A DNA stretch of 64,000 nucleotides from Bradyrhizobium sp. CB2312 (GTDB taxonomy: Bacteria; Pseudomonadota; Alphaproteobacteria; Rhizobiales; Xanthobacteraceae), in assembly GCF_029714425.1 (NCBI RefSeq), contig NZ_CP121668.1, forward strand, positions 2,191,501 through 2,255,500. Reading direction: 5' to 3'. The notes below the pieces were generated by a model. The model had not been told where the DNA came from and did not search any database. It saw nothing but the letters and a program-made list of their open reading frames with translations. A program made the translations under genes and the position numbers. Shown piece after piece: positions 1-64,000 of this stretch; within the stretch, counting starts at the first letter, position 1, and each line of letters starts with the position of its first letter.

Positions 1-749
1 TGGGCGGTGAACGCTTCCGCCACCGACGAGGACGGCGTGATCGGATACCACGCGCACACCGTGGCGCCGCCATAGACAGCGCCGAGCGCGGCAGCGCTGT
101 TGCCCTCGATGAAGATGCGGTCGCCGACCTTGTCGGATTTCTTTACCCGCAGCCCAATCGGGCATTTCAAATTCTGCAGCGCCCAGTCGCGGCCGAGATG
201 CAGCGCATGGACGTTGGAGGAGAGCAGCTTCTCCTTGCCTTTGTACTGCTCGCCGATCAGCTGCTCGATCAGCTTCGGGTCCATGTCGAGCAACGCCGAG
301 AGGCTGCCGAGATAGATGATGTTCTTGAACAGCTGGCGCTGGCGCGGATCGGTATAGGTCGAGTTGGTGATCGCGGTGAGCGGTACACCGATCACGGTGA
401 TGTCGTCGCGGAATTTGGTCGACGGCATCGGCTTGGTGGAATCGTAGAACAGGTAGCCGCCCGGCTCGATGCCGGCGACGTCCTTGTCCCAGGTCTGCGG
501 GTTCATCGCCACCATCAAGTCGACGCCGCCGCGGGCGCCGAGATGGCCGTCTTCCGTCACCCGCACCTCGTACCAGGTCGGCAGGCCCTGGATGTTGGAG
601 GGGAAGATGTTGCGTGGGGAGACCGGCACGCCATGGCGCAGGATCGCACGCGCGAACATCTCGTTGGCGCTGGCCGAGCCCGAGCCGTTGACGTTGGCGA
701 AGCGGACGACGAAGTCGTTTACGCTGCTGATCGGCTTTTTGTCGGGCAT
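1..749 (-). CDS. korA: 2-oxoacid:acceptor oxidoreductase, alpha subunit (KorA-like), 3' part cut by window edge
   Basis: Open frame of 249 codons running off the left edge; it starts at an ATG (747-749 on the plus strand). The first ~180 residues match the gamma-type domain of 2-oxoacid:ferredoxin oxidoreductases (FVVRFANVNGSGSASANEM, RGGVDLMVAMNPQT). A second domain then begins with FIEGNSAAALGAVYGG and YPITPSSSVAEAF, the pyrimidine-binding start of the alpha subunit. This gamma-alpha fusion is usual for KorA. With a beta subunit, expected just beyond the window, it would oxidise a 2-oxoacid such as 2-oxoglutarate to its acyl-CoA and reduce ferredoxin or a flavoprotein. It overlaps the upstream FAD/Fe-S gene by 31 bases, so the two are almost certainly co-translated. 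The exact 2-oxoacid is not shown by the sequence. Confidence 0.85.
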   Translation of the reverse strand, partial: MPDKKPISSVNDFVVRFANVNGSGSASANEMFARAILRHGVPVSPRNIFPSNIQGLPTWYEVRVTEDGHLGARGGVDLMVAMNPQTWDKDVAGIEPGGYLFYDSTKPMPSTKFRDDITVIGVPLTAITNSTYTDPRQRQLFKNIIYLGSLSALLDMDPKLIEQLIGEQYKGKEKLLSSNVHALHLGRDWALQNLKCPIGLRVKKSDKVGDRIFIEGNSAAALGAVYGGATVCAWYPITPSSSVAEAFTA

Positions 750-2518
750 GATGATCCTGCGTAAGTCATCTCGATGAAATATTTCTGCATGTCCCAGGCG
801 CCGGTGGGGCAACGCTCGGCGCACAGCCCGCAATGTAGGCAGACGTCCTCGTCCTTCACCATCACGCGCCCGGTCTTGAGATCGGAGGAGACGTAGAGGT
901 CCTGGTCCGCGTGCGGCGAGGGCGCCTTCAGGCGCTGGCGCAGGTCGCTCTCCTCTCCATTATCAGTGAAGGTGATGCAATCCATCGGGCAGATGTCGGC
1001 GCAAGCATCGCACTCGATGCAGAGCGAGGTCGAGAACACGGTCTGCACGTCGCAGTTCAGGCAGCGCTCGGCTTCGCCCAGCGCCAGCTTGACGTCGTAG
1101 CCGAGCTCGACCTCGGCGCGGATGTCCTTCAGCGCGACGACCTTGTCGCGATGCGGCACCTTGAAGCGCTTGTCGTTGGAGATGTCGTTGTCATAGCTCC
1201 ATTCGTGGATGCCCATCTTCTGTGAGGAGACCTGCACCTCCGGCAGCGGCCTTTCGGTGATGTCCTCGCCCGACAGCATCTTGTGGATCGACAAAGCGGC
1301 GTCATGGCCGTGCGCCACCGCCCAGATGATGTTCTTGGGCCCGAACGCGGCGTCGCCGCCGAAGAAGACCTTCAGATTGGTCGAGGCGAACGTCTTCTGA
1401 TCGACCTTCGGCATGTGCCATTTGTCGAACTCGATGCCGCAATCCTGCTCGATCCAGGGGAAGGCGTTCTCCTGGCCGACCGCGACCAGCACGTCGTCGC
1501 AGGGAATGGTCTGATCGGGATCGCCCGAAGGCACCAGATTGCGACGGCCTTTTGCGTCATATTCGGCTTTGACGTGCTGGAAGGTGACGCCGATGAGCTT
1601 GCCGGCGACATGCTTGAATGCCACCGGCACCATGTAGTTGAGGATCGGGATGTCCTCGTGGATCGCGTCTTCCTTCTCCCAGGGCGAGGCCTTCATCTCC
1701 TCGAAGCCGGAACGCACGACCACCGTGACTTTCTCGCCGCCGAGCCGGCGCGCGGTGCGGCAGCAATCCATTGCGGTGTTGCCGCCGCCGAGCACGATGA
1801 CGCGTTTGCCGATCTTGTCGGTATGGCCGAACGACACATTGGCCAGCCATTCGATGCCGATGTGGATGTTGGCGGCGGCCTCTTTCCGGCCGGGGATGTC
1901 GAGCTCGCGGCCGCGCGGGGCGCCGGAGCCGACGAAGATCGCGTCGTACTTCTCGGCGAGCAGCGCCTTCATGCTCTCGATGCGGTGACCGCCCTTGAAC
2001 TCGACGCCGAGACCCAGGATGTAGCCGGTCTCTTCGTCGATGACGGAATTGGGCAGGCGGAATTTCGGGATCTGCGTGCGCATCATGCCGCCGGCTTCCG
2101 GATCGGCATCGAACACCGTGCAGTGATAGCCGAGCGGGGCAAGATCGCGCGCGACGGTCAGCGAGGCCGGGCCGCCGCCGACCAGCGCGACGCGCTTGCC
2201 GTTCTTCGGCGAGGGCTTCGGCAGGCGCTGCTTGATGTCGTCCTTGAAGTCGGCGGCAACGCGCTTGAGGCGGCAGATCGCGACGGGATTTTCCTCGACG
2301 CGTCCGCGCCGGCACGCCGGCTCGCATGGACGATCGCAGGTGCGTCCCAGGATGCCGGGAAACACGTTCGATTGCCAATTGATCATGTAGGCGTCGCTGT
2401 AGCGGCCTTGTGCGATCAGTCGGATGTATTCGGGAACCGGGGTGTGCGCAGGACAGGCCCACTGGCAATCGACCACTTTGTGAAAGTAGTCGGGGGCCGC
2501 GATATCGGTCGGTTTCAT
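719..2518 (-). CDS. korC: FAD-dependent NAD(P)H oxidoreductase with two 4Fe-4S clusters, GltD/KorC-like
   Basis: 599 aa. The N-terminus has the cysteine-rich helical domain of glutamate synthase small subunits (CQWACPAHTPVPEY, then CDRPCEPACRRG). Two Rossmann motifs follow: VALVGGGPASLTVARDLA for FAD and VIVLGGGNTAMDCC for NAD(P)H. The C-terminus carries two ferredoxin motifs (CIECDACADICP and CLHCGLCAERCP). It should move electrons between NADP(H) and the partner oxidoreductase. The FAD subunit KorC of 2-oxoglutarate:NADP+ oxidoreductase, described in Azoarcus evansii, has about this size and is the best analogy I know. Its 3' end overlaps the alpha-subunit gene by 31 bases. The kor symbol is inferred from context; family membership is clear from the motifs. 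Confidence 0.85.
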   Translation of the reverse strand: MKPTDIAAPDYFHKVVDCQWACPAHTPVPEYIRLIAQGRYSDAYMINWQSNVFPGILGRTCDRPCEPACRRGRVEENPVAICRLKRVAADFKDDIKQRLPKPSPKNGKRVALVGGGPASLTVARDLAPLGYHCTVFDADPEAGGMMRTQIPKFRLPNSVIDEETGYILGLGVEFKGGHRIESMKALLAEKYDAIFVGSGAPRGRELDIPGRKEAAANIHIGIEWLANVSFGHTDKIGKRVIVLGGGNTAMDCCRTARRLGGEKVTVVVRSGFEEMKASPWEKEDAIHEDIPILNYMVPVAFKHVAGKLIGVTFQHVKAEYDAKGRRNLVPSGDPDQTIPCDDVLVAVGQENAFPWIEQDCGIEFDKWHMPKVDQKTFASTNLKVFFGGDAAFGPKNIIWAVAHGHDAALSIHKMLSGEDITERPLPEVQVSSQKMGIHEWSYDNDISNDKRFKVPHRDKVVALKDIRAEVELGYDVKLALGEAERCLNCDVQTVFSTSLCIECDACADICPMDCITFTDNGEESDLRQRLKAPSPHADQDLYVSSDLKTGRVMVKDEDVCLHCGLCAERCPTGAWDMQKYFIEMTYAGSSCPTKSRSAA

Positions 2519-2604
2519 TCCTACCCTGTCCGCGCAGGCTCAAAGGACCCGGCGGCCTCTTCTTGAGCTTGGCGAACGCTTAACGCGCGTCGATCTGGTT
2601 TCTG

Positions 2605-2616
2605 AATGACGTCATT
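2605..2616. promoter_or_regulatory. 12-bp perfect palindrome upstream of the korC-like gene
   Basis: AATGACGTCATT lies 87 bases upstream of the korC-like start codon (minus strand), in an otherwise unexplained 239-base gap. A perfect inverted repeat at this distance is a candidate operator. No known regulator box is claimed. Confidence 0.3.
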
Positions 2617-2757
2617 GGGTTAGCTTATTAGAACCGGTCCGAAGTACAACGGCAAATTTGCGCGCTTCCCCGCTTTCATGGGAGCTGCGCGCGCACAGCA
2701 TTCCGCGCTGCGCGCGACATGCGTGCGGTGCAATATGTTGCAGTGCGTGTGTGCGCG

Positions 2758-3435
2758 TCAGCCGCGTGCGATGTCGCTGTTCGCGAGGTCCCACATCAGG
2801 CAGTAAGTGCCGACGGAGACCGGCAGCGGGAAGGGCGATGCGGCAGGGCCGGTGAAGCGCTCGGCGATCACGGCTGAGACCGCTCCGACATGCGTGCCGT
2901 CGATCAGCACGAACCAGTCGCGCGCGCCGTCGTTGCGCGCCGCCGGAATTCCCGCCGTCGCGCCCGACAATTCGGGCTCGCTTTCGAGCAGATGCATCGA
3001 GATGATGCCATCGCGCGTTTCCGGCGCCAGCCTTTCTTGCAGTGCATCACGCCATGCGCCGGCATTGTCGGCATTCGGCCGCAGCCGCACCACGCCGAGC
3101 GCAACCCCGCGCCCTGTGCCGTTGCTGATGGTGATGCGCGCGACCACGCGCAGCATGTCCTTGAAGCGCGCCATGGTCTGCCGCGACCAGTCGGTCGGGC
3201 TTGCGAGCCGCGCCTGGTAGGCGGGGCTGTCGAGCACGTCGAGCGTGGCGGTCGAGTACAGGCAGAGATATTTGGGATTGGCGGCATGCGCGACATAGCG
3301 CCGCGCCTCCAGGAAACCCTCGATCGCGACCCGCTCTTCCAGGTGCTCGCGATCGTACCAGCGGTTGAAGTCGGCCTCATCGGCGGCGTCGATGTTCATC
3401 GACGTCAGCAGCATCCCCTTCCCGGCGAGTGGCAT
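2758..3435 (-). CDS. Hypothetical protein, EthD/DUF4286-like dimeric alpha-beta barrel
   Basis: 225 aa, soluble, without signal peptide or membrane segment. The N-terminal half (MLLTSMNIDAADEADFNRWY, then EHLEERVAIEGFLEARRY) resembles small ferredoxin-like barrel proteins of the EthD/DUF4286 type. The second half repeats the pattern more loosely (GVALGVVRLRP, ISMHLLESEP). Two barrels in one chain would allow a pseudo-dimer. Upstream on the coding strand is an AAGGA-type ribosome site. It stands alone on the minus strand between the kor pair and the PQQ operon. Substrate and pathway cannot be read from the sequence. Confidence 0.7.
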   Translation of the reverse strand: MPLAGKGMLLTSMNIDAADEADFNRWYDREHLEERVAIEGFLEARRYVAHAANPKYLCLYSTATLDVLDSPAYQARLASPTDWSRQTMARFKDMLRVVARITISNGTGRGVALGVVRLRPNADNAGAWRDALQERLAPETRDGIISMHLLESEPELSGATAGIPAARNDGARDWFVLIDGTHVGAVSAVIAERFTGPAASPFPLPVSVGTYCLMWDLANSDIARG

Positions 3436-3538
3436 TTTCTTGTTGTCCTTCCCATGCTTCCCCTCATGGTGAGCGTCCGGACGATGCTGCGCATCGCCGG
3501 GTGAACCATGAAAGGCCCCCGCTGCTACAGCTCGGCCT

Positions 3539-3581
3539 TCATCCTTCGAGACGCGCGCAAAAGGCGCGCTTCTCAGGATGA
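3539..3581. repeat. Palindromic repeat, family G (TCATCCTTCGAG type)
   Basis: TCATCCTTCGAGACGCGCGC, a short loop, then GCGCGCTTCTCAGGATGA form an imperfect inverted repeat just after the stop codon of the iminopeptidase gene. The preceding 70 bases hold another weak palindrome (CATGGTGAGC ... GTGAACCATG). It resembles intergenic palindromes common in Bradyrhizobium and may also act as a terminator. Confidence 0.6.
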
Positions 3582-3593
3582 GGGTCTAGATCT

Positions 3594-4580
3594 CTAGCGC
3601 GAGATTTTCGACGCGACGTCTGCGATCGCCCTCATGACCGCGTCCCTCACGCCGGCATCATAGAGCGAATGGCCGGCTTCTTCCACGATCCGAATCTCGG
3701 AACCGGGCCAGACCTTCGTCAGCGCATGAGAGGTCTCTGGCGGGCACAGCAGGTCGTAGCGTCCCTGGACGATGATGCCGGGAATGCCTTCGAGCTTTCC
3801 GGCGTCGCGCAACAGCTGGCCTTCGCTCATGAAGGAATTGTTGACGAAATAATGCGCTTCCATGAACGGCGTCGCCGGCAGCGTGCGCCAGACGTTGAGC
3901 GAGGCGAGGTCCAGCCGTGTCTTGGCCGGCTTGTGCTCGGACAATGTGCGCTCGGTGTCGTGCCAGGCCCGCGCCGCCGGCCCATGCACCGCCGGATCGG
4001 CATCGAGGATGCGGCGCCAATAGGCGTCCACCGGATGGCTGCGCTCCTCGGGCGGCAGCACGCCCAGAAAATCCTCGGAGAGCGCGGGATAGAATTGCGA
4101 CAGGCGCGAGGTGAAGGCGGTTTCGACCTCGGCCCGCGTGCCGAGGAACGTCGCGCGCAGCGCGATGCCAGAGACGCGCTCGGGATGTGCCTCTGCATAG
4201 GCCAGCGCCAGCGTCGCCCCCCAGGAGCCGCCGACCAGCATCCAGCGTTCGAAGCCGAACTTCTCGCGGATCTTCTCCATGTCCGCGACGAGATGCGCCG
4301 TCGTGTTGTGCTCGCGCGATCCCTTGGGACGGCTGCGGCCGCAGCCGCGCTGGTCGAACAGCACCGCGCAGAAGCGTTCGGGATCGAACAGCTTGCGATG
4401 ATCGGGCTGGCAGCCGCTGCCGGGGCCGCCATGCAGATAGATCGCGGGGATGCCGTCGGGGCGGCCGACGCTCTCGACATAGAGCTCGTGACCGTCGCCG
4501 ACGTCGAGCATGTCGGAGGTCAGCGGCGCAAAGGGATCGGCGCGTTTGGCGGATACGGCCGCGTCGGCGTCAGGCACCAT
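3594..4580 (-). CDS. pip: Proline iminopeptidase (alpha/beta hydrolase, peptidase S33)
   Basis: 328 aa. It removes N-terminal proline from peptides. Diagnostic motifs are the oxyanion segment HGGPGSGC, DQRGCGRS, and the nucleophile elbow GGSWGATLALAYAE with the catalytic Ser; the C-terminal VEEAGHSLYD supplies the His. I chose the ATG at 4578-4580 because it overlaps the pqqE stop by 11 bases and is followed at once by the typical N-terminus; the frame is open further upstream inside pqqE. It lies last in the pqq operon. No pqqF/pqqG protease gene is visible here, so a role in clearing PqqA-derived peptide is possible but is inference only. Confidence 0.9.
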   Translation of the reverse strand: MVPDADAAVSAKRADPFAPLTSDMLDVGDGHELYVESVGRPDGIPAIYLHGGPGSGCQPDHRKLFDPERFCAVLFDQRGCGRSRPKGSREHNTTAHLVADMEKIREKFGFERWMLVGGSWGATLALAYAEAHPERVSGIALRATFLGTRAEVETAFTSRLSQFYPALSEDFLGVLPPEERSHPVDAYWRRILDADPAVHGPAARAWHDTERTLSEHKPAKTRLDLASLNVWRTLPATPFMEAHYFVNNSFMSEGQLLRDAGKLEGIPGIIVQGRYDLLCPPETSHALTKVWPGSEIRIVEEAGHSLYDAGVRDAVMRAIADVASKISR

Positions 4581-5769
4581 TCTCGGATTCCAGAGTGCCC
4601 CCGGCGAAATTGCGATAGAGGAAGCGGTTGGTCTCGCCCTCGGCCTCGCGCTCGGCCTGCTTGAAGATGGTCTCGTGCAGCGGCGACAGCGCACAGGCCG
4701 GATCGGTGTTGGCGGCATCGCCCGTCAGCGCGAAGGCCTGGCAGCGGCAGCCGCCGAAATCGATCTCGCGGAATTCGCAGGACTTGCACGGCTCCTTCAT
4801 CCAGCCGGTGCCGCGATAGCGGTTGAAGGCGTCGGAGTTCTGCCAGATCCAGGCGATCGAATGGTTGGAGCGGACGGATTCGAAGTCGAGCCCGGTGATG
4901 CTCTCGGCGGCATGGCAGGGCAGCACCTTGCCGGCGGGCGAGATGTTGAAGAACTGCCGGCCCCAGCCGCCCATGCACTTCTTCGGCCGCAGCGCGTAAT
5001 AGTCCGGCACGACGTAGTCGATGGTCAGCCGGCCTTTGTGTTGCTCGCGCGCCTCCTCGACGAGGCGGGTGCACTCCTCGAGCTGCGCGACTGTCGGCAT
5101 CAAGGCGGCGCGGTTCTTGAGCGCCCAGCCGTAATATTGCACATTGGCGACCTCGAGCCGGTCGGCGTCGAGATCGAGCGACATCTGGATGATGTCGGGG
5201 AGCTGATGCAGGTTCTGGCGATGCATCACCGCGTTGACGGTGAGCGGCAGATCGAGCTCGCGCGTCCACTTTGCGACCTCGAGCTTCTTGCGGTGCCCGC
5301 CCTTGTAGCCGGCGACGCGATCGGCGAGGCCTTCCTCGATGCCCTGGAAGCTGATCTGCACATGGCAGAGGCCCGCATCGGCAAGGTCGCCCAGCTTCTC
5401 GCGCGTCAGCAGCACGGCCGAGGTGATGAGGTTGGTGTAGAGGCCGGCGTCGCTGGCGTGCTTGACCAGCTCGACGAGATCTTTCCGCGCGGTCGGCTCG
5501 CCGCCGGAGAAATGCACCTGCAGCACGCCGATCTCGGCGAGCTCGCTCAAGACCTTCTTCCACTCGTCCGTTGTCAGCTCCTTGCCGGAGCGGTCGAGCT
5601 CGACCGGATTGGAGCAATAGGGGCATTGCAGCGGGCAGCGATGGGTGATCTCGAGCAGCACCGCGAGCGGGATGCCAAAGGTCTCAGCCGTCGAGCGCTG
5701 CTTCTCCAGCACCGCGAGGCTGTCGCTGGTCTCGGGCGGGACGACGGGATTGCCGAGCACGTCGGTCAT
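4570..5769 (-). CDS. pqqE: PQQ biosynthesis radical SAM enzyme PqqE
   Basis: 399 aa. It cross-links Glu and Tyr side chains of PqqA, the first step of pyrroloquinoline quinone synthesis, with PqqD as peptide chaperone. The radical SAM cluster ligands are C45, C49 and C52 (CPLQCPYC), followed by the SAM-binding FSGGEPTARKD. The C-terminal SPASM region holds the auxiliary cluster cysteines (KKCMGGWGRQFFN, LPCHAAE, CKSCEFREIDFGGCRCQAF). Its ATG overlaps the pqqD stop by 4 bases. Length and motifs are normal for the family. Confidence 0.98.
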   Translation of the reverse strand: MTDVLGNPVVPPETSDSLAVLEKQRSTAETFGIPLAVLLEITHRCPLQCPYCSNPVELDRSGKELTTDEWKKVLSELAEIGVLQVHFSGGEPTARKDLVELVKHASDAGLYTNLITSAVLLTREKLGDLADAGLCHVQISFQGIEEGLADRVAGYKGGHRKKLEVAKWTRELDLPLTVNAVMHRQNLHQLPDIIQMSLDLDADRLEVANVQYYGWALKNRAALMPTVAQLEECTRLVEEAREQHKGRLTIDYVVPDYYALRPKKCMGGWGRQFFNISPAGKVLPCHAAESITGLDFESVRSNHSIAWIWQNSDAFNRYRGTGWMKEPCKSCEFREIDFGGCRCQAFALTGDAANTDPACALSPLHETIFKQAEREAEGETNRFLYRNFAGGTLESENGA

Positions 5770-6077
5770 GACGTCTTCTCCCGGGCCTCGGTGAGGAAGC
5801 CCTTGTCGGCGAGATCCTGCAGCATCGCGATGACATCAGTGAGAATCGCCTCGCGTGGAGCGGCGTATTTCGCAGCTAGCTGATCGGCGACGTCGCCGAC
5901 ATTGCGCTCGCCGTTGCAGAGCTGCAGGACCTCGACCGCGATCTCGTCAGGCGCCAGCACGCGCTCCGGTGCCAGGATCACCCAGACCTTGCGCGTCTCG
6001 TCATATTTCAGCTTGGCATGCCGCGGCAGCACGGGGCGGCTTGCCTCGCTGACGCTGATGTTCCGCGGCCCGGCCAT
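5766..6077 (-). CDS. pqqD: PQQ biosynthesis peptide chaperone PqqD
   Basis: 103 aa. It binds the PqqA precursor peptide and presents it to PqqE. The winged-helix RRE fold is recognisable from PVLPRHAKLKYDETRKVWVI and the acidic/hydrophobic spacing after it (ILAPERVLAPDEIAVEVLQL, then CNGERNVGDVADQLAAKY). It is a separate gene here, not fused to pqqC as in some methylotrophs. The gap to pqqC is 12 bases and it overlaps pqqE by 4. Confidence 0.97.
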   Translation of the reverse strand: MAGPRNISVSEASRPVLPRHAKLKYDETRKVWVILAPERVLAPDEIAVEVLQLCNGERNVGDVADQLAAKYAAPREAILTDVIAMLQDLADKGFLTEAREKTS

Positions 6078-6089
6078 TGCTCTTGTTCC

Positions 6090-6869
6090 TCAGCTCGCTT
6101 TGGGCACGAAGGCGCCCGGCGGAATGTGACCCTCGACATAGGCGTGCTGGAGTGCATCGAGCTGCACCCATAGCACGTTGGTCTTGAAGATCAGCGCATT
6201 GCACACAAGCGCGCGCTGCTCCGGCGTCGTGGCATGCGCCTTGACATAGTCGAGCGCGAAGCCGGCATCGCGCGGCGCCTGCGCCAGGCGACGCTTGAAG
6301 TAGCTCATGATATCAGGATTGACGAAGTCGTAATGCTCCAGCATGCCGGAGATGCGTTCCTCGTGCAGGTTCGGCGCGAACAGCTCGGTGAGTGACGAGG
6401 CGATCGCCTCCAGCGGGCTCTTCTCACGGCAGTAGTGAACATAGGCCTCCACCGCAAAGCGGGTCGCCGGCAAGATGCCTTCGGTCGATTCCACATAGGC
6501 CGTGTCGAGGCCGAGACCTTCGGTCAACTTCAGCCAGCGCTCGATGCCGCCCTCGCTGCCGACATCGCCGTCATGGTCCTCGATGCGATGGCGCCATTCG
6601 AGCCGCGTGGCGCGGTCGCGGAAGCGCGAGATCACCACCGCGTCCTTGATCGGGATCGTGCTCTGGTAATAGTAGCGGTTCAGCGCCCAGGCCTGCACCT
6701 GGCCCTTGTTCAGCTTGCCGCCGTGCAGCAGCTTATGGAACGGATGCAGGCTGTGATAGCGCGTCGCGCCGATATGGCGCAGCGTCGCTTCCAACTCCTC
6801 AGCCGAGTTGAGGCGGATGTCCTTGCCGATCGAGAGCGCGGTCATTCCAGTCATGGACGCGGCATTCAC
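6090..6869 (-). CDS. pqqC: Pyrroloquinoline-quinone synthase PqqC
   Basis: 259 aa. It carries out the last step, ring closure and eight-electron oxidation of AHQQ to PQQ, without metal or cofactor. The helical-bundle family sequence is unmistakable (YHSLHPFHKLLHGGKLNKGQ, LNRYYYQSTIPIKDA, RIEDHDGD, ELFAPNLHEERI). I start it at GTG 6867-6869. This overlaps the pqqB stop as GTGA and has GGAG eight bases upstream, whereas the in-frame ATGs at 6854 and 6845 lack a ribosome site. An ATG start would remove only five or eight residues. Confidence 0.96.
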   Translation of the reverse strand: MNAASMTGMTALSIGKDIRLNSAEELEATLRHIGATRYHSLHPFHKLLHGGKLNKGQVQAWALNRYYYQSTIPIKDAVVISRFRDRATRLEWRHRIEDHDGDVGSEGGIERWLKLTEGLGLDTAYVESTEGILPATRFAVEAYVHYCREKSPLEAIASSLTELFAPNLHEERISGMLEHYDFVNPDIMSYFKRRLAQAPRDAGFALDYVKAHATTPEQRALVCNALIFKTNVLWVQLDALQHAYVEGHIPPGAFVPKAS

Positions 6870-7795
6870 AGCACGATCTCCGTTCCGTCGGCGGGGATCT
6901 GCCAGCCCGCCTCTTCGGCAGTCTTGCGCTCGCTTGAGCCGGGCAGCAACGCCGGATTCGAGTTGTTGATATGCAGAAACATCTTCCTTCCGATAGTGAG
7001 ATCGGCCAGCCGCGCGATCGCGCCGTCGTGACCGGACATCGCGACATGGCCCATGCTCTTGCCGGTCTTGTGGCCGAGCCCGGCCTTGATCATCTCGTCG
7101 TCCTGCCAGACCGTGCCGTCGAAGAACACCAGCGAAGCGCCGTCGATCTCGGCCTTGAGCGCGTCGGTCACCTCGGCGCAGGCGGCGATGAAGTAGAAAC
7201 ATTTGCCGGTCGACTTGTCGGTGATCTTCAGGCCGAGCGTGTCGCCGTCACCGGTCTCGCCGCCGGGATGCGCCTTGCCTTCGAGATACCAGGCCGACTT
7301 GCCGGGCACGGCGAACGGCAGCACCTCCAGTCCGGAGCGCGTGCCATCGGTCAGCCGCGGCTCGAACGGCTCGCCGATTCCGATCGGCAGGCGCTTGACG
7401 TTCTTCTCGTTCAGCACGTTGAAGATGTTGTTGCTGGCAAGGATCGCCAGCACCTTCTCGTGCGCATAGACCGTGAAGGGCGAGCCCTCGCGCATCGACA
7501 GCAGGCCGGCCACCGCGTCCACTTCGCCGTTGGTCAGGATCACGCCTGCGACAGGCGTATGGCGCAGCGCGCCGGGCCTCGGATGCAGCTGCGGCGTGGC
7601 ATTCAATTGCTGGCGAAGATCAGGGGAGGCGTTGATCAGGAACCAGTGCTCGCCATCGCCGCTGAAGGCGACCGAGGCCTGGGTTCTCTGGAGGTCATGC
7701 CCGTGCGCGCGGGCGGCCCGGCAGCCCTCGCAGCCGCAATTCCATTGCGGGACTCCGCCGCCGGCCCCGGCGCCCAGGACGACGACGCGAAGCAT
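6866..7795 (-). CDS. pqqB: PQQ biosynthesis protein PqqB (metallo-beta-lactamase fold)
   Basis: 309 aa. PqqB is a metallo-hydrolase-fold protein; reported work assigns it hydroxylation of the PqqA-derived amino-acid intermediate before PqqC acts. The N-terminus VVLGAGAGGGVPQWNCGCEGC is diagnostic and includes the family's Cys pair. LTNGEVDAVAGLLSMREG stands where the His-rich metal motif would be. The C-terminus has MGHVAMSGHDGAI and ILLHINNSNP-like (FLHINNSNPALL). Its start is 118 bases downstream of pqqA, and that gap holds a strong hairpin. Confidence 0.97.
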   Translation of the reverse strand: MLRVVVLGAGAGGGVPQWNCGCEGCRAARAHGHDLQRTQASVAFSGDGEHWFLINASPDLRQQLNATPQLHPRPGALRHTPVAGVILTNGEVDAVAGLLSMREGSPFTVYAHEKVLAILASNNIFNVLNEKNVKRLPIGIGEPFEPRLTDGTRSGLEVLPFAVPGKSAWYLEGKAHPGGETGDGDTLGLKITDKSTGKCFYFIAACAEVTDALKAEIDGASLVFFDGTVWQDDEMIKAGLGHKTGKSMGHVAMSGHDGAIARLADLTIGRKMFLHINNSNPALLPGSSERKTAEEAGWQIPADGTEIVL

Positions 7796-7824
7796 GATCC
7801 GTCTCCTGGAGGCAAATTCGCGAA

Positions 7825-7885
7825 GTGGATCTCAGGCCGACACGGTTTCCGTCATTCGGAAACCGATCGTGACCGAAAGATCCAC
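7825..7885 (-). promoter_or_regulatory. Nested hairpin between pqqA and pqqB, probable attenuator/processing site
   Basis: Two stems are nested: an outer 8-bp stem (GTGGATCT at 7825-7832 with AGATCCAC at 7878-7885) and an inner perfect 9-bp stem (CGGTTTCCG at 7843-7851 with CGGAAACCG at 7857-7865) around a 5-base loop. It begins 28 bases after the pqqA stop on the transcribed strand. In several pqq operons pqqA transcript exceeds that of the distal genes, and this structure would explain partial termination or transcript protection here. Confidence 0.65.
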
Positions 7886-7913
7886 CTGCGCAGAACGCAA
7901 ACGCACCAACCGC

Positions 7914-7994
7914 TTACTTGCGGGTGGCGCTCACATACATGTTGATTTCCATGCCGCAGGGCACTTCGACGATCTTCGGGGCTTTCCAGGCCAT
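7914..7994 (-). CDS. pqqA: PQQ precursor peptide PqqA
   Basis: 26 aa: MAWKAPKIVEVPCGMEINMY followed by VSATRK. Glu16 and Tyr20, with three residues between them, are the two side chains joined to form PQQ. The ribosome site GGAGAG lies five bases before the ATG. It is the first gene of the pqq operon. The 247-base gap to the divergent DUF6894 gene must contain the operon promoter, but I see no clear -35/-10 pair. Confidence 0.97.
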   Translation of the reverse strand: MAWKAPKIVEVPCGMEINMYVSATRK

Positions 7995-8241
7995 TTTGGC
8001 TCTCCATTTCGCGAATTCGGACGTGTCCGCCCGTGGGTTAAAGTAATGCGGGCGCAAAAGTTCGCCAGTGAAATTTTCCCGAGCGCGCGTATGTTGCGCC
8101 GCGAAAAATGGTAATGGAACATCACTTCCGGTGACGCTGCCTTGCGCTTGGCGCATTCGGTCGTGAACCCTGTCCTGATAAAGCAGTTGTGAGCGCACCG
8201 CAGCTTTCAATCCGGTACAGGCGACCCAAGTGGACCTCGTG

Positions 8242-8499
8242 ATGCCCAAATACTTCTTCAACACCCGCATCGGCGACGAACTGATCGTGGATCCCGACGG
8301 AGAGGACCTGCGCAACCCCGATCGCGCCTGGGAGGTCGCCCGCCAGATGATCCTGGAAGTGGTGAAATCCGAGGGGGCCCAGCCGGCGCTGCTCGAGGCC
8401 GTCATCGAGGTCACCGACGACGACGGCGAGATCGTGCTGGAGTTTCCCTTCACCGAGGCCTTGCTGGACATGCCGGATCAGTCGGCGACCCGGCACTAG
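8242..8499 (+). CDS. DUF6894 family small protein
   Basis: 85 aa, acidic. The start MPKYFFNTRIGDELIVDPDG is typical of the short DUF6894 proteins that are numerous in Bradyrhizobium. An in-frame GTG at 8230 is possible but the ATG fits the family. There is no signal peptide or membrane segment. Function is unknown. It is divergent from pqqA. Confidence 0.75.
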   Translation: MPKYFFNTRIGDELIVDPDGEDLRNPDRAWEVARQMILEVVKSEGAQPALLEAVIEVTDDDGEIVLEFPFTEALLDMPDQSATRH

Positions 8500-8518
8500 C
8501 CGACCCCCGCTCTCTCCA

Positions 8519-8605
8519 CGTCATTGCGAGGAGCCCTTGCGACGAAGCAATCCAGACTGCCCCCGAGGAGGCGCTCTGGATTGCTTCGCTACGCTCGCAA
8601 TGACG
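8519..8605. repeat. Paired palindromic repeat, family A, copy 1
   Basis: It begins CGTCATTGCGAGGAGC and ends GCTCGCAATGACG, with inner arms GAAGCAATCCAGA and CTGGATTGCTTCG, so the unit folds into a long imperfect hairpin. It lies between the DUF6894 gene and the amidase. Confidence 0.9.
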
Positions 8606-8680
8606 GGGGTTTCCCTGCGAAATCCGCATGGCTTTGCCGCGTTCCCGGCGCTAAAAGACGCCGGTTACACGGAGCAACCC

Positions 8681-10081
8681 ATGCAAGATCTCTGGCGCCT
8701 GTCGGCCGCCGACCTCGCCGCCCTCGTCAGGTCCAAGAAGGTATCCGCTAAAGAGGCGGCCAAGGCCGGCCTCGCCCGCCTGGACGCGGTCAATCCCCAG
8801 CTCAACGCCGTGATCGACCACCGGCCGGAGGACGTGCTCAAGCAGGCCGACGCCGTCGATGCCGCCATCGCCCGCGGCGAGGACCCCGGCGTGCTCGCCG
8901 GCGTGCCCGTCACCATCAAGGCCAATGTCGACCAGGAAGGCTTTGCCACCACCAACGGCCTCAAACTCCAGCGCGACCTGATCGCGCGCGAGGACAATCC
9001 GGTGGTCGCCAATTTCCGCAAATCGGGCGCCGCTCTGCTTGGCCGCACGAATTGCCCGGCGTTCTCCTATCGCTGGTTCACCACCAACCTGGTCCACGGC
9101 GACACCAAGAATCCGCGCGATGCCTCGCTGACCCCGGGCGGCTCGTCCGGCGGCGCCGGCTCGGCGGTTGCGGCCGGCATCGGCCATATCGCCCACGGCA
9201 CCGACATCGCCGGCTCGATCCGCTACCCCGCCTATGCCTGCGGTGTGCACGGCCTGCGCCCGACCTTGGGCCGCATCCCCGCTTTCAACCCGGCGCTGCC
9301 GGAGCGGCCGATCGGACCGCAGATCATGGCGGTGTCGGGCCCGCTCGCGCGCACCGTCAACGATTTGCGCATCTCGCTCGAAGCGATGTCGGCCCGCGAC
9401 ATCCGCGACCCCTGGTTCGTGCCGGTGCCGCTGGAAGGCCCCGCAAAGCCCAAGCGCGCCGCGCTCTGCCTCAACCCGAACGGTCTTGCGACCGCGCCGG
9501 AGGTGAAGGCGGCGGTGAGCGATGCCGGCAAGCGCCTGGAGCGTGCCGGCTGGACCGTGGAGGCGATCGAGGACACCCCGCCGATGCGTGAGGCGGTCGA
9601 GTGGCAAATAAAGCTCTGGCTCGGCGACGGCTATGAGGCGCAGCTGGAAATGGCCGAGCGCGAGGGCGATCCCGGCGCGCTGGCGTGCCTTCGCGGCAAC
9701 CGCGCCAGGGTCACGCCGATGGACCAGGCCAATTACGCCAAGGCGCTGACCCGAAGAGCCACGCTGACCCGCGACTGGATGCAGTTTTTCGAGAAATATG
9801 CGGTGCTGCTGACGCCGGTCTCCGGCGAGCTGCCATTCCCCGATCATCTCGACCGCAAGGACGACGCCTCCTTCAAGCGGGTCTGGGAAGCGCAGCTGCC
9901 GCAGATCGCGATTCCCTTCATGGGCCTGCCGGGGCTCGTGGTCTCCACCGGCCTCGTCGGCAAGGCACCGGTCGGCGTGCATGTCGTCTCCGGCCGCTAT
10001 CGCGAGGACCTCTGTCTCCTTGCAGGCGAAGCGATCGAGGCGGGCGGCGTGCCGCCGTCGCCGATTGATCCCGTGGGTTAG
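8681..10081 (+). CDS. Amidase (amidase signature family)
   Basis: 466 aa. It hydrolyses amide bonds with a Ser-cis-Ser-Lys triad: Lys in GVPVTIKANVDQEG, the cis-Ser in TPGGSSGGAGSAVAAG, and the nucleophile Ser in GTDIAGSIRYPAYACGV. The frame is open upstream through repeat A1, but MQDLWRLSAADLAALVRSKK is the usual N-terminus. The amide substrate is unknown. It is not part of a gatCAB operon, so a catabolic amidase is more likely than the tRNA amidotransferase subunit. Glutathione peroxidase follows after two bases. Confidence 0.92.
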   Translation: MQDLWRLSAADLAALVRSKKVSAKEAAKAGLARLDAVNPQLNAVIDHRPEDVLKQADAVDAAIARGEDPGVLAGVPVTIKANVDQEGFATTNGLKLQRDLIAREDNPVVANFRKSGAALLGRTNCPAFSYRWFTTNLVHGDTKNPRDASLTPGGSSGGAGSAVAAGIGHIAHGTDIAGSIRYPAYACGVHGLRPTLGRIPAFNPALPERPIGPQIMAVSGPLARTVNDLRISLEAMSARDIRDPWFVPVPLEGPAKPKRAALCLNPNGLATAPEVKAAVSDAGKRLERAGWTVEAIEDTPPMREAVEWQIKLWLGDGYEAQLEMAEREGDPGALACLRGNRARVTPMDQANYAKALTRRATLTRDWMQFFEKYAVLLTPVSGELPFPDHLDRKDDASFKRVWEAQLPQIAIPFMGLPGLVVSTGLVGKAPVGVHVVSGRYREDLCLLAGEAIEAGGVPPSPIDPVG

Positions 10082-10083
10082 CG

Positions 10084-10560
10084 ATGTCGGCGATTTACGA
10101 CTTCAAGGCCAATTCGCTCGCCGGCGAAGAGGTGCCGATGCGCCGCTTCGAAGGGCAGGTGCTGCTGATCGTCAACACCGCGAGCAAATGCGGTTTCACG
10201 CCGCAATATCGCGGCCTCGAGGATCTCTACCGCGATCTCTCGCCGCGCGGCTTCTCCGTGCTCGGCTTTCCCTGCAACCAGTTCGGCGCGCAGGAGCCGG
10301 GGCAGGCGAGCGAGATCCAGGCGTTCTGCTCGACCCATTACGACGTCACCTTTCCGCTGTTCGAGAAGATCGACGTCAACGGGCCGCAGGCGCATCCGTT
10401 GTACGAGTACCTGAAACGCCAGCAATCCGGCCTGTTGGGGGCCTCCATCAAATGGAATTTCACCAAATTCCTGGTGGACCGTGCCGGCAAGGTGATCGCG
10501 CGCTATGCGCCGACCGCGCGGCCTGAAGGGCTGCGCAACCAGATCGAAACACTGTTGTGA
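10084..10560 (+). CDS. Glutathione peroxidase (Cys type)
   Basis: 158 aa. It reduces hydroperoxides using thiols. The peroxidatic Cys is in VNTASKCGFTPQYRGLEDLY; further family blocks are LGFPCNQFGAQEPG and SIKWNFTKFLVDRAGK. Cys replaces selenocysteine, as is usual in bacteria. It follows the amidase by two bases and is followed by a DUF3297 gene, so the three may be one transcript. Confidence 0.95.
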   Translation: MSAIYDFKANSLAGEEVPMRRFEGQVLLIVNTASKCGFTPQYRGLEDLYRDLSPRGFSVLGFPCNQFGAQEPGQASEIQAFCSTHYDVTFPLFEKIDVNGPQAHPLYEYLKRQQSGLLGASIKWNFTKFLVDRAGKVIARYAPTARPEGLRNQIETLL

Positions 10561-10571
10561 GCGAGACAATC

Positions 10572-10814
10572 ATGAGCGACGAATTTCCCGACCGCCTGTC
10601 GGTCGATCCGAACAGCCCCTATTACAATGCGGACATTCTGGCGCGCGACGTCGGCATCCGCTTCAAGGGCATCGAGAAGACCAATGTCGAGGAGTACTGC
10701 ATCAGCGAAGGCTGGGTCCGCGTCACCGCCGGGAACGCCAAGGACCGCTACGGCAACCCGCTGACCATCAAGGTGCATGGGCCCGTGGAGCCGTATTTCA
10801 GGGATAAGAAGTAA
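10572..10814 (+). CDS. DUF3297 family protein
   Basis: 80 aa, soluble. It contains LSVDPNSPYYNADILARDVG and VTAGNAKDRYGNPLTIKVHG, conserved across DUF3297 proteins of proteobacteria. An upstream in-frame GTG at 10557 would overlap the peroxidase stop; ATG at 10572 fits the usual N-terminus. Function unknown. Confidence 0.85.
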   Translation: MSDEFPDRLSVDPNSPYYNADILARDVGIRFKGIEKTNVEEYCISEGWVRVTAGNAKDRYGNPLTIKVHGPVEPYFRDKK

Positions 10815-10833
10815 GCGCGCTGCGCTCTCTCCT

Positions 10834-10920
10834 CGTCATTGCGAGGAGCCCTTGCGACGAAGCAATCCAGAATCTTTCCGCAGTGACACCCTGGATTGCT
10901 TCGCTGCGCTCGCAATGACG
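10834..10920. repeat. Paired palindromic repeat, family A, copy 2
   Basis: Same outer arms as copy 1 (CGTCATTGCGAGGAGC ... GCTCGCAATGACG) and inner arms GCAATCCAG / CTGGATTGC. It fills the gap before the tartrate dehydratase gene. Confidence 0.9.
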
Positions 10921-10947
10921 AAAACAACCACTGAAAGCCACAGCCCC

Positions 10948-12117
10948 ATGTCCGTCCGCATCGTCGACGTCCGCGAGATCACAAAACCGATCTCCTCCCC
11001 GATCCGCAACGCCTATATCGACTTCACCAAGATGACGACCAGCCTCGTCGCCGTCGTCACGGACGTCGTGCGCGATGGCAAGCGCGTTGTCGGCTACGGC
11101 TTCAACTCCAACGGCCGCTACGGGCAGGGCGGCCTGATCCGCGAGCGTTTTGCCTCGCGCATCCTCGAAGCCGATCCGAAGTCGCTGCTCGATAGCGCCG
11201 GCGACAATCTCGACCCCGACAAGGTCTGGGGCGCGATGATGACCAACGAGAAGCCGGGCGGCCATGGCGAGCGCTCGGTCGCGGTCGGCACCATCGACAT
11301 GGCGGTGTGGGATGCGGTGGCGAAGATCGCGGGCAAGCCGCTGTTTCGTTTGCTCGCCGAACGTCACGGCGTGACCGCCAATCCGCGCGTGTTCGTTTAC
11401 GCCGCTGGCGGCTATTATTATCCCGGCAAGGACCTCTCGATGCTGCGCGGCGAGATGCGCGGCTATCTCGATCGCGGCTACAACGTCGTGAAGATGAAGA
11501 TCGGCGGCGCGCCGATCGAGGAAGACCGCACCCGCATCGAGGCGGTGCTGAAGGAGATCGGCAAGGACGCGCAGCTCGCGGTCGACGCCAACGGCCGGTT
11601 CAATCTGGAAACCGGCATCGCCTACGCCAAGATGCTGCGCGATTATCCCCTGTTCTGGTACGAGGAAGTCGGCGATCCCCTCGACTACGCGCTGCAGGCC
11701 GCGCTCGCCGAATTCTATCCGGGCCCGATGGCGACAGGCGAGAATCTCTTCAGCCATCAGGACGCCCGCAATTTGATCCGCTACGGCGGCATGCGCCCGG
11801 ACCGCGACTGGCTGCAATTCGACTGCGCGCTGTCCTATGGCCTGTGCGAATACCAGCGCACGCTCGGCGTGCTGAAAACCCACGGCTGGTCGCCCAGCCG
11901 CTGCATCCCGCACGGCGGCCACCAGATGTCGCTCAATATCGCCGCGGGCCTAGGCCTTGGCGGCAACGAAAGCTACCCCGACCTGTTCCAGCCCTACGGC
12001 GGCTTCCCGGACGGTGTCCGCGTCGAGAACGGCCACATCACCATGCCCGATCTCCCGGGCATCGGCTTCGAAGGCAAGTCCGATCTCTGTAAGGAGATGA
12101 AGACGCTGGCGGAGTAG
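10948..12117 (+). CDS. tarD: D-tartrate dehydratase (enolase superfamily)
   Basis: 389 aa. It dehydrates D-tartrate to oxaloacetate. Counting from the chosen ATG, K184 lies in VKMKIGG, H322 in CIPHGGHQ, and the metal ligands are D213, E239 and E265. These match the residue numbers I recall for the characterised Bradyrhizobium japonicum TarD (Lys184/His322, 389 aa). The frame is open upstream through repeat A2, but MSVRIVDVREITKPISSPIR is the proper N-terminus. No transporter or regulator for tartrate is next to it. Confidence 0.93.
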   Translation: MSVRIVDVREITKPISSPIRNAYIDFTKMTTSLVAVVTDVVRDGKRVVGYGFNSNGRYGQGGLIRERFASRILEADPKSLLDSAGDNLDPDKVWGAMMTNEKPGGHGERSVAVGTIDMAVWDAVAKIAGKPLFRLLAERHGVTANPRVFVYAAGGYYYPGKDLSMLRGEMRGYLDRGYNVVKMKIGGAPIEEDRTRIEAVLKEIGKDAQLAVDANGRFNLETGIAYAKMLRDYPLFWYEEVGDPLDYALQAALAEFYPGPMATGENLFSHQDARNLIRYGGMRPDRDWLQFDCALSYGLCEYQRTLGVLKTHGWSPSRCIPHGGHQMSLNIAAGLGLGGNESYPDLFQPYGGFPDGVRVENGHITMPDLPGIGFEGKSDLCKEMKTLAE

Positions 12118-12168
12118 AGGGGCTGCGGCGCTCGAGTGCTTGAGGCACGAAGGCCGCACCACACACTC

Positions 12169-12255
12169 CGTCATTGCGAGCGCAGCGAAGCAATCCAGAA
12201 TCTTTCCGTTGACGCAGCCTGGATTGCTTCGTCGCAAGAGCTCCTCGCAATGACG
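12169..12255. repeat. Paired palindromic repeat, family A, copy 3
   Basis: CGTCATTGCGAGCGCAGCG ... CTCCTCGCAATGACG. With copy 4 and the 84-base spacer it forms a block of about 260 bp that recurs at 12853. The whole stretch 12118-12525 is repeat sequence without a gene. Confidence 0.9.
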
Positions 12256-12339
12256 GTGGAGCGAGCTGTGCCGTTTACCCGCGGTCTCGCTCTGCGATGC
12301 ATGGTGGTGCGGAATTGCGCGCGATGTTGCTACATACTC

Positions 12340-12426
12340 CGTCATTGCGAGCGAAGCGAAGCAATCCAGAGTCTTTCCACAGCGGCAGTCTGGATTGCTT
12401 CGTCGCAAGAGCTCCTCGCAATGACG
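12340..12426. repeat. Paired palindromic repeat, family A, copy 4
   Basis: CGTCATTGCGAGCGAAGCG ... CTCCTCGCAATGACG, 171 bases after copy 3. It is the second half of the left repeat block beside the GIY-YIG gene. Confidence 0.9.
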
Positions 12427-12525
12427 ATGTAGCGAGAGTTGCGTCTCTATCGCTTCAATTGCAGATGATGCTCGCGATCATCTCTTGATTGTGCTATCGT
12501 GCACCCTCGTCAATTGAGCGCAATC

Positions 12526-12813
12526 ATGAAGCAACCCTGCGTCTACATGTTCGCCAATCGTCGCAATGGAACGATCTATACTGGCGTCACCTCGAATCCG
12601 CCGCGCCGCTCGTTCGAGCATCGCGAGGGCCTGGTGAAGGGCTTCTCATCGAAGTATGGCTGCAAGCTCCTCGTCTGGTACGAGCTGCACGCCACCATGA
12701 CCGACGCGATTGCGGGCGAGAAGCAGATCAAGGGCGGAAGCCGGGAAAAGAAGCTCGCCCTGATCGAGAGCGTCAATCCGGACTGGACGGATCTGTACGA
12801 CACGCTGATCTGA
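12526..12813 (+). CDS. GIY-YIG nuclease family protein
   Basis: 95 aa, a single GIY-YIG domain. The signature reads CVYMFANRRNGTIYTGVTSN, with the first Tyr in VYM, the second in IYTG, the Arg in RRSFEHREGLVKGF and Glu in AIAGEKQIKG. These are the YhbQ/UPF0213-type small endonuclease-like proteins; their substrate is unknown. The ATG at 12526 gives the normal N-terminus. The gene sits exactly between two near-identical 260-bp blocks of family A repeats, which suggests it moved or was duplicated with them. Confidence 0.9.
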   Translation: MKQPCVYMFANRRNGTIYTGVTSNPPRRSFEHREGLVKGFSSKYGCKLLVWYELHATMTDAIAGEKQIKGGSREKKLALIESVNPDWTDLYDTLI

Positions 12814-12852
12814 CCGCTAGTGCGGAGACCGCGAGAGGGCCGCCACACACTC

Positions 12853-12939
12853 CGTCATTGCGAGCGCAGCGAAGCAATCCAGAATCTTTCCGTTGACGCA
12901 GCCTGGATTGCTTCGTCGCAAGAGCTCCTCGCAATGACG
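12853..12939. repeat. Paired palindromic repeat, family A, copy 5
   Basis: Apparently identical to copy 3 over the whole unit. The following 84 bases repeat the left spacer with few changes. The stretch 12814-13126 is repeat sequence without a gene. Confidence 0.9.
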
Positions 12940-13023
12940 GTGGAGCGAGCTGTGCCGTTTACCTGCGGTCTCGCTCTGCGATGCATGGTGGTGCGGAGTT
13001 GCGCGCGATGTCGCTACACACTC

Positions 13024-13109
13024 CGTCATTGCGAGCGCAGCGAAGCAATCCAGAATCTTTCCATTGAGGCGGCCTGGATTGCTTCGTCGCTACGCTCCTC
13101 GCAATGACG
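13024..13109. repeat. Paired palindromic repeat, family A, copy 6
   Basis: CGTCATTGCGAGCGCAGCG ... CTCCTCGCAATGACG, 171 bases after copy 5, the same spacing as copies 3 and 4. It ends 18 bases before the stop codon of the convergent decarboxylase gene. Confidence 0.9.
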
Positions 13110-13126
13110 ATGTGGCGCAGGTGCCC

Positions 13127-14476
13127 CTACGACAGCCGCATGTCCAGCAGCCTGCGCCCTTCGCCCTTGAGCAGCTTCTTCACCGCGCTCGACGCCACGA
13201 CCTCGCCGTCATTCGCATACGCTTCGTGGTTCTTCTCGATGTCGTCGAGGCGGTAGAGGTAGTTGACCATCACGCCGGCGGATTCGCGCACGCCCTTGGG
13301 TGAGAGGTCCCCGAGCCAGTTGATGCGTTCGAGCCGGGCGCCGTTGCCGAGATGGAAGCGGGCGACGGAATCGATCAGCTTGCCCTTTGGCGTACGCGCC
13401 TTCAGGAAATAATGCGCGGCGAGCGGCTCGATCAAGGCGCGGAGCTGCGTCGTCGTCTCGGGGTTCTCGAACCATTTGGGATCGTCGAGGCGCTTTATGA
13501 GCTCGCGGTCCTCGTCCGACAGCGGCAGGTCCCTGTCCTGCCTGATCCATTGCATGAAGCCCGGCACCGGCGACAGCGTCACGAAGGTGTCGAGCTTCGG
13601 TGTCTCGCGCCGCAGCTCTTCCACCACCTGCTTGATCAGGAAGCTGCCGAACGAGATGCCGCCAAGGCCGCGCTGGGTGTTGGAGATCGAGTAGAACACC
13701 GCGGTGCGCGCGCGATCGATCGGCAAATGCTGGCGATCGACCGCGAGCAGCGGTTGAATCGCGCCCGGGATTGTCTCGGTCAGCGCCACTTCGACGAAGA
13801 TCAAGGGCTCGTCGACCATTGCGGGATGGAAGAAGGCGTAGCAGCGCCGGTCGACCGGATCGATGCGGCGGCGCAGATCGTCCCAGTCGGAGATCTCGTG
13901 CACGGCTTCGTAACGGATGATCTTTTCGAGGATGTTGGCCGGGGTGGACCAGTCAATCCTGCGCAGCACGAGAAACCCCCTGTTGAACCACGAAGAAAGA
14001 AGATGCGAGACGTCGCGATCGAGCGCGGCGAGGTCGGTGTGCCCGTTCATCATGCCGAGCAGGTCGGCGCGCATGGCGACGAGATCGCCGGTGCCGCCGG
14101 GCGCGCGGTTGAGGCGGCGGATCAGCTCCTGCCGCCGCGGCTCGGAGGCGAAATGCAGTGAACTCGCGTCCTCGTCGCTCGGCTTGGCGCGCCACTTCTC
14201 GATGGCTTTGGAAAGGCGTTCCCGGTCCGGCCCGAAGTCGCGCACCAGAGCCTCGAAGAAGGCGCGGCGTCCTGCCGCATCGAGATCCCTGTAGAGATCG
14301 AGCACCTCGCGGGCCATGGCGGTGCCGGAGGCTTCGCCCCGGCCCGACAGCAGCGCGCCGCAGAGCGCGATCAATCCGTCGGCGTCCTGTTTGGTATCGG
14401 CAGAATCGCGGCGCAGCAGCGTGCGGCCGCGCTCGGAGATGGTGGCAAGCAGGTCGGAGAAGAAGGCGTTGGCCAT
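13127..14476 (-). CDS. Malonyl-CoA decarboxylase
   Basis: 449 aa. It converts malonyl-CoA to acetyl-CoA and CO2. The N-terminal half is the helical domain (AREVLDLYRDLDAAGRRAFF); the catalytic acetyltransferase-like half has YAFFHPAMVDEPLIFVEVAL, YSISNTQRGLGGISFGSFLI and LSPVPGFMQWI. In rhizobia such genes often sit with malonyl-CoA synthetase and a malonate carrier (mat genes), but none is adjacent. Length is normal for bacterial forms. Confidence 0.95.
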   Translation of the reverse strand: MANAFFSDLLATISERGRTLLRRDSADTKQDADGLIALCGALLSGRGEASGTAMAREVLDLYRDLDAAGRRAFFEALVRDFGPDRERLSKAIEKWRAKPSDEDASSLHFASEPRRQELIRRLNRAPGGTGDLVAMRADLLGMMNGHTDLAALDRDVSHLLSSWFNRGFLVLRRIDWSTPANILEKIIRYEAVHEISDWDDLRRRIDPVDRRCYAFFHPAMVDEPLIFVEVALTETIPGAIQPLLAVDRQHLPIDRARTAVFYSISNTQRGLGGISFGSFLIKQVVEELRRETPKLDTFVTLSPVPGFMQWIRQDRDLPLSDEDRELIKRLDDPKWFENPETTTQLRALIEPLAAHYFLKARTPKGKLIDSVARFHLGNGARLERINWLGDLSPKGVRESAGVMVNYLYRLDDIEKNHEAYANDGEVVASSAVKKLLKGEGRRLLDMRLS

Positions 14477-14653
14477 CTGGGCTTTCGTGTCAGGTTTGTG
14501 CGATGCGGAAGCTTACACGGGATTTAGGTGGAAGCCGATCACAATCAAGCAGGGGAATGCGGCATCTTTAGTCGGGCCGTGCGCTTCGAGAAGGCTGGCA
14601 TGCCGGGTGAGGGCGGGATCTCGTAGGCTGCGGTCTATCGGTTCAACCGCTGC

Positions 14654-14745
14654 CGTAGGGTGGGCAAAGGCGCACTTGCGCCGTGCCCACCACCTTTCGA
14701 TGGCCGCGAGACTCGATGGGCACGCTTCGCTTTGCCCACCCTACG
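14654..14745. repeat. Paired palindromic repeat, family F
   Basis: CGTAGGGTGGGCAAAGGCGC ... CGCTTTGCCCACCCTACG forms a long hairpin. With family A copy 7 it makes up most of the 400-base gap 14477-14876; no gene was seen there. Confidence 0.85.
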
Positions 14746-14774
14746 GCTCTGGGGATATACCAGCGCTCTCTCCC

Positions 14775-14861
14775 CGTCATTGCGAGGAGCCCTTGCGACG
14801 AAGCAATCCAGACTGCCGCCCGGGAAAGATTCTGGATTGCTTCGCTGCGCTCGCAATGACG
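14775..14861. repeat. Paired palindromic repeat, family A, copy 7
   Basis: CGTCATTGCGAGGAGC ... GCTCGCAATGACG, ending 16 bases before the stop codon of the AraC-family gene. Confidence 0.9.
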
Positions 14862-14876
14862 GGGGTTGGCGCTACC

Positions 14877-15698
14877 CTACTTCCCCGCAAACTCCGTCGG
14901 CGTCCGTCCCGTCACCTGGCGAAACGCCGCCGAAAAAGCCGGCACGCTGGCATAGCCGAGCTGGGTCGCGAGCTGCTTCACCGATACGCTCGCATCCGTC
15001 GATATCCGCTGGATCGCCGCCGCAATCCTGGCGCGCTGGCACCAGCTCTTGAAGCTCAATTGCGTCTCGCTCGAAAACAGCCGCGACAGCGTGCGCGCGG
15101 AGGTTCCGACCTCGCGCGCCAGCGTGTCGATGTCGTGTAGCCCAGTGGGATCGTCCAGCACGATCATCGCGGCGCGCCGGCAGCGCGGCTCGTGCGGCAG
15201 CGGCACGAAGGTTGCGGAATCCTCGGCCTGGTGCAATTCCAGCATGACGAGGCGCACCAGCAGCCCGGTGCGCTCCTCGGTGTTGCGCGCGTCGAACAGC
15301 GCCAGGATCGCCTGGTTGAGCAGCGGCGACACCCGCACCACGAATTCCCGGGTCAGTCCCGCATAGCGCTGTTCGCGCTTCAGCCAGGCGAGGTCGAAAT
15401 ACAGCGTGCGCATCTCGATGTCGGCGAGCAGGTCGATGGCGTGCTCGAGCCCCGCCGGCACCCACACCGCGCGGTCCGGCGGCACCAGCCAGCGCCCCCC
15501 GGGCGTCGTCACCTGCATCGTGCCCTTGGCCGCATAGATCAGCTGTGCCTCGCGATGCATGTGCAGATCGATCCGCATACCCTTGGGATAGTCGCGCGCG
15601 ACCAGATGCACGCCCGCCGGCGAGCGATGGTTGCCCTGGACCTCCCGCAGGATTGGCGTTTCCAAGATTGGCGTTTCCAAGACAGTCATTGGCAGCAT
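14877..15698 (-). CDS. AraC family transcriptional regulator with cupin sensor domain
   Basis: 273 aa. The N-terminal cupin (DLHMHREAQLIYAAKGTMQV, VPPDRAVWVPAGLEHAID) should bind a small effector. The C-terminal double helix-turn-helix includes DIDTLAREVGTSARTLSRLF and QLATQLGYASVPAFSAAFRQ, ending TGRTPTEFAGK. It is divergent from an MFS transporter with 51 bases between starts, so it most likely controls that gene. The N-terminus contains a tandem duplication (ETPILETPIL) from a 15-base repeat at 15654-15683. Confidence 0.93.
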   Translation of the reverse strand: MLPMTVLETPILETPILREVQGNHRSPAGVHLVARDYPKGMRIDLHMHREAQLIYAAKGTMQVTTPGGRWLVPPDRAVWVPAGLEHAIDLLADIEMRTLYFDLAWLKREQRYAGLTREFVVRVSPLLNQAILALFDARNTEERTGLLVRLVMLELHQAEDSATFVPLPHEPRCRRAAMIVLDDPTGLHDIDTLAREVGTSARTLSRLFSSETQLSFKSWCQRARIAAAIQRISTDASVSVKQLATQLGYASVPAFSAAFRQVTGRTPTEFAGK

Positions 15699-15749
15699 CC
15701 CGTCATGCCAAGGACATATAACTCATTTCGGAGCAGGAGAGGATTCCGA

Positions 15750-16922
15750 ATGAACAGCCCCAGCAGGGTCATCAGTTTCGTCAACGCAGGCCATTTCATC
15801 GACCATTATTCGATGCTGATCTTCGCCGCCGCCGTGATCATCATGGGGCCGGCGCTCGGCATGGCCTATTCGGAACTTCTGCCCTACGCGACGCCTGGCT
15901 TCGTCGCTTTCGGCGCCGGCTCTCTGCTCACCGGCTGGCTCGGGGACCGCTGGAGCCGCCGCCACATGATGCTGATCTTCTTCGTCGGCATCGGCGCCTC
16001 CATGATCTCGGTTGGCTTCGTGCAGACCCCGGCGCAGCTCGGCGCGGCGCTGCTCGCGATCGGCATTTTCGCCTCGATCTACCATCCCGTCGGCACCGCC
16101 ATGATCGTGTCCTATGCCGATCGGCTCGGCCGCGAGATGGGCATCAACGGCGTCTGGGGCAATCTCGGCGTGGCCTCCTCGGCGCTCGTCACCGGCGTGA
16201 TCGGCCAGTATCTCGGCTGGCGATCAGCTTTCATCATTCCCGGCGCCGTCACCATCCTGATCGGCATCGCCTTTGCGATGCTGGTGGTGCACGAGGACCG
16301 CAAGGGCAGCAAGCAGGCGGCGGCGCAGGCGCGGGTGGCCAAACAGGACATGTGGCGCGTGGTGCTGTCGCTCTTGATCGTGGTGATCGCGATCTCGACG
16401 ACGTTCAATGCCGTCACCGTCGCGCTGCCAAAGCTGTTCGCGGAGCGGCTGGCAGATCTCACCAAGAGCCCCGCGCTGCTCGGCGTCATCGCGGCCTGCG
16501 TCTATGTGTTCGGCGCCATGACGCAGTACACGATCGGCCGGCTGCTCGACCGTTATTCGCTGAAGACGGTGGCGCTGCCGCTGTCCTTCATGCTGGCGCC
16601 GTTTTTGTATCTCGCCGCGAGCCTCAACAATCTGCCGCTGATCGTGGTCTCGATCGGCATCGTCATGGGCGCGTTTGGCCAGGTCACGGTCAACGACGCC
16701 ATGGTCGGCAAATACACCACCGAAGAGTGGCGCTCGCGCGCCTACGCCGTGCGCTACTTCGTCGGCTTCACGGCCGCAGGCGCCTCCGTCGGCCTCGTCG
16801 CCTGGCTCTACGAGCAGGGCGGCTTCGTCACCATGCTGCACGCGTTCGCCGGCCTCTGCCTGCTCGCGATTGCCGCCGCGATCATCCTGCCGCGCGAGAT
16901 CCGGACGCCGCAGGCGGCGTAA
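15750..16922 (+). CDS. MFS transporter
   Basis: 390 aa, about 12 membrane segments. The loop 2-3 signature is GWLGDRWSRRHMML, and a long charged loop (HEDRKGSKQAAAQARVAKQD) separates the two halves. AGGAGAGG precedes the ATG. The first segment has VNAGHFIDHYSMLIF, a start found in a Bradyrhizobium-type MFS subgroup of unknown substrate. It is divergent from the AraC-cupin regulator. Substrate and direction of transport cannot be told. Confidence 0.9.
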   Translation: MNSPSRVISFVNAGHFIDHYSMLIFAAAVIIMGPALGMAYSELLPYATPGFVAFGAGSLLTGWLGDRWSRRHMMLIFFVGIGASMISVGFVQTPAQLGAALLAIGIFASIYHPVGTAMIVSYADRLGREMGINGVWGNLGVASSALVTGVIGQYLGWRSAFIIPGAVTILIGIAFAMLVVHEDRKGSKQAAAQARVAKQDMWRVVLSLLIVVIAISTTFNAVTVALPKLFAERLADLTKSPALLGVIAACVYVFGAMTQYTIGRLLDRYSLKTVALPLSFMLAPFLYLAASLNNLPLIVVSIGIVMGAFGQVTVNDAMVGKYTTEEWRSRAYAVRYFVGFTAAGASVGLVAWLYEQGGFVTMLHAFAGLCLLAIAAAIILPREIRTPQAA

Positions 16923-16929
16923 GGACTCC

Positions 16930-16969
16930 GTCATTCCGGGCGCGCGTAAACGCGAGCCCGGAATGACGG
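16930..16969. repeat. Short palindromic repeat, family C, copy 1
   Basis: CGTCATTCCGGGCGCGCG, loop TAAA, then CGCGAGCCCGGAATGACG. The hairpin starts seven bases after the MFS stop codon and may double as its terminator. Confidence 0.85.
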
Positions 16970-16992
16970 AGAGTTGCCCGGCGCCTCTCCTC

Positions 16993-17079
16993 CGTCATTG
17001 CGAGGAGCACTTGCGACGAAGCAATCCAGAATCGTCCAGAGGAGGGACTCTGGATTGCTTCGCTGCGCTCGCAATGACG
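16993..17079. repeat. Paired palindromic repeat, family A, copy 8
   Basis: CGTCATTGCGAGGAGCAC ... GCTCGCAATGACG, in the 436-base gap before the antiporter. From 17080 to 17358 no further gene is seen; that stretch holds the candidate promoter described next. Confidence 0.9.
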
Positions 17080-17277
17080 GGGGATACGGTGGGCCGCGGG
17101 ATATGGCGCCCCATCGCGCATACCACCCATCATGCCATTATGCCGGTGTTTTGCCCGACGGCGCAAGTGATTTCGGCAACGCCGAATATTCGCCAGCCTG
17201 TTCAACGCCATCTCTACTGTGCATGGGGTTGTTTTCGCACTTTTTGTTTTCGCCCCTGGAAACGCCGCGCGAGAAGG

Positions 17278-17321
17278 GGAACCCGCTCCACCTCCCACGG
17301 GTTCTATCTCCGTGGCCACGG
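17278..17321 (+). promoter_or_regulatory. Candidate EcfG-type stress promoter and small palindromes upstream of the antiporter
   Basis: GGAAC (17278-17282), 17 bases, then GGTT (17300-17303) approximate the alphaproteobacterial EcfG promoter GGAAC-N16/17-CGTT; the -10 has one mismatch. It lies 55 bases before the ATG of the antiporter. The same bases form a 7-bp stem (GAACCCG/CGGGTTC), followed by the perfect palindrome CCGTGGCCACGG (17310-17321), so an RNA or operator role is an alternative. Confidence 0.4.
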
Positions 17322-17358
17322 CACCTGCCGGGCTGGCAAACGGGGAAAAGACACCTGC

Positions 17359-19626
17359 ATGCAGTGGAGCCTGCTCCGACCGGTCGGCCTTGTCCCCGCA
17401 GCGCTTGTCCTTACCACCGTTGCGGCCGGTGCCGCGGGCGGCAAAACGGCCGGCCCGTCCGAATTCCTGCTGGTGGCGCAGATCGTGCTGCTGATCGCGG
17501 TCGGGCGCGGCCTCGGCGAGCTCATGCAGCGGATCGGCCAGCCCTCGGTGATCGGCGAATTGCTCGCCGGCATCATCCTCGGCCCGTCGCTGTTCGGCTG
17601 GCTCTGGCCGGAGGCGCAAGCCGCGATCTTCCCGAAGACGCCCGAGCAGAAGGCGATGATCGACGGCATCGCCCAGTTCGGGATCCTGCTGCTGCTGTTG
17701 CTGACGGGCATGGAGACCGACCTCAAGCTGGTGAGGAAGGTCGGCAGCGCCGCGATCGCGATCTCGATCGCCGGCATCCTCGTGCCCTTCGCCTGCGGTT
17801 TCGCGCTCGGCGAGTTCCTGCCTGATGCGCTGCTGCCGAACCCCGAGCAGCGCCTCGTCGCCTCGCTGTTCATGGGCACAGCGCTGTCGATTTCCTCCGT
17901 GAAGATCGTCGCGGTGGTCGTGCGCGAGATGAACTTCATGCGCCGCGATGTCGGCCAGATCATCGTCGCGACCGCCGTCATCGACGACACCATCGGCTGG
18001 ATCATCATAGCCGTCATCTTCAGCCTGGCCTCGCATGGCACGCTCGATATCGCCTCGGTGGCGAAAGCCGTGCTGGGCACGCTGGCCTTCCTCGTGCTCA
18101 GCTTCACCATCGGCCGCCGGCTGGTGTTCCAGCTGATCCGGTGGGCCAACGACAACCTCGTCAGCACCGCGCCGGTCATCACCGTCATCCTGCTGCTGAT
18201 GGGCACGATGGCGCTGATCACGCATCTGATCGGCGTGCACACGGTGCTTGGCGCCTTCGTCGCCGGCATCCTGGTCGGCGAGTCCCCGATCCTGACCCGG
18301 CAGATCGATGATCGCCTGCGCGGGCTGATCTCGAGCTTCTTCATGCCGGTGTTCTTCGGCCTTGCGGGCCTTGCCGCCGATCTCTCGGTGTTGCGCGATC
18401 CCAATCTCCTGCTGCTCACCGGCCTCCTCGTCGTGATCGCCAGCGTCGGCAAGTTCGGCGGCGCCTTTGTCGGCGGCACCGTGGGCGGGCTGAACTATCG
18501 GGAGTCGCTGGCGCTCGCGAGCGGGATGAACGCGCGCGGCTCGACCGAGGTGATCATCGCCACCATCGGCCTCTCCATCGGCGTGCTCAGCCAGAACCTG
18601 TTCACGATGATCGTGACCATGGCGATCGTGACGACCATGGCGATGCCGCCGATGCTGCGCGCGGCGCTGGCGAAGCTGCCGATGAACAGGGAGGAGAAGG
18701 AGCGCCTCGAGCGCGAGGAATTCGAGAAGCGCGGCTTCGTCGCCAATCTCGAACGTCCCTTGCTTGCCGTGGACGAGAGCGTCAACGCCACCTTCGCTGC
18801 GCACATCGCTGGCCTGATCGCCGGCATGCGCGGCCTGCCGATCACCGTGCTGCACATCGGCAGGCGCGCCGGTGAGCAGGAGAAGATCCGCGACGAGGAG
18901 GAGAGTCACGAGGCCGTGGTGAAGAAGGCCGCAGAAGCCGTCTCGGCCAATGGCGATGGCGATGCCGGCAGCGTCGACGTCGTCACGCGTGCCAGGCGCG
19001 CCGAGCTTGGTGAGACCTTTGCGGACGAGGCGCGCAAGGGCTTTGATCTCCTCATCGTCGGCGTCGACAAGGTCGCTACTTCCAAGGACCGCTTCGGCCG
19101 CAAGATCGAGGACATCGCCGCGAAGTTCGAAGGACCGCTGGCGATCGTGGCGGCCAAGGGCAAACATCTGAAGCAGCCAATGCCCGATGCACTCAACATC
19201 CTCGTTCCGGTCTCGGGCAGCGGCGTCGCCAAGCGCGGCGCCGAGGTCGCGGTCGCACTGACGCAGGCCGGCTCAGGCTCGCTCCGCGTGATCTATGTCG
19301 CGACGACGCGGGACAAGGGCGCGCAGCGCGGCGCCTCCCGCGGGCTCAGCCAGGAAACCGGCATCCTCAAGGACACCAGCGATCTCGCCGCCCGCTACGA
19401 CGTCGACATCACCACGACGCTGCGCGTGAACCGGGCACCTGAAGCTGCGATCCTGCGCGAGATCGACACCACCGACGTCGATCTCGTCGTCATGGGCGTC
19501 GACCGCATCCAGGCCGATCATCTCTCCTTCGGCGGCGTCGCCGACGCCGTGCTCCGGCAGTCGAAAGTCTCGGTGCTGCTGGTGTCGAGCGGCGAAGCAA
19601 GGCAGGCACCGTCGGAGAAGGCTTAA
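17359..19626 (+). CDS. CPA2 cation:proton antiporter with two C-terminal universal stress domains
   Basis: 755 aa. Residues ~25-430 form the Na+(K+)/H+ exchanger fold (LGELMQRIGQPSVIGELLAG, IDDTIGWIIIAVIFS, GMNARGSTEVIIATIGLSIG). Two Usp-like domains follow, about 466-600 (RPLLAVDESVNATFAAHIAG) and 611-755 (ALNILVPVSGSGVAKRGAEV). It should exchange monovalent cations for protons across the inner membrane, with the Usp domains as cytoplasmic nucleotide-sensing regulators. The frame is open far upstream, but MQWSLLRPVGLVPAAL starts the first hydrophobic segment. Its stop overlaps the convergent RND gene by four bases. Confidence 0.9.
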   Translation: MQWSLLRPVGLVPAALVLTTVAAGAAGGKTAGPSEFLLVAQIVLLIAVGRGLGELMQRIGQPSVIGELLAGIILGPSLFGWLWPEAQAAIFPKTPEQKAMIDGIAQFGILLLLLLTGMETDLKLVRKVGSAAIAISIAGILVPFACGFALGEFLPDALLPNPEQRLVASLFMGTALSISSVKIVAVVVREMNFMRRDVGQIIVATAVIDDTIGWIIIAVIFSLASHGTLDIASVAKAVLGTLAFLVLSFTIGRRLVFQLIRWANDNLVSTAPVITVILLLMGTMALITHLIGVHTVLGAFVAGILVGESPILTRQIDDRLRGLISSFFMPVFFGLAGLAADLSVLRDPNLLLLTGLLVVIASVGKFGGAFVGGTVGGLNYRESLALASGMNARGSTEVIIATIGLSIGVLSQNLFTMIVTMAIVTTMAMPPMLRAALAKLPMNREEKERLEREEFEKRGFVANLERPLLAVDESVNATFAAHIAGLIAGMRGLPITVLHIGRRAGEQEKIRDEEESHEAVVKKAAEAVSANGDGDAGSVDVVTRARRAELGETFADEARKGFDLLIVGVDKVATSKDRFGRKIEDIAAKFEGPLAIVAAKGKHLKQPMPDALNILVPVSGSGVAKRGAEVAVALTQAGSGSLRVIYVATTRDKGAQRGASRGLSQETGILKDTSDLAARYDVDITTTLRVNRAPEAAILREIDTTDVDLVVMGVDRIQADHLSFGGVADAVLRQSKVSVLLVSSGEARQAPSEKA

Positions 19627-22600
19627 GACTTCACCTCCGCCGCGGCCTGCGGCTTCGGCGTCTTCTTCGACGCGCGCCAGTTCTCGAACCGCTGCACCAC
19701 CACGAAGAACGCCGGCACGAACAGCACCGCGAGGCAGGTCGAGGCCAGCATGCCCGAGAACACCGTGATGCCGATCGACTTGCGCGCGCTGGCGCCGGCG
19801 CCGGTGGCGATCACCAGTGGCACCACGCCGAGGATGAAGGCGAACGACGTCATCAGGATCGGGCGGAAGCGGGCGCGGGCCGCCTCGATCGCCGACTCCA
19901 GGACCGGCTTGCCGTCGCGGTTGTGCAGCTCGAGCCCGACCTCGACGATCAGGATGGCGTTCTTGGCCGACAGCGCGATGAGCAGGATCAGGCCGATCTG
20001 GCAATAGAGGTTGTTGTCGATCTTGAGCCCGGAGAGGATCAGCATCGGCCCGAGCAGCGACAGCGGCACCGCCAGAATCACCGAGATCGGCGCGTACCAG
20101 CTCTCGTACTGGCCGGCGAGCACGAGATAGACCAGCAGCATGGCAAGGCCGAACACCCAGTAGATCTGGTTGGAGACCGCCTTCTCCTGATAGGACATCG
20201 CGGTCCATTCATAGCCGGTGCCCGGCGGCAGCGTCTTCTCCGCGATCTCCTCCATCAGCTTGAGCGACTGGCCGGACGAATAGCCCTGCGCCGGCAGGCC
20301 GATCACGGTCGAGGACGGATAGAGATTGTAGAGGCTGATCAGCGACGGGCCGGTGGCCGGCGTGATCGTGGCGACGGTGCCGATCGGGATCATGTCGCCG
20401 TTGGAGTTGCGCACCTGCATGTTGGCGATGTCGCGCTCGGTGACGCGGAAGGCGGGATCGGCCTGGGTATAGACCTGGAACACGCGGCCGAACTTGTTGA
20501 ACTGGTTGACATAGGACGAGCCGAGATAGGTCGACAGCGCCGCGAACACCTGGTCGGTGGTGACGTGCAGCGTCTGGGTCTTGATGCGGTCGATCTCGAC
20601 GTTGAACTGCGGCACCGACGAGCGGAACGAGGACTGCACGCGCTGCAGCGCGCTCTGGCTCTGGCCGTTGCTGACCATCGCGCCGGTGATGGCCTGGAGC
20701 TTGGCGAAATCGCTGTTACCGTCGCGAAGCTCAATCTGCATCGAGAAGCCGGCGGCGTTGCCGATGCCTTGGATCGGCGGTGGCGGCAGCACCAGCGTGC
20801 GCGCCTCCATGATGGTGGCGACCCTGTCGTTGAGACCGTAGACCAGCGAGCGCAGATCCTCGCCTTTGCCGCGTGCCCCCCAGTCCTTCAGGATGACGTA
20901 GGCAACGCCGGCATTGGCAAGGCTGGCGCTGTTGTCGAGCGCGGAGATGCCGGCGATGGTGATGACCTGCTGGACGCCGGGCGTGTCCCTGATGATGTCG
21001 GCGGCCTTGTCGAGCACCTTCTGGGTCCGCTCCAGCGAGGCGCCGTCGGGCAGCTGCACGGCGGCGATCAGATAGCCCTGGTCCTCGATCGGCAGGAAGC
21101 CGGTCGGCACCCGCGACAGGCCGTAGCCGCTGAGCCCGATCACCACCAGCGCGAACGCGACCGACGCGGTGGCGTGCTTGACCAGGAAGGTGATCAGCCG
21201 GGTGTAGCCGCGCTCGACGCGGTTATAGACGTTGTTGAAGCCGCGATAGAAGAAGTTGCGCTGCTCCGGCGGCACTGCCGGCCGCAGCCATAGCGCGCAT
21301 TGCGTCGGCTTCAGCGTCGCCGCGTTGATGGCGGAGAGCAGCGCGGTCGCCGCGATCACCAGCGCGAATTGCGAATAGATGCGCCCCGTGAGGCCGGCGA
21401 GGAACGAGGCCGGCAGGAACACCGAGATCAGCACCAGCGTGATGCCGACGATCGGCGCGAACAGCTGGTCCATCGCCCTGATCGCGGCGTCGTGGCCGTT
21501 CATGCCCTGTTCGATGTTGTGCGCCGCGCCTTCCACCACGACGATGGCGTCGTCGACCACGATGCCGATCGCGAGCACGATCGCGAAGAGCGTCGACATG
21601 TTGATGGTGAAGCCGAGCGCCGCCATCGCCGCGAAGGCGCCGATGATGGTGACGGGCACCGTGGTCGCCGGCACCAGCATCGCGCGCCAGTCCTGCAGGA
21701 ACACCAGGATCACGACCAGCACCAGGAGGCCGGCCTCGATCAGGGTCATGTAGACCTCGTGCACCGAAGCCTGCACGAATTTCGTGGTGTCGAACGGCGT
21801 GTCGTACTTCATCCCTTGCGGGAAGGCTTTGGCGAGCTCGGCCATCTTCTTCTCGACGGCTTGCTCGACCTCGAGCGCATTGGCGCCGGGCGACTGGAAC
21901 ACGCCGATGCCGGTGGCGGGCTGCTTGTTGAGCGAGAAGATCTGGCTGTAGGTCTGCGCGCCGAGCTCGACCCAGCCGACGTCGCGCACCCGCGTGACGT
22001 CGCCGCTGGTGCCTGACTTGACGATGATGTTCTCGAACTGCGTGGCGTCGTCGAGCCGGCCGTTGACGTTGAGCGTGTACTGGAACGCCTGTCCCGGCGG
22101 TGTTGGCGGCGCGCCGACCTGGCCGGCGGAGACCTGCTGGCTCTGCTGCTGGATCGCGTTGATGACGTCCTGCGGCACGAGACCGCGCACCTGCAGCTTG
22201 TTCGGATCGAGCCAGACCCGCATCGAATACTGGCCGGCGCCGAACACAGTGACGTTGCCGACGCCGGGCAGGCGCGAGAGCTCGTCGCGGATGTTGATGG
22301 TGGCGTAGTTGCTCAAGTAAAGGCTGTCGAAGGTCTTGTCCGGCGAGGTCAGCGTCACGAACAGGAGGATCGAGGTCGACCGCTTCTGCACGGTGACGCC
22401 CTGGTTCTGCACCGCCTGCGGCAGTTGCGACAGCGCGCTGGAGACGCGGTTCTGCACCAGCACCTGCGCGAAGTTGAGGTCGGTGCCGATCTTGAAGGTC
22501 ACGGTCAGCGTATAGGTGCCGTCGGAGCCGCTGTAGGACTGCATGTAGAGCATGTCCTCGACGCCGTTGACCTGTTGTTCGATCGGCAAGGCAACCGTGT

Positions 22601-22778
22601 CGATCACGGTCTTGGCGCTGGCGCCGGGATAGCGCGTCGTCACCTGCACCGTCGGCGGCACCACGTCCGGATATTGCGCGATCGCGAGGTTGAACAGCGC
22701 GACGCCGCCGATCAGGATCATCAGAAGCGCGATGACGTTCGAGAGGACCGGCCGCTCGATGAAGAACTTTGAGATCAT
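19623..22778 (-). CDS. RND multidrug efflux permease (HAE1 family, AcrB/MexB-like)
   Basis: 1051 aa. This is the inner-membrane trimeric pump, driven by protons. N-terminus MISKFFIERPVLSNVIALLM, porter domain LPGVGNVTVFGAGQYSMRVW, and the proton-relay aspartates in TM4 (GIVVDDAIVVVEGAAHN) are present. The second half repeats the fold (VLAVPLSLLGPMLILSGLKI). Length is typical. It lies 13 bases after the adaptor gene and forms a pump with it. No outer-membrane factor or TetR regulator gene is adjacent, so the pump must borrow a channel encoded elsewhere. Confidence 0.96.
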   Translation of the reverse strand: MISKFFIERPVLSNVIALLMILIGGVALFNLAIAQYPDVVPPTVQVTTRYPGASAKTVIDTVALPIEQQVNGVEDMLYMQSYSGSDGTYTLTVTFKIGTDLNFAQVLVQNRVSSALSQLPQAVQNQGVTVQKRSTSILLFVTLTSPDKTFDSLYLSNYATINIRDELSRLPGVGNVTVFGAGQYSMRVWLDPNKLQVRGLVPQDVINAIQQQSQQVSAGQVGAPPTPPGQAFQYTLNVNGRLDDATQFENIIVKSGTSGDVTRVRDVGWVELGAQTYSQIFSLNKQPATGIGVFQSPGANALEVEQAVEKKMAELAKAFPQGMKYDTPFDTTKFVQASVHEVYMTLIEAGLLVLVVILVFLQDWRAMLVPATTVPVTIIGAFAAMAALGFTINMSTLFAIVLAIGIVVDDAIVVVEGAAHNIEQGMNGHDAAIRAMDQLFAPIVGITLVLISVFLPASFLAGLTGRIYSQFALVIAATALLSAINAATLKPTQCALWLRPAVPPEQRNFFYRGFNNVYNRVERGYTRLITFLVKHATASVAFALVVIGLSGYGLSRVPTGFLPIEDQGYLIAAVQLPDGASLERTQKVLDKAADIIRDTPGVQQVITIAGISALDNSASLANAGVAYVILKDWGARGKGEDLRSLVYGLNDRVATIMEARTLVLPPPPIQGIGNAAGFSMQIELRDGNSDFAKLQAITGAMVSNGQSQSALQRVQSSFRSSVPQFNVEIDRIKTQTLHVTTDQVFAALSTYLGSSYVNQFNKFGRVFQVYTQADPAFRVTERDIANMQVRNSNGDMIPIGTVATITPATGPSLISLYNLYPSSTVIGLPAQGYSSGQSLKLMEEIAEKTLPPGTGYEWTAMSYQEKAVSNQIYWVFGLAMLLVYLVLAGQYESWYAPISVILAVPLSLLGPMLILSGLKIDNNLYCQIGLILLIALSAKNAILIVEVGLELHNRDGKPVLESAIEAARARFRPILMTSFAFILGVVPLVIATGAGASARKSIGITVFSGMLASTCLAVLFVPAFFVVVQRFENWRASKKTPKPQAAAEVKS

Positions 22779-22791
22779 GGCTGGCGACCCC

Positions 22792-23985
22792 TTACTTGGC
22801 CGACGCCTGCGGCTGGTCGATCTTGGTCACCTGCGGATCGATCTTCTGCCCGGGGATTACACGCAGCAGCCCCGCGATCACCACGCGGTCGTCCGGCTTC
22901 AGCCCACTTTCGATCACGCGCAGGCCGTTGTCGGTTGGGCCGATCTGCACCTTGCGCTGCTCGACGACGTTGTCGCCGTTGACCACGAGGAGATAGCGGC
23001 CGCCCTGGTCGCTGCCGAGTGCGGTGTCGGGGACGAGCAGGGCGTTCTTGTCCTGATCGAAGGGCACCCGGACCCGGACGAAATAGCCGGGCAGCAACAC
23101 CCGCTTGTCGTTGGGCACGACGCCGCGCACCGCGAGCGTGCCCGTCGACGTATTGAGGGTCGGCGAGACGTAGTCGAGATGGCCTTCATGCGGATAGCCG
23201 GTCTCGGTCTGGAGGCCCACATAGATCGGGAACTGCTTGAGGTCGGCGACGGTCAGCCCGCGGCGGGCCGCTTCGGCGCGGATGCGAAGGACGTCCTGCT
23301 CGTTGACCGTGAAGTTCACCCAGATCGGGTCCATCGCAACGATGGTTGCGAGCTGGGTCGGGGATGAGAAGCCGACGAGCTCGCCGACCGAGACCAGGTG
23401 CGCGCTGACGACGCCGTCGAATGGCGCCGTCACCCTGGTGTAGCTGTAATTGACCTCGGCGAGCCTGGTATTGACCTGGGCCTGCTGCAGACTGGCCTGA
23501 GCGTTGTCGCGGGCGGATGTCGAGGTGTCGAGCGTGGACTGCGAGACCGCCTGGCGCTGCACCAGCTCGACCTGCCGCTTGAAATCGGCTTCGGCCTGCT
23601 TGAGCGTGGCCTGCGCGCCAACCTCGGCGGCCTTCGCCTGCTCGACCTTGAGCTTGTAGGTCTCGGGCTCGATCGTGAACAGCTGGGTGCCCTGCTTGAC
23701 GAAGCTGCCGTCCTGGTAGTCGATCGATTGCAGGAAGCCCTGCACGCGCGCGACGAGATCGACGCTCTTGATCGGCGCAGTGTTGCCGGTGGCTTCGACA
23801 TAGCGCGTTACCGGACGCTGCACCGGCGTCGCCACGTCCACCTTGGGCGGGGGCGGCGCGACGAACGTGTTCTTGTCCTCGCAGCCGGCCAGCGCGACCA
23901 CGGCCGCGGTGGCGGCCAAGGCTCGCCCGATATGTCTCCACGCTTCGTTGTGTCGTGCGGAAGAAGCGGGATTCGCTGAGGTCAT
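22792..23985 (-). CDS. RND efflux periplasmic adaptor (HlyD/AcrA family lipoprotein)
   Basis: 397 aa. A signal peptide ends in the lipobox LAGC, so it is anchored in the membrane facing the periplasm. The body is a membrane-fusion protein: lipoyl halves (VDLVARVQGFLQSIDYQDGS, YTRVTAPFDGVVSAHLVSVG) flank a helical hairpin (EQAKAAEVGAQATLKQAEAD). ATG 23983-23985 gives MTSANPASSARHNEAW before the signal; an upstream in-frame start at 24069 adds residues without a good signal. It is operonic with the RND permease. Confidence 0.94.
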   Translation of the reverse strand: MTSANPASSARHNEAWRHIGRALAATAAVVALAGCEDKNTFVAPPPPKVDVATPVQRPVTRYVEATGNTAPIKSVDLVARVQGFLQSIDYQDGSFVKQGTQLFTIEPETYKLKVEQAKAAEVGAQATLKQAEADFKRQVELVQRQAVSQSTLDTSTSARDNAQASLQQAQVNTRLAEVNYSYTRVTAPFDGVVSAHLVSVGELVGFSSPTQLATIVAMDPIWVNFTVNEQDVLRIRAEAARRGLTVADLKQFPIYVGLQTETGYPHEGHLDYVSPTLNTSTGTLAVRGVVPNDKRVLLPGYFVRVRVPFDQDKNALLVPDTALGSDQGGRYLLVVNGDNVVEQRKVQIGPTDNGLRVIESGLKPDDRVVIAGLLRVIPGQKIDPQVTKIDQPQASAK

Positions 23986-24251
23986 TCGGTGGCCCCCGAT
24001 GATTGTCTGTCGGTGCGGCAGGCTACCAACAAATGTCCTTCCGTGGAACACCATAGCCATGGCGGTCACCGGCCTTGCACCGCAAACGGCGCTGTGGCCT
24101 TTGACAGATTCGCCATGACAAACCGCTTTTCACCGCGCGCACGATCGACCAGAATTGTGGCAAGGTCCGCGTGACGGCGTGTGAAGCGGTCCGGACGAAT
24201 CGACGTGCAAGAAAAGAAGTACAAAAGAAGAAAAGGTGAGGAGACCATGAC

Positions 24252-25040
24252 ATGCCGACCTTCCTCCAATCGGCCCTTGCAGGCCTCGTTCTCGCGGCGG
24301 TTGCCATGCCCGCGCTAGCCGATGGCGTGAAGGACGAGATCGCGCCGACCGGCAAGCTGCGGGTCGCGATCGCGATCAGCCCCGCGGGCGGTGCGTTCTG
24401 GTCGACCAAGACCGAAGCCGGCTATGCCGGCGTGCCGGTCGATCTCGGCAAGGAGATGGCCGCGCAGCTCGGCGTGCCTGTCGAATATGTCGTGCACCAG
24501 AATTCCGGGCAGATCACCGACGCGGCGTCGAAGGGCACGTGGGACGTCACCTGGCTCCCGAAGGATCCGGAGCGCGAAACGAAAATGATGTTCGGCCCGA
24601 TCTACGAGGTCGCCGACGCCACCTACATCGTCAAGCCGGGTTCTAGCGTCACCAACTTCGCCACGCTCGACCAGGCGGGCATCAAGGTCGCCGCGGTCAA
24701 CGCCACGACCACGATGCGCGGCGCCGTCGCGCATCTGAAGAACGCAAAGGTCACGGGCTATCAGACCTACGATGAAATATTCGCGCTGCTGAAGAACGGC
24801 GAGATCGACGCCTTCGCGTTGTCGCGCGACCAGCTCAACAAGATGGCGCAGCAGATTCCGGGCACGCGCGTTCTGGACGAGACCTTCAAGAAGACCGTGA
24901 CGGCCGTCGCGGTCCCGCTCGGCCATAGCCAGGCTTTGTCGTTCGTGACCAAGTTCATGACGGATGCGACCACGAACGGCACGCTGCGCAGGGCCTATGA
25001 CAACAACGGCCTGAAGGACGCGCCCATCCGCACCGAATAG
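24252..25040 (+). CDS. Extracellular solute-binding protein, family 3 (amino-acid-type), orphan
   Basis: 262 aa with a signal peptide (LAGLVLAAVAMPALA cleaved before DG). The mature part matches periplasmic binding proteins of polar amino acid importers (GKLRVAIAISPAGGAFW, GVPVDLGKEMAAQLGVPVEY, DVTWLPKDPERETKMMFGPI). AGGAG precedes the ATG by nine bases. No ABC permease or ATPase lies nearby, so it either serves a distant transporter or senses ligand. It is divergent from the efflux adaptor. Confidence 0.88.
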   Translation: MPTFLQSALAGLVLAAVAMPALADGVKDEIAPTGKLRVAIAISPAGGAFWSTKTEAGYAGVPVDLGKEMAAQLGVPVEYVVHQNSGQITDAASKGTWDVTWLPKDPERETKMMFGPIYEVADATYIVKPGSSVTNFATLDQAGIKVAAVNATTTMRGAVAHLKNAKVTGYQTYDEIFALLKNGEIDAFALSRDQLNKMAQQIPGTRVLDETFKKTVTAVAVPLGHSQALSFVTKFMTDATTNGTLRRAYDNNGLKDAPIRTE

Positions 25041-25076
25041 GCCGGGCGGCGCAGCAGGCCTGCGCCGCGCGCCGCC

Positions 25077-26252
25077 TTAGGGCTCCGCGGTGCGAATGCC
25101 CGCGGGGCTCACCTGCAGCTTGAGCGTCGACGTCTTGGTCAGCGCCTTGCCGTCGAACGAGAAGGCGATCAGCTCGTTCTCCACCATGCACTGCGCCACG
25201 ACATGTTTGGAGTCCTTGGACCACACCATGCCCTGGCACCAATGGCCGATCTTGGCTTCCGCAACCGGTGTGAGGTCGGTGCCCGAGATCCGGTAGACCT
25301 TGAGCAGGCCGAAATCGTTGAAGAAGGGCGAGGCGGACGGCTTGTTCGAGCCGTTCATGACGGTGACGGCGACATGGTTGCCGTCCGGCGACATCTTTAC
25401 CGCCTCTGGCGTCTGCCCGACCGTGACCGTCGTGACGACCCGGATTGGCTTGGCCGTCATGTCGATCAGGCTGATCGTGTCGTTGTCGCCGCTGCCGGCG
25501 CCGACATTGCCGACGACGGCCGCGGCGCCGCCGGTGAGGTCGATATCGTAGGGACGCACGCCCGCGGAGAGATCGCGCTTGGCGTACTCGACCTTGCTGC
25601 CGTCCACGGTGAGAAGCGAGACCTTGCTGTCGCCGTCGCGGGTGACCAGGGCGGTCGCGCCATCACGCGAGAACACGGCGTGGCTCGGGCCCGACTTGGC
25701 GTCGCCGAGCTGGATCTTGCCGGCCGGCGTCAGCGCGTTGCCGCTGATGGTGAAGACCGAGACCGTGCCTTCGCTGCGGTTCGCAACCAGCGCCAGGGTG
25801 CCTGCGCGGTTGATCGAGACGCCGGCCGCACCGGCGCCGGCCTGAAGCGTCGCGAGCACTTTTGGCGGTGAGGATTTCAGGTCGATGACGGAGAGCTTGT
25901 CGTCGGGCACCGTCTTGGTCGCGTCCGCCGGATCGAGCTTCATCGCGCCTGTCACCAGCGCAAACGAACCATCCGGCGCGATCGCGACGCTTGGCGGCGG
26001 GCCGACCACGCTGGCGGGTGCGGGTACCTCGCCGAGAAGCTTCAGCGCGCCGTCGGTAAGGTCGATCACGCTGACCGTATCGGGCAGCGGCTGCTTGCGC
26101 ACCACGGCATTGCCGTTCTCCAGCACCATCTTGCCGTCATTGGCGGTGACGACGATCTCGGCATGAGCCGCGAAACTGGCGAGGCCAGCCAGCGACGTCG
26201 CGACCAGGGCTGACGCGGCATGGCGCGTGCGCCTGCGAAGAGCGGCTTTCAT
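25077..26252 (-). CDS. YncE-like periplasmic beta-propeller protein
   Basis: 391 aa with a signal peptide (AALRRRTRHAASALVATSLA, ending AHA). The rest is a series of 40-50 residue blades of the YVTN/YncE type (VSVIDLTDGALKLLGEVPAP, LSVIDLKSSPPKVLATLQAG, ISLIDMTAKPIRVVTTVTVG, QTPEAVKMSPDGNHVAVTVM). It is predicted to be a soluble periplasmic binding scaffold. It is divergent from the phosphoesterase gene with 263 bases between starts. In other bacteria YncE and alkaline phosphatase-family domains occur fused in one protein, which supports a shared role here. Confidence 0.85.
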   Translation of the reverse strand: MKAALRRRTRHAASALVATSLAGLASFAAHAEIVVTANDGKMVLENGNAVVRKQPLPDTVSVIDLTDGALKLLGEVPAPASVVGPPPSVAIAPDGSFALVTGAMKLDPADATKTVPDDKLSVIDLKSSPPKVLATLQAGAGAAGVSINRAGTLALVANRSEGTVSVFTISGNALTPAGKIQLGDAKSGPSHAVFSRDGATALVTRDGDSKVSLLTVDGSKVEYAKRDLSAGVRPYDIDLTGGAAAVVGNVGAGSGDNDTISLIDMTAKPIRVVTTVTVGQTPEAVKMSPDGNHVAVTVMNGSNKPSASPFFNDFGLLKVYRISGTDLTPVAEAKIGHWCQGMVWSKDSKHVVAQCMVENELIAFSFDGKALTKTSTLKLQVSPAGIRTAEP

Positions 26253-26439
26253 GTTTCCCCCTGAGAGCTTGTTCTTGTCCGGCTAAGCTAAAGGCAACCG
26301 GGCGCGTCGCGCAACGATCTGGACGCGATCATTTTTGCCGTGGTGCGGGGAATAAAGCGCCATGACGTGGCCCGGCGGAGCCGGCGCCTGCCTAAAAAAT
26401 CTTCGCTGCGCCACTGCGCAAAGTGTCTCGTGCGTCAAA

Positions 26440-26469
26440 CTGACACAGCGCTGTCACCGGCGCTGTCTA
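26440..26469 (+). promoter_or_regulatory. Pho-box-like site (PhoB) upstream of phosphoesterase
   Basis: CTGACAC-AGCG-CTGTCAC (26440-26457) matches the Pho box layout of two CTGTCAT-type heptamers with 11-base period. A weaker third heptamer CTGTCTA follows at 26463. It is 58 bases upstream of the phosphoesterase ATG, the right place for a PhoB-activated promoter whose -35 is replaced by the box. Confidence 0.6.
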
Positions 26470-26515
26470 GAAGGCTTCTGATCGTAAACATCCTCATTTC
26501 CGGGGCGTCAAAAAA

Positions 26516-28231
26516 ATGAAATCGAAACTTCTGACGACGGCTGCGATTTTCGCGGCCGCGAGCGCGCTCGCGTGCACTCTTCCCGTCCTTGCCGACGATT
26601 TCGGTCGCGATCGCGATCACGGACATGACGATCATCACCGTCATCCGCACGACATCCACACCGAGACGCCGATCAAGCATCTCGTGGTGATCTTCAACGA
26701 GAACCGCTCGTTCGATCATTACTTTGCGACCTATCCGAACGCGACCAATCCGTCCGGCTCGATCCCCTTCGTGCCGAAGCCGCATACGCCGAAGGTCAAC
26801 AACCTCGCCAACGCCAATCTGCTGGTGCACAATCCCAACAACAATCCGACCAACGGCACCGGCGCGACCGATCCGTTCCGCCTCGACCGCACCCAGGCCA
26901 ACACGAGGTCGCAGAACCACTCCTACACGCCCGAGCAGCAGGCCGTGGACAACGGCAAGGAAGACCTGTTCCCGAAGTTCACCGGCCGCGGCACTGCCGG
27001 CGGCGCCGGCGCCTTCGGCACCAACGGTCAGGTCATGGGTTATTTCGACGGCAACACCGTCACTGCGCTCTGGAACTACGCCCAGCACTTCGCCATGAGC
27101 GACAACAACTGGACCGACACCTTTGGCCCGTCGACGCCCGGCATGCTCGAAGTGGTTGCCGGCCAGACCAACGGCGTGCAGCCGGTCGTCGGCACCACGT
27201 CGTCGGTCGCCGATGGTCAAGGCGGCCTGACGCTGACCGGCGACACCGATCCCGGCAATGATGTCTGCTCGAGCAAGACCAGCACGATGCTGATGGGCGG
27301 CAAGAATATCGGCGACCTGCTCACCGCCGAGCACATCAGCTGGGGGAGCTTCATGGGCGGCTTCGACCTGACGCTCAAGAACGCCAATGGCACCACCGGT
27401 TGTGCGCGCAGCACGTTCTCGAGCAACGTCAACGGCACCATCGTCGACTACATCCCCCACCACGCCTTCTTCCAGTATCACGCGTCCACGGCCAACCCGA
27501 CCCATGCGCGGCCGAGCTCGGTCCATGCAATTGGTCATACCCATGACTTCAATGGCAAGGTCGATCCCGCCAACCACAATTACGATCTCGAAGACCTCTA
27601 TGCCGCGATCAAGGCCGGCAACTTCCCGGCCGTCTCCTACGTCAAGATGCCGGCCTACCAGGACGGTCATGCCGGCAACTCCGATCCGCTCGACGAGCAG
27701 GCCGGCAATGTCGAGCTGATCAACTTCCTGCAGAGGCAGCCGGAGTGGCGCGAGACCGCCGTCATCATCACCTATGACGACTCCGACGGCTGGTACGATC
27801 ACCAATATGTCGCGCCGAGGAACGCCTCGTATGATGCGACCGCCGATCAGGTCAACGGCCCCGGTCTGTGCGGCCTCGGTCCGAACAAGCAGCCGGCGCC
27901 GAACGGTCTCGGTGGCAAGCCGGTGAACGGCCGCTGCGGTCCGGGCACCCGCGTTCCCTTGATCGTGGTGTCGCCCTACGCCAGGACGAACTACGTCAGC
28001 CACAACTACACCACTCAGGCTTCGGTGGTCCGCTTCATCGAGGACAACTGGCTGCATGGCAAGCGCCTCGGCGGCGGCTCGTTCGATGCTAACTCCGGCT
28101 CGATCATGGACCTGTTCGACTTCGACCATGACCACAGCCACGACTTGCGGGCTGACGCGCTGTTCCTCGACCCGACCTCGGGCACGGTGATCACCAGCCC
28201 GCCGGACGAGCATCATCATCACCATCACTAG
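26516..28231 (+). CDS. Secreted phosphoesterase (phospholipase C/acid phosphatase AcpA family) with His-rich ends
   Basis: 571 aa. Signal peptide residues 1-26. A His/Asp-rich stretch (31-48, DRDHGHDDHHRHPHDIH) precedes the family motif HLVVIFNENRSFDHYFATYP; further blocks are NNWTDTFGPSTPGMLEVVAG and ITYDDSDGWYDHQY, which supply metal and active-site residues. It should cleave phosphate esters outside the cytoplasm. A second His/Asp run (FDFDHDHSHDL) and a natural C-terminal hexahistidine after PPDE end the protein. A Pho-box-like site lies upstream, and a di-heme peroxidase gene follows 18 bases after the stop. Whether the substrate is a phospholipid or a phosphomonoester is open. Confidence 0.9.
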   Translation: MKSKLLTTAAIFAAASALACTLPVLADDFGRDRDHGHDDHHRHPHDIHTETPIKHLVVIFNENRSFDHYFATYPNATNPSGSIPFVPKPHTPKVNNLANANLLVHNPNNNPTNGTGATDPFRLDRTQANTRSQNHSYTPEQQAVDNGKEDLFPKFTGRGTAGGAGAFGTNGQVMGYFDGNTVTALWNYAQHFAMSDNNWTDTFGPSTPGMLEVVAGQTNGVQPVVGTTSSVADGQGGLTLTGDTDPGNDVCSSKTSTMLMGGKNIGDLLTAEHISWGSFMGGFDLTLKNANGTTGCARSTFSSNVNGTIVDYIPHHAFFQYHASTANPTHARPSSVHAIGHTHDFNGKVDPANHNYDLEDLYAAIKAGNFPAVSYVKMPAYQDGHAGNSDPLDEQAGNVELINFLQRQPEWRETAVIITYDDSDGWYDHQYVAPRNASYDATADQVNGPGLCGLGPNKQPAPNGLGGKPVNGRCGPGTRVPLIVVSPYARTNYVSHNYTTQASVVRFIEDNWLHGKRLGGGSFDANSGSIMDLFDFDHDHSHDLRADALFLDPTSGTVITSPPDEHHHHHH

Positions 28232-28249
28232 TCCAACGGGACGCTACGA

Positions 28250-29593
28250 ATGAACAGCCGCACTCTGTGGCTCCTCGGCGCCGGCCTGCTTTGCCTGGCC
28301 GGCGCCGTCTTTGCTGCCGGGACGCAAGGATTTGCAGAGACGAACCAGGTCGGTGTGAACCCGAACCCGGTCCGTCTCATGCGTCCACCCGTCGCGCCGT
28401 TGTCCGCAATGGCGCTGCTCGGCAAGGAGATCTTCTACGACGCCTCGCTCTCGTCCTCCGGCACGCTCTCCTGCGCATCCTGCCATAGCCCCGATCACGC
28501 CTACGGCCCGCCGAACGACGGGCCGGTCATGCTCGGCGGCGCGACGCTGTCGCGCCAAGGTGCCCGCGCGGTGCCGTCGCTGACCTATCTCGATCGCCAT
28601 CCGAACTTCAGCATCGGCCCGGACAAGGGCGACGACGACAACATCATCGACCTCGCGCAGATGGCGGCCATCGGCCAGCAGGCGGCGCGCACGACCAAGA
28701 CCGCGGGCGGCACCGGCGCGTCGGCGAACATCGTGCCGCAGGGCGGCCTGTTCTGGGATGGCCGCGCCGACACGTTGCAGGATCAGGCGCTGTTTCCGCT
28801 GCTCGATCCCAACGAGATGGACGGCGGCAGCGCCGAGATCGTCGCGGACAAGCTGCGTGGCGCGCCTTACGCTGGCCGCTTCGTCGAGCTGTTCGGCGCC
28901 GGTGTGCTGAGGAATCAGCGGCTGCTGATTGCCGAAGCGATGTTTGCGGTCGCGCGCTACCAGGTGGAGGAGCCGAGCTTCCATCCCTACAACAGCAAGT
29001 ACGATTACTGGCTCGAAGGCAAGGCGCGGCTCTCCGAGAGCGAGCTGCGCGGCCTGCAACTGTTCAACGATCCCGATAAGGCCAACTGCGCGGGATGCCA
29101 CACCTCGGCGCCGACCCGCGACGGCTTGCCGCCGTTGTTCACGGATCATCAATACGAAGCGCTCGGCGCACCGCGCAATGCCGCGCTCGTCAATAATCGC
29201 GACCCCAATTATTTCGACCTCGGCGTCTGCGGCCCGCACCGCACCGACATTCCCGAGCAGACGCAATATTGCGGCATGTTCCTGACACCGACGCTGCGCA
29301 ACAGTGCCACGCGGCACGCCTTCTTCCACAACGGCGTGTTCAGCACCCTTCAGCAGGTGATGGATTTCTACAATTTCCGCGACACCAATCCGGAGAAAGT
29401 GTTTCCGCGCTCAGCTGACGGCACGGTGCTGAAATACGACGACCTACCGCAGAAATATCACGCCAATGTCGACGTCACCGATCCACCGCTCGACCGTCAC
29501 CCCGGCGACAAGCCGGCGATGACGGAGCAGGACGAAGCCGACATCATCGCGTTCCTGAAGGCGCTGACGGACGGCTACAAGGTGGAGAACTAG
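28250..29593 (+). CDS. Di-heme cytochrome c peroxidase / MauG-like protein
   Basis: 447 aa. Signal peptide (LWLLGAGLLCLAGAVFA), then two c-type heme sites, CASCH (75-79) and CAGCH (280-284), in the usual family order with LGKEIFYDASLSSSGTLSC before the first and LRGLQLFNDPDKANC before the second. FWDGRADTLQDQALFPLLDP and TPTLRNSATRHAFFHNGVF are family blocks. It should reduce peroxide or oxidise a partner protein in the periplasm. It is 18 bases after the phosphoesterase and probably cotranscribed, which is an unusual partnership. Confidence 0.92.
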   Translation: MNSRTLWLLGAGLLCLAGAVFAAGTQGFAETNQVGVNPNPVRLMRPPVAPLSAMALLGKEIFYDASLSSSGTLSCASCHSPDHAYGPPNDGPVMLGGATLSRQGARAVPSLTYLDRHPNFSIGPDKGDDDNIIDLAQMAAIGQQAARTTKTAGGTGASANIVPQGGLFWDGRADTLQDQALFPLLDPNEMDGGSAEIVADKLRGAPYAGRFVELFGAGVLRNQRLLIAEAMFAVARYQVEEPSFHPYNSKYDYWLEGKARLSESELRGLQLFNDPDKANCAGCHTSAPTRDGLPPLFTDHQYEALGAPRNAALVNNRDPNYFDLGVCGPHRTDIPEQTQYCGMFLTPTLRNSATRHAFFHNGVFSTLQQVMDFYNFRDTNPEKVFPRSADGTVLKYDDLPQKYHANVDVTDPPLDRHPGDKPAMTEQDEADIIAFLKALTDGYKVEN

Positions 29594-29649
29594 CTCGCCT
29601 TGTCGGCGTTGGCTTGGGTCATCGGACGAGAGGGGCTGTGGCTGTTCCT

Positions 29650-30723
29650 TCAGCGCCCCTTGATCTCCGCATACTTCGCCATGGCGCGCTCGAACTTCCG
29701 GTTGAACAGCCACATCGCGGCGAGGATCTCGCGGAAGCTGGCCGAGGTGCGCGCCCGGTCGGCCTGCCCGAACGCGAAGATGCTGTTGTTGCGCAGGTGC
29801 TTCATGACCGTGGGGCTGGACACCCGGTAGTTCAGGAGATCGCCGGATTTGAGCGCGGACCGCGTCGGGGTCGGGACAATCTGGATCAGCTCGAACAGCT
29901 TCATTTGGTCGATCGGGTCGGGCAGCGTCTTCACGATTGCGGGGATCTCCCGGAACAGATCCGCATGCGCGTTCATCAGGCCGTCGCGGACATTGGTCCA
30001 GTGATTGAAGCGGTGGTCGGTGCCGCGGGCGCGCGCCTCTTCCTTGTCGTCGCGCGTGCTCAGCTCGGGATCGAGGCCTGCGATCTCGCCCTTGATCGCT
30101 TCCCATTTCCTGTGGCCGTTGCGGTCTTCGGACGGGCCGGTCTGGAAGCTGCCCATATAGGTGTTGGAGCGTCCGTTGCGGACATTCTGCTTGCCGTTGG
30201 TCTCCGCAAAGAACAGCCCCAGGCTGATGCGGCCCGCAGCTTCCGCGTGAACAGGTGCCAGCCCCTTGGCGCGCGCAATCGCGACCGCGAGATCGACGAC
30301 GTCCTTGAACGGCGTCGGCGAATTCTGAGCACCGGCCGGCGGCGCCTCCATGATGTCGAACAGCTTTCCGTATTCGTCGATCAGCGGCTCGATGTCGGCA
30401 TCGAAATAGGCCGGCGGGATCTCGAACTTGTTGGGCCGTCCGATCCGCGACGGCATGGCGTCGGTGAGATCCTTGTAGCTGCTGATGACGGCGACGCGCG
30501 CGAGATAAAGCGCCTGGCCCGGCAGGTTCGGCAGCGGCTGCTTCGCGTCGATCTGCTTGCGCCGCTCGGCGAGAACAGCCTTGAACTCGCCGAGCGCGCG
30601 CTCATAGGTCGCGAGCGCCTCGGATTGCCGCGTCGTCGGCGCGCCCGTCTGTGCAACGGCGGGCGCCGTCATGAAGAAGGCAACAGCCGCAAGGGCTATG
30701 GCGGCAAGTCGTCTCGATCCCAT
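29650..30723 (-). CDS. Exported protein of unknown function
   Basis: 357 aa with a signal peptide (AAIALAAVAFFMTAPAVAQ). The mature part is mostly helical. A central stretch, GRISLGLFFAETNGKQNVRN then SNTYMGSFQTG, has an acidic residue followed by a GxxQ-like element, faintly like lysozyme-type lytic transglycosylases, but I would not assign that. It ends with helical LNYRVSSPTVMKHLRNNSIF and AMWLFNRKFERAMAKYAEIK. It converges on the di-heme peroxidase with 56 bases between stops. Family not recognised. Confidence 0.75.
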   Translation of the reverse strand: MGSRRLAAIALAAVAFFMTAPAVAQTGAPTTRQSEALATYERALGEFKAVLAERRKQIDAKQPLPNLPGQALYLARVAVISSYKDLTDAMPSRIGRPNKFEIPPAYFDADIEPLIDEYGKLFDIMEAPPAGAQNSPTPFKDVVDLAVAIARAKGLAPVHAEAAGRISLGLFFAETNGKQNVRNGRSNTYMGSFQTGPSEDRNGHRKWEAIKGEIAGLDPELSTRDDKEEARARGTDHRFNHWTNVRDGLMNAHADLFREIPAIVKTLPDPIDQMKLFELIQIVPTPTRSALKSGDLLNYRVSSPTVMKHLRNNSIFAFGQADRARTSASFREILAAMWLFNRKFERAMAKYAEIKGR

Positions 30724-30793
30724 GGCTGGTTCCCGTCGATTCGATGGCCAGGGAGATCGTAAGCATCAGACGCGAGCAGCCGCAATTCTCCTC

Positions 30794-32284
30794 TCATGCC
30801 GCCCGGTAGTCCGGCGCCGTCGCCAGGAACCTCGCATAGGCATCCGCATCCGGAGGTTGGAAGCGCCCTTTGAGTCCGCCGCGCTTCTGCTCCTTCGCGC
30901 CGATGTCGGCCATCAGCTCGTCGAAATGACGGTAGTGATACGGTGCGACGCACAGGCCGCCATAGACGCCGGCGGCCGGCCGCTCGACGCGCTTGAAGTG
31001 CAGCATCATCTCGATGTTGTCGCGCATCTGTTGCGCCGTCGGCTGTTTGGCGAGCTGGCCGTCGGCATAGCGCACCAGCCAGTTCGCGGCCAGATCAGCG
31101 CAGAGCACGGTGCAGAACGAGGAATTGAAGCCGACGAAGCCCAGCTCCGGCAGGTCGGGGTTGGCGATCAGGCGGTAGAGCCGGTACTGCCCGTCCGCGT
31201 CGACCAGTTTCTCTTGATACGCCGCCGGCAGGAACGGCACGCCGAGCTTGTAGCCGATCGCGAGCACCGCGACATCGGCACCGATCCGCTCGCCGCCGCT
31301 CATCACGATGGTGTCGCCTTCATAATGATCGAACGTGCCGAACACGGCCTTGATGCGGCCGTCGGCGACCATTGGATAGAAGCCGGGCGTTGCGATCGGC
31401 ACCGCGCAATTAACGCCGTCCTCGATCCGCTCCTTCGGCACCATCTTGCAGCGGCCGAGCTTGAGCTGCGCCTTCAGCAGGCTCTCCAGTCCGCGCCAGT
31501 TGGCCCAGATCAGAGGCGCGGCGACACGAAGCGCGAGCTTTGCCATCGCGCTCGCGCCCCAGCCTGGAAACATCTCCTCCTGCGCGCGGATGTAGAGGAT
31601 GCGCTTGAAGTTCACGAGGCCGCCGATGAAGTAGGGGATGCGCCAGACCGGCTCGCGCATCACGATGGTGACCTCGCGCGCGCCCGATTTCACCGCGTTC
31701 ACGGCGATGTCGGTCGCCGATTTCGAGCCGCCGAGCACGACGACGCGGCGGCCTTTTGCGAGGGCCGGATCGCCGTATTTCGACGAATGCAGGATCTGGC
31801 CGCCCTGGTCCAGGAAGCTGCCTTCACCCCGGCAATGCAGCTCGCGCGGCTCGTTGAACTGCCCGGTACAGATCGCGACGAAATCGAAATCCTCGTTCGA
31901 CGGCGTCCCGCCCTTGCTCGTCAGGGTAAGCGTCCAGCCCGGCCTGCCGTCCGCGCGGCGCGCCATGCCGGCGACCTCAGTATTGAGGCGCAGCATGCGG
32001 TCGAGGCCAAAACTCCTGGCGTAATCGGCGAGATAGGCGTGGACCTGCGGCCCGGTCGGCCATTCCGGATAGGCATCCGGCATGGCGCGGTCGGTGTAGC
32101 GGTAGAGATCCTTCGGGCTCTGCGTCTGCACCTCAGGATAGGAGCGCGCCGGCTCCCAGACACCGCCGAGATCGGCGCTGCGTTCGACGATCGTGACGTG
32201 GTGGCCGCGGCTGGAGAACGCCTTTGCGGCGGCAAGGCCGGAGACGCCGGCGCCGATCACGCAGACATACTTGGGACTGACCAT
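30794..32284 (-). CDS. Flavin-containing monooxygenase (FMO/Baeyer-Villiger type)
   Basis: 496 aa. The FAD motif is VCVIGAGVSGLAAAKAF at the N-terminus and the NADPH motif is RVVVLGGSKSATDIAVNAV. SYPEVQTQSPKDLYRYTDRA and FVAICTGQFNEPRE fit the flavin monooxygenase family. It should insert one oxygen atom into a soft nucleophile or carbonyl compound. I start at ATG 32282-32284; longer in-frame starts add only basic filler. The cupin gene 108 bases upstream on the same strand and a divergent AraC regulator suggest one inducible unit. Substrate unknown. Confidence 0.88.
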   Translation of the reverse strand: MVSPKYVCVIGAGVSGLAAAKAFSSRGHHVTIVERSADLGGVWEPARSYPEVQTQSPKDLYRYTDRAMPDAYPEWPTGPQVHAYLADYARSFGLDRMLRLNTEVAGMARRADGRPGWTLTLTSKGGTPSNEDFDFVAICTGQFNEPRELHCRGEGSFLDQGGQILHSSKYGDPALAKGRRVVVLGGSKSATDIAVNAVKSGAREVTIVMREPVWRIPYFIGGLVNFKRILYIRAQEEMFPGWGASAMAKLALRVAAPLIWANWRGLESLLKAQLKLGRCKMVPKERIEDGVNCAVPIATPGFYPMVADGRIKAVFGTFDHYEGDTIVMSGGERIGADVAVLAIGYKLGVPFLPAAYQEKLVDADGQYRLYRLIANPDLPELGFVGFNSSFCTVLCADLAANWLVRYADGQLAKQPTAQQMRDNIEMMLHFKRVERPAAGVYGGLCVAPYHYRHFDELMADIGAKEQKRGGLKGRFQPPDADAYARFLATAPDYRAA

Positions 32285-32392
32285 GGGATGGCTCGCTATC
32301 AGGTGTTTCGCGCGCAAGCGGCGGCGTTCGGCCGCAACGCGCGGCCGGCGGAGCTGCAAGCAGATGGAGGTGGGCGAGGAGGCGCGCTGCGC

Positions 32393-32842
32393 CTAGTCGT
32401 TGGCCTCGGGCGGCAAAAAGTCGACCTCGTGCAGCGCCGAGATGCGCACGACCTCGGCCGGGTCGGTCAGATTGTGCAGCTGGTTGAACAGCGCCTCCAG
32501 CTTCTGCATCGGCGAGACCCAGAACAGCGCGCGGCACGGCTTGTCGGATTTGTTGAAATAGCCGTGCGGGATGCCGCGCGGCATGCGTACGAGGTCACCG
32601 GCATGGGCCTTGACCCATTTGCCGTCGAGCTTGAGGTCGAGCGTGCCTTCCTGCACCAGGATGAACTCGTCCTGGGTCGGATGGATGTGCACCGGCACGA
32701 ACTGGCCGGGGTCGCTGTTGGTCTCGAACGCGAAGGTGGAGTCGGTGATGGCCTTGGGGAAGTAGACCTGGCCCAGGATGTTCCAGCTCTTGCCCCCATA
32801 GCCCGTGCCATTGGCGGTAATGCCCTTTTCGAGTGCAGTCAT
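32393..32842 (-). CDS. Cupin domain protein
   Basis: 149 aa, a single cupin barrel. Motif 1 is PVHIHPTQDEFILVQEGTLD and motif 2 is GDLVRMPRGIPHGYF, so the metal-binding His and Glu residues are present. It resembles quercetin dioxygenase-like cupins; the reaction is unknown. It lies upstream of the flavin monooxygenase on the same strand and is divergent from an AraC-family gene, with 188 bases between starts. Confidence 0.85.
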   Translation of the reverse strand: MTALEKGITANGTGYGGKSWNILGQVYFPKAITDSTFAFETNSDPGQFVPVHIHPTQDEFILVQEGTLDLKLDGKWVKAHAGDLVRMPRGIPHGYFNKSDKPCRALFWVSPMQKLEALFNQLHNLTDPAEVVRISALHEVDFLPPEAND

Positions 32843-33030
32843 GGCTTGCTCCTCATGGATTCCGGCGGGGACGGAGCTTCGGCCAGCCGTGGGCCGCCTG
32901 TCTATCCGCTAAACGAATCCGGGCATGGCTGTTGCCATGCAGCACGACGATTTTGCAGCCGCGGCCCTTCTCGCGTCGGGGGAACTATTATAGGCTTAAA
33001 GCAATTCCGCGACGCGAAGCGTGGTCGACG

Positions 33031-34056
33031 ATGTCCGCAGCCGTGCTGGAAACGAGCGCCAGGGTGTCCACAGCCGAACGGCTGGCGGCTTTCGCCCGCG
33101 TCACCACTGACGATGTCGACGAGGCTGCGGAGCAGATCGGGCGCATCTTCTGTCCGCACGATCTCAAGCCGGCGCAAGCGCGCGCAGCCGGTTTCTCCGC
33201 CCGGCACAATTGCGCGGCATTCGCAGGCTTTTCCATCAACTACGTCGCCTATGGCGGATCGGTGAGCATCGATCCCGGCTGCCTCGACCGCTTCTTCCTG
33301 GTGCAGATCCCGCTCACCGGCGCGGCCCGCATTCGTGCCGGAGCCTGCGAGATCGAGACCGCGCCGGGCCGGACGGCATCGCTGCTGTCGCCGACCATTC
33401 CGACCCGGATGGTCTGGACGGATTGTGCGCAAATCATCCTGCTGCTCGACCGCCGCATGGTCGAGCAGCGCGCTGCGGCTCTGTCGGGCAAGGTGGTGGG
33501 CCCAGTCGAGTTCGATCCTGTGATCGACCTAGACGCGCCGTCCGGACACGATCTCCGCACGAGGCTCGATGAACTGATGATGCTGGCCGAGCGTCTCGGT
33601 CCATCCGGCAGGTTGTCGCTGCTCGCGATGGCCGATTGGCGCGAGGCGCTGCTCGATCACCTGCTCAATGGGCAGCGCCATGGCCTCTCGGATGCGATCC
33701 GGACGTTTTCGGGCCACGCGGAGCGTCTGCCGCGTGCGCTCCGTGCCGCGCGCGACCATCTTGCGGACAATGCCGGCGAGCCGCTCGATCTCGCGGAGCT
33801 CGCCTGCGCCTCCGGCATCGGCATTCGCGCGCTTCAGCTCGGCTTCCGCCGTCACTTCGGCGTGTCGATCTCGGAGATGCTGCTCGACATGCGCCTCGCC
33901 GGCCTGCACGCGCGCCTCTCGCAGGCCGCGCCCGATGCCTCCATCACCGAGATTGCGTTTGATCTCGGCTTCACCCATCTCGGCCGCATGGCCGGTGCCT
34001 ACCGCGAAAAGTTCGGCGAGACGCCGTCGGCCACGCTGCGTCGTAGGATGAGCTAG
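33031..34056 (+). CDS. AraC family transcriptional regulator
   Basis: 341 aa. The N-terminal sensor is of the AraC-binding-like type (FAGFSINYVAYGGSVSIDPG, FFLVQIPLTGAARIRAG). The C-terminal HTH has LDLAELACASGIGIRALQLG and ITEIAFDLGFTHLGRMAGAY, ending FGETPSATLRRRMS. ATG 33031 is preferred to open frame upstream, which runs through the intergenic region. Divergence from the cupin/monooxygenase pair marks these as likely targets. Confidence 0.9.
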   Translation: MSAAVLETSARVSTAERLAAFARVTTDDVDEAAEQIGRIFCPHDLKPAQARAAGFSARHNCAAFAGFSINYVAYGGSVSIDPGCLDRFFLVQIPLTGAARIRAGACEIETAPGRTASLLSPTIPTRMVWTDCAQIILLLDRRMVEQRAAALSGKVVGPVEFDPVIDLDAPSGHDLRTRLDELMMLAERLGPSGRLSLLAMADWREALLDHLLNGQRHGLSDAIRTFSGHAERLPRALRAARDHLADNAGEPLDLAELACASGIGIRALQLGFRRHFGVSISEMLLDMRLAGLHARLSQAAPDASITEIAFDLGFTHLGRMAGAYREKFGETPSATLRRRMS

Positions 34057-34066
34057 CGCGCGACGC

Positions 34067-35929
34067 TTATTTTCGCGGCCACGTCGTGCGGCGGTCTTCC
34101 GCGGCCTGCCTGCGCAAGAAGCCCTCGACATCGGCCTGCACCGAATAGGGCGTGGGGATCGGATCGCCCACGGAATCGACCGCGGTGTCGAGCGAGCGGC
34201 GCAGCATGCGCGCAAGCTCCGCCTTGCGGTAGGGTTTTGTCAGTAGCGGCGCGCCCATGGTGGCGCGTCCCTGCGCATGCAGGGAGTCGTAGGCATAGCC
34301 CGACGTGAACAGGACCCGCAGCGAGGGCTGCGCGGCGACCATCCGCTCGGCGAGCTCGCGTCCGTTGATGCCGCCGGGCATCACGATGTCGGTGAAAAGC
34401 AGGTCGAACGGCGTGCCTGCGGCTGAAATGGCGAGCGCCTCGGTCGCGTTGACGGCGGGGATGACCTTGTAGCCGAGGCTTTCGAGCTGCACCGTGACGT
34501 ACTGGCGGACGTCGTGGTCGTCCTCGACGCAGAGGATGGTCTCCGTTCCGCCGACGATCTTGCGCTCGTCATAACCGGCCGGGCGAAGCGTGCTCGCCGC
34601 CGCCTTTGGCAGGTAGATCGTAAAGATCGTGCCGCGGCCTTCGGTGGAGGAGACCTTGATGCCGCCACCGGACTGCTTGACGAAGCCGAACACCATGCTG
34701 AGGCCGAGCCCAGTGCCCTTGCCGACATCCTTGGTGGAGAAGAAGGGATCGAAGATGCGTTCGAGGATGGCTTGCGGAATGCCGGTGCCGGTGTCGGCGA
34801 TCTCGATCTCGACATAGTCGCCGGCATAGCCGGCGCCGACCGCCACCGCCTCGCGCACGCCGAACACGACGTTGCGTGTCGTCAGCGTCAGCCTGCCGCC
34901 CTCCAGCATCGCGTCGCGCGCGTTGATCGCGAGGTTGAGCAGCGCCGAGCTCAGCTGGCCGCGGTCGGCGAAGGCGAGCCAGACATTGCCGTCGAGCCTG
35001 GTCACGATCTCGATCTTCTTGTCGAAGGTCGCCAGCAGCAGCTTTGCCAGCTCTTCGAGCAGCTCGTTGACGTCGATCTCGGCCGGCTGGAGCGCCTGCT
35101 TGCGCGCAAAGGACAGCAGGCTCGACGTCAGCGCGGCGCCGCGGTCGGCCGCTTCGCTGATCAGCTTGGTGATGGTCGCAAGCGGCGGGTTGTCCTTCAC
35201 GGCGTCGGCGAGGATCTCGATCGTGCCGGTGATCACCGTGAGCATGTTGTTGAACTCGTGCGCGATGCCGCCGGTGAGCTGGCCGACCGCCTCCATCTTC
35301 TGCGCCTGGATCAGTTGCTCCTCGGCGGCGCGCTTCTGGGTGACGTCCTTGACGAAAATGTTGATGACGCGCCGTGTCCCGACCTGGAGTGCCGTGCTGG
35401 AGCCCTCGATCAGGATCTCGTCGCCGTTCCGGTGCAGCAGGGTTGCCTCGAACCGGATGCCGATCGGCGTATGCGACAGTTCCGGCAGGAGCCGCATCAT
35501 GCGTTGCCGGAAGCCATGGCGGAGCGGCTCGGCGATGAGGAGGTCGACGACGTCGGTGCCGAGCGCCTCCTGGCGCGTCCATCCGGTCAGGGCTTCGGCC
35601 TGAAAGCTCCACTCCAGTACGACGCCGTTGGCGTCGGTCTGGATGAAGGCGTCGAGCGCGGTCTTGATAACGGCTTGCGTGAGTTCCGCGCCGGCCTGCG
35701 CGTGCTCGGCCAGTTGCGAAGCCATGCGCTTGTCCTGCGATCTCTCGATCGTGCGCGTGCAGTGCCGCGCGATCAACACCGCGACGGCGCCGCTTGCGAG
35801 CAGGGCGATGGTCTGGGCAATGCCGAAGCTGCCGGCGGCGCCGCTCACGGCATAAGAGGCGAATAGAGCGGCACTGGTCACGACGGCCTGCGTGGCGATC
35901 GCGAGTGTCAGAAGCCCCCTGAGTTTCAT
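34067..35929 (-). CDS. Membrane-bound PAS hybrid histidine kinase with receiver domain
   Basis: 620 aa. Two hydrophobic segments (about 5-30 and 38-54) give a membrane anchor. A PAS domain spans ~85-195 (ALDAFIQTDANGVVLEWSFQ), HisKA contains the phospho-acceptor H224 (GGIAHEFNNML), and the ATPase has NLAINARDAM, DTGTGIP and GTGLGLSM. A C-terminal receiver carries the phospho-acceptor D514 (LLFTDIVMPGG). No separate response regulator gene is adjacent, so output is through another regulator or phosphorelay. It is followed, as are many rhizobial soluble hybrids, by a short basic tail. Confidence 0.93.
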   Translation of the reverse strand: MKLRGLLTLAIATQAVVTSAALFASYAVSGAAGSFGIAQTIALLASGAVAVLIARHCTRTIERSQDKRMASQLAEHAQAGAELTQAVIKTALDAFIQTDANGVVLEWSFQAEALTGWTRQEALGTDVVDLLIAEPLRHGFRQRMMRLLPELSHTPIGIRFEATLLHRNGDEILIEGSSTALQVGTRRVINIFVKDVTQKRAAEEQLIQAQKMEAVGQLTGGIAHEFNNMLTVITGTIEILADAVKDNPPLATITKLISEAADRGAALTSSLLSFARKQALQPAEIDVNELLEELAKLLLATFDKKIEIVTRLDGNVWLAFADRGQLSSALLNLAINARDAMLEGGRLTLTTRNVVFGVREAVAVGAGYAGDYVEIEIADTGTGIPQAILERIFDPFFSTKDVGKGTGLGLSMVFGFVKQSGGGIKVSSTEGRGTIFTIYLPKAAASTLRPAGYDERKIVGGTETILCVEDDHDVRQYVTVQLESLGYKVIPAVNATEALAISAAGTPFDLLFTDIVMPGGINGRELAERMVAAQPSLRVLFTSGYAYDSLHAQGRATMGAPLLTKPYRKAELARMLRRSLDTAVDSVGDPIPTPYSVQADVEGFLRRQAAEDRRTTWPRK

Positions 35930-36069
35930 GCTCTCATACCAAAGACGCCAGAAGCGGACCGTCCCGCCGCCCTGTCGACGAGCCCGGCATCACGTGAGCT
36001 ACAGACTGCCCGCGTCTCCGTCGATGGTCAATTTGCGGCGCCGAGGGCACCGGGAACATGGCAGGTGGC

Positions 36070-36702
36070 TCAACCTGCCGGCGAATCGGTCTGGCGCAGC
36101 GTCGTGACCCAGATCACGCGCGCCGCCTGCTGGGTCGGGTTGTCGAACATGTGCGGCACGATGCTCGGAAAACGAAAACTGTCGCCGGCTTCCAGCACAT
36201 GGGCCTGGTTGTCGAGCCACAGCCGCAGGCTGCCGGAGAGGATATAGCCCGCCTTCTCGCCGGTGTGCTGCAGGAAGTCCGTGCCGGACGAGGCGCCGGG
36301 ATTGAGCGTAAGCTCGTAGAGCTCGAGCTGGCCTTTGCCGTCGGGGGTGAGCGCTTCCTTGACGACGCCGCTGGCGGTGAGGCGCAGCAGGCGCCGGTTG
36401 TTCTTGCGCACGATGTAGCGCTGCACATCGGTGGGGGCGCTGGTCTCGAAGAAGTAGGAGATGGGAACGTCGAGCGCGATGCTGAGCAGGCGCAGCGTGC
36501 GGATCGACGGCATCGCGCGCGCACGTTCGAGCTGGCTGATCATGCCGTTGGAGAGGCCGGTCTTGTTGGCGACGTCCTGGATCGACAGGCCGGCGCGCTG
36601 GCGCAGCAGCCGCACCGTCTCGCCGAGGCGCTGGTCGACCGCATCGCCGGCCTCGATCGCCGGTGCGTCCTTGGTGCCGTTGGTATCGCCGCGACCATCC
36701 AT
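36070..36702 (-). CDS. XRE family regulator with C-terminal cupin (PuuR-like)
   Basis: 210 aa. The HTH occupies ~27-80 (VRLLRQRAGLSIQDVANKTG, LSNGMISQLERARAMPSIRT). A cupin sensor follows (LNPGASSGTDFLQHTGEKAG, DSFRFPSIVPHMFDNPT). Such proteins commonly repress amine, amino acid or putrescine catabolism genes. It is divergent from the ABC binding protein gene of the 36.9-44.8 kb cluster, the likely target. Confidence 0.9.
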   Translation of the reverse strand: MDGRGDTNGTKDAPAIEAGDAVDQRLGETVRLLRQRAGLSIQDVANKTGLSNGMISQLERARAMPSIRTLRLLSIALDVPISYFFETSAPTDVQRYIVRKNNRRLLRLTASGVVKEALTPDGKGQLELYELTLNPGASSGTDFLQHTGEKAGYILSGSLRLWLDNQAHVLEAGDSFRFPSIVPHMFDNPTQQAARVIWVTTLRQTDSPAG

Positions 36703-36790
36703 GTCGCCCTCCCATGCATCATCTCACCCCGGGACCGCGTCGATCCGAGGTTCAGTCACTGTGAAAAGGTCGCGCATACTAGCAATGCGA

Positions 36791-36847
36791 TTGACAGCTG
36801 TATTTAGTCATGATGAACTTTTGATCGAAAAATTTAGAAGCACTAAA
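36791..36847 (+). promoter_or_regulatory. Candidate sigma70 promoter with inverted repeat upstream of the ABC cluster
   Basis: TTGACA (36791-36796), a perfect -35, is followed after 17 bases by TGAACT, a weak -10. Inverted hexamers TTTAGT (36803-36808) and ACTAAA (36842-36847) frame the region in locally AT-rich sequence. The latter could be an operator for the divergent XRE-cupin regulator. Confidence 0.4.
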
Positions 36848-36920
36848 GCCCACTCCTGTCCCTTTGCCGGGGTCTCGGGGGCGCGGGAGACGGTGCCGCG
36901 TGCGGGAACGGAGACTGGTC

Positions 36921-38612
36921 ATGGCAGATGACACGGGCAAGTTCGGCGTTGGGGGACTGCGTCATCTCGGCATTCCTACTCGCCGCCAGTTCTTCCAGCT
37001 CGGCGCAGGCGCCGCGGCGGGATGGACGCTTTCAGGCAACGCTTTCGCGCAAGTCGAACGCCCGACCAATCCGCCGGACAAGCCGCGCGGTCAGGTGATC
37101 GCGGCGCTGTCGCAGGAGCCGACCGTCTTTCATCCCTTGATGCCCGGCATCGAGGTCGATCAGGGCGTCTGGTGGCAGGTATTCTCGCCGCTCTGGTACA
37201 TCGATCCCGACGGCAAGTTCGTGCCCGACCTCGCGCGCGAAGTCCCGACCGTCGAGAATGGCGGCCTCTCGGCGGACGGCCTGACCTGGAAGATCAAGCT
37301 GCGCAAGGACGTAAAGTGGCACGACGGCACGGCCTTCACCGCCGAGGACGTCAAGTTCTCGCTCGATCTGATCAACAATCCCGACTTCCGCGTCCGCAAC
37401 CGTGTCGGCCACAGCCTGGTCAAGGACATCACGATCGTCGCGCCCGACGAAATCCACTGGCGAATGGAAGCTCCCTATTCGCCCTACATGTCGATCCTGT
37501 CCCTCACCTTCATCGTGCCCAAGCACATTCTGGAGAAGGTATCCGATCCGAATTCGTCGCCGTTCCACAACGCCCCCGTCGGCACCGGGCCGTTCACCTG
37601 GGGCGAGCGCGTGCCCGGCGACCACATTCAGTTCAACGCCTATGCCGGCTATCACGGCAAAGGGCCGTACGTCGAACGCCTGGTCTTCAAGTACATTCCT
37701 AGTCTGACCGTCCTCTACACCCAGTTCCGCACCGGCCAGGTCGATTACACCGGCCTGCAAGGCATTTTGCCGAACTTCGTGCAGGAGGCGAAAGCGCTGA
37801 AAGCGCGCAAGATCTTCGTGTCGTCGACGTCGTCGGTGGAGCACATCGCGCCCAATCTGGAGTTCGGTCCCTTCGCCGACCGCGCGGTGCGCGAGGCGCT
37901 CTATCTCGCCATCAACAAGCAAGCGATCATCGATGCGCTGAACTACGGCCTGCCGACCCAGACCGAGAGCTTCGTGCCGCAGGAGGCCTGGTCTTTCCAG
38001 CAGGGCCTGCCGCAGCATAAATACGATCCGGCCAAAGCCAATGCGCTGCTCGATGCCGCCGGCTGGGTGCGAGGGTCCGGTGGCGTGCGCGAGAAGGGCG
38101 GCGTGAAGCTCGAATTCACCAATTCGACCACATCGGGCAATGCCGTGCGCGAGCAGACCCAGCAGCTCCTGATCCAGGACTGGCGGGCGATCGGTGCGAG
38201 CATGCGCGTCAACAACATGCCGGCCGCCGTGATCTGGGGCGATTTCTGGCAGCAGTCGAAGTTCAACTCGGTGATCGTCGGCGTGAACTTCATGCTTGGC
38301 AGCGATCCCGACGTGACGCCCCGCTTCGGCTCCGGCGCGATCCCAGCCAAGGGCGGTCGTGGTTACAACACCTATCAATACCAGAGCGCGGAAGCCGATC
38401 GGCTGCTCGCGCAAGGCGCCAGGCAATTCGATATCGCGCAGCGCAAGACCACCTATGGCGACCTGCAAAAGCTGGTTCGCAACGACCTCGCCATTCTGCC
38501 GCTGTTCCAGGGCTTCATCGCCGAGGGCGTGAAGGAGGGGCTGCAGGGCTTCCGCCCCAACATCAACACCTCGACCAATTGCTGGAACATCCGCGAATGG
38601 TACTGGGCTTGA
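36921..38612 (+). CDS. ABC transporter substrate-binding protein, family 5 (peptide/opine type)
   Basis: 563 aa. A twin-arginine signal (TRRQFFQLGAGAAAGW, RR at 21-22, cleavage near AFA-Q at 43) suggests folded export by Tat, which is common for rhizobial family 5 proteins. The mature part has GLTWKIKLRKDVKWHDGTAF and TAEDVKFSLDLINNPDF, the family signature. It should deliver a peptide, opine or similar ligand to the permeases that follow. ATG 36921 is preferred; the frame is open upstream. Confidence 0.93.
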   Translation: MADDTGKFGVGGLRHLGIPTRRQFFQLGAGAAAGWTLSGNAFAQVERPTNPPDKPRGQVIAALSQEPTVFHPLMPGIEVDQGVWWQVFSPLWYIDPDGKFVPDLAREVPTVENGGLSADGLTWKIKLRKDVKWHDGTAFTAEDVKFSLDLINNPDFRVRNRVGHSLVKDITIVAPDEIHWRMEAPYSPYMSILSLTFIVPKHILEKVSDPNSSPFHNAPVGTGPFTWGERVPGDHIQFNAYAGYHGKGPYVERLVFKYIPSLTVLYTQFRTGQVDYTGLQGILPNFVQEAKALKARKIFVSSTSSVEHIAPNLEFGPFADRAVREALYLAINKQAIIDALNYGLPTQTESFVPQEAWSFQQGLPQHKYDPAKANALLDAAGWVRGSGGVREKGGVKLEFTNSTTSGNAVREQTQQLLIQDWRAIGASMRVNNMPAAVIWGDFWQQSKFNSVIVGVNFMLGSDPDVTPRFGSGAIPAKGGRGYNTYQYQSAEADRLLAQGARQFDIAQRKTTYGDLQKLVRNDLAILPLFQGFIAEGVKEGLQGFRPNINTSTNCWNIREWYWA

Positions 38613-38637
38613 TGCTTCAGGCTGGCTGGATCGCCTG

Positions 38638-39588
38638 ATGGCCCGTTACGTCCTCAATCGCCTGGCGCAGGCGGTCATGCTGCTGGTGATCGTCTCCGCG
38701 ATCGGCTTCGCCCTGCTGCATCTTGCCCCCGGCGGTCCGCTGTCGCAATTCGCGGCCTCTGCGCAGATGACGCAGGAGGATCTCGACCGCGTCACCAAGC
38801 AGCTCGGGCTGGATCGCCCGGTGCCGATCCAGTATCTCGACTGGTTCGGCCGTATGCTGAAGGGCGATTGGGGCAAGTCTTATCGCGACGGCGAGGCGGT
38901 GCTGTCGGTGATCTCGTCGCATCTCGGTGCGACGCTGGAGCTGATGGTGACGGCGACCATCATCGCGGTGCTGCTCGGCTGCTGGATCGGCATATTGGGC
39001 GCACTGAGGCGATATTCGCTGTTCGATTCGCTCGCGACCGTCGGCGCCATGATCGCGCTGTCGATCCCGACCTTCTGGTTCGGCCTCGTCACCATCTACG
39101 TGTTTTCAGTGACTCTCGGCTGGCTGCCGGCGGGAAACCGCGAGACCGTCGGCGACGGCTCCTTCCTCGACCTGCTGCACCATCTGATCGCGCCGGCCAT
39201 GGTGCTGGCGTTGGTGGAGACCGCGATGTGGGGCCGCTTCATGCGTTCCTCCATGCTCGAGGTCATCAACCAGGATTACATCCGCACCGCGCGCGCCAAG
39301 GGCATGCCGGAATGGCGCATCCTTACGGTCCACGCGTTACGCAACGCGCTGCTGCCGATGATCACGGTGGCGGGTCTTCAGTTTCCGACGCTGCTCGGCG
39401 GCGCGCTGGTGGCCGAGACCGTATTCACCTGGCCCGGCATGGGCCGGCTGTTCCTGGATTCGATCGGCTATCGCGACTATCCCGTGGTGATGGGCATCCT
39501 GATGTTCTCGGCGATCATGGTGCTGATCGGCTCGCTGATTGCCGACATCCTCTATGCCGTCGTCGATCCGCGCATCCGGGTGGGCTGA
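38638..39588 (+). CDS. ABC transporter permease (DppB-like)
   Basis: 316 aa, about six membrane segments. N-terminus MARYVLNRLAQAVMLLVIVS and the EAA loop EWRILTVHALRNALLPMITV are typical of DppB/OppB. It starts 25 bases after the binding protein gene and forms the membrane channel with the next permease. Confidence 0.94.
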   Translation: MARYVLNRLAQAVMLLVIVSAIGFALLHLAPGGPLSQFAASAQMTQEDLDRVTKQLGLDRPVPIQYLDWFGRMLKGDWGKSYRDGEAVLSVISSHLGATLELMVTATIIAVLLGCWIGILGALRRYSLFDSLATVGAMIALSIPTFWFGLVTIYVFSVTLGWLPAGNRETVGDGSFLDLLHHLIAPAMVLALVETAMWGRFMRSSMLEVINQDYIRTARAKGMPEWRILTVHALRNALLPMITVAGLQFPTLLGGALVAETVFTWPGMGRLFLDSIGYRDYPVVMGILMFSAIMVLIGSLIADILYAVVDPRIRVG

Positions 39589-39592
39589 AGCG

Positions 39593-40468
39593 ATGGCGAC
39601 TGCAGTCTTGTCCACCGCTGGACCCACAGCTAGCCAGGGCGCCTGGCGACGATTCTGCCGGCACCGGCTGGCCTTGGCAGGCGCCGTGACCATTGTCTTT
39701 CTCGTCCTCGGCTCGGCGTTCGGTCCTTATCTGCTGCCTTTCGACGACACCTATATCGACATCATGAAGCGGTTCGCGCCGCCGCTCTCGGGCGCGCATA
39801 TCCTTGGCACCGACGAGCTTGGGCGCGATGTGCTGGCGCGGCTGATGATGGGCGCGCGCATCTCGCTGTCGATCGGCTTCGTCGCGATGGTGATCGCGAT
39901 GGTGGTCGGCATCGTCGTCGGCGCCTTCGCCGGCTTCTATGGCGGCGTCGTCGGCGCGGTCCTGATGCGGCTCGTCGATGCCGTGCTGTGCTTTCCGACG
40001 ATTTTCCTGCTGCTCGCGCTGGCAGCGCTCACCGAGCCCGGCTTCGTCACCACCACGGTACTGATCGCGGCGACCGCCTGGATGTGGGTGGCCCGCGTCG
40101 TCGAGGCCCAGGTGCGCTCGCTGCGGGAACGCGAGTTTGCGGTGGCAGCACTCGCCTTCGGCTCGTCGAACCTGCGGATCATGTTCCGCGAGCTCGTGCC
40201 CAATGCGATCGCGCCGATCGTGGTTGCGGCGACGCTCAACGTCGCCAAGGCGATCCTGCTGGAATCCTATCTCAGCTATCTCGGCTACGGCATCCAGCCG
40301 CCGGCCGCGAGCCTCGGCAACATGCTCAACAACGCGCAGATCTATTTGACCAGCGCGCCCTGGCTGGCGATCGCGCCCGGCGTCGTCATCACCCTGGCCG
40401 TGACCAGCTTCAACTTCCTCGGTGACGGCCTGCGCGATGCGCTCGACCCGCGCATGAACATCCCATGA
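39593..40468 (+). CDS. ABC transporter permease (DppC-like)
   Basis: 291 aa, about six membrane segments, with HILGTDELGRDVLARLMMGA near the N-terminus, the DppC/OppC signature, and an EAA loop (NLRIMFRELVPNAIAPIVVA). ATG 39593 lies four bases after the DppB-like stop; the frame is open a little upstream, but that part overlaps the previous gene. Confidence 0.94.
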   Translation: MATAVLSTAGPTASQGAWRRFCRHRLALAGAVTIVFLVLGSAFGPYLLPFDDTYIDIMKRFAPPLSGAHILGTDELGRDVLARLMMGARISLSIGFVAMVIAMVVGIVVGAFAGFYGGVVGAVLMRLVDAVLCFPTIFLLLALAALTEPGFVTTTVLIAATAWMWVARVVEAQVRSLREREFAVAALAFGSSNLRIMFRELVPNAIAPIVVAATLNVAKAILLESYLSYLGYGIQPPAASLGNMLNNAQIYLTSAPWLAIAPGVVITLAVTSFNFLGDGLRDALDPRMNIP

Positions 40469-40504
40469 CAAGATCTCGATCGAACTGACCTCCAGGAGTG
40501 CCCC

Positions 40505-41833
40505 ATGTCCCCGCCGCTCAACCGTATCAACAGCGATGAACGCCTGCCGGCGCAGGTGGACGTCGTCGTCATCGGCGGCGGCGTCATCGGCGTCTCCGCG
40601 GCCTATCATCTCGCCAAGAAGGGCCATTCCGTCGCTCTCGTCGAGAAGGGCCATGTCGGCGGCGAACAGTCGAGCCGCAATTGGGGCTGGTGCCGCCAGC
40701 AGGGCCGCGCACGCGAGGAGATTCCGCTCGCGCGCGAGGCGCTGCTTCTGTGGGAGGACATGCAGAACGATGCCGGCGTCGATGCCGGCTTCCGCCGCAC
40801 CGGCGTGTTGTTCCTCACCAAGAGCAAGGACGAGCTCGCCGGCTGGGAGCGCTGGGCCGCGATTGCGCGCGAGCAGCAGGTGCACTCGACCGTGCTGACG
40901 CCGGCTGAGGTCGCCGAGCGCATGCCGGGTAATGCCGACACATGGGTCGGCGGCCTGCACACGCCGAGCGACGGCCGCGCGGAGCCGTCGATGGCCGTGC
41001 CCGCGCTCGCGACCGCCGCGCGCAAGCATGGCGTCACCATCCATCAGGGCTGCGCCGCGCGGGGACTGGAGACGACAGGCGGGAAGGTCAGCGCCGTCGT
41101 CACCGAGAAGGGCACCATCCGCACGCAAGCCGTGCTGCTGTCGGGCGGGGCATGGTCGTCGCTGTTCTGCCGCCGCCACGGCATCGAGCTGCCGATCGGC
41201 CTCGTCAATGCCACGGCGTGCCGGACGACGCCCGGACCGGAGATCACCGCGGGCGCGCTCGGCACGGATTTCTACTGCATCCGCCGCCGCCTCGACGGCG
41301 GCTTCACGCTCGCACTGCGCAACCGCGGTACGGTCGAGCTGTCGCCCGACCTGTTCCGCTACGCGTGGACCTTCTGGCCGACCTATCAGCATCGCAAGAA
41401 CGGGCTGAAGCTGTCGTTCGGCAAGTCGTTCTTCGACCAGATCATGCGCGGCACCAGCTGGAGTTTTGACAAGCCGTCGCCGTTCGAGGCCGAGCGCGTG
41501 CGCGATCCCGCGCCCGACATGTCGCTGGTCAACGCGGCACTGGCCTCGCTGATCAAGTCCAATCCGGAGTTGAAGGAGATCAAGGTCGCGGAAGCCTGGG
41601 GCGGCACGATCGACTGCACGCCCGACACCATTCCGGTGATCTCACCGGTCGACGCGCTGCCGGGCTTCTTCCTTGCCACCGGCTTCTCCGGCCACGGTTT
41701 CGGCATTGGTCCCGCGGCCGGCAAGCTCGCCGCCGACATCGTCACCGGCTCGACGCCGCTGGTCGATCCCGCCGCCTACAGCCACAAGCGCATGATCGAC
41801 GGCCGGCGCCTCGCGCCGGTCAGCCCGTTCTGA
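40505..41833 (+). CDS. FAD-dependent oxidoreductase (D-amino acid oxidase/sarcosine oxidase family)
   Basis: 442 aa. The FAD motif is VVVIGGGVIGVSAAYHLAKK, and the C-terminus closes the fold with ATGFSGHGFGIGPAAGKLAA, as in DAO family enzymes. SSRNWGWCRQQGRAREEIPL is a variant of the segment near the flavin. It should oxidise a C-N bond of an amino acid, N-methyl amino acid or opine. It is inside the ABC cluster, so the imported compound is probably its substrate. Confidence 0.9.
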   Translation: MSPPLNRINSDERLPAQVDVVVIGGGVIGVSAAYHLAKKGHSVALVEKGHVGGEQSSRNWGWCRQQGRAREEIPLAREALLLWEDMQNDAGVDAGFRRTGVLFLTKSKDELAGWERWAAIAREQQVHSTVLTPAEVAERMPGNADTWVGGLHTPSDGRAEPSMAVPALATAARKHGVTIHQGCAARGLETTGGKVSAVVTEKGTIRTQAVLLSGGAWSSLFCRRHGIELPIGLVNATACRTTPGPEITAGALGTDFYCIRRRLDGGFTLALRNRGTVELSPDLFRYAWTFWPTYQHRKNGLKLSFGKSFFDQIMRGTSWSFDKPSPFEAERVRDPAPDMSLVNAALASLIKSNPELKEIKVAEAWGGTIDCTPDTIPVISPVDALPGFFLATGFSGHGFGIGPAAGKLAADIVTGSTPLVDPAAYSHKRMIDGRRLAPVSPF

Positions 41834-41841
41834 GGGGCGGC

Positions 41842-42768
41842 ATGACGGTCCTCTACAAGGCCAATCTGGTTCGCGGGGCGGAATGGGCGCGCTTCTTCGC
41901 CGAGCGCGCGCCCGACGTGCCGTTCCGGCTCTGGCCCGACATCGGCGATCCCAACGCGGTACGCTATCTGGTCGCCTGGCAGCCGCCGGACGACATCGCG
42001 GCGACGTTCCCAAATCTCGAGCTGGTGTTCTCGGTCGGCGCCGGCGTCGATCAGTTCGACATCACAAAACTTCCGCCGCATGTTCCGTTGGTCCGCATGA
42101 TGGAGCCCGGCATTACCGATCGCATGGTCGAATATGCCTGCATGTCCGTGCTGGCGCTGCATCGCGATCTCGTGCAGTTCATCTCCCAGCAGCGCGAGCA
42201 GGTCTGGCGTGAGCTCCCCGCGACCTACACCGGTGAGCGGCGTGTTGGCGTGATGGGGCTTGGCCTGCTCGGCCAGGCTGTGCTCGAACGACTCAAATCA
42301 TTTGGCTTCTCGCTGCTCGGCTGGAACCGTTCGCCGCGCGAAATCGACGGCGTCACCTGTTATGCGGGCGCGGAGGCCTTGCCGGATTTCCTGGGACAGT
42401 CCGACATTCTCGTCTGCCTGCTGCCGTTGACCTCGGAGACACGCGGCATCCTCAACGCTGATCTGTTCGCGCATCTGCCGCGCGGCGCGCGGTTGCTCAA
42501 TGTCGGGCGAGGCGGGCATCTGGTTGAGGCCGATCTCATCGTGGCGCTCGACAGTGGGATACTCTCTGCCGCCGTGCTCGACGTCGCCGAGCCCGAGCCG
42601 CTGCCGGCGGGCCATCCGTTCTGGAGCCATCCGCGCATTCTGCTGACGCCGCACATTGCCAGTACGACGAAGCCGGAGACGGCGGTCGATTACGTGCTCG
42701 ACACCATCGCGCGCCACCGCCGGGGCGAGCCCTTGCCGGGGCGTATCGACCGTGATCGCGGCTATTGA
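41842..42768 (+). CDS. 2-hydroxyacid dehydrogenase (glyoxylate/hydroxypyruvate reductase A-like)
   Basis: 308 aa. The NAD(P) motif is GVMGLGLLGQAVLERLKSFG; the catalytic Arg, Glu and His are in LLNVGRGGHLVEADL, VAEPEPLPAGHPFW and LLTPHIAST. It should reduce a 2-keto acid such as glyoxylate or hydroxypyruvate. It starts eight bases after the flavoprotein stop. Together they suggest oxidative release of a keto acid and its reduction. Confidence 0.92.
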   Translation: MTVLYKANLVRGAEWARFFAERAPDVPFRLWPDIGDPNAVRYLVAWQPPDDIAATFPNLELVFSVGAGVDQFDITKLPPHVPLVRMMEPGITDRMVEYACMSVLALHRDLVQFISQQREQVWRELPATYTGERRVGVMGLGLLGQAVLERLKSFGFSLLGWNRSPREIDGVTCYAGAEALPDFLGQSDILVCLLPLTSETRGILNADLFAHLPRGARLLNVGRGGHLVEADLIVALDSGILSAAVLDVAEPEPLPAGHPFWSHPRILLTPHIASTTKPETAVDYVLDTIARHRRGEPLPGRIDRDRGY

Positions 42769-42815
42769 GGGTGTGATGGTGATGTTGACCTCGCTGCAGC
42801 CACGGACTCGGTTCA

Positions 42816-42934
42816 CCTCTCCCGCTTGCGGGAGAGGTCGCGCCAAAGGCGCGGGTGAGGGCTCTCCCCTCCTGAGGGTTCTCGATTGTGGAGACACCCT
42901 CTCCCCAACCCTCCCCCGCAAGCGGGGGAGGGGG
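42816..42934. repeat. Palindromic repeat, family D, copy 1
   Basis: CCTCTCCCGCTTGCGGGAGAGG is a tight hairpin, followed by GTCGCGCCAAAGGCGCGGGTGA, another hairpin; the far end CCCTCCCCCGCAAGCGGGG closes the element. It lies between the dehydrogenase and the ATPase gene and interrupts the cluster. Confidence 0.85.
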
Positions 42935-42969
42935 CTCACCTTCTTCACGGCAAGCGCTGGGGGCATTGC

Positions 42970-44838
42970 ATGAGTATCGGCGCCAGCAGATCGGACCAGA
43001 CCGTTGCCGAAGCGCGCACGCCGGTGCTGTCGGTCGCGGGCCTCACCACGTCCTTCATGCGCGAACGTGAATGGATCCCCGTTGTCCGTAACGTCTCATT
43101 CGACATCGCGCCGCGCGAAACCGTGGCCATCGTCGGCGAATCCGGCTCAGGCAAGAGCGTCACCGCGCTCTCGATCATGCGACTCGTGCCGAAGGAGAGT
43201 GGCCGCATCGAGGGCCGCGTCACGCTTGCCGGCCGCGATCTGCTGACGATGCCCGAAGCGAGCATGAAGGATATCCGCGGCAATGACGTCGCCATGATCT
43301 TCCAGGAACCGATGACGAGCCTCAATCCGGTGCTCACCATCGGCTTCCAGATCGCGGAAGCGCTGATCCAGCATCGCGGCCTGTCGCGTGCGGCGGCCGA
43401 GGCCGAGACCATCCGCCTGCTCGACCGCGTCCGCATTCCCGCGGCGAAATCGCGCTTCCACGAGCATCCGCACCGATTCTCCGGCGGGATGCGCCAGCGC
43501 GTGATGATCGCGATGGCGCTCGCCTGCAAGCCGAAGCTGCTGATCGCCGACGAGCCGACCACCGCGCTCGACGTCACCATCCAGGCCCAGATCCTGGAGC
43601 TCTTGAAGGAGCTTCAGCGGGAGGAGGGGATGTCGATCCTCTTCATCACCCACGACATGGGCGTGGTCGCCGAGATCGCAGATCGCACGGTGGTGATGTA
43701 TGGCGGCCAGGCGGTGGAGACGGACGCGACCGCGCGCATCTTCGCCGCGCCCTCGCATCCCTATACGCGCGCGCTGCTGTCTGCGGTGCCGCGGCTCGGC
43801 TCGATGGACGGCCGTCCGCGGCCGATGCGCTTTCCCATCGTCGACAAGGTGACGGGCACCTCGGACGAGCCGGCGGAGACGCCGGATACAGTCTCGACGG
43901 CCGAGCGTCCGCTGCTTGAAGTGTCAAACCTCACCACGCGCTTTCCGATCCGCTCGGGCTTGTTCGGAAAGGTTTCGGGCCGCGTCCATGCAGTCGAGAA
44001 CGTCTCCTTCACCTTGCGCGCCGGCGAGACGCTGGCGCTGGTCGGCGAGTCCGGCTGCGGCAAGTCGACGACGGGACGTTCGATCCTCAAGCTGACGGAG
44101 CCGGACGCAGGCACCGTTCTGATCGACGGGCAGGACGTGCTCGCCATGAACGGCCGCACCTTGCGCGACTTCCGAAAGCACATGCAGATCGTGTTTCAGG
44201 ATCCGTTCGCGAGCCTCAATCCGCGCATGTCGGTGGGCACGGCGATCGCCGCGCCCTTGCTCGCCAACGGGCTCGCCACGGCGTCGCAGGCGCGCGACAA
44301 GGTCGCCGACCTGCTCGTGCGCGTTGGTCTCACCGCCGACATGGCCGCGCGCTTTCCGCATGAATTCTCCGGCGGCCAGCGCCAGCGCATCTGCATCGCG
44401 CGCGCGCTCGCGCTCGGACCGAAGCTGATCGTCGCCGACGAGGCGGTGTCCGCGCTCGACGTGTCGGTCAAGGCGCAGGTGGTGAACCTGATGCTCGATC
44501 TTCAGGCCAGCATGGGCCTCGCCTATCTCTTCATTTCCCACGACATAGCGGTGGTCGAGCGCATGAGCCATCGCGTCGCGGTGATGTATCTCGGCGAGAT
44601 CGTCGAGATCGGCCCGCGCGCGGATGTGTTCGGCAATCCCCAGCATCCCTACACGAAGAAGTTGATGGCCGCCGTGCCGGTGCCCGACCCGTCACGACGC
44701 GGCACCAGGCGCGAGGCGTCGAACGACGAGATCAGAAGCCCGGTGCGCGCACCGGGTTACCAGCCGCCGTTGCGACAATATCGCGAGGTCTCACCGGGGC
44801 ACGTCGTGCAGGTCTGGGGCGAGGAGTGGTCGGCCTGA
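42970..44838 (+). CDS. Dual ABC transporter ATP-binding protein (DppD-DppF fusion)
   Basis: 622 aa with two complete ATPase halves. First: Walker A GESGSGKSV, signature FSGGMRQRV, Walker B LLIADEPTTALDV. Second: GESGCGKST, FSGGQRQRI, LIVADEAVSALDV. It therefore replaces separate DppD and DppF and powers the importer encoded upstream. I start at ATG 42970; the longer frame runs back into the family D repeat. Confidence 0.94.
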   Translation: MSIGASRSDQTVAEARTPVLSVAGLTTSFMREREWIPVVRNVSFDIAPRETVAIVGESGSGKSVTALSIMRLVPKESGRIEGRVTLAGRDLLTMPEASMKDIRGNDVAMIFQEPMTSLNPVLTIGFQIAEALIQHRGLSRAAAEAETIRLLDRVRIPAAKSRFHEHPHRFSGGMRQRVMIAMALACKPKLLIADEPTTALDVTIQAQILELLKELQREEGMSILFITHDMGVVAEIADRTVVMYGGQAVETDATARIFAAPSHPYTRALLSAVPRLGSMDGRPRPMRFPIVDKVTGTSDEPAETPDTVSTAERPLLEVSNLTTRFPIRSGLFGKVSGRVHAVENVSFTLRAGETLALVGESGCGKSTTGRSILKLTEPDAGTVLIDGQDVLAMNGRTLRDFRKHMQIVFQDPFASLNPRMSVGTAIAAPLLANGLATASQARDKVADLLVRVGLTADMAARFPHEFSGGQRQRICIARALALGPKLIVADEAVSALDVSVKAQVVNLMLDLQASMGLAYLFISHDIAVVERMSHRVAVMYLGEIVEIGPRADVFGNPQHPYTKKLMAAVPVPDPSRRGTRREASNDEIRSPVRAPGYQPPLRQYREVSPGHVVQVWGEEWSA

Positions 44839-45178
44839 CTGCGAGCTTCACACGTGCTCCGGAAATTGTGACCGGATGGAGCGGCAGCGAACAGCGGTCT
44901 GTGAACCGCTTCATAGTTCATCCCTCACGTTTTGAACTACGACTCTCGCAAGAAATTGCCGCACCCGGACCTGCTCGACAACACGGGTGAGTTGCAATAC
45001 CTGCGCTGCCGCGTGCTCCGCAGCTTTGGATTGGCCCCTCGCCTTCGCGAGCAAGCCAGCCCCATCACTCAGCACAGATCTTTCAGAAATTGGAATCTAG
45101 GGCATCGAGAATCGCGTCCCGGCAGATTCGATCTGGGGTCGGCCAGTAGGCTGCCAAGTACTCAGAAGGAGCCCCCCA
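44839..45178. other. 340-base intergenic stretch with one inverted repeat
   Basis: No convincing gene is seen. TAGTTCA (44914-44920) and TGAACTA (44933-44939) form an inverted repeat with a 12-base spacer, a possible operator. A TTG-initiated frame from 44932 overlaps the next gene and has no coding character. Confidence 0.4.
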
Positions 45179-45694
45179 ATGAAGATAAGCAGCGCAAATT
45201 CCAACGCATTTTCCCTCACAAGGTACGTCGGCAGTCTGGGGATTGCCCGTTCCAGTCTGATCAGGTCGGCCCATATCCTTGAAAGAATTGGGCTGGCAGC
45301 CGTCGGAGCCTCTTGCGGCCTCTATGTGGGTGCGACCCTGTTGCGTCAGAAAGGCGGACTGTTTGAAAGCGGCTGGATCGTGCTGATCACAATGCTCTAC
45401 GGAGCTCTCAGCTATTATGTCGGAATTGACTTGTCCGGCAACGTCGCACGGCGGCCGAAATCGAGCATCTCGGAAGAATGGAACGGTTCGGAGTCGGCTG
45501 AAATCATGAGTGCGGCTGGCACGTTCGGCGCAGCGATTGCCGCGACTCTGTCCGTCAGTATTCTTGTCCTTGATCAAAATCTATCCAACGGTCTTATAAG
45601 CTTTGTTGCCGGCTGCTGGGCGGTAGGTTCTTCGCTTCAGGTTGCGGCGGGCACGATGGCGCGCAACCACGAAGCGCCGGTGAACGAGCAATGA
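45179..45694 (+). CDS. Hypothetical membrane protein
   Basis: 171 aa. AAGGAG lies seven bases before the ATG. Hydrophobic segments are at about 36-50 (AAVGASCGLYVGATLL), 60-85 (LITMLYGALSYYVGI), 112-128 (AAGTFGAAIAATLSVSILVL) and 135-155 (LISFVAGCWAVGSSLQVAAG), so three or four membrane helices with cytosolic ends are likely. No family recognised. It stands alone between the ABC cluster and the cyclase gene. Confidence 0.75.
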   Translation: MKISSANSNAFSLTRYVGSLGIARSSLIRSAHILERIGLAAVGASCGLYVGATLLRQKGGLFESGWIVLITMLYGALSYYVGIDLSGNVARRPKSSISEEWNGSESAEIMSAAGTFGAAIAATLSVSILVLDQNLSNGLISFVAGCWAVGSSLQVAAGTMARNHEAPVNEQ

Positions 45695-45996
45695 AGGAAG
45701 TGCGCTCGCGGAAATACCTCCAGCTGGGCATCGTATGTGAGCACAAGCCGCAGTGTCGGTCTGAGTGAGTCGTGACGACTCATCGCAACCTCTGCCGTCC
45801 AACGCTGCGTGCCCGCGATGTTTGGTCGCGCAGGCGTCCGCATCGAGCCATGTCCTGATCGAAGCGCCGTCGGTAACGAGTAACCTAATTTTCGCAAAAC
45901 AAAACAGGGCGTGCCATCATAGTGCCGTTGGCATATTGTCTCGGCGCGGCCGTGGTCCAAGAGTCTGCTAATCGCCAGCCATGAGATGGGTGAGCC
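45695..45996. other. 302-base intergenic stretch, nothing recognised
   Basis: It is somewhat less GC-rich than its surroundings (for example TAACCTAATTTTCGCAAAAC near 45884). No ribosome-site-supported frame, repeat element or clear promoter was seen. Confidence 0.4.
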
Positions 45997-48900
45997 ATGC
46001 AGATTGCGGAATGGCTCGAGAAGCTAGGGCTTGGGCAATACGCGGAGCGCTTTGCCCAGAATGGGATCGACGTAAGCGTCCTTCCCGAGCTGATGGATGA
46101 GGACTTTGACAAGCTCGGAGTCCTGCTCGGTCATCGCCGCAAGATGTTGCGTGCCATTGCGGACCTCGATCCGGCCGCATTGATCGCATCACCGGCTCCT
46201 CCTCACGACGCCGAGCGGCGCCACCTCACCGTCATGTTTTGCGATCTGGTCGGTTCGACCGCGCTCTCGGCACGTCTCGATCCCGAGGATATGTGGGAAG
46301 TGATCCGGGTCTACCGCGCCGCATGCGCGCGCGTCATCGCGGCTTATGACGGCAGCATCGCCAGGTTCGTCGGTGACGGAATACTCGTCTATTTCGGCTA
46401 TCCGCGCGCCCACGAGGATGATGCGGAGCGCGCAGTACGCGCGGGCCTCGACATCATCTCCGCGATCCGCCAGCTCAAGACAGGCGCCGGCGAACGGGTC
46501 GAGTTGCGGATTGCAGTTGCGACCGGACTTGTGGTGGTCGGCGACCTCATCAGTGGCGAGGCGTCAGAGGAGCACGCGACCATCGGCGATACGCCAAACC
46601 TGGCCGCCCGGCTTCAGAGCCTGGCCGAACCGGGAGTGGTCGTCGTTGCGTCATCGACGCGCCGGCTGCTCGGGGATCTCTTCACTTTTCGCAATCTCGG
46701 CCGCCGCGAAGTCAAGGGGATAGGCGAACCCATCGCGGTATGGGCGGTGGAAGGAGCGACGGCATCCGAGAGCCGCTTCGAGGCGGTCCGCGCCGCGCGC
46801 TCGATCGGCTTTGTCGGCCGCAAGGATGAGATCGAATTCATTCTCTCGCGCCAGCGCGAGGCTTGGCAGGGCCAGGGCCAGATCGTGTTGATTTCCGGCG
46901 AAGCGGGCATCGGCAAGTCGCGCATCGTCGCAACGCTGTCCGAAAGTCCCTCGTTGGGGACGCACCGTCGGGTGCGATATCAGTGCTCGCCCTACCATAC
47001 CAACAGTGCGCTTCATCCCTTCGTCGCCCAGCTCGAGCGCGCCGCGGGAATCCGCTCGCACGACACGCCAGAACAAAAGCTCGACAAGCTCGAGGCAATG
47101 CTGGCGCTTGGAACCCAGCAGGTCGGCCGGGCAACACCGCTGATTGCGGCGCTGCTTTCGATTCCGACCGCTGACCATTGCTCGCCCCTCGGCTTGAGCC
47201 CGGCGCAGCAGCGGCGACAGACCTTTGCCGCCCTTCTCGATCAGCTCGAGGGGCTGGCGCGAGATCAGCCTCTGCTGATCATCTGCGAGGATTTGCATTG
47301 GGCCGATGCCACGACGCTCGAGCTGTTCGATCTCGCGGTCGATCGGATCAGGGCGCTGCCGATCCTCGTGCTGATGACATCCCGGCCGGAATTCGAGCCA
47401 TCCTGGTCGGGCCTTGCCAATGTCAGCCTGTTGCGGCTCGACCGGCTCGATCGGCAGGACACGCGCGCGCTGGTCGAACAGGTGGTTGTCGGTCGCCAGC
47501 TGCCACGCGAGATGATGAAGCAGATCATCGACAAGACGGATGGCGTCCCGCTGTTCGTCGAGGAGTTGACCAAGATGGTGCTGGAGTCCGGCCTGCTCGT
47601 CGAAGATGCCGGGCGCTATCGCCTGAATAGTCCGCTCCCGCCGCTTGCGATTCCCGCCACGCTGCAGGATTCGCTGATGGCTCGGCTCGACCGGCTCGCT
47701 CCAGTCAAGGAGGTGGCGCAGATCGGCGCCGCGATCGGCCGCGACTTCTCATACGCGCTGCTGAAATACGTGGCGGGACGCGATGATCTGACGCTCAGCG
47801 CTGCGCTAGCACAGCTCGAAGAGGCCGAACTTCTGCTTCGCCGTGGGGCGCCGCCCGAATCAAACTATAGCTTCAAGCACGCCCTTGTTCAGGAAGCTGC
47901 CTACGAGAGTCTGCTCAAGAGCAAGCGGCAGCTGCTTCACACGCGAATTGGCGAGGTCCTGCGCGAGAAGTTTCCAGTCGTCGCCGAGACTGAGCCGGAA
48001 GTTCTGGCCCATCACTTCACCGAAGCGGGGCTGAGCGAGGTCGCCGTCGAATGGTGGCGCAGGGCGGGCCAGCAGGCGCTGAAGCGCTCCGCCTATTCCG
48101 AGGCGGTCGCGCATCTCGGCAAGGCGGTTGCGACCGCTGACGAACTGCCTGACGAACCCCGCCGGGCGATGAGCAGGCTGCATCTTCAAATCTCATATGG
48201 CCGTGCACTAAGGGGTAGCCTCGGGCACAGCGCCCCCGAAACGATCGCGGCATGGACGCGCGCGCGCCAGTTCGCAACCGACATCGACGATCCCGTTGAA
48301 CTTGCGCCTGTTCATTCGGGACTCTTCAATGCCTGCTTGACACATGGCGAACTTGCTCCGATGCGGGAGCTGGCGGATGCCATCGGCAGCGCCGCTGACC
48401 GGCGACCGGACTCGCCGCTGGCCGCCATCGTTGCTCATTGGACAGGCGGCGTCACCTGCTGGTTCGGGGGCGATTACGTCAACGCGAGAGCGCATCTCGA
48501 GCAGGCGCTGGCCATCTATGATGCCGAACCGGATCCCGCGACATTCAGGGCTTCGACACTGGATCTGCCGTTCGTGATCATGAGATTTCTTGCCCTGGTG
48601 CTTTGGCCGCTCGGCATCACCGCTCGCGCACGCCAGCTCGCCGCCGAAGCGGTGGGTGCTTCGGGAGAACAACGGGCGCTTTCACGGGCCAATGCGCTGG
48701 TCCATCGCGCTGTGTTCGACGGCGTATGCGGGGGCATGTTGCAGCAAACAGAGACGATCCTGGCGCTCGGTCTCGCGCGCGACCACACGATGCCGCTGTA
48801 TGTGGCCGCGGGCACCTACCTGAATGGCCTCGCCAAGTGGCGTGCCGGCGAGCGAATGGCCGGACTGGCGGACATGCGTCACGGCTGGACCTTGCTGCAC

Positions 48901-49371
48901 GAGAACGATTGCTACCTTTGCGAGCCGTTTTGGGGGATGCATGTCGCCGTGGCGAATGCAGAGGTAGGCGAGGTCGAAACCGGGCTGGAAATCCTGAATG
49001 AACTGATCGCCCGGACCGCACAGTCCGGCCAGCATTGGCTCGATGCCGAGCTGTATCGTGTCCGCGGAACGCTTTTGTCGCGCCACGATTGTTCGGACGA
49101 ATTCAGTGCCGAAGACGACCTCAAGCGAGCGCTGAACATCGCGCGACATCAGCAGACGAAGACGTTCGAGCTGCGCAGCGCCCTTGGACTTGCTCGCCTG
49201 CACAAGGCAAATGGCCGGGCAGGTGCGGCATCCGAAGTGCTCGCGCCCGTGCTCGCCGAATTCGAGGCGGAGCGTCATCTTCCTGAATTCGTGGAAGCGC
49301 AAGAGCTGCTCGCGCAAGAGCATGAGGCACGCGCCGTTTCCCCGGCGGTTCGTCTTGGCGGCAGAGAATGA
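45997..49371 (+). CDS. SAM domain - class III nucleotide cyclase - AAA ATPase - TPR-like regulator
   Basis: 1124 aa. Residues 1-60 form a SAM domain (IAEWLEKLGLGQYAERFAQN). A class III cyclase homology domain spans ~75-250, with both metal aspartates present (D83 in FCDLVGST, D127 in FVGDG) and GDTPNLAARL. An AAA/STAND ATPase follows with Walker A GEAGIGKS (301-308) and LLIICEDLHWADATTLELFD. The C-terminal half is helical repeats of the TPR type. Rhizobia carry many such proteins. The conserved aspartates suggest real cyclase activity, probably making cAMP, regulated by the ATPase/TPR part; targets are unknown. Confidence 0.9.
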   Translation: MQIAEWLEKLGLGQYAERFAQNGIDVSVLPELMDEDFDKLGVLLGHRRKMLRAIADLDPAALIASPAPPHDAERRHLTVMFCDLVGSTALSARLDPEDMWEVIRVYRAACARVIAAYDGSIARFVGDGILVYFGYPRAHEDDAERAVRAGLDIISAIRQLKTGAGERVELRIAVATGLVVVGDLISGEASEEHATIGDTPNLAARLQSLAEPGVVVVASSTRRLLGDLFTFRNLGRREVKGIGEPIAVWAVEGATASESRFEAVRAARSIGFVGRKDEIEFILSRQREAWQGQGQIVLISGEAGIGKSRIVATLSESPSLGTHRRVRYQCSPYHTNSALHPFVAQLERAAGIRSHDTPEQKLDKLEAMLALGTQQVGRATPLIAALLSIPTADHCSPLGLSPAQQRRQTFAALLDQLEGLARDQPLLIICEDLHWADATTLELFDLAVDRIRALPILVLMTSRPEFEPSWSGLANVSLLRLDRLDRQDTRALVEQVVVGRQLPREMMKQIIDKTDGVPLFVEELTKMVLESGLLVEDAGRYRLNSPLPPLAIPATLQDSLMARLDRLAPVKEVAQIGAAIGRDFSYALLKYVAGRDDLTLSAALAQLEEAELLLRRGAPPESNYSFKHALVQEAAYESLLKSKRQLLHTRIGEVLREKFPVVAETEPEVLAHHFTEAGLSEVAVEWWRRAGQQALKRSAYSEAVAHLGKAVATADELPDEPRRAMSRLHLQISYGRALRGSLGHSAPETIAAWTRARQFATDIDDPVELAPVHSGLFNACLTHGELAPMRELADAIGSAADRRPDSPLAAIVAHWTGGVTCWFGGDYVNARAHLEQALAIYDAEPDPATFRASTLDLPFVIMRFLALVLWPLGITARARQLAAEAVGASGEQRALSRANALVHRAVFDGVCGGMLQQTETILALGLARDHTMPLYVAAGTYLNGLAKWRAGERMAGLADMRHGWTLLHENDCYLCEPFWGMHVAVANAEVGEVETGLEILNELIARTAQSGQHWLDAELYRVRGTLLSRHDCSDEFSAEDDLKRALNIARHQQTKTFELRSALGLARLHKANGRAGAASEVLAPVLAEFEAERHLPEFVEAQELLAQEHEARAVSPAVRLGGRE

Positions 49372-49374
49372 CGG

Positions 49375-50598
49375 CTACGAATTGACGTGCACGAAATCCC
49401 GCAGCAGCGGATAGATCTCGTTGTTCCAGCGCTTGCCCGAGAATACGCCGTAATGGCCGACGCCGGCCTGCATGTGGTGGACGCGGCGATAGGCGCGCAC
49501 GCCAGTGCAAAGGTCTTGCGCCGCCAGCGTCTGGCCGATCGAGCAGATGTCGTCCTTCTCGCCCTCGACCGTCATCAGGCCCATACGGCTGACGGCTTTC
49601 GTGTTCACTGGACGGCCCCGATGCATCAGCTTGCCTTGCGGCAACAGGTGCTCCTGGAATACGTCGCGCACGGTCTCGATGTAGAACTCCGCGGGCAGGT
49701 CCATCACCGCGAAGTATTCGTCGTAGAAGGTCTTGATGCTCGCCGCCTTCTCCTTCTCGCCCTTGGCGATGTGGTTGGCGAGATCCATGTGCTGCTTGAT
49801 GTGGCGCTCGAGATTCATCGAGACGAAGGCGGTGAGCTGCACGAAGCCGGGATAGACCTTGCGCAGCGCGCCGCGGCATTGCACCGGCACGTAATTGATC
49901 AGGTTCTGCTCGAACCAATCGATCGGCCGGCTCTTGGCGAACTCGTTGACCCGGGTCGGCTGGATCCGCGTGTCGATCGGGCCGGCCATCAGCGTCAGCG
50001 TCGCCGGACGTGACGGATGATTGTCCTCGCACATGATCGCGGCGGCCGCGAGCGCGGAGACCGACGGCTGGCAGATCGCCACCATATGCGGCCGCGGGCC
50101 GAGCTGTCCCAGGAAGTCGATGAGATGCTCGGTGTAGTCGTCGAGGCCGAAGCGGCCCTCCTTGCGCGGAATGTCGCGTGGGTTGTGCCAATCGGTGATG
50201 TAGACGTCGTGGTCCTGGAGCAGCGTCTTCACCGTGCCGCGCAAGAGCGTGGCGAAATGGCCGGACATCGGCGCCACCAGCAGCATGCGCGGCTGTTCGG
50301 GCGCGCCATCCTTCTTGAAATGCAGCAGCGAGCCGAACGGCGTCGCATAGGCGATCTCCTCGGTGATGCCGATCTCGCGATTGCCGACCATGACGCTGTC
50401 GATGCCGTAGGCCGGGCGGTCATAGGTGAGGGTGGCGCGCGAGATCAGCTCCAGTGCGGCCGAGAGCCGGCCGACGACCTGATCCGACAGGCCCTGCGGT
50501 ACCAGATTGAGGAATTTGAGCGCGGACGAGGCCCCCGCCCGCCACGGCGCCGTCAGGTCCATATGGTTCTGAAAGGCCTGATAATACATCGACATCAT
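49375..50598 (-). CDS. phaZ: Intracellular polyhydroxyalkanoate (PHB) depolymerase
   Basis: 407 aa. It degrades stored PHB granules. The nucleophile is Cys176 in MVAICQPSVSALAAAA, as in Ralstonia-type intracellular PhaZ where Cys replaces Ser in the lipase box. MYYQAFQNHMDLTAPWRAGA, DVYITDWHNPRDIP and the C-terminal GVGHYGVFSGKRWNNEIYPL are family blocks. Starts at ATG 50598, 50595 or 50589 are all possible; the frame further upstream is not family-like. It converges on the cyclase gene with three bases between stops. Confidence 0.95.
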   Translation of the reverse strand: MMSMYYQAFQNHMDLTAPWRAGASSALKFLNLVPQGLSDQVVGRLSAALELISRATLTYDRPAYGIDSVMVGNREIGITEEIAYATPFGSLLHFKKDGAPEQPRMLLVAPMSGHFATLLRGTVKTLLQDHDVYITDWHNPRDIPRKEGRFGLDDYTEHLIDFLGQLGPRPHMVAICQPSVSALAAAAIMCEDNHPSRPATLTLMAGPIDTRIQPTRVNEFAKSRPIDWFEQNLINYVPVQCRGALRKVYPGFVQLTAFVSMNLERHIKQHMDLANHIAKGEKEKAASIKTFYDEYFAVMDLPAEFYIETVRDVFQEHLLPQGKLMHRGRPVNTKAVSRMGLMTVEGEKDDICSIGQTLAAQDLCTGVRAYRRVHHMQAGVGHYGVFSGKRWNNEIYPLLRDFVHVNS

Positions 50599-50757
50599 AC
50601 TGAAAGCCCGGTTGCCCCGTGTTGCTATGCAATATCGACGCCAAGCCGGACGTGACCGCCGCAGAATTGGCACGTCGCTTGCTGCTCTTTTCGCGGGAAG
50701 CACAGGCAATGCGCACGCCCGCGCGATGCCCACGATCAGGCGTGAGGGAAGGGCCCT

Positions 50758-51414
50758 ATGGCGAAGGCGACACTGACCATCAGCAGCAAGAACTATTCGT
50801 CCTGGTCGCTGCGTGGCTGGCTGCTGGCGAAATTCTCAGGCCTCGATTTCGAGGAGATCGTTACCGCGCCCGACGATCCTTCGGCGCGCGCGGAGATCCT
50901 GCTGCTGTCGTCCTCGATCCTGGTGCCGTGCCTGCGGCACGAAGGCGCGACCGTCTGGGACACGCTGGCGATCGCCGAATACCTCAACGAGGTGATGCCG
51001 TCAGCCGGCTTGCTGCCTGACGACCGGGTCCAGCGCGCGCATTGCCGCTCGATCTCAGGCGAAATCCATTCCGGCTTCACCACGCTGCGCGCCTCGCTGC
51101 CAGTCAATCTGAAAGGGCACTTCCCCGGCTTCAAGATCTGGTCGCGCGCGCAGGCCGACATCGACCGCGTCTGGTTCATCTGGCGCGACTGCCTGGAGCA
51201 ATCCGGCGGACCGTTCCTGTTCGGCGAGCGGCGCACCATGGCGGATGCGATGTACGCTCCCGTGGTGACGCGTTTCGTCACCTATGACGTCAAGCTCGAG
51301 CCGCAGCTGAAAGCCTATGCCGATACCATCATGGCGATGCCCGAGATGGAGGAATGGATCGCGGCGGCGCGGGAAGAACCGGCCGAGATCGAGGAGCTCG
51401 AGGTCGAATATTAG
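50758..51414 (+). CDS. Glutathione S-transferase
   Basis: 218 aa. The thioredoxin-like N-terminal domain begins LTISSKNYSSWSLRGWLLAK with the likely catalytic Ser, and the glutathione-binding block is SSILVPCLRHEGATVWDTLA then IAEYLNE. The C-terminal helical domain has FLFGERRTMADAMYAPVVTR. Substrate is unknown. Two strong hairpins follow the stop codon. Confidence 0.93.
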   Translation: MAKATLTISSKNYSSWSLRGWLLAKFSGLDFEEIVTAPDDPSARAEILLLSSSILVPCLRHEGATVWDTLAIAEYLNEVMPSAGLLPDDRVQRAHCRSISGEIHSGFTTLRASLPVNLKGHFPGFKIWSRAQADIDRVWFIWRDCLEQSGGPFLFGERRTMADAMYAPVVTRFVTYDVKLEPQLKAYADTIMAMPEMEEWIAAAREEPAEIEELEVEY

Positions 51415-51467
51415 GCAGGCGCGGCGACGCCCTGCCTGTTTTGGGGGCGAGGCTTAGGGCCTCGCCC
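51414..51467 (+). terminator. Two consecutive hairpins after the GST gene, probable terminator
   Basis: First hairpin 51414-51436 (GGCAGG-C-GCG, GCGA loop, CGC-CCTGCC) is followed by TGTTTTG. Second hairpin 51445-51467 (GGGCGAGGC, loop TTAGG, GCCTCGCCC) comes directly after. The first fits an intrinsic terminator. Confidence 0.65.
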
Positions 51468-51631
51468 TCCAGCTAGGATGTCCTTGAACCCGTTAACGTT
51501 TAGCGCCCGCCATTGGCCCAGCCGTGCCCGCGCGCTGCGCAGATATTGTGTACCCGTTCGGGCTGATTGCGACATCTAGCCGTGAACAGCCGCGTACGGA
51601 ACCTTTCGGCTGATTCGGACGTGATTCGTTC

Positions 51632-51667
51632 GGGCCGCGTTCTGTTGGTTAAGACGGAGCGCGGCCC
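51632..51667 (-). terminator. Long-loop hairpin downstream of the 74-aa gene
   Basis: GGGCCGCG (51632-51639) pairs with CGCGGCCC (51660-51667) around a 20-base loop, 28 bases after the stop of the minus-strand gene. It lacks a clear T-run, so terminator function is tentative. Confidence 0.35.
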
Positions 51668-51695
51668 CGTTGCGTTTTGAGACAGGCGCGGCCCG

Positions 51696-51920
51696 TCAGG
51701 CCACGCCGCTGTGCTTCACCCGTGGCAGGCGCCAGCCGATCACGGTGGCTTCCACCGCGATGCCGGCCTCGTGGTTCTGCCAGCGTCCCTCGACATAGCG
51801 GCAGGCGAACGGCAGTTGATACGTTCCGCTGTGGTCCTCGCACAAGACTTCAACCGGCAGTCCAGGTGGCGGTTCTCCGGCGCCGTCGAACTCCGCCAGA
51901 CGTCTATCGCGCGTTGCCAT
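51696..51920 (-). CDS. Small conserved hypothetical protein
   Basis: 74 aa: starts MATRDRRLAEFDGAGEPPPG and continues LPVEVLCEDHSGTYQLPFAC, ending WRLPRVKHSGVA. The frame is open upstream, but this ATG gives a protein-like sequence with soluble, mixed composition. No domain recognised. It is divergent from the next small gene. Confidence 0.6.
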   Translation of the reverse strand: MATRDRRLAEFDGAGEPPPGLPVEVLCEDHSGTYQLPFACRYVEGRWQNHEAGIAVEATVIGWRLPRVKHSGVA

Positions 51921-52103
51921 TCGAAAAATCTCCCCTAAACAAAGCCGCGAAAGAGCGCCCACTTCTCCCGCGCGCGGATCATCATTCCCCGTCAGAGGGA
52001 ACAGGCGCAAGCTCAACGCGAGAATGCGGTACGAGTGTGGTAGCCTCCGGCGGCTGCGCGCAAACAGCGCACATTGACGTGATCGATTTGATAGGAACCT
52101 TTC

Positions 52104-52460
52104 ATGCTGCTTCGAAATGCCGGCGCTTGTTTCGCAATGTTGCTGCTCGCCGCGCTGGTTAACGCGCCGGCCTGCGCGCAGGACGTGCCCGGCATCGAGA
52201 TCTGCACGGTCGAGAAGACCATGGAGCGGCGCACCAGCTGCCTGCAGAGCAATGTCGACTTCCTTCAGAAGACGATCACCAAGCTCAACCTCGATCATCA
52301 GCAGAAGCTGGATGCGGCAAATCGCCAGATCGATGCGCTGAAGGCGAGCCTCGCCGGCTTGCAGAAGACGCTCGGCGATCTCCAGGCCGCGCAGACCAAG
52401 ATCGCCGAGGACGTGAAGAAGAAGCAGGACGCACCGCCGCCGAAGGATGCGCAGAAATAA
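52104..52460 (+). CDS. Small exported coiled-coil protein
   Basis: 118 aa. Signal peptide MLLRNAGACFAMLLLAALVN through ACAQ. The mature part has a Cys pair (EICTVEKTMERRTSCLQSN) and then a long heptad-rich helix (FLQKTITKLNLDHQQKLDAA, LKASLAGLQKTLGDLQAA), ending in a charged Pro/Lys tail. It is likely a periplasmic coiled coil; family not recognised. Confidence 0.7.
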   Translation: MLLRNAGACFAMLLLAALVNAPACAQDVPGIEICTVEKTMERRTSCLQSNVDFLQKTITKLNLDHQQKLDAANRQIDALKASLAGLQKTLGDLQAAQTKIAEDVKKKQDAPPPKDAQK

Positions 52461-52469
52461 GCGCGCCGA

Positions 52470-53573
52470 TTACACGACTCGATATCGCTCGATCACGTCG
52501 CGATCGGGCTCATAACCAAGTCCGGGTCCGGTCGGCACCGCGACATGACCGGTGGCATCGGCGTCGGCGCGGCCGCCCCAGAGGCAGGCTTCGCGCTTGA
52601 GATAGAACATCTCGACGAGCCCGTCGTCGCGGGTCGCCAGCAGATGCAGCGTCGCCAGAAGGCCGGGACCAAAGTAGGGAGAGTGCGGGACGATCTTGAC
52701 GCCGAACTGATCCGCTGCTGCGGCGACCTTCAGGAATTCAGTGATGCCGCCCACCTTCGTCACCGACGGCTGCGCGTGGCTCACCGCGCCGGCATTCATC
52801 ATCTGGCGGAATTGATATTCGGTGCAGGCGTTCTCGCCGGCGGCGACGCCGAGCCCGCCCTTGCTGCGGACGTCGGCGAGCGTGGCGAAGTCTTCCGGTG
52901 GCCAGACCGGCTCCTCCAGGAACATCGGCTGCGCGTCCGCGCATGCCCTCGCGAACGCGATCGCCTGTTCGCCCGACAGCGGGCAGTTCATGTCGACCAT
53001 CAGCGGAATGTTGGGTCCGATCGCATCGCGCGCGGCGAACACCGCAGGCGTCGTGGTCTCGTGCAGCTTGATGGCGCCATAGCCGAGCGCGAGCGCCTTC
53101 CGGCATTCGCCGGCGATGTTGTCGGGCGAGCCGATCCGCAGCAGGCTCGCATAGGCGGGAATGGACGAGCGCCTGGTCTCGCCGAGCAGCCGATGCAGCG
53201 GCACGCCCTTGATCTTCGCAGCGATGTCCCACAGCGCGATGTCGAGTCCTGAGATCGCGAACATGGTGATGCCGTAGCGGCCGAACAGATGCAGGTTGCG
53301 CTGGATCTGCTCCATCGCTGCCGGAATGCCGGCTGCATCGGTCACCTTCAGCCCGCGCGCCTGCGGCGCGATCATCTCCTCGACGGCGCTGCGCGTGGTG
53401 CGCGGACAGACATAGGCAAAGGCATCGCCCCAGCCGGTCAATCCGGAATCGGTCGTGACCTCGACCAGCACCATGTCGAGCGCGGAGATGGCGGAGGCGC
53501 CCTGGCGAAAGCTCGCAACGCCGGCGTCATAGGGGATGCGGATATGGTGCGCCCGCACATCGGTGATTTCCAT
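52470..53573 (-). CDS. Mandelate racemase/muconate lactonizing enzyme family protein
   Basis: 367 aa, enolase superfamily. Metal ligands D194 (LMVDMNC), E220 (FLEEP) and E247 (AAGEN) and the general base H297 (IVPHSPYFGPG) sit almost exactly where mandelate racemase has D195, E221, E247 and H297. The usual KxK at the other catalytic site is K169-L-H171 here, so the second Lys is replaced by His. It should abstract a proton alpha to a carboxylate, as a racemase or acid sugar dehydratase; substrate unknown. ATG 53573 is preferred to an upstream in-frame start. Confidence 0.88.
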   Translation of the reverse strand: MEITDVRAHHIRIPYDAGVASFRQGASAISALDMVLVEVTTDSGLTGWGDAFAYVCPRTTRSAVEEMIAPQARGLKVTDAAGIPAAMEQIQRNLHLFGRYGITMFAISGLDIALWDIAAKIKGVPLHRLLGETRRSSIPAYASLLRIGSPDNIAGECRKALALGYGAIKLHETTTPAVFAARDAIGPNIPLMVDMNCPLSGEQAIAFARACADAQPMFLEEPVWPPEDFATLADVRSKGGLGVAAGENACTEYQFRQMMNAGAVSHAQPSVTKVGGITEFLKVAAAADQFGVKIVPHSPYFGPGLLATLHLLATRDDGLVEMFYLKREACLWGGRADADATGHVAVPTGPGLGYEPDRDVIERYRVV

Positions 53574-53742
53574 GACGCGGTTCCCCTTTCTGGTGAGCGG
53601 TTTCAACGAGTGTAGCCGCGAACACGAAGGCGTTGCCAGTGGCTATTCCCGGACTATCCTCATGCGGGAACAGCAATGCCGATCAAGCGCGATAGGAGGC
53701 ATTGGCGCATCATCGCCACGCTTCGAACGAGAGACGCAACCC

Positions 53743-54576
53743 ATGAACCCAGCCCAGCGCGCGCTCTGGTACATCGAGAGTCATCTCGCCGAGCCGATGA
53801 CGCTCGACGAGATCGCCGCGGTCTCAGGCGTGTCCCGGTTCCACATCGTGCGCGCGTTTGCCGCGGCCACCGGCTTGCCGGTGATGCGCTACGTGCGCGC
53901 GCGTCGGCTGAGTGAAGCGGCGCGCAGCCTTGCGGGGGGCGCGCCGGACATTCTCAGCCTGGCGCTGGAGGCGGATTACGGCTCGCACGAAGCATTCACC
54001 CGCGCGTTCCGCGACCAGTTCGGCACCACACCCGAAGCGGTGAGGGCGGCAACGTGCCTCGACAAACTCAAGCTACAGGAGCCGATCCTCATGGACTCCA
54101 CCATGCTCGACAATCTCGCCCCGCCGCGTTTCGAAACCGCAAAGGCCTTCCTGGTTGCCGGCCCCGCCGAGCGTATCGCTTGCGACAAGGGCGCCATGAT
54201 CCCCGGTCTGTGGCAGCGCTTCCACCAGGAGGTCGCCGACATTCCCGCGCGCGTCGGCAACATCGCTTATGGCGTCTGCTGCAACGGCGATGATGCCGGG
54301 AATTTCGATTACATCGCCGGCGTCGAGGTCGCCGATTTCTCCGACCTGCCGCGGCGCTTCGGCCGCATCCGCATTCCCGAGCAGCGCTATGCGGTGTTCA
54401 CCCACACCGACCACGTCGCCTCGGTCAGGCGCACCGTCAACACGATCTGGAATCAGTGGCTGCCGGCCTCTGGCCTCAAGGCCGCAGACGCGCCGACCTT
54501 CGAGCGCTATGACGAAAAATTCGATCCCGCAACCGGCAATGGCGGCTTTGAAATCTGGCTGCCGGTGCGAGAGTAG
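53743..54576 (+). CDS. AraC family regulator with GyrI-like effector-binding domain
   Basis: 277 aa. The HTH is N-terminal (MTLDEIAAVSGVSRFHIVRA, LALEADYGSHEAFTRAFRDQ, FGTTPEAVRAA), and the C-terminal ~155 residues form a GyrI/Rob-type binding domain (FETAKAFLVAGPAERI, RRFGRIRIPEQRYAVFTHTD, FEIWLPVRE). Such proteins respond to hydrophobic or cationic small molecules. It is divergent from the racemase-family gene. ATG 53743 matches the family start. Confidence 0.9.
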   Translation: MNPAQRALWYIESHLAEPMTLDEIAAVSGVSRFHIVRAFAAATGLPVMRYVRARRLSEAARSLAGGAPDILSLALEADYGSHEAFTRAFRDQFGTTPEAVRAATCLDKLKLQEPILMDSTMLDNLAPPRFETAKAFLVAGPAERIACDKGAMIPGLWQRFHQEVADIPARVGNIAYGVCCNGDDAGNFDYIAGVEVADFSDLPRRFGRIRIPEQRYAVFTHTDHVASVRRTVNTIWNQWLPASGLKAADAPTFERYDEKFDPATGNGGFEIWLPVRE

Positions 54577-54711
54577 CGCGCAACGCTGGCATACCATCCC
54601 GCTTGCTTGGCAAGCCCGGATGACTTTGTCATAACCGCAGGCAAATCTTGCGTGTGGAGCCCGTGCCGGACATCCCGTGCAAGCCATAACAAGCAGCCGG
54701 GAGGGTCCCAC

Positions 54712-55638
54712 ATGTCCGACGTCCGCGTTCTCGCCACCGACCTCGAATTTCCCGAAGGGCCGGTCGTGATGCCGGACGGCTCGGTGGTGCTGGTGGAAAT
54801 CCGCGGCCAGCGCCTGACCCGTGTCTACCCCGACGGCCGCAAGGAGATCGTCGCGAAAGTGCCGGGCGGCCCGAACGGCGCCGCCCTCGGTCCCGACGGC
54901 AAGATCTACATTTGCAACAATGGCGGCTTCTCCTGGATCCCGACCCGCAACATGATCATGCCGGGTCCGCAACCCGACGATTATCTCGGCGGCTCGATCC
55001 AGCGCGTCGACCTGCAATCCGGCAAGGTCGAGACCGTCGTGACCAGATGCGGCGAGCACGATCTGCGCGGGCCGAACGATCTCGTCTTCGACAAGCAGGG
55101 CGGCCTGTGGTTCTCCGATCTGGGAAAACGCCGCGCGCGCGAGATGGATGTCGGCGGCATGTATTACCTCAAGCCCGGCATGAGCGAGATCGTTGAGGTG
55201 GTGCATGGCGTGCTGCCCGCGAACGGCATCGGCCTCTCGCCGGACGAGAACACCGTCTACATCGCGGAGACGCCGACGGCCCGGCTCTGGGCCTACGAGC
55301 TGTCCGCGCCCGGCACGCTGAAGCCGCGCGACGTGATCTATCGCGGCGAGCGGGGCACGCCGATCTGCGGTCTCGGCGGCTACCAGATGTTCGATTCGCT
55401 CGCGGTCGAGGGAGGCGGCAATGTCTGCGTCGCCACCCTCGTTTCCGGTTGCATCTCGGTGATCGCGCCCGACGGTACCCTGGTCGAGCAGGTCCCGACC
55501 GGCGACCGCGTCACCACCAATATCGCCTTCGGCGGCCCCGAGCTGAAGACCGCCTACATCACGCTGTCAGGCAAGGGCGAGCTGATCGCCATGGACTGGC
55601 CGCGCGGCGGTTTGCCTCTCAATTTCCTGAACAAGTGA
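54712..55638 (+). CDS. SMP-30/gluconolactonase family protein
   Basis: 308 aa, six-bladed propeller lactonase. Metal-binding positions appear in EFPEGPVVMPDGSVVLVEIR, GGPNGAALGPDGKIYICNNG, GPNDLVFDKQGGLWFSDLGK and ANGIGLSPDENTVYIAETPT. It should hydrolyse a sugar or other lactone. GGAGGG lies seven bases before the ATG. With the enolase-family enzyme nearby it may belong to acid-sugar catabolism, but they are on opposite strands and separated by the AraC gene. Confidence 0.9.
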   Translation: MSDVRVLATDLEFPEGPVVMPDGSVVLVEIRGQRLTRVYPDGRKEIVAKVPGGPNGAALGPDGKIYICNNGGFSWIPTRNMIMPGPQPDDYLGGSIQRVDLQSGKVETVVTRCGEHDLRGPNDLVFDKQGGLWFSDLGKRRAREMDVGGMYYLKPGMSEIVEVVHGVLPANGIGLSPDENTVYIAETPTARLWAYELSAPGTLKPRDVIYRGERGTPICGLGGYQMFDSLAVEGGGNVCVATLVSGCISVIAPDGTLVEQVPTGDRVTTNIAFGGPELKTAYITLSGKGELIAMDWPRGGLPLNFLNK

Positions 55639-55682
55639 GAATGTGTTGAGCCGGCATTCTGAACGTGCTGTACAAATTCTTC

Positions 55683-55786
55683 CGTCATTCCGGGATGCGT
55701 GCGCGAGCACGCAGGCCCGGAATCCATAACCCCGGCTCGTGGTTATGGATTCCGGGCTCGCCGCTTCGCGTCGCCCCGGAATGACG
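55683..55786. repeat. Paired palindromic repeat, family C, copy 2
   Basis: CGTCATTCCGGGATGCGTGC ... CGTCGCCCCGGAATGACG, with inner arms GGAATCCATAACC and GGTTATGGATTCC. It lies between the lactonase and the acetyltransferase. Confidence 0.9.
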
Positions 55787-55813
55787 ATCAGTCGTTTTCT
55801 TGGAGACACCGCA

Positions 55814-56407
55814 ATGCCCTGGCCTGATCCCATCACCCTGCGTGGACAGCACGCCCGTCTGGAGCCGCTGTCGAAAGAGCATCGCGAAGGGCTGATGGAG
55901 GCCGTGAAGGAGGGCGAGCTCTACACAATCTGGTACACCGCGATCCCGACGCCGGAGAACGTCGGCAAGGAGATCGACCGCCGCCTCGGCCTCCAGGCCG
56001 CCGGCTCGATGCTGCCGTTCACCGTGTTCGATGCCGGCGGCAAGGTCGTCGGCCAGACCACCTACATGAACATCGATGCCGCCAACCGCCGTGTCGAGAT
56101 CGGCTCGACCTGGTATGCGAAGAGCGCGCAGCGTGGCCCGCTCAACACCCAGTGCAAGCTGCTGCTGCTTACCCATGCCTTCGAGACGCTGAACTGCATC
56201 GCGGTCGAGTTCCGCACCCACTTCTTCAACCACCAGAGCCGCCGCGCCATCGAGCGTCTCGGCGCCAAGCAGGACGGCATCTTGCGCAGCCACCAGGTCG
56301 CGCCGAACGGCACGCTGCGCGACACCGTGGTCTACAGCATCACCGCCGCCGAATGGCCGACAGTGAAAACGCATCTGAACTATCAACTCAACGAAAAGCC
56401 GCGCTAG
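55814..56407 (+). CDS. GNAT family N-acetyltransferase (RimJ/RimL type)
   Basis: 197 aa. The N-terminus ITLRGQHARLEPLSKEHREG, the core GQTTYMNIDAANRRVEIGST, and SRRAIERLGAKQDGILRSHQ fit the RimJ/RimL group, which acetylates protein N-termini or small amines with acetyl-CoA. The longer frame runs back into repeat C2, so ATG 55814 is chosen. Substrate unknown. Confidence 0.9.
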   Translation: MPWPDPITLRGQHARLEPLSKEHREGLMEAVKEGELYTIWYTAIPTPENVGKEIDRRLGLQAAGSMLPFTVFDAGGKVVGQTTYMNIDAANRRVEIGSTWYAKSAQRGPLNTQCKLLLLTHAFETLNCIAVEFRTHFFNHQSRRAIERLGAKQDGILRSHQVAPNGTLRDTVVYSITAAEWPTVKTHLNYQLNEKPR

Positions 56408-56443
56408 AGATGATGTGCAACGGTTTGGCTGCGGGCTCGATCA

Positions 56444-56582
56444 CCTCTCCTCTGGGGAGAGGTCGCGCCGAAGGCGCGGGTGGGGGGAACGGTCTCTCGT
56501 GGGACCTGAACCCCTCACCCGATTTGCGCCGGACGATGCTGCGCATCGCCGGGAGCAAATCGACCTCTCCCTCCGGGAGAGG
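56444..56582. repeat. Palindromic repeat, family D, copy 2
   Basis: CCTCTCCTCTGGGGAGAGG, then GTCGCGCCGAAGGCGCGGGTG, and the distal hairpin CCTCTCCCTCCGGGAGAGG. It fills most of the gap before the GMC oxidoreductase gene. Confidence 0.8.
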
Positions 56583-56638
56583 TGTCGGCCTCCGCGGCCG
56601 CAGCTCACTCAATCTCACGACACGCCGGGGGCGGACGA

Positions 56639-58285
56639 ATGGATAGATTTGACTACGTGATCATCGGCGCGGGCTCGGCCGGTTGCATCCTCGCCAGCCG
56701 GCTCAGCGAAGATCCGAATGTCAGCGTCTGCGTGCTCGAGGCCGGGCCCAGCGACTGGCACCCGTACATTCATCTGCCGGCGGGCTTCATAAAAACCTTC
56801 CACATGAAGAGCATCAACTGGGCCTACCAGCAGGAGCCCGGGCCTTACACCGGCGGCCGCAGCATCTATGCGCCGCGCGGCAAGACGCTCGGCGGCTCGT
56901 CCTCGATCAACGGCCACATCTACAATCGCGGCCAGCGCATGGATTTCGACACCTGGGCGCAGATGGGCAATCGCGGCTGGGGCTATGCCGACGTGCTGCC
57001 CTACTTCAAGCGGCTGGAAAGGCGCGTAGGCGAGGGCGAGGACACTTATCGCGGTCGCGACGGCAACCTCATCGTCACCACGATGGATTGGCGCGATCCG
57101 CTCTGCGAAGCCTTCATGGAAGGCGCGGTCTCGCTCGGCATTCCCCGCAATCCCGACTACAACGGCAAGACCCAGGAAGGCGTCTCCTATTGCCAGCGCA
57201 CCATCGACAAAGGCCTGCGCGTCTCCGGCTCGACCGCGTTCCTTAGGCCCGCGATGAAGCGGCCGAACGTGCATGTCCACACGCATGCGCATGCGACCGA
57301 GATCATTTTTGAGGGCAAGCGCGCCATCGGTGTGCGCTACACCAAGGGCGGCCGTGGCGGTACGCCGGTGGAAGTGCGCGCCAACAAGGAAGTGATCCTC
57401 TCCGGCGGCACCTATAATTCGCCGCAGCTCCTGCAGCTCTCCGGCATCGGCTCGCCGGACCTGTTGCAGCAGCACGGCATCGCCGTGCGTCACGCGTTGC
57501 CCGTCGGCGAAGGCCTGCAGGACCATTACGCCCCGCGCACCGTGGCGCGCGTGAAGGATATCAAGACCATCAACGAGCTCCGCCGCGGCTTCTCGCTCTG
57601 GATCGAAGCGCTGAAATGGGCCACCGCGCGGCGCGGCCTGCTGTCGCTGTCGCCGACGATGGTCTACTGCTTCTGGCATTCCGGCGAGAGTGCGGAGAGC
57701 TCCGACCTGCAGCTCACCTTCACGCCCGCTTCTTATAAGGAAGGCGTGCAGGGCCAGCTCGAGGACGAGCCCGGCATGACCGTCGCCTCCTGGCAACAGC
57801 GCCCGGAGAGCCGCGGCTATGTCCGCATCCGCTCCTCTGATCCGTTCGCGCCGCCGATCATCCAGACCAACTATCTCGATGCCGAACTCGACCGCCGCGT
57901 CATCGTCGGCGGGATGAAGCTCGCGCGCAGGCTTCTGAAGAGTGCGCCGCTGTCGCCCTATTACGCCTACGAGGATTTCCCCGGCCCCAACGTCAACACC
58001 GACGACGAATTCCTGCACGCCGCCACCGAGCGCGGCACCACCACCTTCCACCCCGGCTGCACCTGCCGCATGGGCCCGGCGGACAGCACATGGGCGGTCG
58101 TCGACGACCAGCTCCGGGTTCACGGCCTCGAAGGCCTCCGTGTGGTCGACGCCTCGGTGATGCCGCGCATGATCTCGGCGAACCTCAACGCCTCCACCAT
58201 GATGATCGCCGACCGCGCCTCGGATTTGATCCGCGGCAAGCAGCCGATGGAAGCCGCGCGGATTCCGGATGCGGCCGTGGCGTGA
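56639..58285 (+). CDS. GMC family FAD oxidoreductase (choline/alcohol dehydrogenase-like)
   Basis: 548 aa. The FAD motif is YVIIGAGSAGCILASRLSED; GMC signature 1 is PRGKTLGGSSSINGHIYNRG, signature 2 GGTYNSPQLLQLSGIGSPDL, and the C-terminal active-site block is TTFHPGCTCRMGP with SANLNASTMMIADRASDLI. It should oxidise an alcohol to an aldehyde or further. No betaine aldehyde dehydrogenase or uptake gene is adjacent, so choline is not established as the substrate. ATG 56639 is preferred. Confidence 0.92.
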   Translation: MDRFDYVIIGAGSAGCILASRLSEDPNVSVCVLEAGPSDWHPYIHLPAGFIKTFHMKSINWAYQQEPGPYTGGRSIYAPRGKTLGGSSSINGHIYNRGQRMDFDTWAQMGNRGWGYADVLPYFKRLERRVGEGEDTYRGRDGNLIVTTMDWRDPLCEAFMEGAVSLGIPRNPDYNGKTQEGVSYCQRTIDKGLRVSGSTAFLRPAMKRPNVHVHTHAHATEIIFEGKRAIGVRYTKGGRGGTPVEVRANKEVILSGGTYNSPQLLQLSGIGSPDLLQQHGIAVRHALPVGEGLQDHYAPRTVARVKDIKTINELRRGFSLWIEALKWATARRGLLSLSPTMVYCFWHSGESAESSDLQLTFTPASYKEGVQGQLEDEPGMTVASWQQRPESRGYVRIRSSDPFAPPIIQTNYLDAELDRRVIVGGMKLARRLLKSAPLSPYYAYEDFPGPNVNTDDEFLHAATERGTTTFHPGCTCRMGPADSTWAVVDDQLRVHGLEGLRVVDASVMPRMISANLNASTMMIADRASDLIRGKQPMEAARIPDAAVA

Positions 58286-58292
58286 GGTCTTC

Positions 58293-58380
58293 GTAGGATG
58301 GGTAGAGCGAAGCGAAACCCATCATCGTGCGGCGCTCGCTGAGGGGTGCGATGGGTTTCGCTGCGCTCTACCCATCCTAC
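58293..58380. repeat. Paired palindromic repeat, family B, copy 1 (RAYT-flanking)
   Basis: GTAGGATGGGTAGAGCGAAG ... CGCTGCGCTCTACCCATCCTAC, with inner AACCCATC and GATGGGTT. It stands 65 bases before the RAYT pseudogene. Confidence 0.9.
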
Positions 58381-58444
58381 AAGACTTGCGGTTTTGATGG
58401 AAAGGACGCGTCGATAGCTCGCAAAGGTTGTGCTATCGTGAGGC

Positions 58445-58986
58445 ATGACCTCCTATCGGCGCAACTTCGTTCCCGGCGGAAGCTTCTTCTTCACCGTCAA
58501 CTTAGCCGATCGAAGCCTTCCGCTTCTGACGGCGAACATCGACCTATTGCGCGCGGCCTTTCGCGAAGTCCGTCAGCGGGATCCTTTCACGATCGATGCG
58601 ATCGTGGTGCTGCCCGAGCATCTTCACACGGTCTGGACGATGCCCGATGGAGATGCCGATTTTGCAACCCGCTGGCGGCAGATCAAATCCACTTCTCCCG
58701 CAGTCTTGCGATCGAAGAACCGGTTTCAGCAAGTCGGTCAAGCAGGGCAGAGAGCGGCATCTGGCAGCGTCGCTATTGGGAGCACACCATCCGCGACGAG
58801 GAGGACTATGCTCGGCACATCGACTATGTGCACATCAATCCCGTTAAACACTGCCTAGTCAATCGAGTCCGCGACTGGCCGCCGTCGTCATTCCATCGCC
58901 ATGTAGAGCTAGGTATCTATCCGGCAGATTGGGCCGGTGATCTGTCGCGATACGACGATGGTACCAAGTTCGGAGAGCGACCCTGA
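58445..58986 (+). pseudogene. REP-associated tyrosine transposase (RAYT, Y1-type), frameshifted
   Basis: The first part reads MTSYRRNFVPGGSFFFTVNL and IVVLPEHLHTVWTMPDGD, with the HUH-type His pair HLH. After RWRQIKST the match jumps to the next frame at about 58693, continuing FSRSLAIEEPVSAS, GIWQRRYWEHTIRDEEDYAR and the catalytic-Tyr block HIDYVHINPVKHCLVNRV. Restoring one T at 58693-58694 would rejoin the two halves as a normal ~180-residue RAYT, so one base was lost. Family B palindromes flank it on both sides. RAYTs mobilise REP elements; this copy should be inactive. Confidence 0.88.
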
Positions 58987-58993
58987 AGGGGGC

Positions 58994-59079
58994 GTAGGAT
59001 GGGTGGAGCGAAGCGAAACCCATCGCTCGCTCTTCCCGGAAGCTTAGCGATGGATTTCGCTGCGCTCTACCCATCCTAC
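58994..59079. repeat. Paired palindromic repeat, family B, copy 2 (RAYT-flanking)
   Basis: GTAGGATGGGTGGAGCGAAG ... CGCTGCGCTCTACCCATCCTAC, eight bases after the RAYT stop. It mirrors copy 1 on the other side. Confidence 0.9.
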
Positions 59080-59095
59080 AAGTCTCGTTGCGCCC

Positions 59096-59938
59096 TCACA
59101 CTTCCCTTCGGCTCAAGAACGCCAGCCGCTCGAACAGATGCACGTCCTGCTCGTTCTTGAGCAGAGCGCCGTGCAGGGGCGGGATCAGTTTTCGCGGGTC
59201 GCGTTCGCGCAGTTGCTCGACGCTCATATCCTCGTTGAGCAGGAGCTTGAGCCAGTCCAGAAGCTCCGAGGTCGATGGCTTCTTCTTCAGGCCGGGGACC
59301 TCGCGCACCTCGAAGAAGATGCGCAGGGCTTCCTCGACCAGGCGCTTCTTGATGCCGGGGAAGTGGACGTCGACGATGCGGGCCATGGTGTCGGCGTCGG
59401 GGAACTTGATGTAGTGGAAGAAGCAGCGGCGCAGGAAGGCGTCCGGCAGCTCCTTCTCGTTGTTGGAGGTGATCATCATGATCGGGCGCTGCTTGGCCTT
59501 GATCGTCTCGCCGGTCTCGTAGACATGGAATTCCATGCGGTCGAGCTCGAGCAGCAGGTCGTTCGGGAATTCGATGTCGGCCTTGTCGATCTCGTCGATC
59601 AAAAGCACCGGGCGCTGCTCGGCCGTGAAGGCCTCCCACAGCTTGCCGCGCTTGATGTAGTTCTTGATGTCGGAGACGCGGGCATCGCCGAGCTGGCTGT
59701 CGCGCAGGCGCGACACCGCGTCGTATTCGTAGAGGCCCTGCTGCGCCTTGGTGGTGGACTTGATGTGCCAGGTGAGAAGCGGCGCGTTCAGCGCCTTCGC
59801 CACTTCCTCCGCCAGCACCGTCTTGCCGGTGCCGGGCTCGCCCTTCACCAGCAGCGGGCGCTCGAGCACGATCGAGGCATTGACGGCGACCTTGAGATCG
59901 TCGGTCGCAACATAGTCCTTGGTGCCGGTAAACTTCAT
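59096..59938 (-). CDS. MoxR family AAA+ ATPase
   Basis: 280 aa. Walker A is GEPGTGKT (33-40), Walker B VLLIDEIDKADIEFP, sensor IMMITSNNEKELPDAFLRRC. These ATPases act as chaperones that insert metals or cofactors, usually with a VWA-domain partner. ATG 59938 has AAGGA six bases upstream. The VWA/CoxE-like gene at 60413 is the likely partner, here divergent instead of downstream, with a small membrane protein gene between. Confidence 0.95.
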   Translation of the reverse strand: MKFTGTKDYVATDDLKVAVNASIVLERPLLVKGEPGTGKTVLAEEVAKALNAPLLTWHIKSTTKAQQGLYEYDAVSRLRDSQLGDARVSDIKNYIKRGKLWEAFTAEQRPVLLIDEIDKADIEFPNDLLLELDRMEFHVYETGETIKAKQRPIMMITSNNEKELPDAFLRRCFFHYIKFPDADTMARIVDVHFPGIKKRLVEEALRIFFEVREVPGLKKKPSTSELLDWLKLLLNEDMSVEQLRERDPRKLIPPLHGALLKNEQDVHLFERLAFLSRREV

Positions 59939-60000
59939 TGCGCGTCCTTGTTGGTCGTCGTCCCAGGCATTGCCAATTTTTTGGCCCCGGTCGCGACATG

Positions 60001-60027
60001 GGAACGGCCGCACGCGGCGGCCGTTCC
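60001..60027 (-). terminator. Perfect 10-bp stem-loop after the GlsB-like gene
   Basis: GGAACGGCCG and CGGCCGTTCC pair around a 7-base loop, 17 bases beyond the stop codon at 60044 on the minus strand. No T-run follows, so it may slow rather than end transcription. Confidence 0.4.
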
Positions 60028-60043
60028 TGGTTCGGTCAGGCTT

Positions 60044-60289
60044 TCAGACCCGTCTTATCAGCGAAAGGATCACCAGCACAATCACCGCGCCGATGGTGGC
60101 GTCCACGATGGCGCCGATCGTACCGGTGGCAAGCTCGATATGCAGCTGCGGCAGGACCCAGCTTGCAACCAGCGCGCCGATGATGCCGACCACGATGTTG
60201 CCGATGAGGCCAAATCCCGCCCCGTGGACAATCTTGCCGGCGAGCCAGCCGGCGATCGCACCGATGATCAGTGCTGCGAGAATTCCCAT
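60044..60289 (-). CDS. GlsB/YeaQ/YmgE family membrane protein
   Basis: 81 aa, three hydrophobic segments: ILAALIIGAIAGWLAGKIVH, LIGNIVVGIIGALVASWVLP and TIGAIVDATIGAVIVLVIL. This is the transglycosylase-associated/GlsB family of small inner-membrane stress proteins; mechanism unknown. I choose ATG 60289, with GGGGA eight bases upstream, rather than the in-frame TTG at 60304. It lies between the MoxR gene and the VWA gene. Confidence 0.9.
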   Translation of the reverse strand: MGILAALIIGAIAGWLAGKIVHGAGFGLIGNIVVGIIGALVASWVLPQLHIELATGTIGAIVDATIGAVIVLVILSLIRRV

Positions 60290-60412
60290 GGCAAACGTCC
60301 CCAAAACAACCCCTTGAGGGCCCCAATTCTAGAGCAAAAAGCCTATCGGTCCAGCGCTCCACGCCGGCCTCCGCCCCTTGACGTTCGCCACCCGACGGGC
60401 AATCTGTCACCC

Positions 60413-61588
60413 ATGTTCCTGCAATTCTTCACTTCTCTGCGCGACGCGCAGGTCCCCGTGACGCTGCGCGAATACCTCACGCTGATGGAGGCGCTCGACG
60501 CTGACCTCGCGGACTACACGGTCGAGAATTTCTACTATCTGTCGCGCGCCTCGCTGGTGAAGGACGAGCGCGACCTCGACAAGTTCGACCGCGTCTTCGG
60601 CACGGTGTTCAAGGGGCTGGAAAGCCTGCTCGACGCCATGGAGAAGGCGGAGATCCCCGAGGAGTGGCTGAAGAAGCTCGCCGAGAAGTATCTCACCGAG
60701 GAAGAGAAGAAGCAGATCGAGGCCATGGGCTGGGACAAGCTCATGGAGACGCTGAAGAAGCGCCTCGAGGAGCAGAAGGGCCGGCACCAGGGCGGCAGCA
60801 AGTGGATCGGCACCGCCGGCACCTCGCCGTTCGGCGCGCACGGATACAATCCCGAAGGCGTGCGCATCGGCCAGGAAAAGAACCGCAACAACCGCGCCGT
60901 GAAGGTGTGGGACAAGCGCGAGTTCAAAGACCTCGACGGCAATGTCGAGCTCGGCATCCGCAACATCAAGGTGGCGCTGCGACGCCTGCGCAAATTCGCG
61001 CGCACTGGCGCGCCCGATGAGCTCGATCTCGACACCACCATCCGCGAGACCGCCAATCACGGCTATCTCGACGTGCACATGCGCCCCGAGCGGCGCAATG
61101 CGGTGAAGCTGCTGGTGTTCTTCGACATCGGCGGCTCGATGGACGCGCATATCGAGCAGGTCGAGGAGCTGTTCTCGGCGGCGAAGAGCGAGTTCAAGCA
61201 CATGGAGTATTTCTACTTCCACAACTGCCTCTATGAAGGCGTGTGGAAGCAGAACAAGCGCCGCTTCACCGACCGCACGCCGACCTGGGACGTGCTGCAC
61301 AAATATCCGCACGACTACAAGGTCGTGTTCGTCGGCGACGCCTCGATGTCGCCCTATGAGATCATGGTGCCGGGCGGCTCGGTCGAGCACGTCAACGAGG
61401 AGCCGGGCTCGGTCTGGCTCGACCGCATCATCCGCACCTATCCGCACACGGTGTGGCTGAATCCGGTACAGCAGAAGCACTGGGACTATTCGGAATCGAC
61501 CACCATCATCAAGCGCATCTTCGCCAATCGGATGTACCCGATCACGATCGAGGGGCTGGAGAGTGCGATGAAGGAATTGACGCACTAG
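60413..61588 (+). CDS. VWA domain protein, CoxE/MoxR-partner type
   Basis: 391 aa. The N-terminal region is helical (FLQFFTSLRDAQVPVTLREY, LKKLAEKYLTEEEKKQIEAM). The C-terminal VWA domain begins AVKLLVFFDIGGSMDAHIEQ; the metal-binding MIDAS is DxGGS rather than the common DxSxS. A second loop is VFVGDASMSPYEIM. It is the expected partner of the MoxR ATPase encoded just upstream on the other strand. ATG 60413 is preferred; the frame is open long before it. Confidence 0.92.
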   Translation: MFLQFFTSLRDAQVPVTLREYLTLMEALDADLADYTVENFYYLSRASLVKDERDLDKFDRVFGTVFKGLESLLDAMEKAEIPEEWLKKLAEKYLTEEEKKQIEAMGWDKLMETLKKRLEEQKGRHQGGSKWIGTAGTSPFGAHGYNPEGVRIGQEKNRNNRAVKVWDKREFKDLDGNVELGIRNIKVALRRLRKFARTGAPDELDLDTTIRETANHGYLDVHMRPERRNAVKLLVFFDIGGSMDAHIEQVEELFSAAKSEFKHMEYFYFHNCLYEGVWKQNKRRFTDRTPTWDVLHKYPHDYKVVFVGDASMSPYEIMVPGGSVEHVNEEPGSVWLDRIIRTYPHTVWLNPVQQKHWDYSESTTIIKRIFANRMYPITIEGLESAMKELTH

Positions 61589-61598
61589 CACCATCCCC

Positions 61599-61722
61599 CG
61601 TCATTCCGGTCGGCCGCAAAGCGGCCGATCCGGAATCTCGAGATGGAGTGTGACGATCGAGGTTCTCAGGTGCGCAATTGCGCACTAGAGTTCGCTCGCT
61701 TTGCGACCGCCCCGGAACGACG
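61599..61722. repeat. Palindromic repeat, family C-like, copy 3, with inner palindrome
   Basis: CGTCATTCCGGTCGGCCGC and GCGGCCGATCCGGAAT form a hairpin near 61599-61636, and CCCCGGAACGACGG at 61709-61722 is a diverged distal arm. Inside is the perfect 16-base palindrome GTGCGCAATTGCGCAC (61670-61685). Confidence 0.65.
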
Positions 61723-61744
61723 GAAGAGAAGAAGGGAGAACCAC

Positions 61745-62158
61745 ATGCCCCAAAACATCACCCGCGGCATCAAGGCGCTGATCGACGAGGCCAATGCCGA
61801 GATCGAGACGCTGAACGCCAAGGACGCCATCGAGATCTCCAAGAACGGCGACGTCGTCATCGTCGACATCCGCGACCCCCGCGAGATCGAGCGCGACGGC
61901 CGCATCCCCGGCGCGTTCGCCTGCACGCGCGGCATGCTGGAATTCTGGATCGATCCGCAGAGCCCGTATGCCAAGCCGATCTTCCAGGAGGACAAGAAGT
62001 TCGTCTTCCATTGCGCCGGGGGCCTGCGCTCCGCGCTCGCCGCCAAGACCGCGCAGGACATGGGCTTAAAGCCCGTCGCCCACATCGCCGGCGGCTACGC
62101 CGCCTGGCGCGATGCCGGCGGCCCGACCGAGCAGTGGGAGCCGAAGAAGAAGGGGTGA
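61745..62158 (+). CDS. Rhodanese-like sulfurtransferase
   Basis: 137 aa, single rhodanese domain. The active Cys is C90 in FVFHCAGGLRSALAAKTAQD; NGDVVIVDIRDPREIERDGR and HIAGGYAAWRDAGGP are family blocks. It moves sulfane sulfur from a persulfide; donor and acceptor unknown. GAAGGGAG precedes the ATG. A two-domain sulfurtransferase gene follows. Confidence 0.94.
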   Translation: MPQNITRGIKALIDEANAEIETLNAKDAIEISKNGDVVIVDIRDPREIERDGRIPGAFACTRGMLEFWIDPQSPYAKPIFQEDKKFVFHCAGGLRSALAAKTAQDMGLKPVAHIAGGYAAWRDAGGPTEQWEPKKKG

Positions 62159-62185
62159 GGTGAACACCTCCCTCACCACACACTC

Positions 62186-62264
62186 CGTCATGCCCGGGCT
62201 TGACCCGGGCATCCACGTCTTTGCCGCAAGAACGTGGATGGCCGGGACAAGCCCGGCCATGACG
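62186..62264. repeat. Paired palindromic repeat, family E, copy 1
   Basis: CGTCATGCCCGGGCTTGACC and CGGGCATCCACG, then CGTGGATGGCCGGGACAAGC and CCGGCCATGACG. Two hairpins are joined by a short centre. It lies just before the sseA-like gene. Confidence 0.9.
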
Positions 62265-62290
62265 ACTGAGACAATTGCCGGAGCTTACCA

Positions 62291-63145
62291 ATGACCGCCA
62301 CCGATCCCCTCGTCTCCACCGACTGGCTCGCCGCCCACATGGGCGACACCAACGTCAGGATTCTCGACGCCAGCTTCAAGCTGCCGGGCGTGCTGCCGCT
62401 GCCGAAGGACGACTATCTCGCCGCGCATCTGCCAGGCGCCGTGTTCTTCGATGTCGATGCGGTGTCGGATCATTCCAACCCGCTGCCGCACATGTATCCG
62501 AGCGCCGAGCAGTTCGGCCGCGACGTCGGCAATCTTGGCATCTCCAACGCCGACACCGTCGTGCTCTACGATGCCGGCGGCTGGGTCGCAGCGCCGCGTG
62601 CGTGGTGGATGTTCCTGGCCTTCGGCCACAGCAATGTGCGCATCCTCAATGGCGGGCTGAAGAAATGGCGCGCTGAGGGGCGCACTGTCGAGAGTGGCGA
62701 GGTCAAGCCGAAGCCCGCAACCTTCGAGGCGAGCTACGATCCCAAGCGCGTGCGCAGCATGCAGCAGCTGGTCGCAAACGTCGAAAGCCGCGCCGAGCAG
62801 GTGATCGACGCGCGCGCCGCCGATCGTTTTGAAGGCCGCGCGCCTGAGCCGCGGGCGGGCATCCGCTCCGGTCACATCCCCGGCGCGCGCAACGTCCCGT
62901 ACAATCAGCTGTTCGATGCCGCGACCGGCACGATGAAGCCGCTCGAGGATCTGCGCGCCGCCTTCACGAATGCCGGCGTCAAGCTCGATACCCCGATCGT
63001 GACGAGCTGCGGCTCGGGCGTGTCGGCCGGCGTGCTGACGCTCGCGCTCTATCGCCTGGGGATTACCGACACCGCGCTCTACGACGGTTCATGGTCGGAA
63101 TGGGGCCAGGAAAACGGCCCGCCGATCGCGACCGGGCCGGCGTGA
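62291..63145 (+). CDS. sseA: 3-mercaptopyruvate sulfurtransferase
   Basis: 284 aa, two rhodanese domains. The inactive N-terminal domain has VSTDWLAAHMGDTNVRILDA and FDVDAVSDHSNPLPHMYP. The C-terminal domain has the active Cys240 in VTSCGSGVSAGVLTLALYRL; this CGSGVSA loop is the mercaptopyruvate-type loop rather than the basic thiosulfate-type loop. It should transfer sulfur from 3-mercaptopyruvate to thiols or cyanide. It stands between two family E repeats. Confidence 0.94.
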   Translation: MTATDPLVSTDWLAAHMGDTNVRILDASFKLPGVLPLPKDDYLAAHLPGAVFFDVDAVSDHSNPLPHMYPSAEQFGRDVGNLGISNADTVVLYDAGGWVAAPRAWWMFLAFGHSNVRILNGGLKKWRAEGRTVESGEVKPKPATFEASYDPKRVRSMQQLVANVESRAEQVIDARAADRFEGRAPEPRAGIRSGHIPGARNVPYNQLFDAATGTMKPLEDLRAAFTNAGVKLDTPIVTSCGSGVSAGVLTLALYRLGITDTALYDGSWSEWGQENGPPIATGPA

Positions 63146-63195
63146 GATCGCCGCTACGACATAAGTGAGCATTGGAGGCGGTGCAGCCGCCACAG

Positions 63196-63281
63196 CGTCA
63201 TGGCCGGGCTCGTCCCGGCCATCCACGTGTTCATCCGCGGCAAGAAGAACGTGGATGCCCGGGACAAGCCCGGGCATGACG
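63196..63281. repeat. Paired palindromic repeat, family E, copy 2
   Basis: CGTCATGGCCGGGCTCGTCC ... GGGACAAGCCCGGGCATGACG. The GGCC and CCCGGG arms are swapped relative to copy 1, so the element is in the opposite orientation on the other side of sseA. Confidence 0.9.
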
Positions 63282-63338
63282 ACCTCTTGTGAATGTTCAA
63301 GATTGCCTGGCCCCGCAAACGCAGCGAGGTGAAGCACA

Positions 63339-64000
63339 TCACCGCGCGCGTGCGGTCGTCGTTGTCGCGAACGTCTGCTGACCGAACGGATCGAGCTGTT
63401 GCTGCAACTGCTGAGGCGGCGGGCGGCGCACCACGCGCTGTCGCTTCTTGGCCTTCGCACGCTGTTTGGTCGCCTTGCTGTCTGGTGTGGCGGTGTCGGA
63501 CTTGACCTTGGCGGGCGGGGCTTTCGAGGCCGTGGCCGCCGGATCGTTCAGCGCCGCCAGCCTGGTCGTCGCGACGTCGAGCGCCGCCGCGGCCATCGCT
63601 CGGCTGGGATCAACGGCAGCATCAACCGTTGCCGGCGCGCTGGCGGTCGCGACAACGGCAGGCGTGGCGTCGGCGATCGTGGCCATGGTGTCGGCGGGGG
63701 TGAGCGTGTCGGCCGGCGCTGGCACTGCGGCTTCCGTCGGCGTCTCGGCCTTGGTTTCGGTCTCTGCCTTGGCCGGTTCGGCAGGCTGGCTGTCGGCCGG
63801 CGGCGCGACGGCCTGCGGCTGCGCGTCGGTCTCGCTCGTCAGCGCCGCCATCTGCTCCGGCTCGCTCACCGGCAGTCCGATGGTCGGCACCTTGTCACGC
63901 AGCGACGGCGTCGGCTCGGCCGCCGCCTCCGGCTCGGCCCGCAAGACCGCGAGCACCGGCTGGGCCGGCTCGGAGGCTTGCGCGAACACCTTCTCCTGCG
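63339..64000 (-). CDS. Ala/Pro-rich low-complexity protein, 5' part beyond window
   Basis: At least 220 codons, open to the right edge, so the start is outside the window. The visible part is rich in Ala, Pro, Glu, Thr and Lys (AAAEPTPSLRDKVPTIGLPV, PAKAETETKAETPTEAAVPA, KATKQRAKAKKRQRVVRRPP), ending QQTFATTTTARAR. The composition resembles a disordered periplasm-spanning or basic C-terminal tail. An in-frame GTG at 63989 could be an internal start but lacks proper spacing to a ribosome site. No domain recognised. Confidence 0.6.
   Translation of the reverse strand, partial: QEKVFAQASEPAQPVLAVLRAEPEAAAEPTPSLRDKVPTIGLPVSEPEQMAALTSETDAQPQAVAPPADSQPAEPAKAETETKAETPTEAAVPAPADTLTPADTMATIADATPAVVATASAPATVDAAVDPSRAMAAAALDVATTRLAALNDPAATASKAPPAKVKSDTATPDSKATKQRAKAKKRQRVVRRPPPQQLQQQLDPFGQQTFATTTTARAR

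Follow-up and report, generated by a model that had tools for sequence, protein, structure and literature searches.

Why should a secreted phosphatase be encoded directly upstream of a di-heme enzyme, and does the propeller protein encoded on its other side belong with the two? The question arises in a 64,000-nucleotide stretch of the Bradyrhizobium sp. CB2312 genome (hereafter the window, by whose numbering all positions are given), in which a sequence-only reading had grouped three exported proteins – a 'YncE' propeller, a His-rich phosphoesterase and a MauG/peroxidase-like di-heme protein – into one candidate periplasmic module. As regards the three genes and their layout, that reading agrees with the ORF coordinates:

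25077–26252, minus strand: propeller ORF, 391 aa, PF10282; judged a neighbour, not a member
26516–28231, plus strand: phosphoesterase ORF, 571 aa, secreted and AcpA-like (PF04185), catalytic residues intact
28250–29593, plus strand: di-heme ORF, 447 aa, secreted (PF03150), of the BthA-like clade

The propeller and phosphoesterase ORFs diverge from an intergenic space of 263 bp, 18 bases separate the phosphoesterase stop from the di-heme start on the same strand, and all three proteins have N-termini that resemble signal peptides when the sequence is inspected by eye.

The phosphoesterase and di-heme genes form a unit, lying side by side more often than chance would bring about and far beyond the genus. 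Among 146 genomes of the genus, a PF04185 gene is directly beside the di-heme gene at 51 of 54 loci (47 tandem, 4 divergent); at the remaining three, the phosphatase is cut by a contig end (L223), is split into two ORFs (L224) or would fall beyond a contig start that is probably a contig break (L225). A phosphatase likewise adjoins the di-heme gene at 74 of 80 named loci. In the phylum sample, the 24 di-heme places scoring above 200 bits comprise 18 with a phosphoesterase, one with a metallophosphoesterase, three with neither and two cut by contig ends, and below 200 bits no phosphoesterase was found beside any of the 13 places examined (of 14). On a tree of 74 rows, the linked di-heme proteins group in a single supported clade that excludes the 13 outgroup rows. 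Three changes of partner type are needed on this tree – the types being the t-type and d-type subfamilies of phosphoesterase (separated by a residue comparison described below), lipoprotein-like and metallophosphoesterase. Furthermore, the pair has been lost jointly in two relatives, L226 and L227, whose sequence matches the window at 26253–26378 and 29562–29602 without the intervening 3.2 kb. The proposal that the two proteins are partners is thus borne out by joint loss and by an adjacency that recurs, in the named loci and the phylum sample, far outside the genus. Counting against the explanation favoured below are the clade di-heme genes without an adjoining phosphatase (L136, L139, L142, L159, L195, L077, L052 and L060) and a t-type phosphatase, L211, without a di-heme gene within the 9 kb examined. 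Distances among paired phosphatases and among paired di-heme proteins correlate (r = 0.78, 90 pairs), a value that ignores species kinship and is given no weight.

The phosphoesterase matches PF04185 at 214.9 bits in a profile search (cut-off 23), and its closest solved structure is AcpA (2d1g, E = 4e-103), with which it has all nine catalytic or metal positions in common: E62, N63, H135, S206, H315, H316, H385, D421 and D422 (position list from PMC6635428). It differs from AcpA in its His-rich tails and perhaps in being encoded with a di-heme enzyme, and scores 124 against TIGR03397, the model for Burkholderia-type acid phosphatases, below the cut-off of 362.75. The tails, from which the protein had earlier been called His-rich, are present but lineage-specific: a C-terminal run of at least four His occurs in 37 of 120 phosphoesterase homologues and is missing from all 17 further di-heme-linked phosphoesterases listed. 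In the alignment, the catalytic positions are kept in 77–80 of the 80 t-type and in 11 of the 11 d-type linked phosphoesterases, with Glu for D422 in the d-type; several are not kept in the lipoprotein-like partners L053, L058 and L181, which counts against the explanation favoured below.

The di-heme protein matches PF03150 (CCP_MauG) at 116 bits (cut-off 25.6), contains two CxxCH motifs and finds its nearest solved structure in BthA (6nx0, E = 4.3e-72). The positions relevant here are as follows:

28472–28486, plus strand: first heme motif CASCH, C75–H79 (sequence, alignment)
28754–28756, plus strand: inter-heme Trp169, at the position of MauG Trp93 and of Ser257 in BthA (alignment; PMC6405878)
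29087–29101, plus strand: second heme motif CAGCH, C280–H284 (sequence, alignment)
29228–29272, plus strand: Cys327 and Cys341, equivalents of the BthA disulfide Cys415–Cys430 (alignment; PMC6405878)
29312–29314, plus strand: Arg355 at the Ca2+-site position, Lys444 in BthA and Thr in the MauG-like outgroup (alignment; PMC6405878)
29369–29371, plus strand: Tyr374, equivalent of BthA Tyr463, the ligand of the 6c heme (alignment)

The Tyr ligand does not discriminate, because 12 of the 13 outgroup proteins share it. All 97 phosphatase-linked di-heme proteins (the BthA orthologue included) have the Cys pair, as do all 11 close relatives lacking a counted phosphatase, but none of the 13 outgroup proteins does. 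The Ca2+-site residue is Arg or Lys in each of the 97 linked proteins, Arg in 10 of the 11 close unlinked ones and Thr throughout the outgroup (13 of 13). As the Cys pair and the basic residue also occur in unlinked close relatives, they mark the clade and not the pairing.

The nearest known system is BthA/PhosA. BthA belongs to the same tree clade as the window protein, its row being long-branched and its exact place unsure, and the two systems share a secreted phosphatase neighbour, the Tyr ligand, the Cys pair and a basic Ca2+-site residue. They differ in the inter-heme Trp and the Arg of the window protein, which are Ser and Lys in BthA (K444R BthA is reported to behave like wild type; PMC6405878), and in the fold of the phosphatase, which is AcpA-like (PF04185) in the window and a metallophosphoesterase (PF00149) upstream of bthA orthologues, both at L059 and, as judged by coordinates, in all seven records from a plasmid collection. 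Given Trp169, the window protein is a member of the clade, not a BthA orthologue. An apparent di-heme/phosphatase fusion at L059, a 976-aa ORF, proved to be an out-of-frame upstream extension, the real upstream gene being the metallophosphoesterase.

With MauG, a protein of methylamine utilisation, the window protein has PF03150, the Tyr ligand and the inter-heme Trp in common, but it scores 87.7 against TIGR03791 (cut-off 443.85), has the Cys pair and Arg for the Ca2+-site Thr, and – unlike MauG – has no methylamine dehydrogenase gene among its annotated neighbours. It also has Ala at what we take, from aligned residue-199 variant chains, to be the position of Trp199, the surface residue that serves electron transfer from the substrate in MauG. 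The MbnH family (TIGR04039), whose MbnH pairs with MbnP, likewise consists of PF03150 di-heme proteins encoded beside a candidate partner; the window protein reaches 100.2 bits against its model (cut-off 362.85), and its own partner is a phosphatase. A second MauG-like subfamily lies beside unlinked phosphoesterases at L216 and L220; its kin turn up in 2 of the 398 genomes surveyed across the phylum, neither of which has a PF04185 match.

A partnership of this kind is already in print, so that the system is not, as had been supposed, an undescribed one. Rizzolo et al. (2019; PMC6405878) reported that, in Burkholderia, bthA 'always' follows the gene for a putative phosphatase, suggested that BthA might oxidise this putative partner and termed its function undiscovered; BthA forms a bis-Fe(IV) state and uses an external donor to turn over H2O2, and bthA and phosA are reported to be induced in anaerobic growth (PMC6405878). 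This was the one paper with the partnership in a literature search made up mostly of titles and the beginnings of abstracts, with few subscription papers covered. New here is that a wide clade pairs with predicted AcpA-type phosphoesterases, the partner of BthA having an unrelated, metallophosphoesterase fold, and that a Pho-box-like site precedes the pair in the window.

Pairs of this kind occur widely across the Proteobacteria, and their role may lie in phosphate starvation. Upstream of it lies the following element:

26440–26457, plus strand: Pho-box-like site CTGACAC-N4-CTGTCAC, 58 nt upstream of the phosphoesterase start

The site fits at 13 of 14 positions, C or T being accepted as the final base of either half, and can equally well be read as an inverted repeat, TGACA-N6-TGTCA. 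The pattern CTGWCAYNNNNCTGTCAY has four matches in the 9.78-Mb genome, one of them at 26440–26457, and its reversed-pattern control has none; of the remaining three exact matches, two are away from obvious phosphate genes. One of the two pstS genes has a 13/14 site upstream, the other at most 10 matching positions. Within the genus, Pho-box-like sites precede the pair in 12 of 14 upstream regions, against 7 of 59 for other genes, and outside it in 7 of 71, against 7 of 304. From this we infer that the pair may be under PhoB control; in place of the T of the Pho consensus, the sites in the genus carry A (nine listed) or TA, and these deviations, together with the matches away from phosphate genes, make another regulator possible.

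What, then, might the di-heme enzyme do for the phosphatase? The explanation that we favour, while holding it somewhat short of probable, is a secreted two-gene phosphate-scavenging cassette in which the di-heme enzyme oxidatively services the phosphatase, most likely its metal. To judge from the 18-base gap, the two genes would be transcribed jointly, and the Pho-box-like site suggests that PhoB would control the cassette. In the least certain steps, peroxide would charge the di-heme enzyme to a high-valent state, as with BthA, and the charged enzyme would put or keep the putative active-site metal of the phosphatase in a working, oxidised state, probably installing no MauG-style modified residue. 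The metal step is favoured because both partner folds, though different, are those of metal phosphatases, among which metallophosphoesterases belong. Ascorbate inhibits AcpA, and DTT inhibits SapM, one of its distant relatives; the authors tie this to chelation of a metal or to its oxidation state (PMC6635428). Two published observations count against the metal reading: ICP-MS detected no metal in SapM, and the plant relative NPC4 is reported to be insensitive to EDTA. The anaerobic induction of bthA and phosA also argues against peroxide-charged servicing, since peroxide would then be expected to be scarce. According to a broader idea, possible but rather doubtful, phosphate-starvation phosphatases in general, of at least two unrelated folds, would have BthA-like di-heme enzymes as dedicated redox partners. 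These would oxidatively activate or maintain the phosphatase metal, so that the periplasmic redox state would gate the scavenging of organic phosphate by soil Proteobacteria.

It is unlikely that the di-heme protein is instead a peroxidase, removing H2O2 in the vicinity of the phosphatase and so shielding its metal site, without acting on the phosphatase itself. This role would be in keeping with the H2O2 turnover of BthA with an external donor (PMC6405878) and with the distal pocket, whose Gln and Glu are kept in 96 of 96 and Pro in 95 of 96 phosphoesterase-linked di-heme proteins, and would be compatible with a phosphatase of any fold; yet it leaves the strict placement beside a phosphatase gene unexplained and sits poorly with the reported anaerobic induction of both genes (PMC6405878). 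We regard as improbable a sequential pathway, in which the phosphatase would dephosphorylate an organic phosphoester and the di-heme enzyme would oxidise the released product: it accounts for partners of different phosphatase folds and subtypes, but lacks a candidate substrate, and no transporter or catabolic gene recurs – indeed, no Pfam family is found in more than four of the 135 flanking genes, which leaves no recurring third partner.

Decidedly improbable is the installation of a modified amino acid in the phosphatase in the manner of MauG or MbnH, which had been suggested from the sequence and for which the inter-heme Trp (94 of 96 phosphoesterase-linked di-heme proteins) and the bis-Fe(IV) state of BthA (PMC6405878) would speak. 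The residue comparison took in 78 tandem-linked, 13 divergently linked and 23 unlinked phosphoesterases, leaving out L215 and L225 (contig ends) and weak or odd-length sequences and keeping the diverged partner L053 among the 78. It splits the phosphoesterases into t-type and d-type, and no Trp, Tyr, Cys or Met tracks pairing in both subfamilies, a weak test with only six unlinked t-type sequences. Tyr137 lies two positions away from the substrate His and favours a modified residue, being present in 99% of linked and 2 of 6 unlinked t-type sequences, but of the 13 divergently linked phosphoesterases, the d-type ones, 11 have Phe there; Asp124 tracks pairing weakly in both subfamilies (1 of 6 and 4 of 17 unlinked). 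Among the clade-specific di-heme positions, there is no Trp or Tyr 'exit' residue, and all 96 phosphoesterase-linked proteins have Ala or Gly at the Trp199 position. Although partner oxidation is 'conceivable' according to Rizzolo et al. (PMC6405878), a MauG-style modification is weakened by the two unrelated partner folds (that of BthA's partner and that of the window's), by the want of a shared tracking residue and by the Ala or Gly at the Trp199 position.

As for the propeller, PF10282 (Lactonase) is the only model whose cut-off it passes, scoring 33.2 bits against 21.7. The YNCE model, PF21783, is absent from its matches at E ≤ 0.001, which makes 'YncE' a loose label. An orthologue (at least 50% identity) occurs in 15 of the 146 genus genomes: in 5 of the 50 that have the di-heme gene and in 10 of the 96 that lack it; put the other way, 5 of 15 propeller-bearing and 45 of 131 other genomes have the di-heme gene (Fisher p = 1.0). 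The propeller does adjoin the pair in 5 of the 15 propeller-bearing genomes and at 2 of the 80 named loci, and a different, YNCE propeller follows the pair at the distant locus L062; but L226–L229 keep the propeller at the same site with the pair missing, L040 keeps the pair without the propeller, and Lactonase propellers make up 3 of the 135 flanking genes. Co-occurrence, loci with one alone and flanking-gene families thus lead us to reject the propeller as part of the module: its adjacency does not recur far beyond the genus as that of the pair does, it is independent of the pair and looks like a bystander, and the three-part periplasmic module is largely refuted and retains next to no likelihood.

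The pairing of phosphatase and di-heme genes therefore extends far more widely than the Burkholderia case described in PMC6405878, and its member in Bradyrhizobium provides a convenient host for genetics. That phosphatases of two folds serve as partners leaves fewer possible jobs for the di-heme enzyme. If the phosphatase needs its di-heme partner, this would add a new layer of control to the use of organic phosphate in soils and by legume symbionts.

The three open reading frames on which the sequence-only reading built a candidate periplasmic module – a propeller, a phosphoesterase and a MauG-like di-heme protein – are found at the positions it gave, each with a Pfam match, in a single-contig genome of 9.78 Mb:

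25077–26252, minus strand: propeller ORF (Pfam Lactonase propeller)
26440–26457, upstream of the phosphoesterase: Pho-box-like CTGACAC-N4-CTGTCAC (sequence match)
26516–28231, plus strand: phosphoesterase ORF (Pfam Phosphoesterase, PF04185)
28250–29593, plus strand: di-heme protein ORF, 18 bases past the phosphoesterase (Pfam CCP_MauG, PF03150)

Among named records, the closest protein matches come from Bradyrhizobium. There is a single PF04185 gene in the genome, and PF03150 has four matches there. The closest solved structure to the di-heme protein is 6nx0 (E=4.3e-72), which we take to be BthA, the di-heme enzyme of Burkholderia. This assignment agrees with the marker residues Ser, Lys and Cys described in the available text of PMC6405878, and the BthA orthologue of locus L059 matches 6nx0 with 774 bits. 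The phosphoesterase is closest to the acid phosphatase AcpA (2d1g, E=4e-103) and keeps all nine catalytic and metal positions set out for AcpA in the available text of PMC6635428. It ends in a natural HHHHHH run (28211–28228); C-terminal runs of at least four His occur in 37 of 120 homologues. Next to the pair, a minus-strand gene (29650–30723) encodes a protein of 357 aa that matches nothing in Pfam or NCBIfam and whose relatives are kept at the site in genus loci with or without the pair.

The phosphoesterase and di-heme genes almost certainly belong side by side and behave as one unit, and the partnership proposed for them is upheld within the genus and across the phylum. Counted at E≤1e-60, the di-heme protein occupies 54 places in 50 of 146 genus genomes, and a PF04185 gene adjoins it at 51 (47 tandem, 4 divergent). 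At the three exceptions the phosphatase is truncated at a contig end (L223), broken into two ORFs (L224, 3107–4863, where the neighbouring di-heme gene is intact) or located at a contig start, probably through a contig break (L225). Two genus genomes also carry a different CCP_MauG protein of 457–459 aa (L216:4207–5577, minus strand; L220:11–1387, plus strand) beside an AcpA-like phosphoesterase without a BthA-like partner – possibly a second, independent pairing.

A phylum-wide sample of 398 genomes yielded 24 di-heme places above 200 bits and 14 below. A phosphoesterase lies near 18 of the 24 and a metallophosphoesterase at one; the 18 include L057, where the phosphoesterase is 2.4 kb away with a transposase in between, and L058, whose diverged partner has no Pfam hit and matches L053 by BLAST at 3e-14. 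The intervening gene (L057:7088–8374, minus strand) is transposase-like, with rve and IS481 leucine-zipper domains, and the phosphoesterase it separates is a divergent acid phosphatase (d-type). Neither phosphatase kind stands beside the di-heme gene at three places (G540, G455 and G579): G540 has a d-type phosphoesterase elsewhere in its genome, and in G579 the upstream side is uncut and holds no phosphatase. Two more run into a contig end: in G330 the phosphoesterase is likewise close to one, and in G291 the di-heme gene is broken, with a phosphoesterase 2.9 kb from its other half. That half is one of the 14 weaker places, and no phosphoesterase lies within about 9 kb of any of the remaining 13, all fetched. 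Among named records, a phosphoesterase-family gene adjoins the di-heme gene in 74 of the best 80 of at least 517 confirmed matches – an order by similarity to a linked protein, which over-represents the clade – while five lack such a neighbour and one is cut at a contig start. The names run from Rhizobium, Agrobacterium, Thioclava, Novosphingobium and Acetobacter to Burkholderia, Paraburkholderia, Thiomonas, Collimonas, Dyella and a MAG labelled Eremiobacterota. Annotated plasmids carry the pair divergently (Rhizobium johnstonii 3841 pRL11) or in tandem (Kozakia baliensis, Caballeronia sp. M1242); a fourth plasmid record, from Cupriavidus metallidurans, carries no annotation.

The propeller, which had been counted in the module, is a bystander. 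Its orthologue (at least 50% identity) occurs in 15 of the 146 genus genomes, and the di-heme gene in 5 of these 15 versus 45 of the 131 others (Fisher p = 1.0). Each is also found alone: L040 has the pair and no propeller, and L226–L229 have the propeller and far flanking gene and no pair. DNA of L226 and L227 aligns to window 26253–26378 and then to 29562–29602, which covers the final bases of the di-heme gene; L228 matches the first stretch only and L229 neither. Because the 3.2 kb between the two matches is gone, we read phosphatase, di-heme gene and upstream box as probably lost jointly, with the propeller retained, in L226 and L227. An SBP_bac_3 binding-protein gene (PF00497; window 24252–25040, plus strand) accompanies the propeller in L226–L228, not in L229, and is missing with it from L040. 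In a thinned set of 135 flanking genes, called by codon composition, no Pfam family occurs in more than four, which leaves no recurring third partner. Of the two neighbours expected to recur beside the phosphoesterase, then, the di-heme gene does, as at the 18 phylum places, and the propeller, with three Lactonase members among the 135, does not; at one distant locus (L062) a YNCE propeller directly follows the pair.

In a quick-method tree of 74 sequences (31 t-linked rows sampled, every other type kept in full), the phosphatase-linked di-heme proteins form one supported clade, separate from 13 MauG-like outgroup rows; the BthA row sits on a long branch, its exact position unsure. Partner type tracks the tree, with three changes among AcpA-like (t-type), d-type and hand-assigned lipoprotein-like phosphoesterases and the BthA orthologue's metallophosphoesterase – a count that omits four 'x' rows, among them L191, whose phospholipase-C-like partner would add one more change. 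A Cys pair is found in all 97 linked proteins, as is a basic residue at the Ca2+ site; none of the 13 outgroup rows has the pair, and each carries Thr at the site. On the alignment these are marks of the clade rather than of the pairing, because close relatives without a counted phosphatase (L058 included) carry them too: the Cys pair in 11 of 11 and Arg in 10, the exception, L060, having Thr and Pro at that site. An inter-heme Trp is present in 94 of 96 phosphoesterase-linked proteins and is Ser in the BthA orthologue.

The Pho-box-like site is kept in most aligned genus relatives, though missing in L193 and weaker in L157. Best sites score at least 12 of 14 positions in 12 of 14 genus phosphoesterase upstream regions versus 7 of 59 neighbouring-gene regions, the genus rows being related and non-independent and the control including three divergent propellers with the same box. 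Outside the genus the figures are 7 of 71 versus 7 of 304 (p = 0.007), so that the site is missing upstream of most pairs there. Of the two pstS genes in the genome, one is preceded by a 13-of-14 site, while no site ahead of the second scores above 10. The case for predicted PhoB control of the pair is moderate, because the other three of four CTGWCAYNNNNCTGTCAY occurrences in the genome are found at, or close to, the start of a CYTH-CHAD gene, a DUF4337 gene and a decarboxylase-like gene, the last named by eye. Phosphate control would be slightly on the probable side, an estimate held down by the many pairs without a site. At L041 a PhoX-type gene (PF05787; 9901–11853, minus strand) directly follows the pair, convergently, with a Pho-box-like CTGTCATATAGCTTTCAT between it and a helicase gene.

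What might the di-heme enzyme do for its neighbour? PF00149 and PF04185 are unrelated folds, and the one clade adjoins phosphatases of unrelated folds. Active-site positions are each kept in 77–80 of 80 AcpA-like partners and in 11 of 11 d-type partners, which have Glu in place of D422; in our alignment several catalytic positions are not kept in the lipoprotein-like partners at L053, L058 and L181. We tentatively prefer that the di-heme enzyme would service the phosphatase's metal site, since both phosphatase kinds have a catalytic metal, whatever its identity in the AcpA type, and AcpA-type enzymes are sensitive to the reductants ascorbate and DTT, according to the available text of PMC6635428. 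Two other readings stand beside metal servicing: peroxide protection by the di-heme protein, and oxidation of the product released by the phosphatase. Rizzolo et al. 2019 (PMC6405878), in the text available, consider it conceivable that BthA oxidises the putative phosphatase encoded by its neighbour phosA. The same text reports that bthA and phosA are both induced under anaerobic growth, which counts against any simple peroxide-driven role. Residue-specific, MauG-style modification of the phosphatase, the other proposal of the sequence-only reading besides metal-site protection, is weakened by the unrelated partner folds, by the lack of any oxidisable residue tracking pairing in both phosphoesterase subfamilies when linked and unlinked sequences are compared, and by the missing MauG exit Trp in phosphoesterase-linked proteins, leaving metal servicing, peroxide protection or product oxidation.

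Nor is the system undescribed: the available text of Rizzolo et al. 2019 (PMC6405878) already places bthA always downstream of a putative phosphatase, phosA, named there a putative purple acid phosphatase, and describes a cluster IIIb that comprises classes A and B and is obligate in Burkholderia. The gene upstream of the bthA orthologue is a metallophosphoesterase at L059 and, by coordinates, in all seven plasmid-collection records with an orthologue; an eighth, from Novosphingobium, has the metallophosphoesterase and, at the same threshold, no orthologue. The window pair differs in its AcpA-like PF04185 partner. Genome G586 holds three members together: a BthA type (94% identical to its Burkholderia cenocepacia match), a d-linked one and a t-linked, window-like one. 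We infer that class B would correspond to the d-linked member on G586's largest contig, and that the di-heme type of the window would represent a further class beyond A and B.
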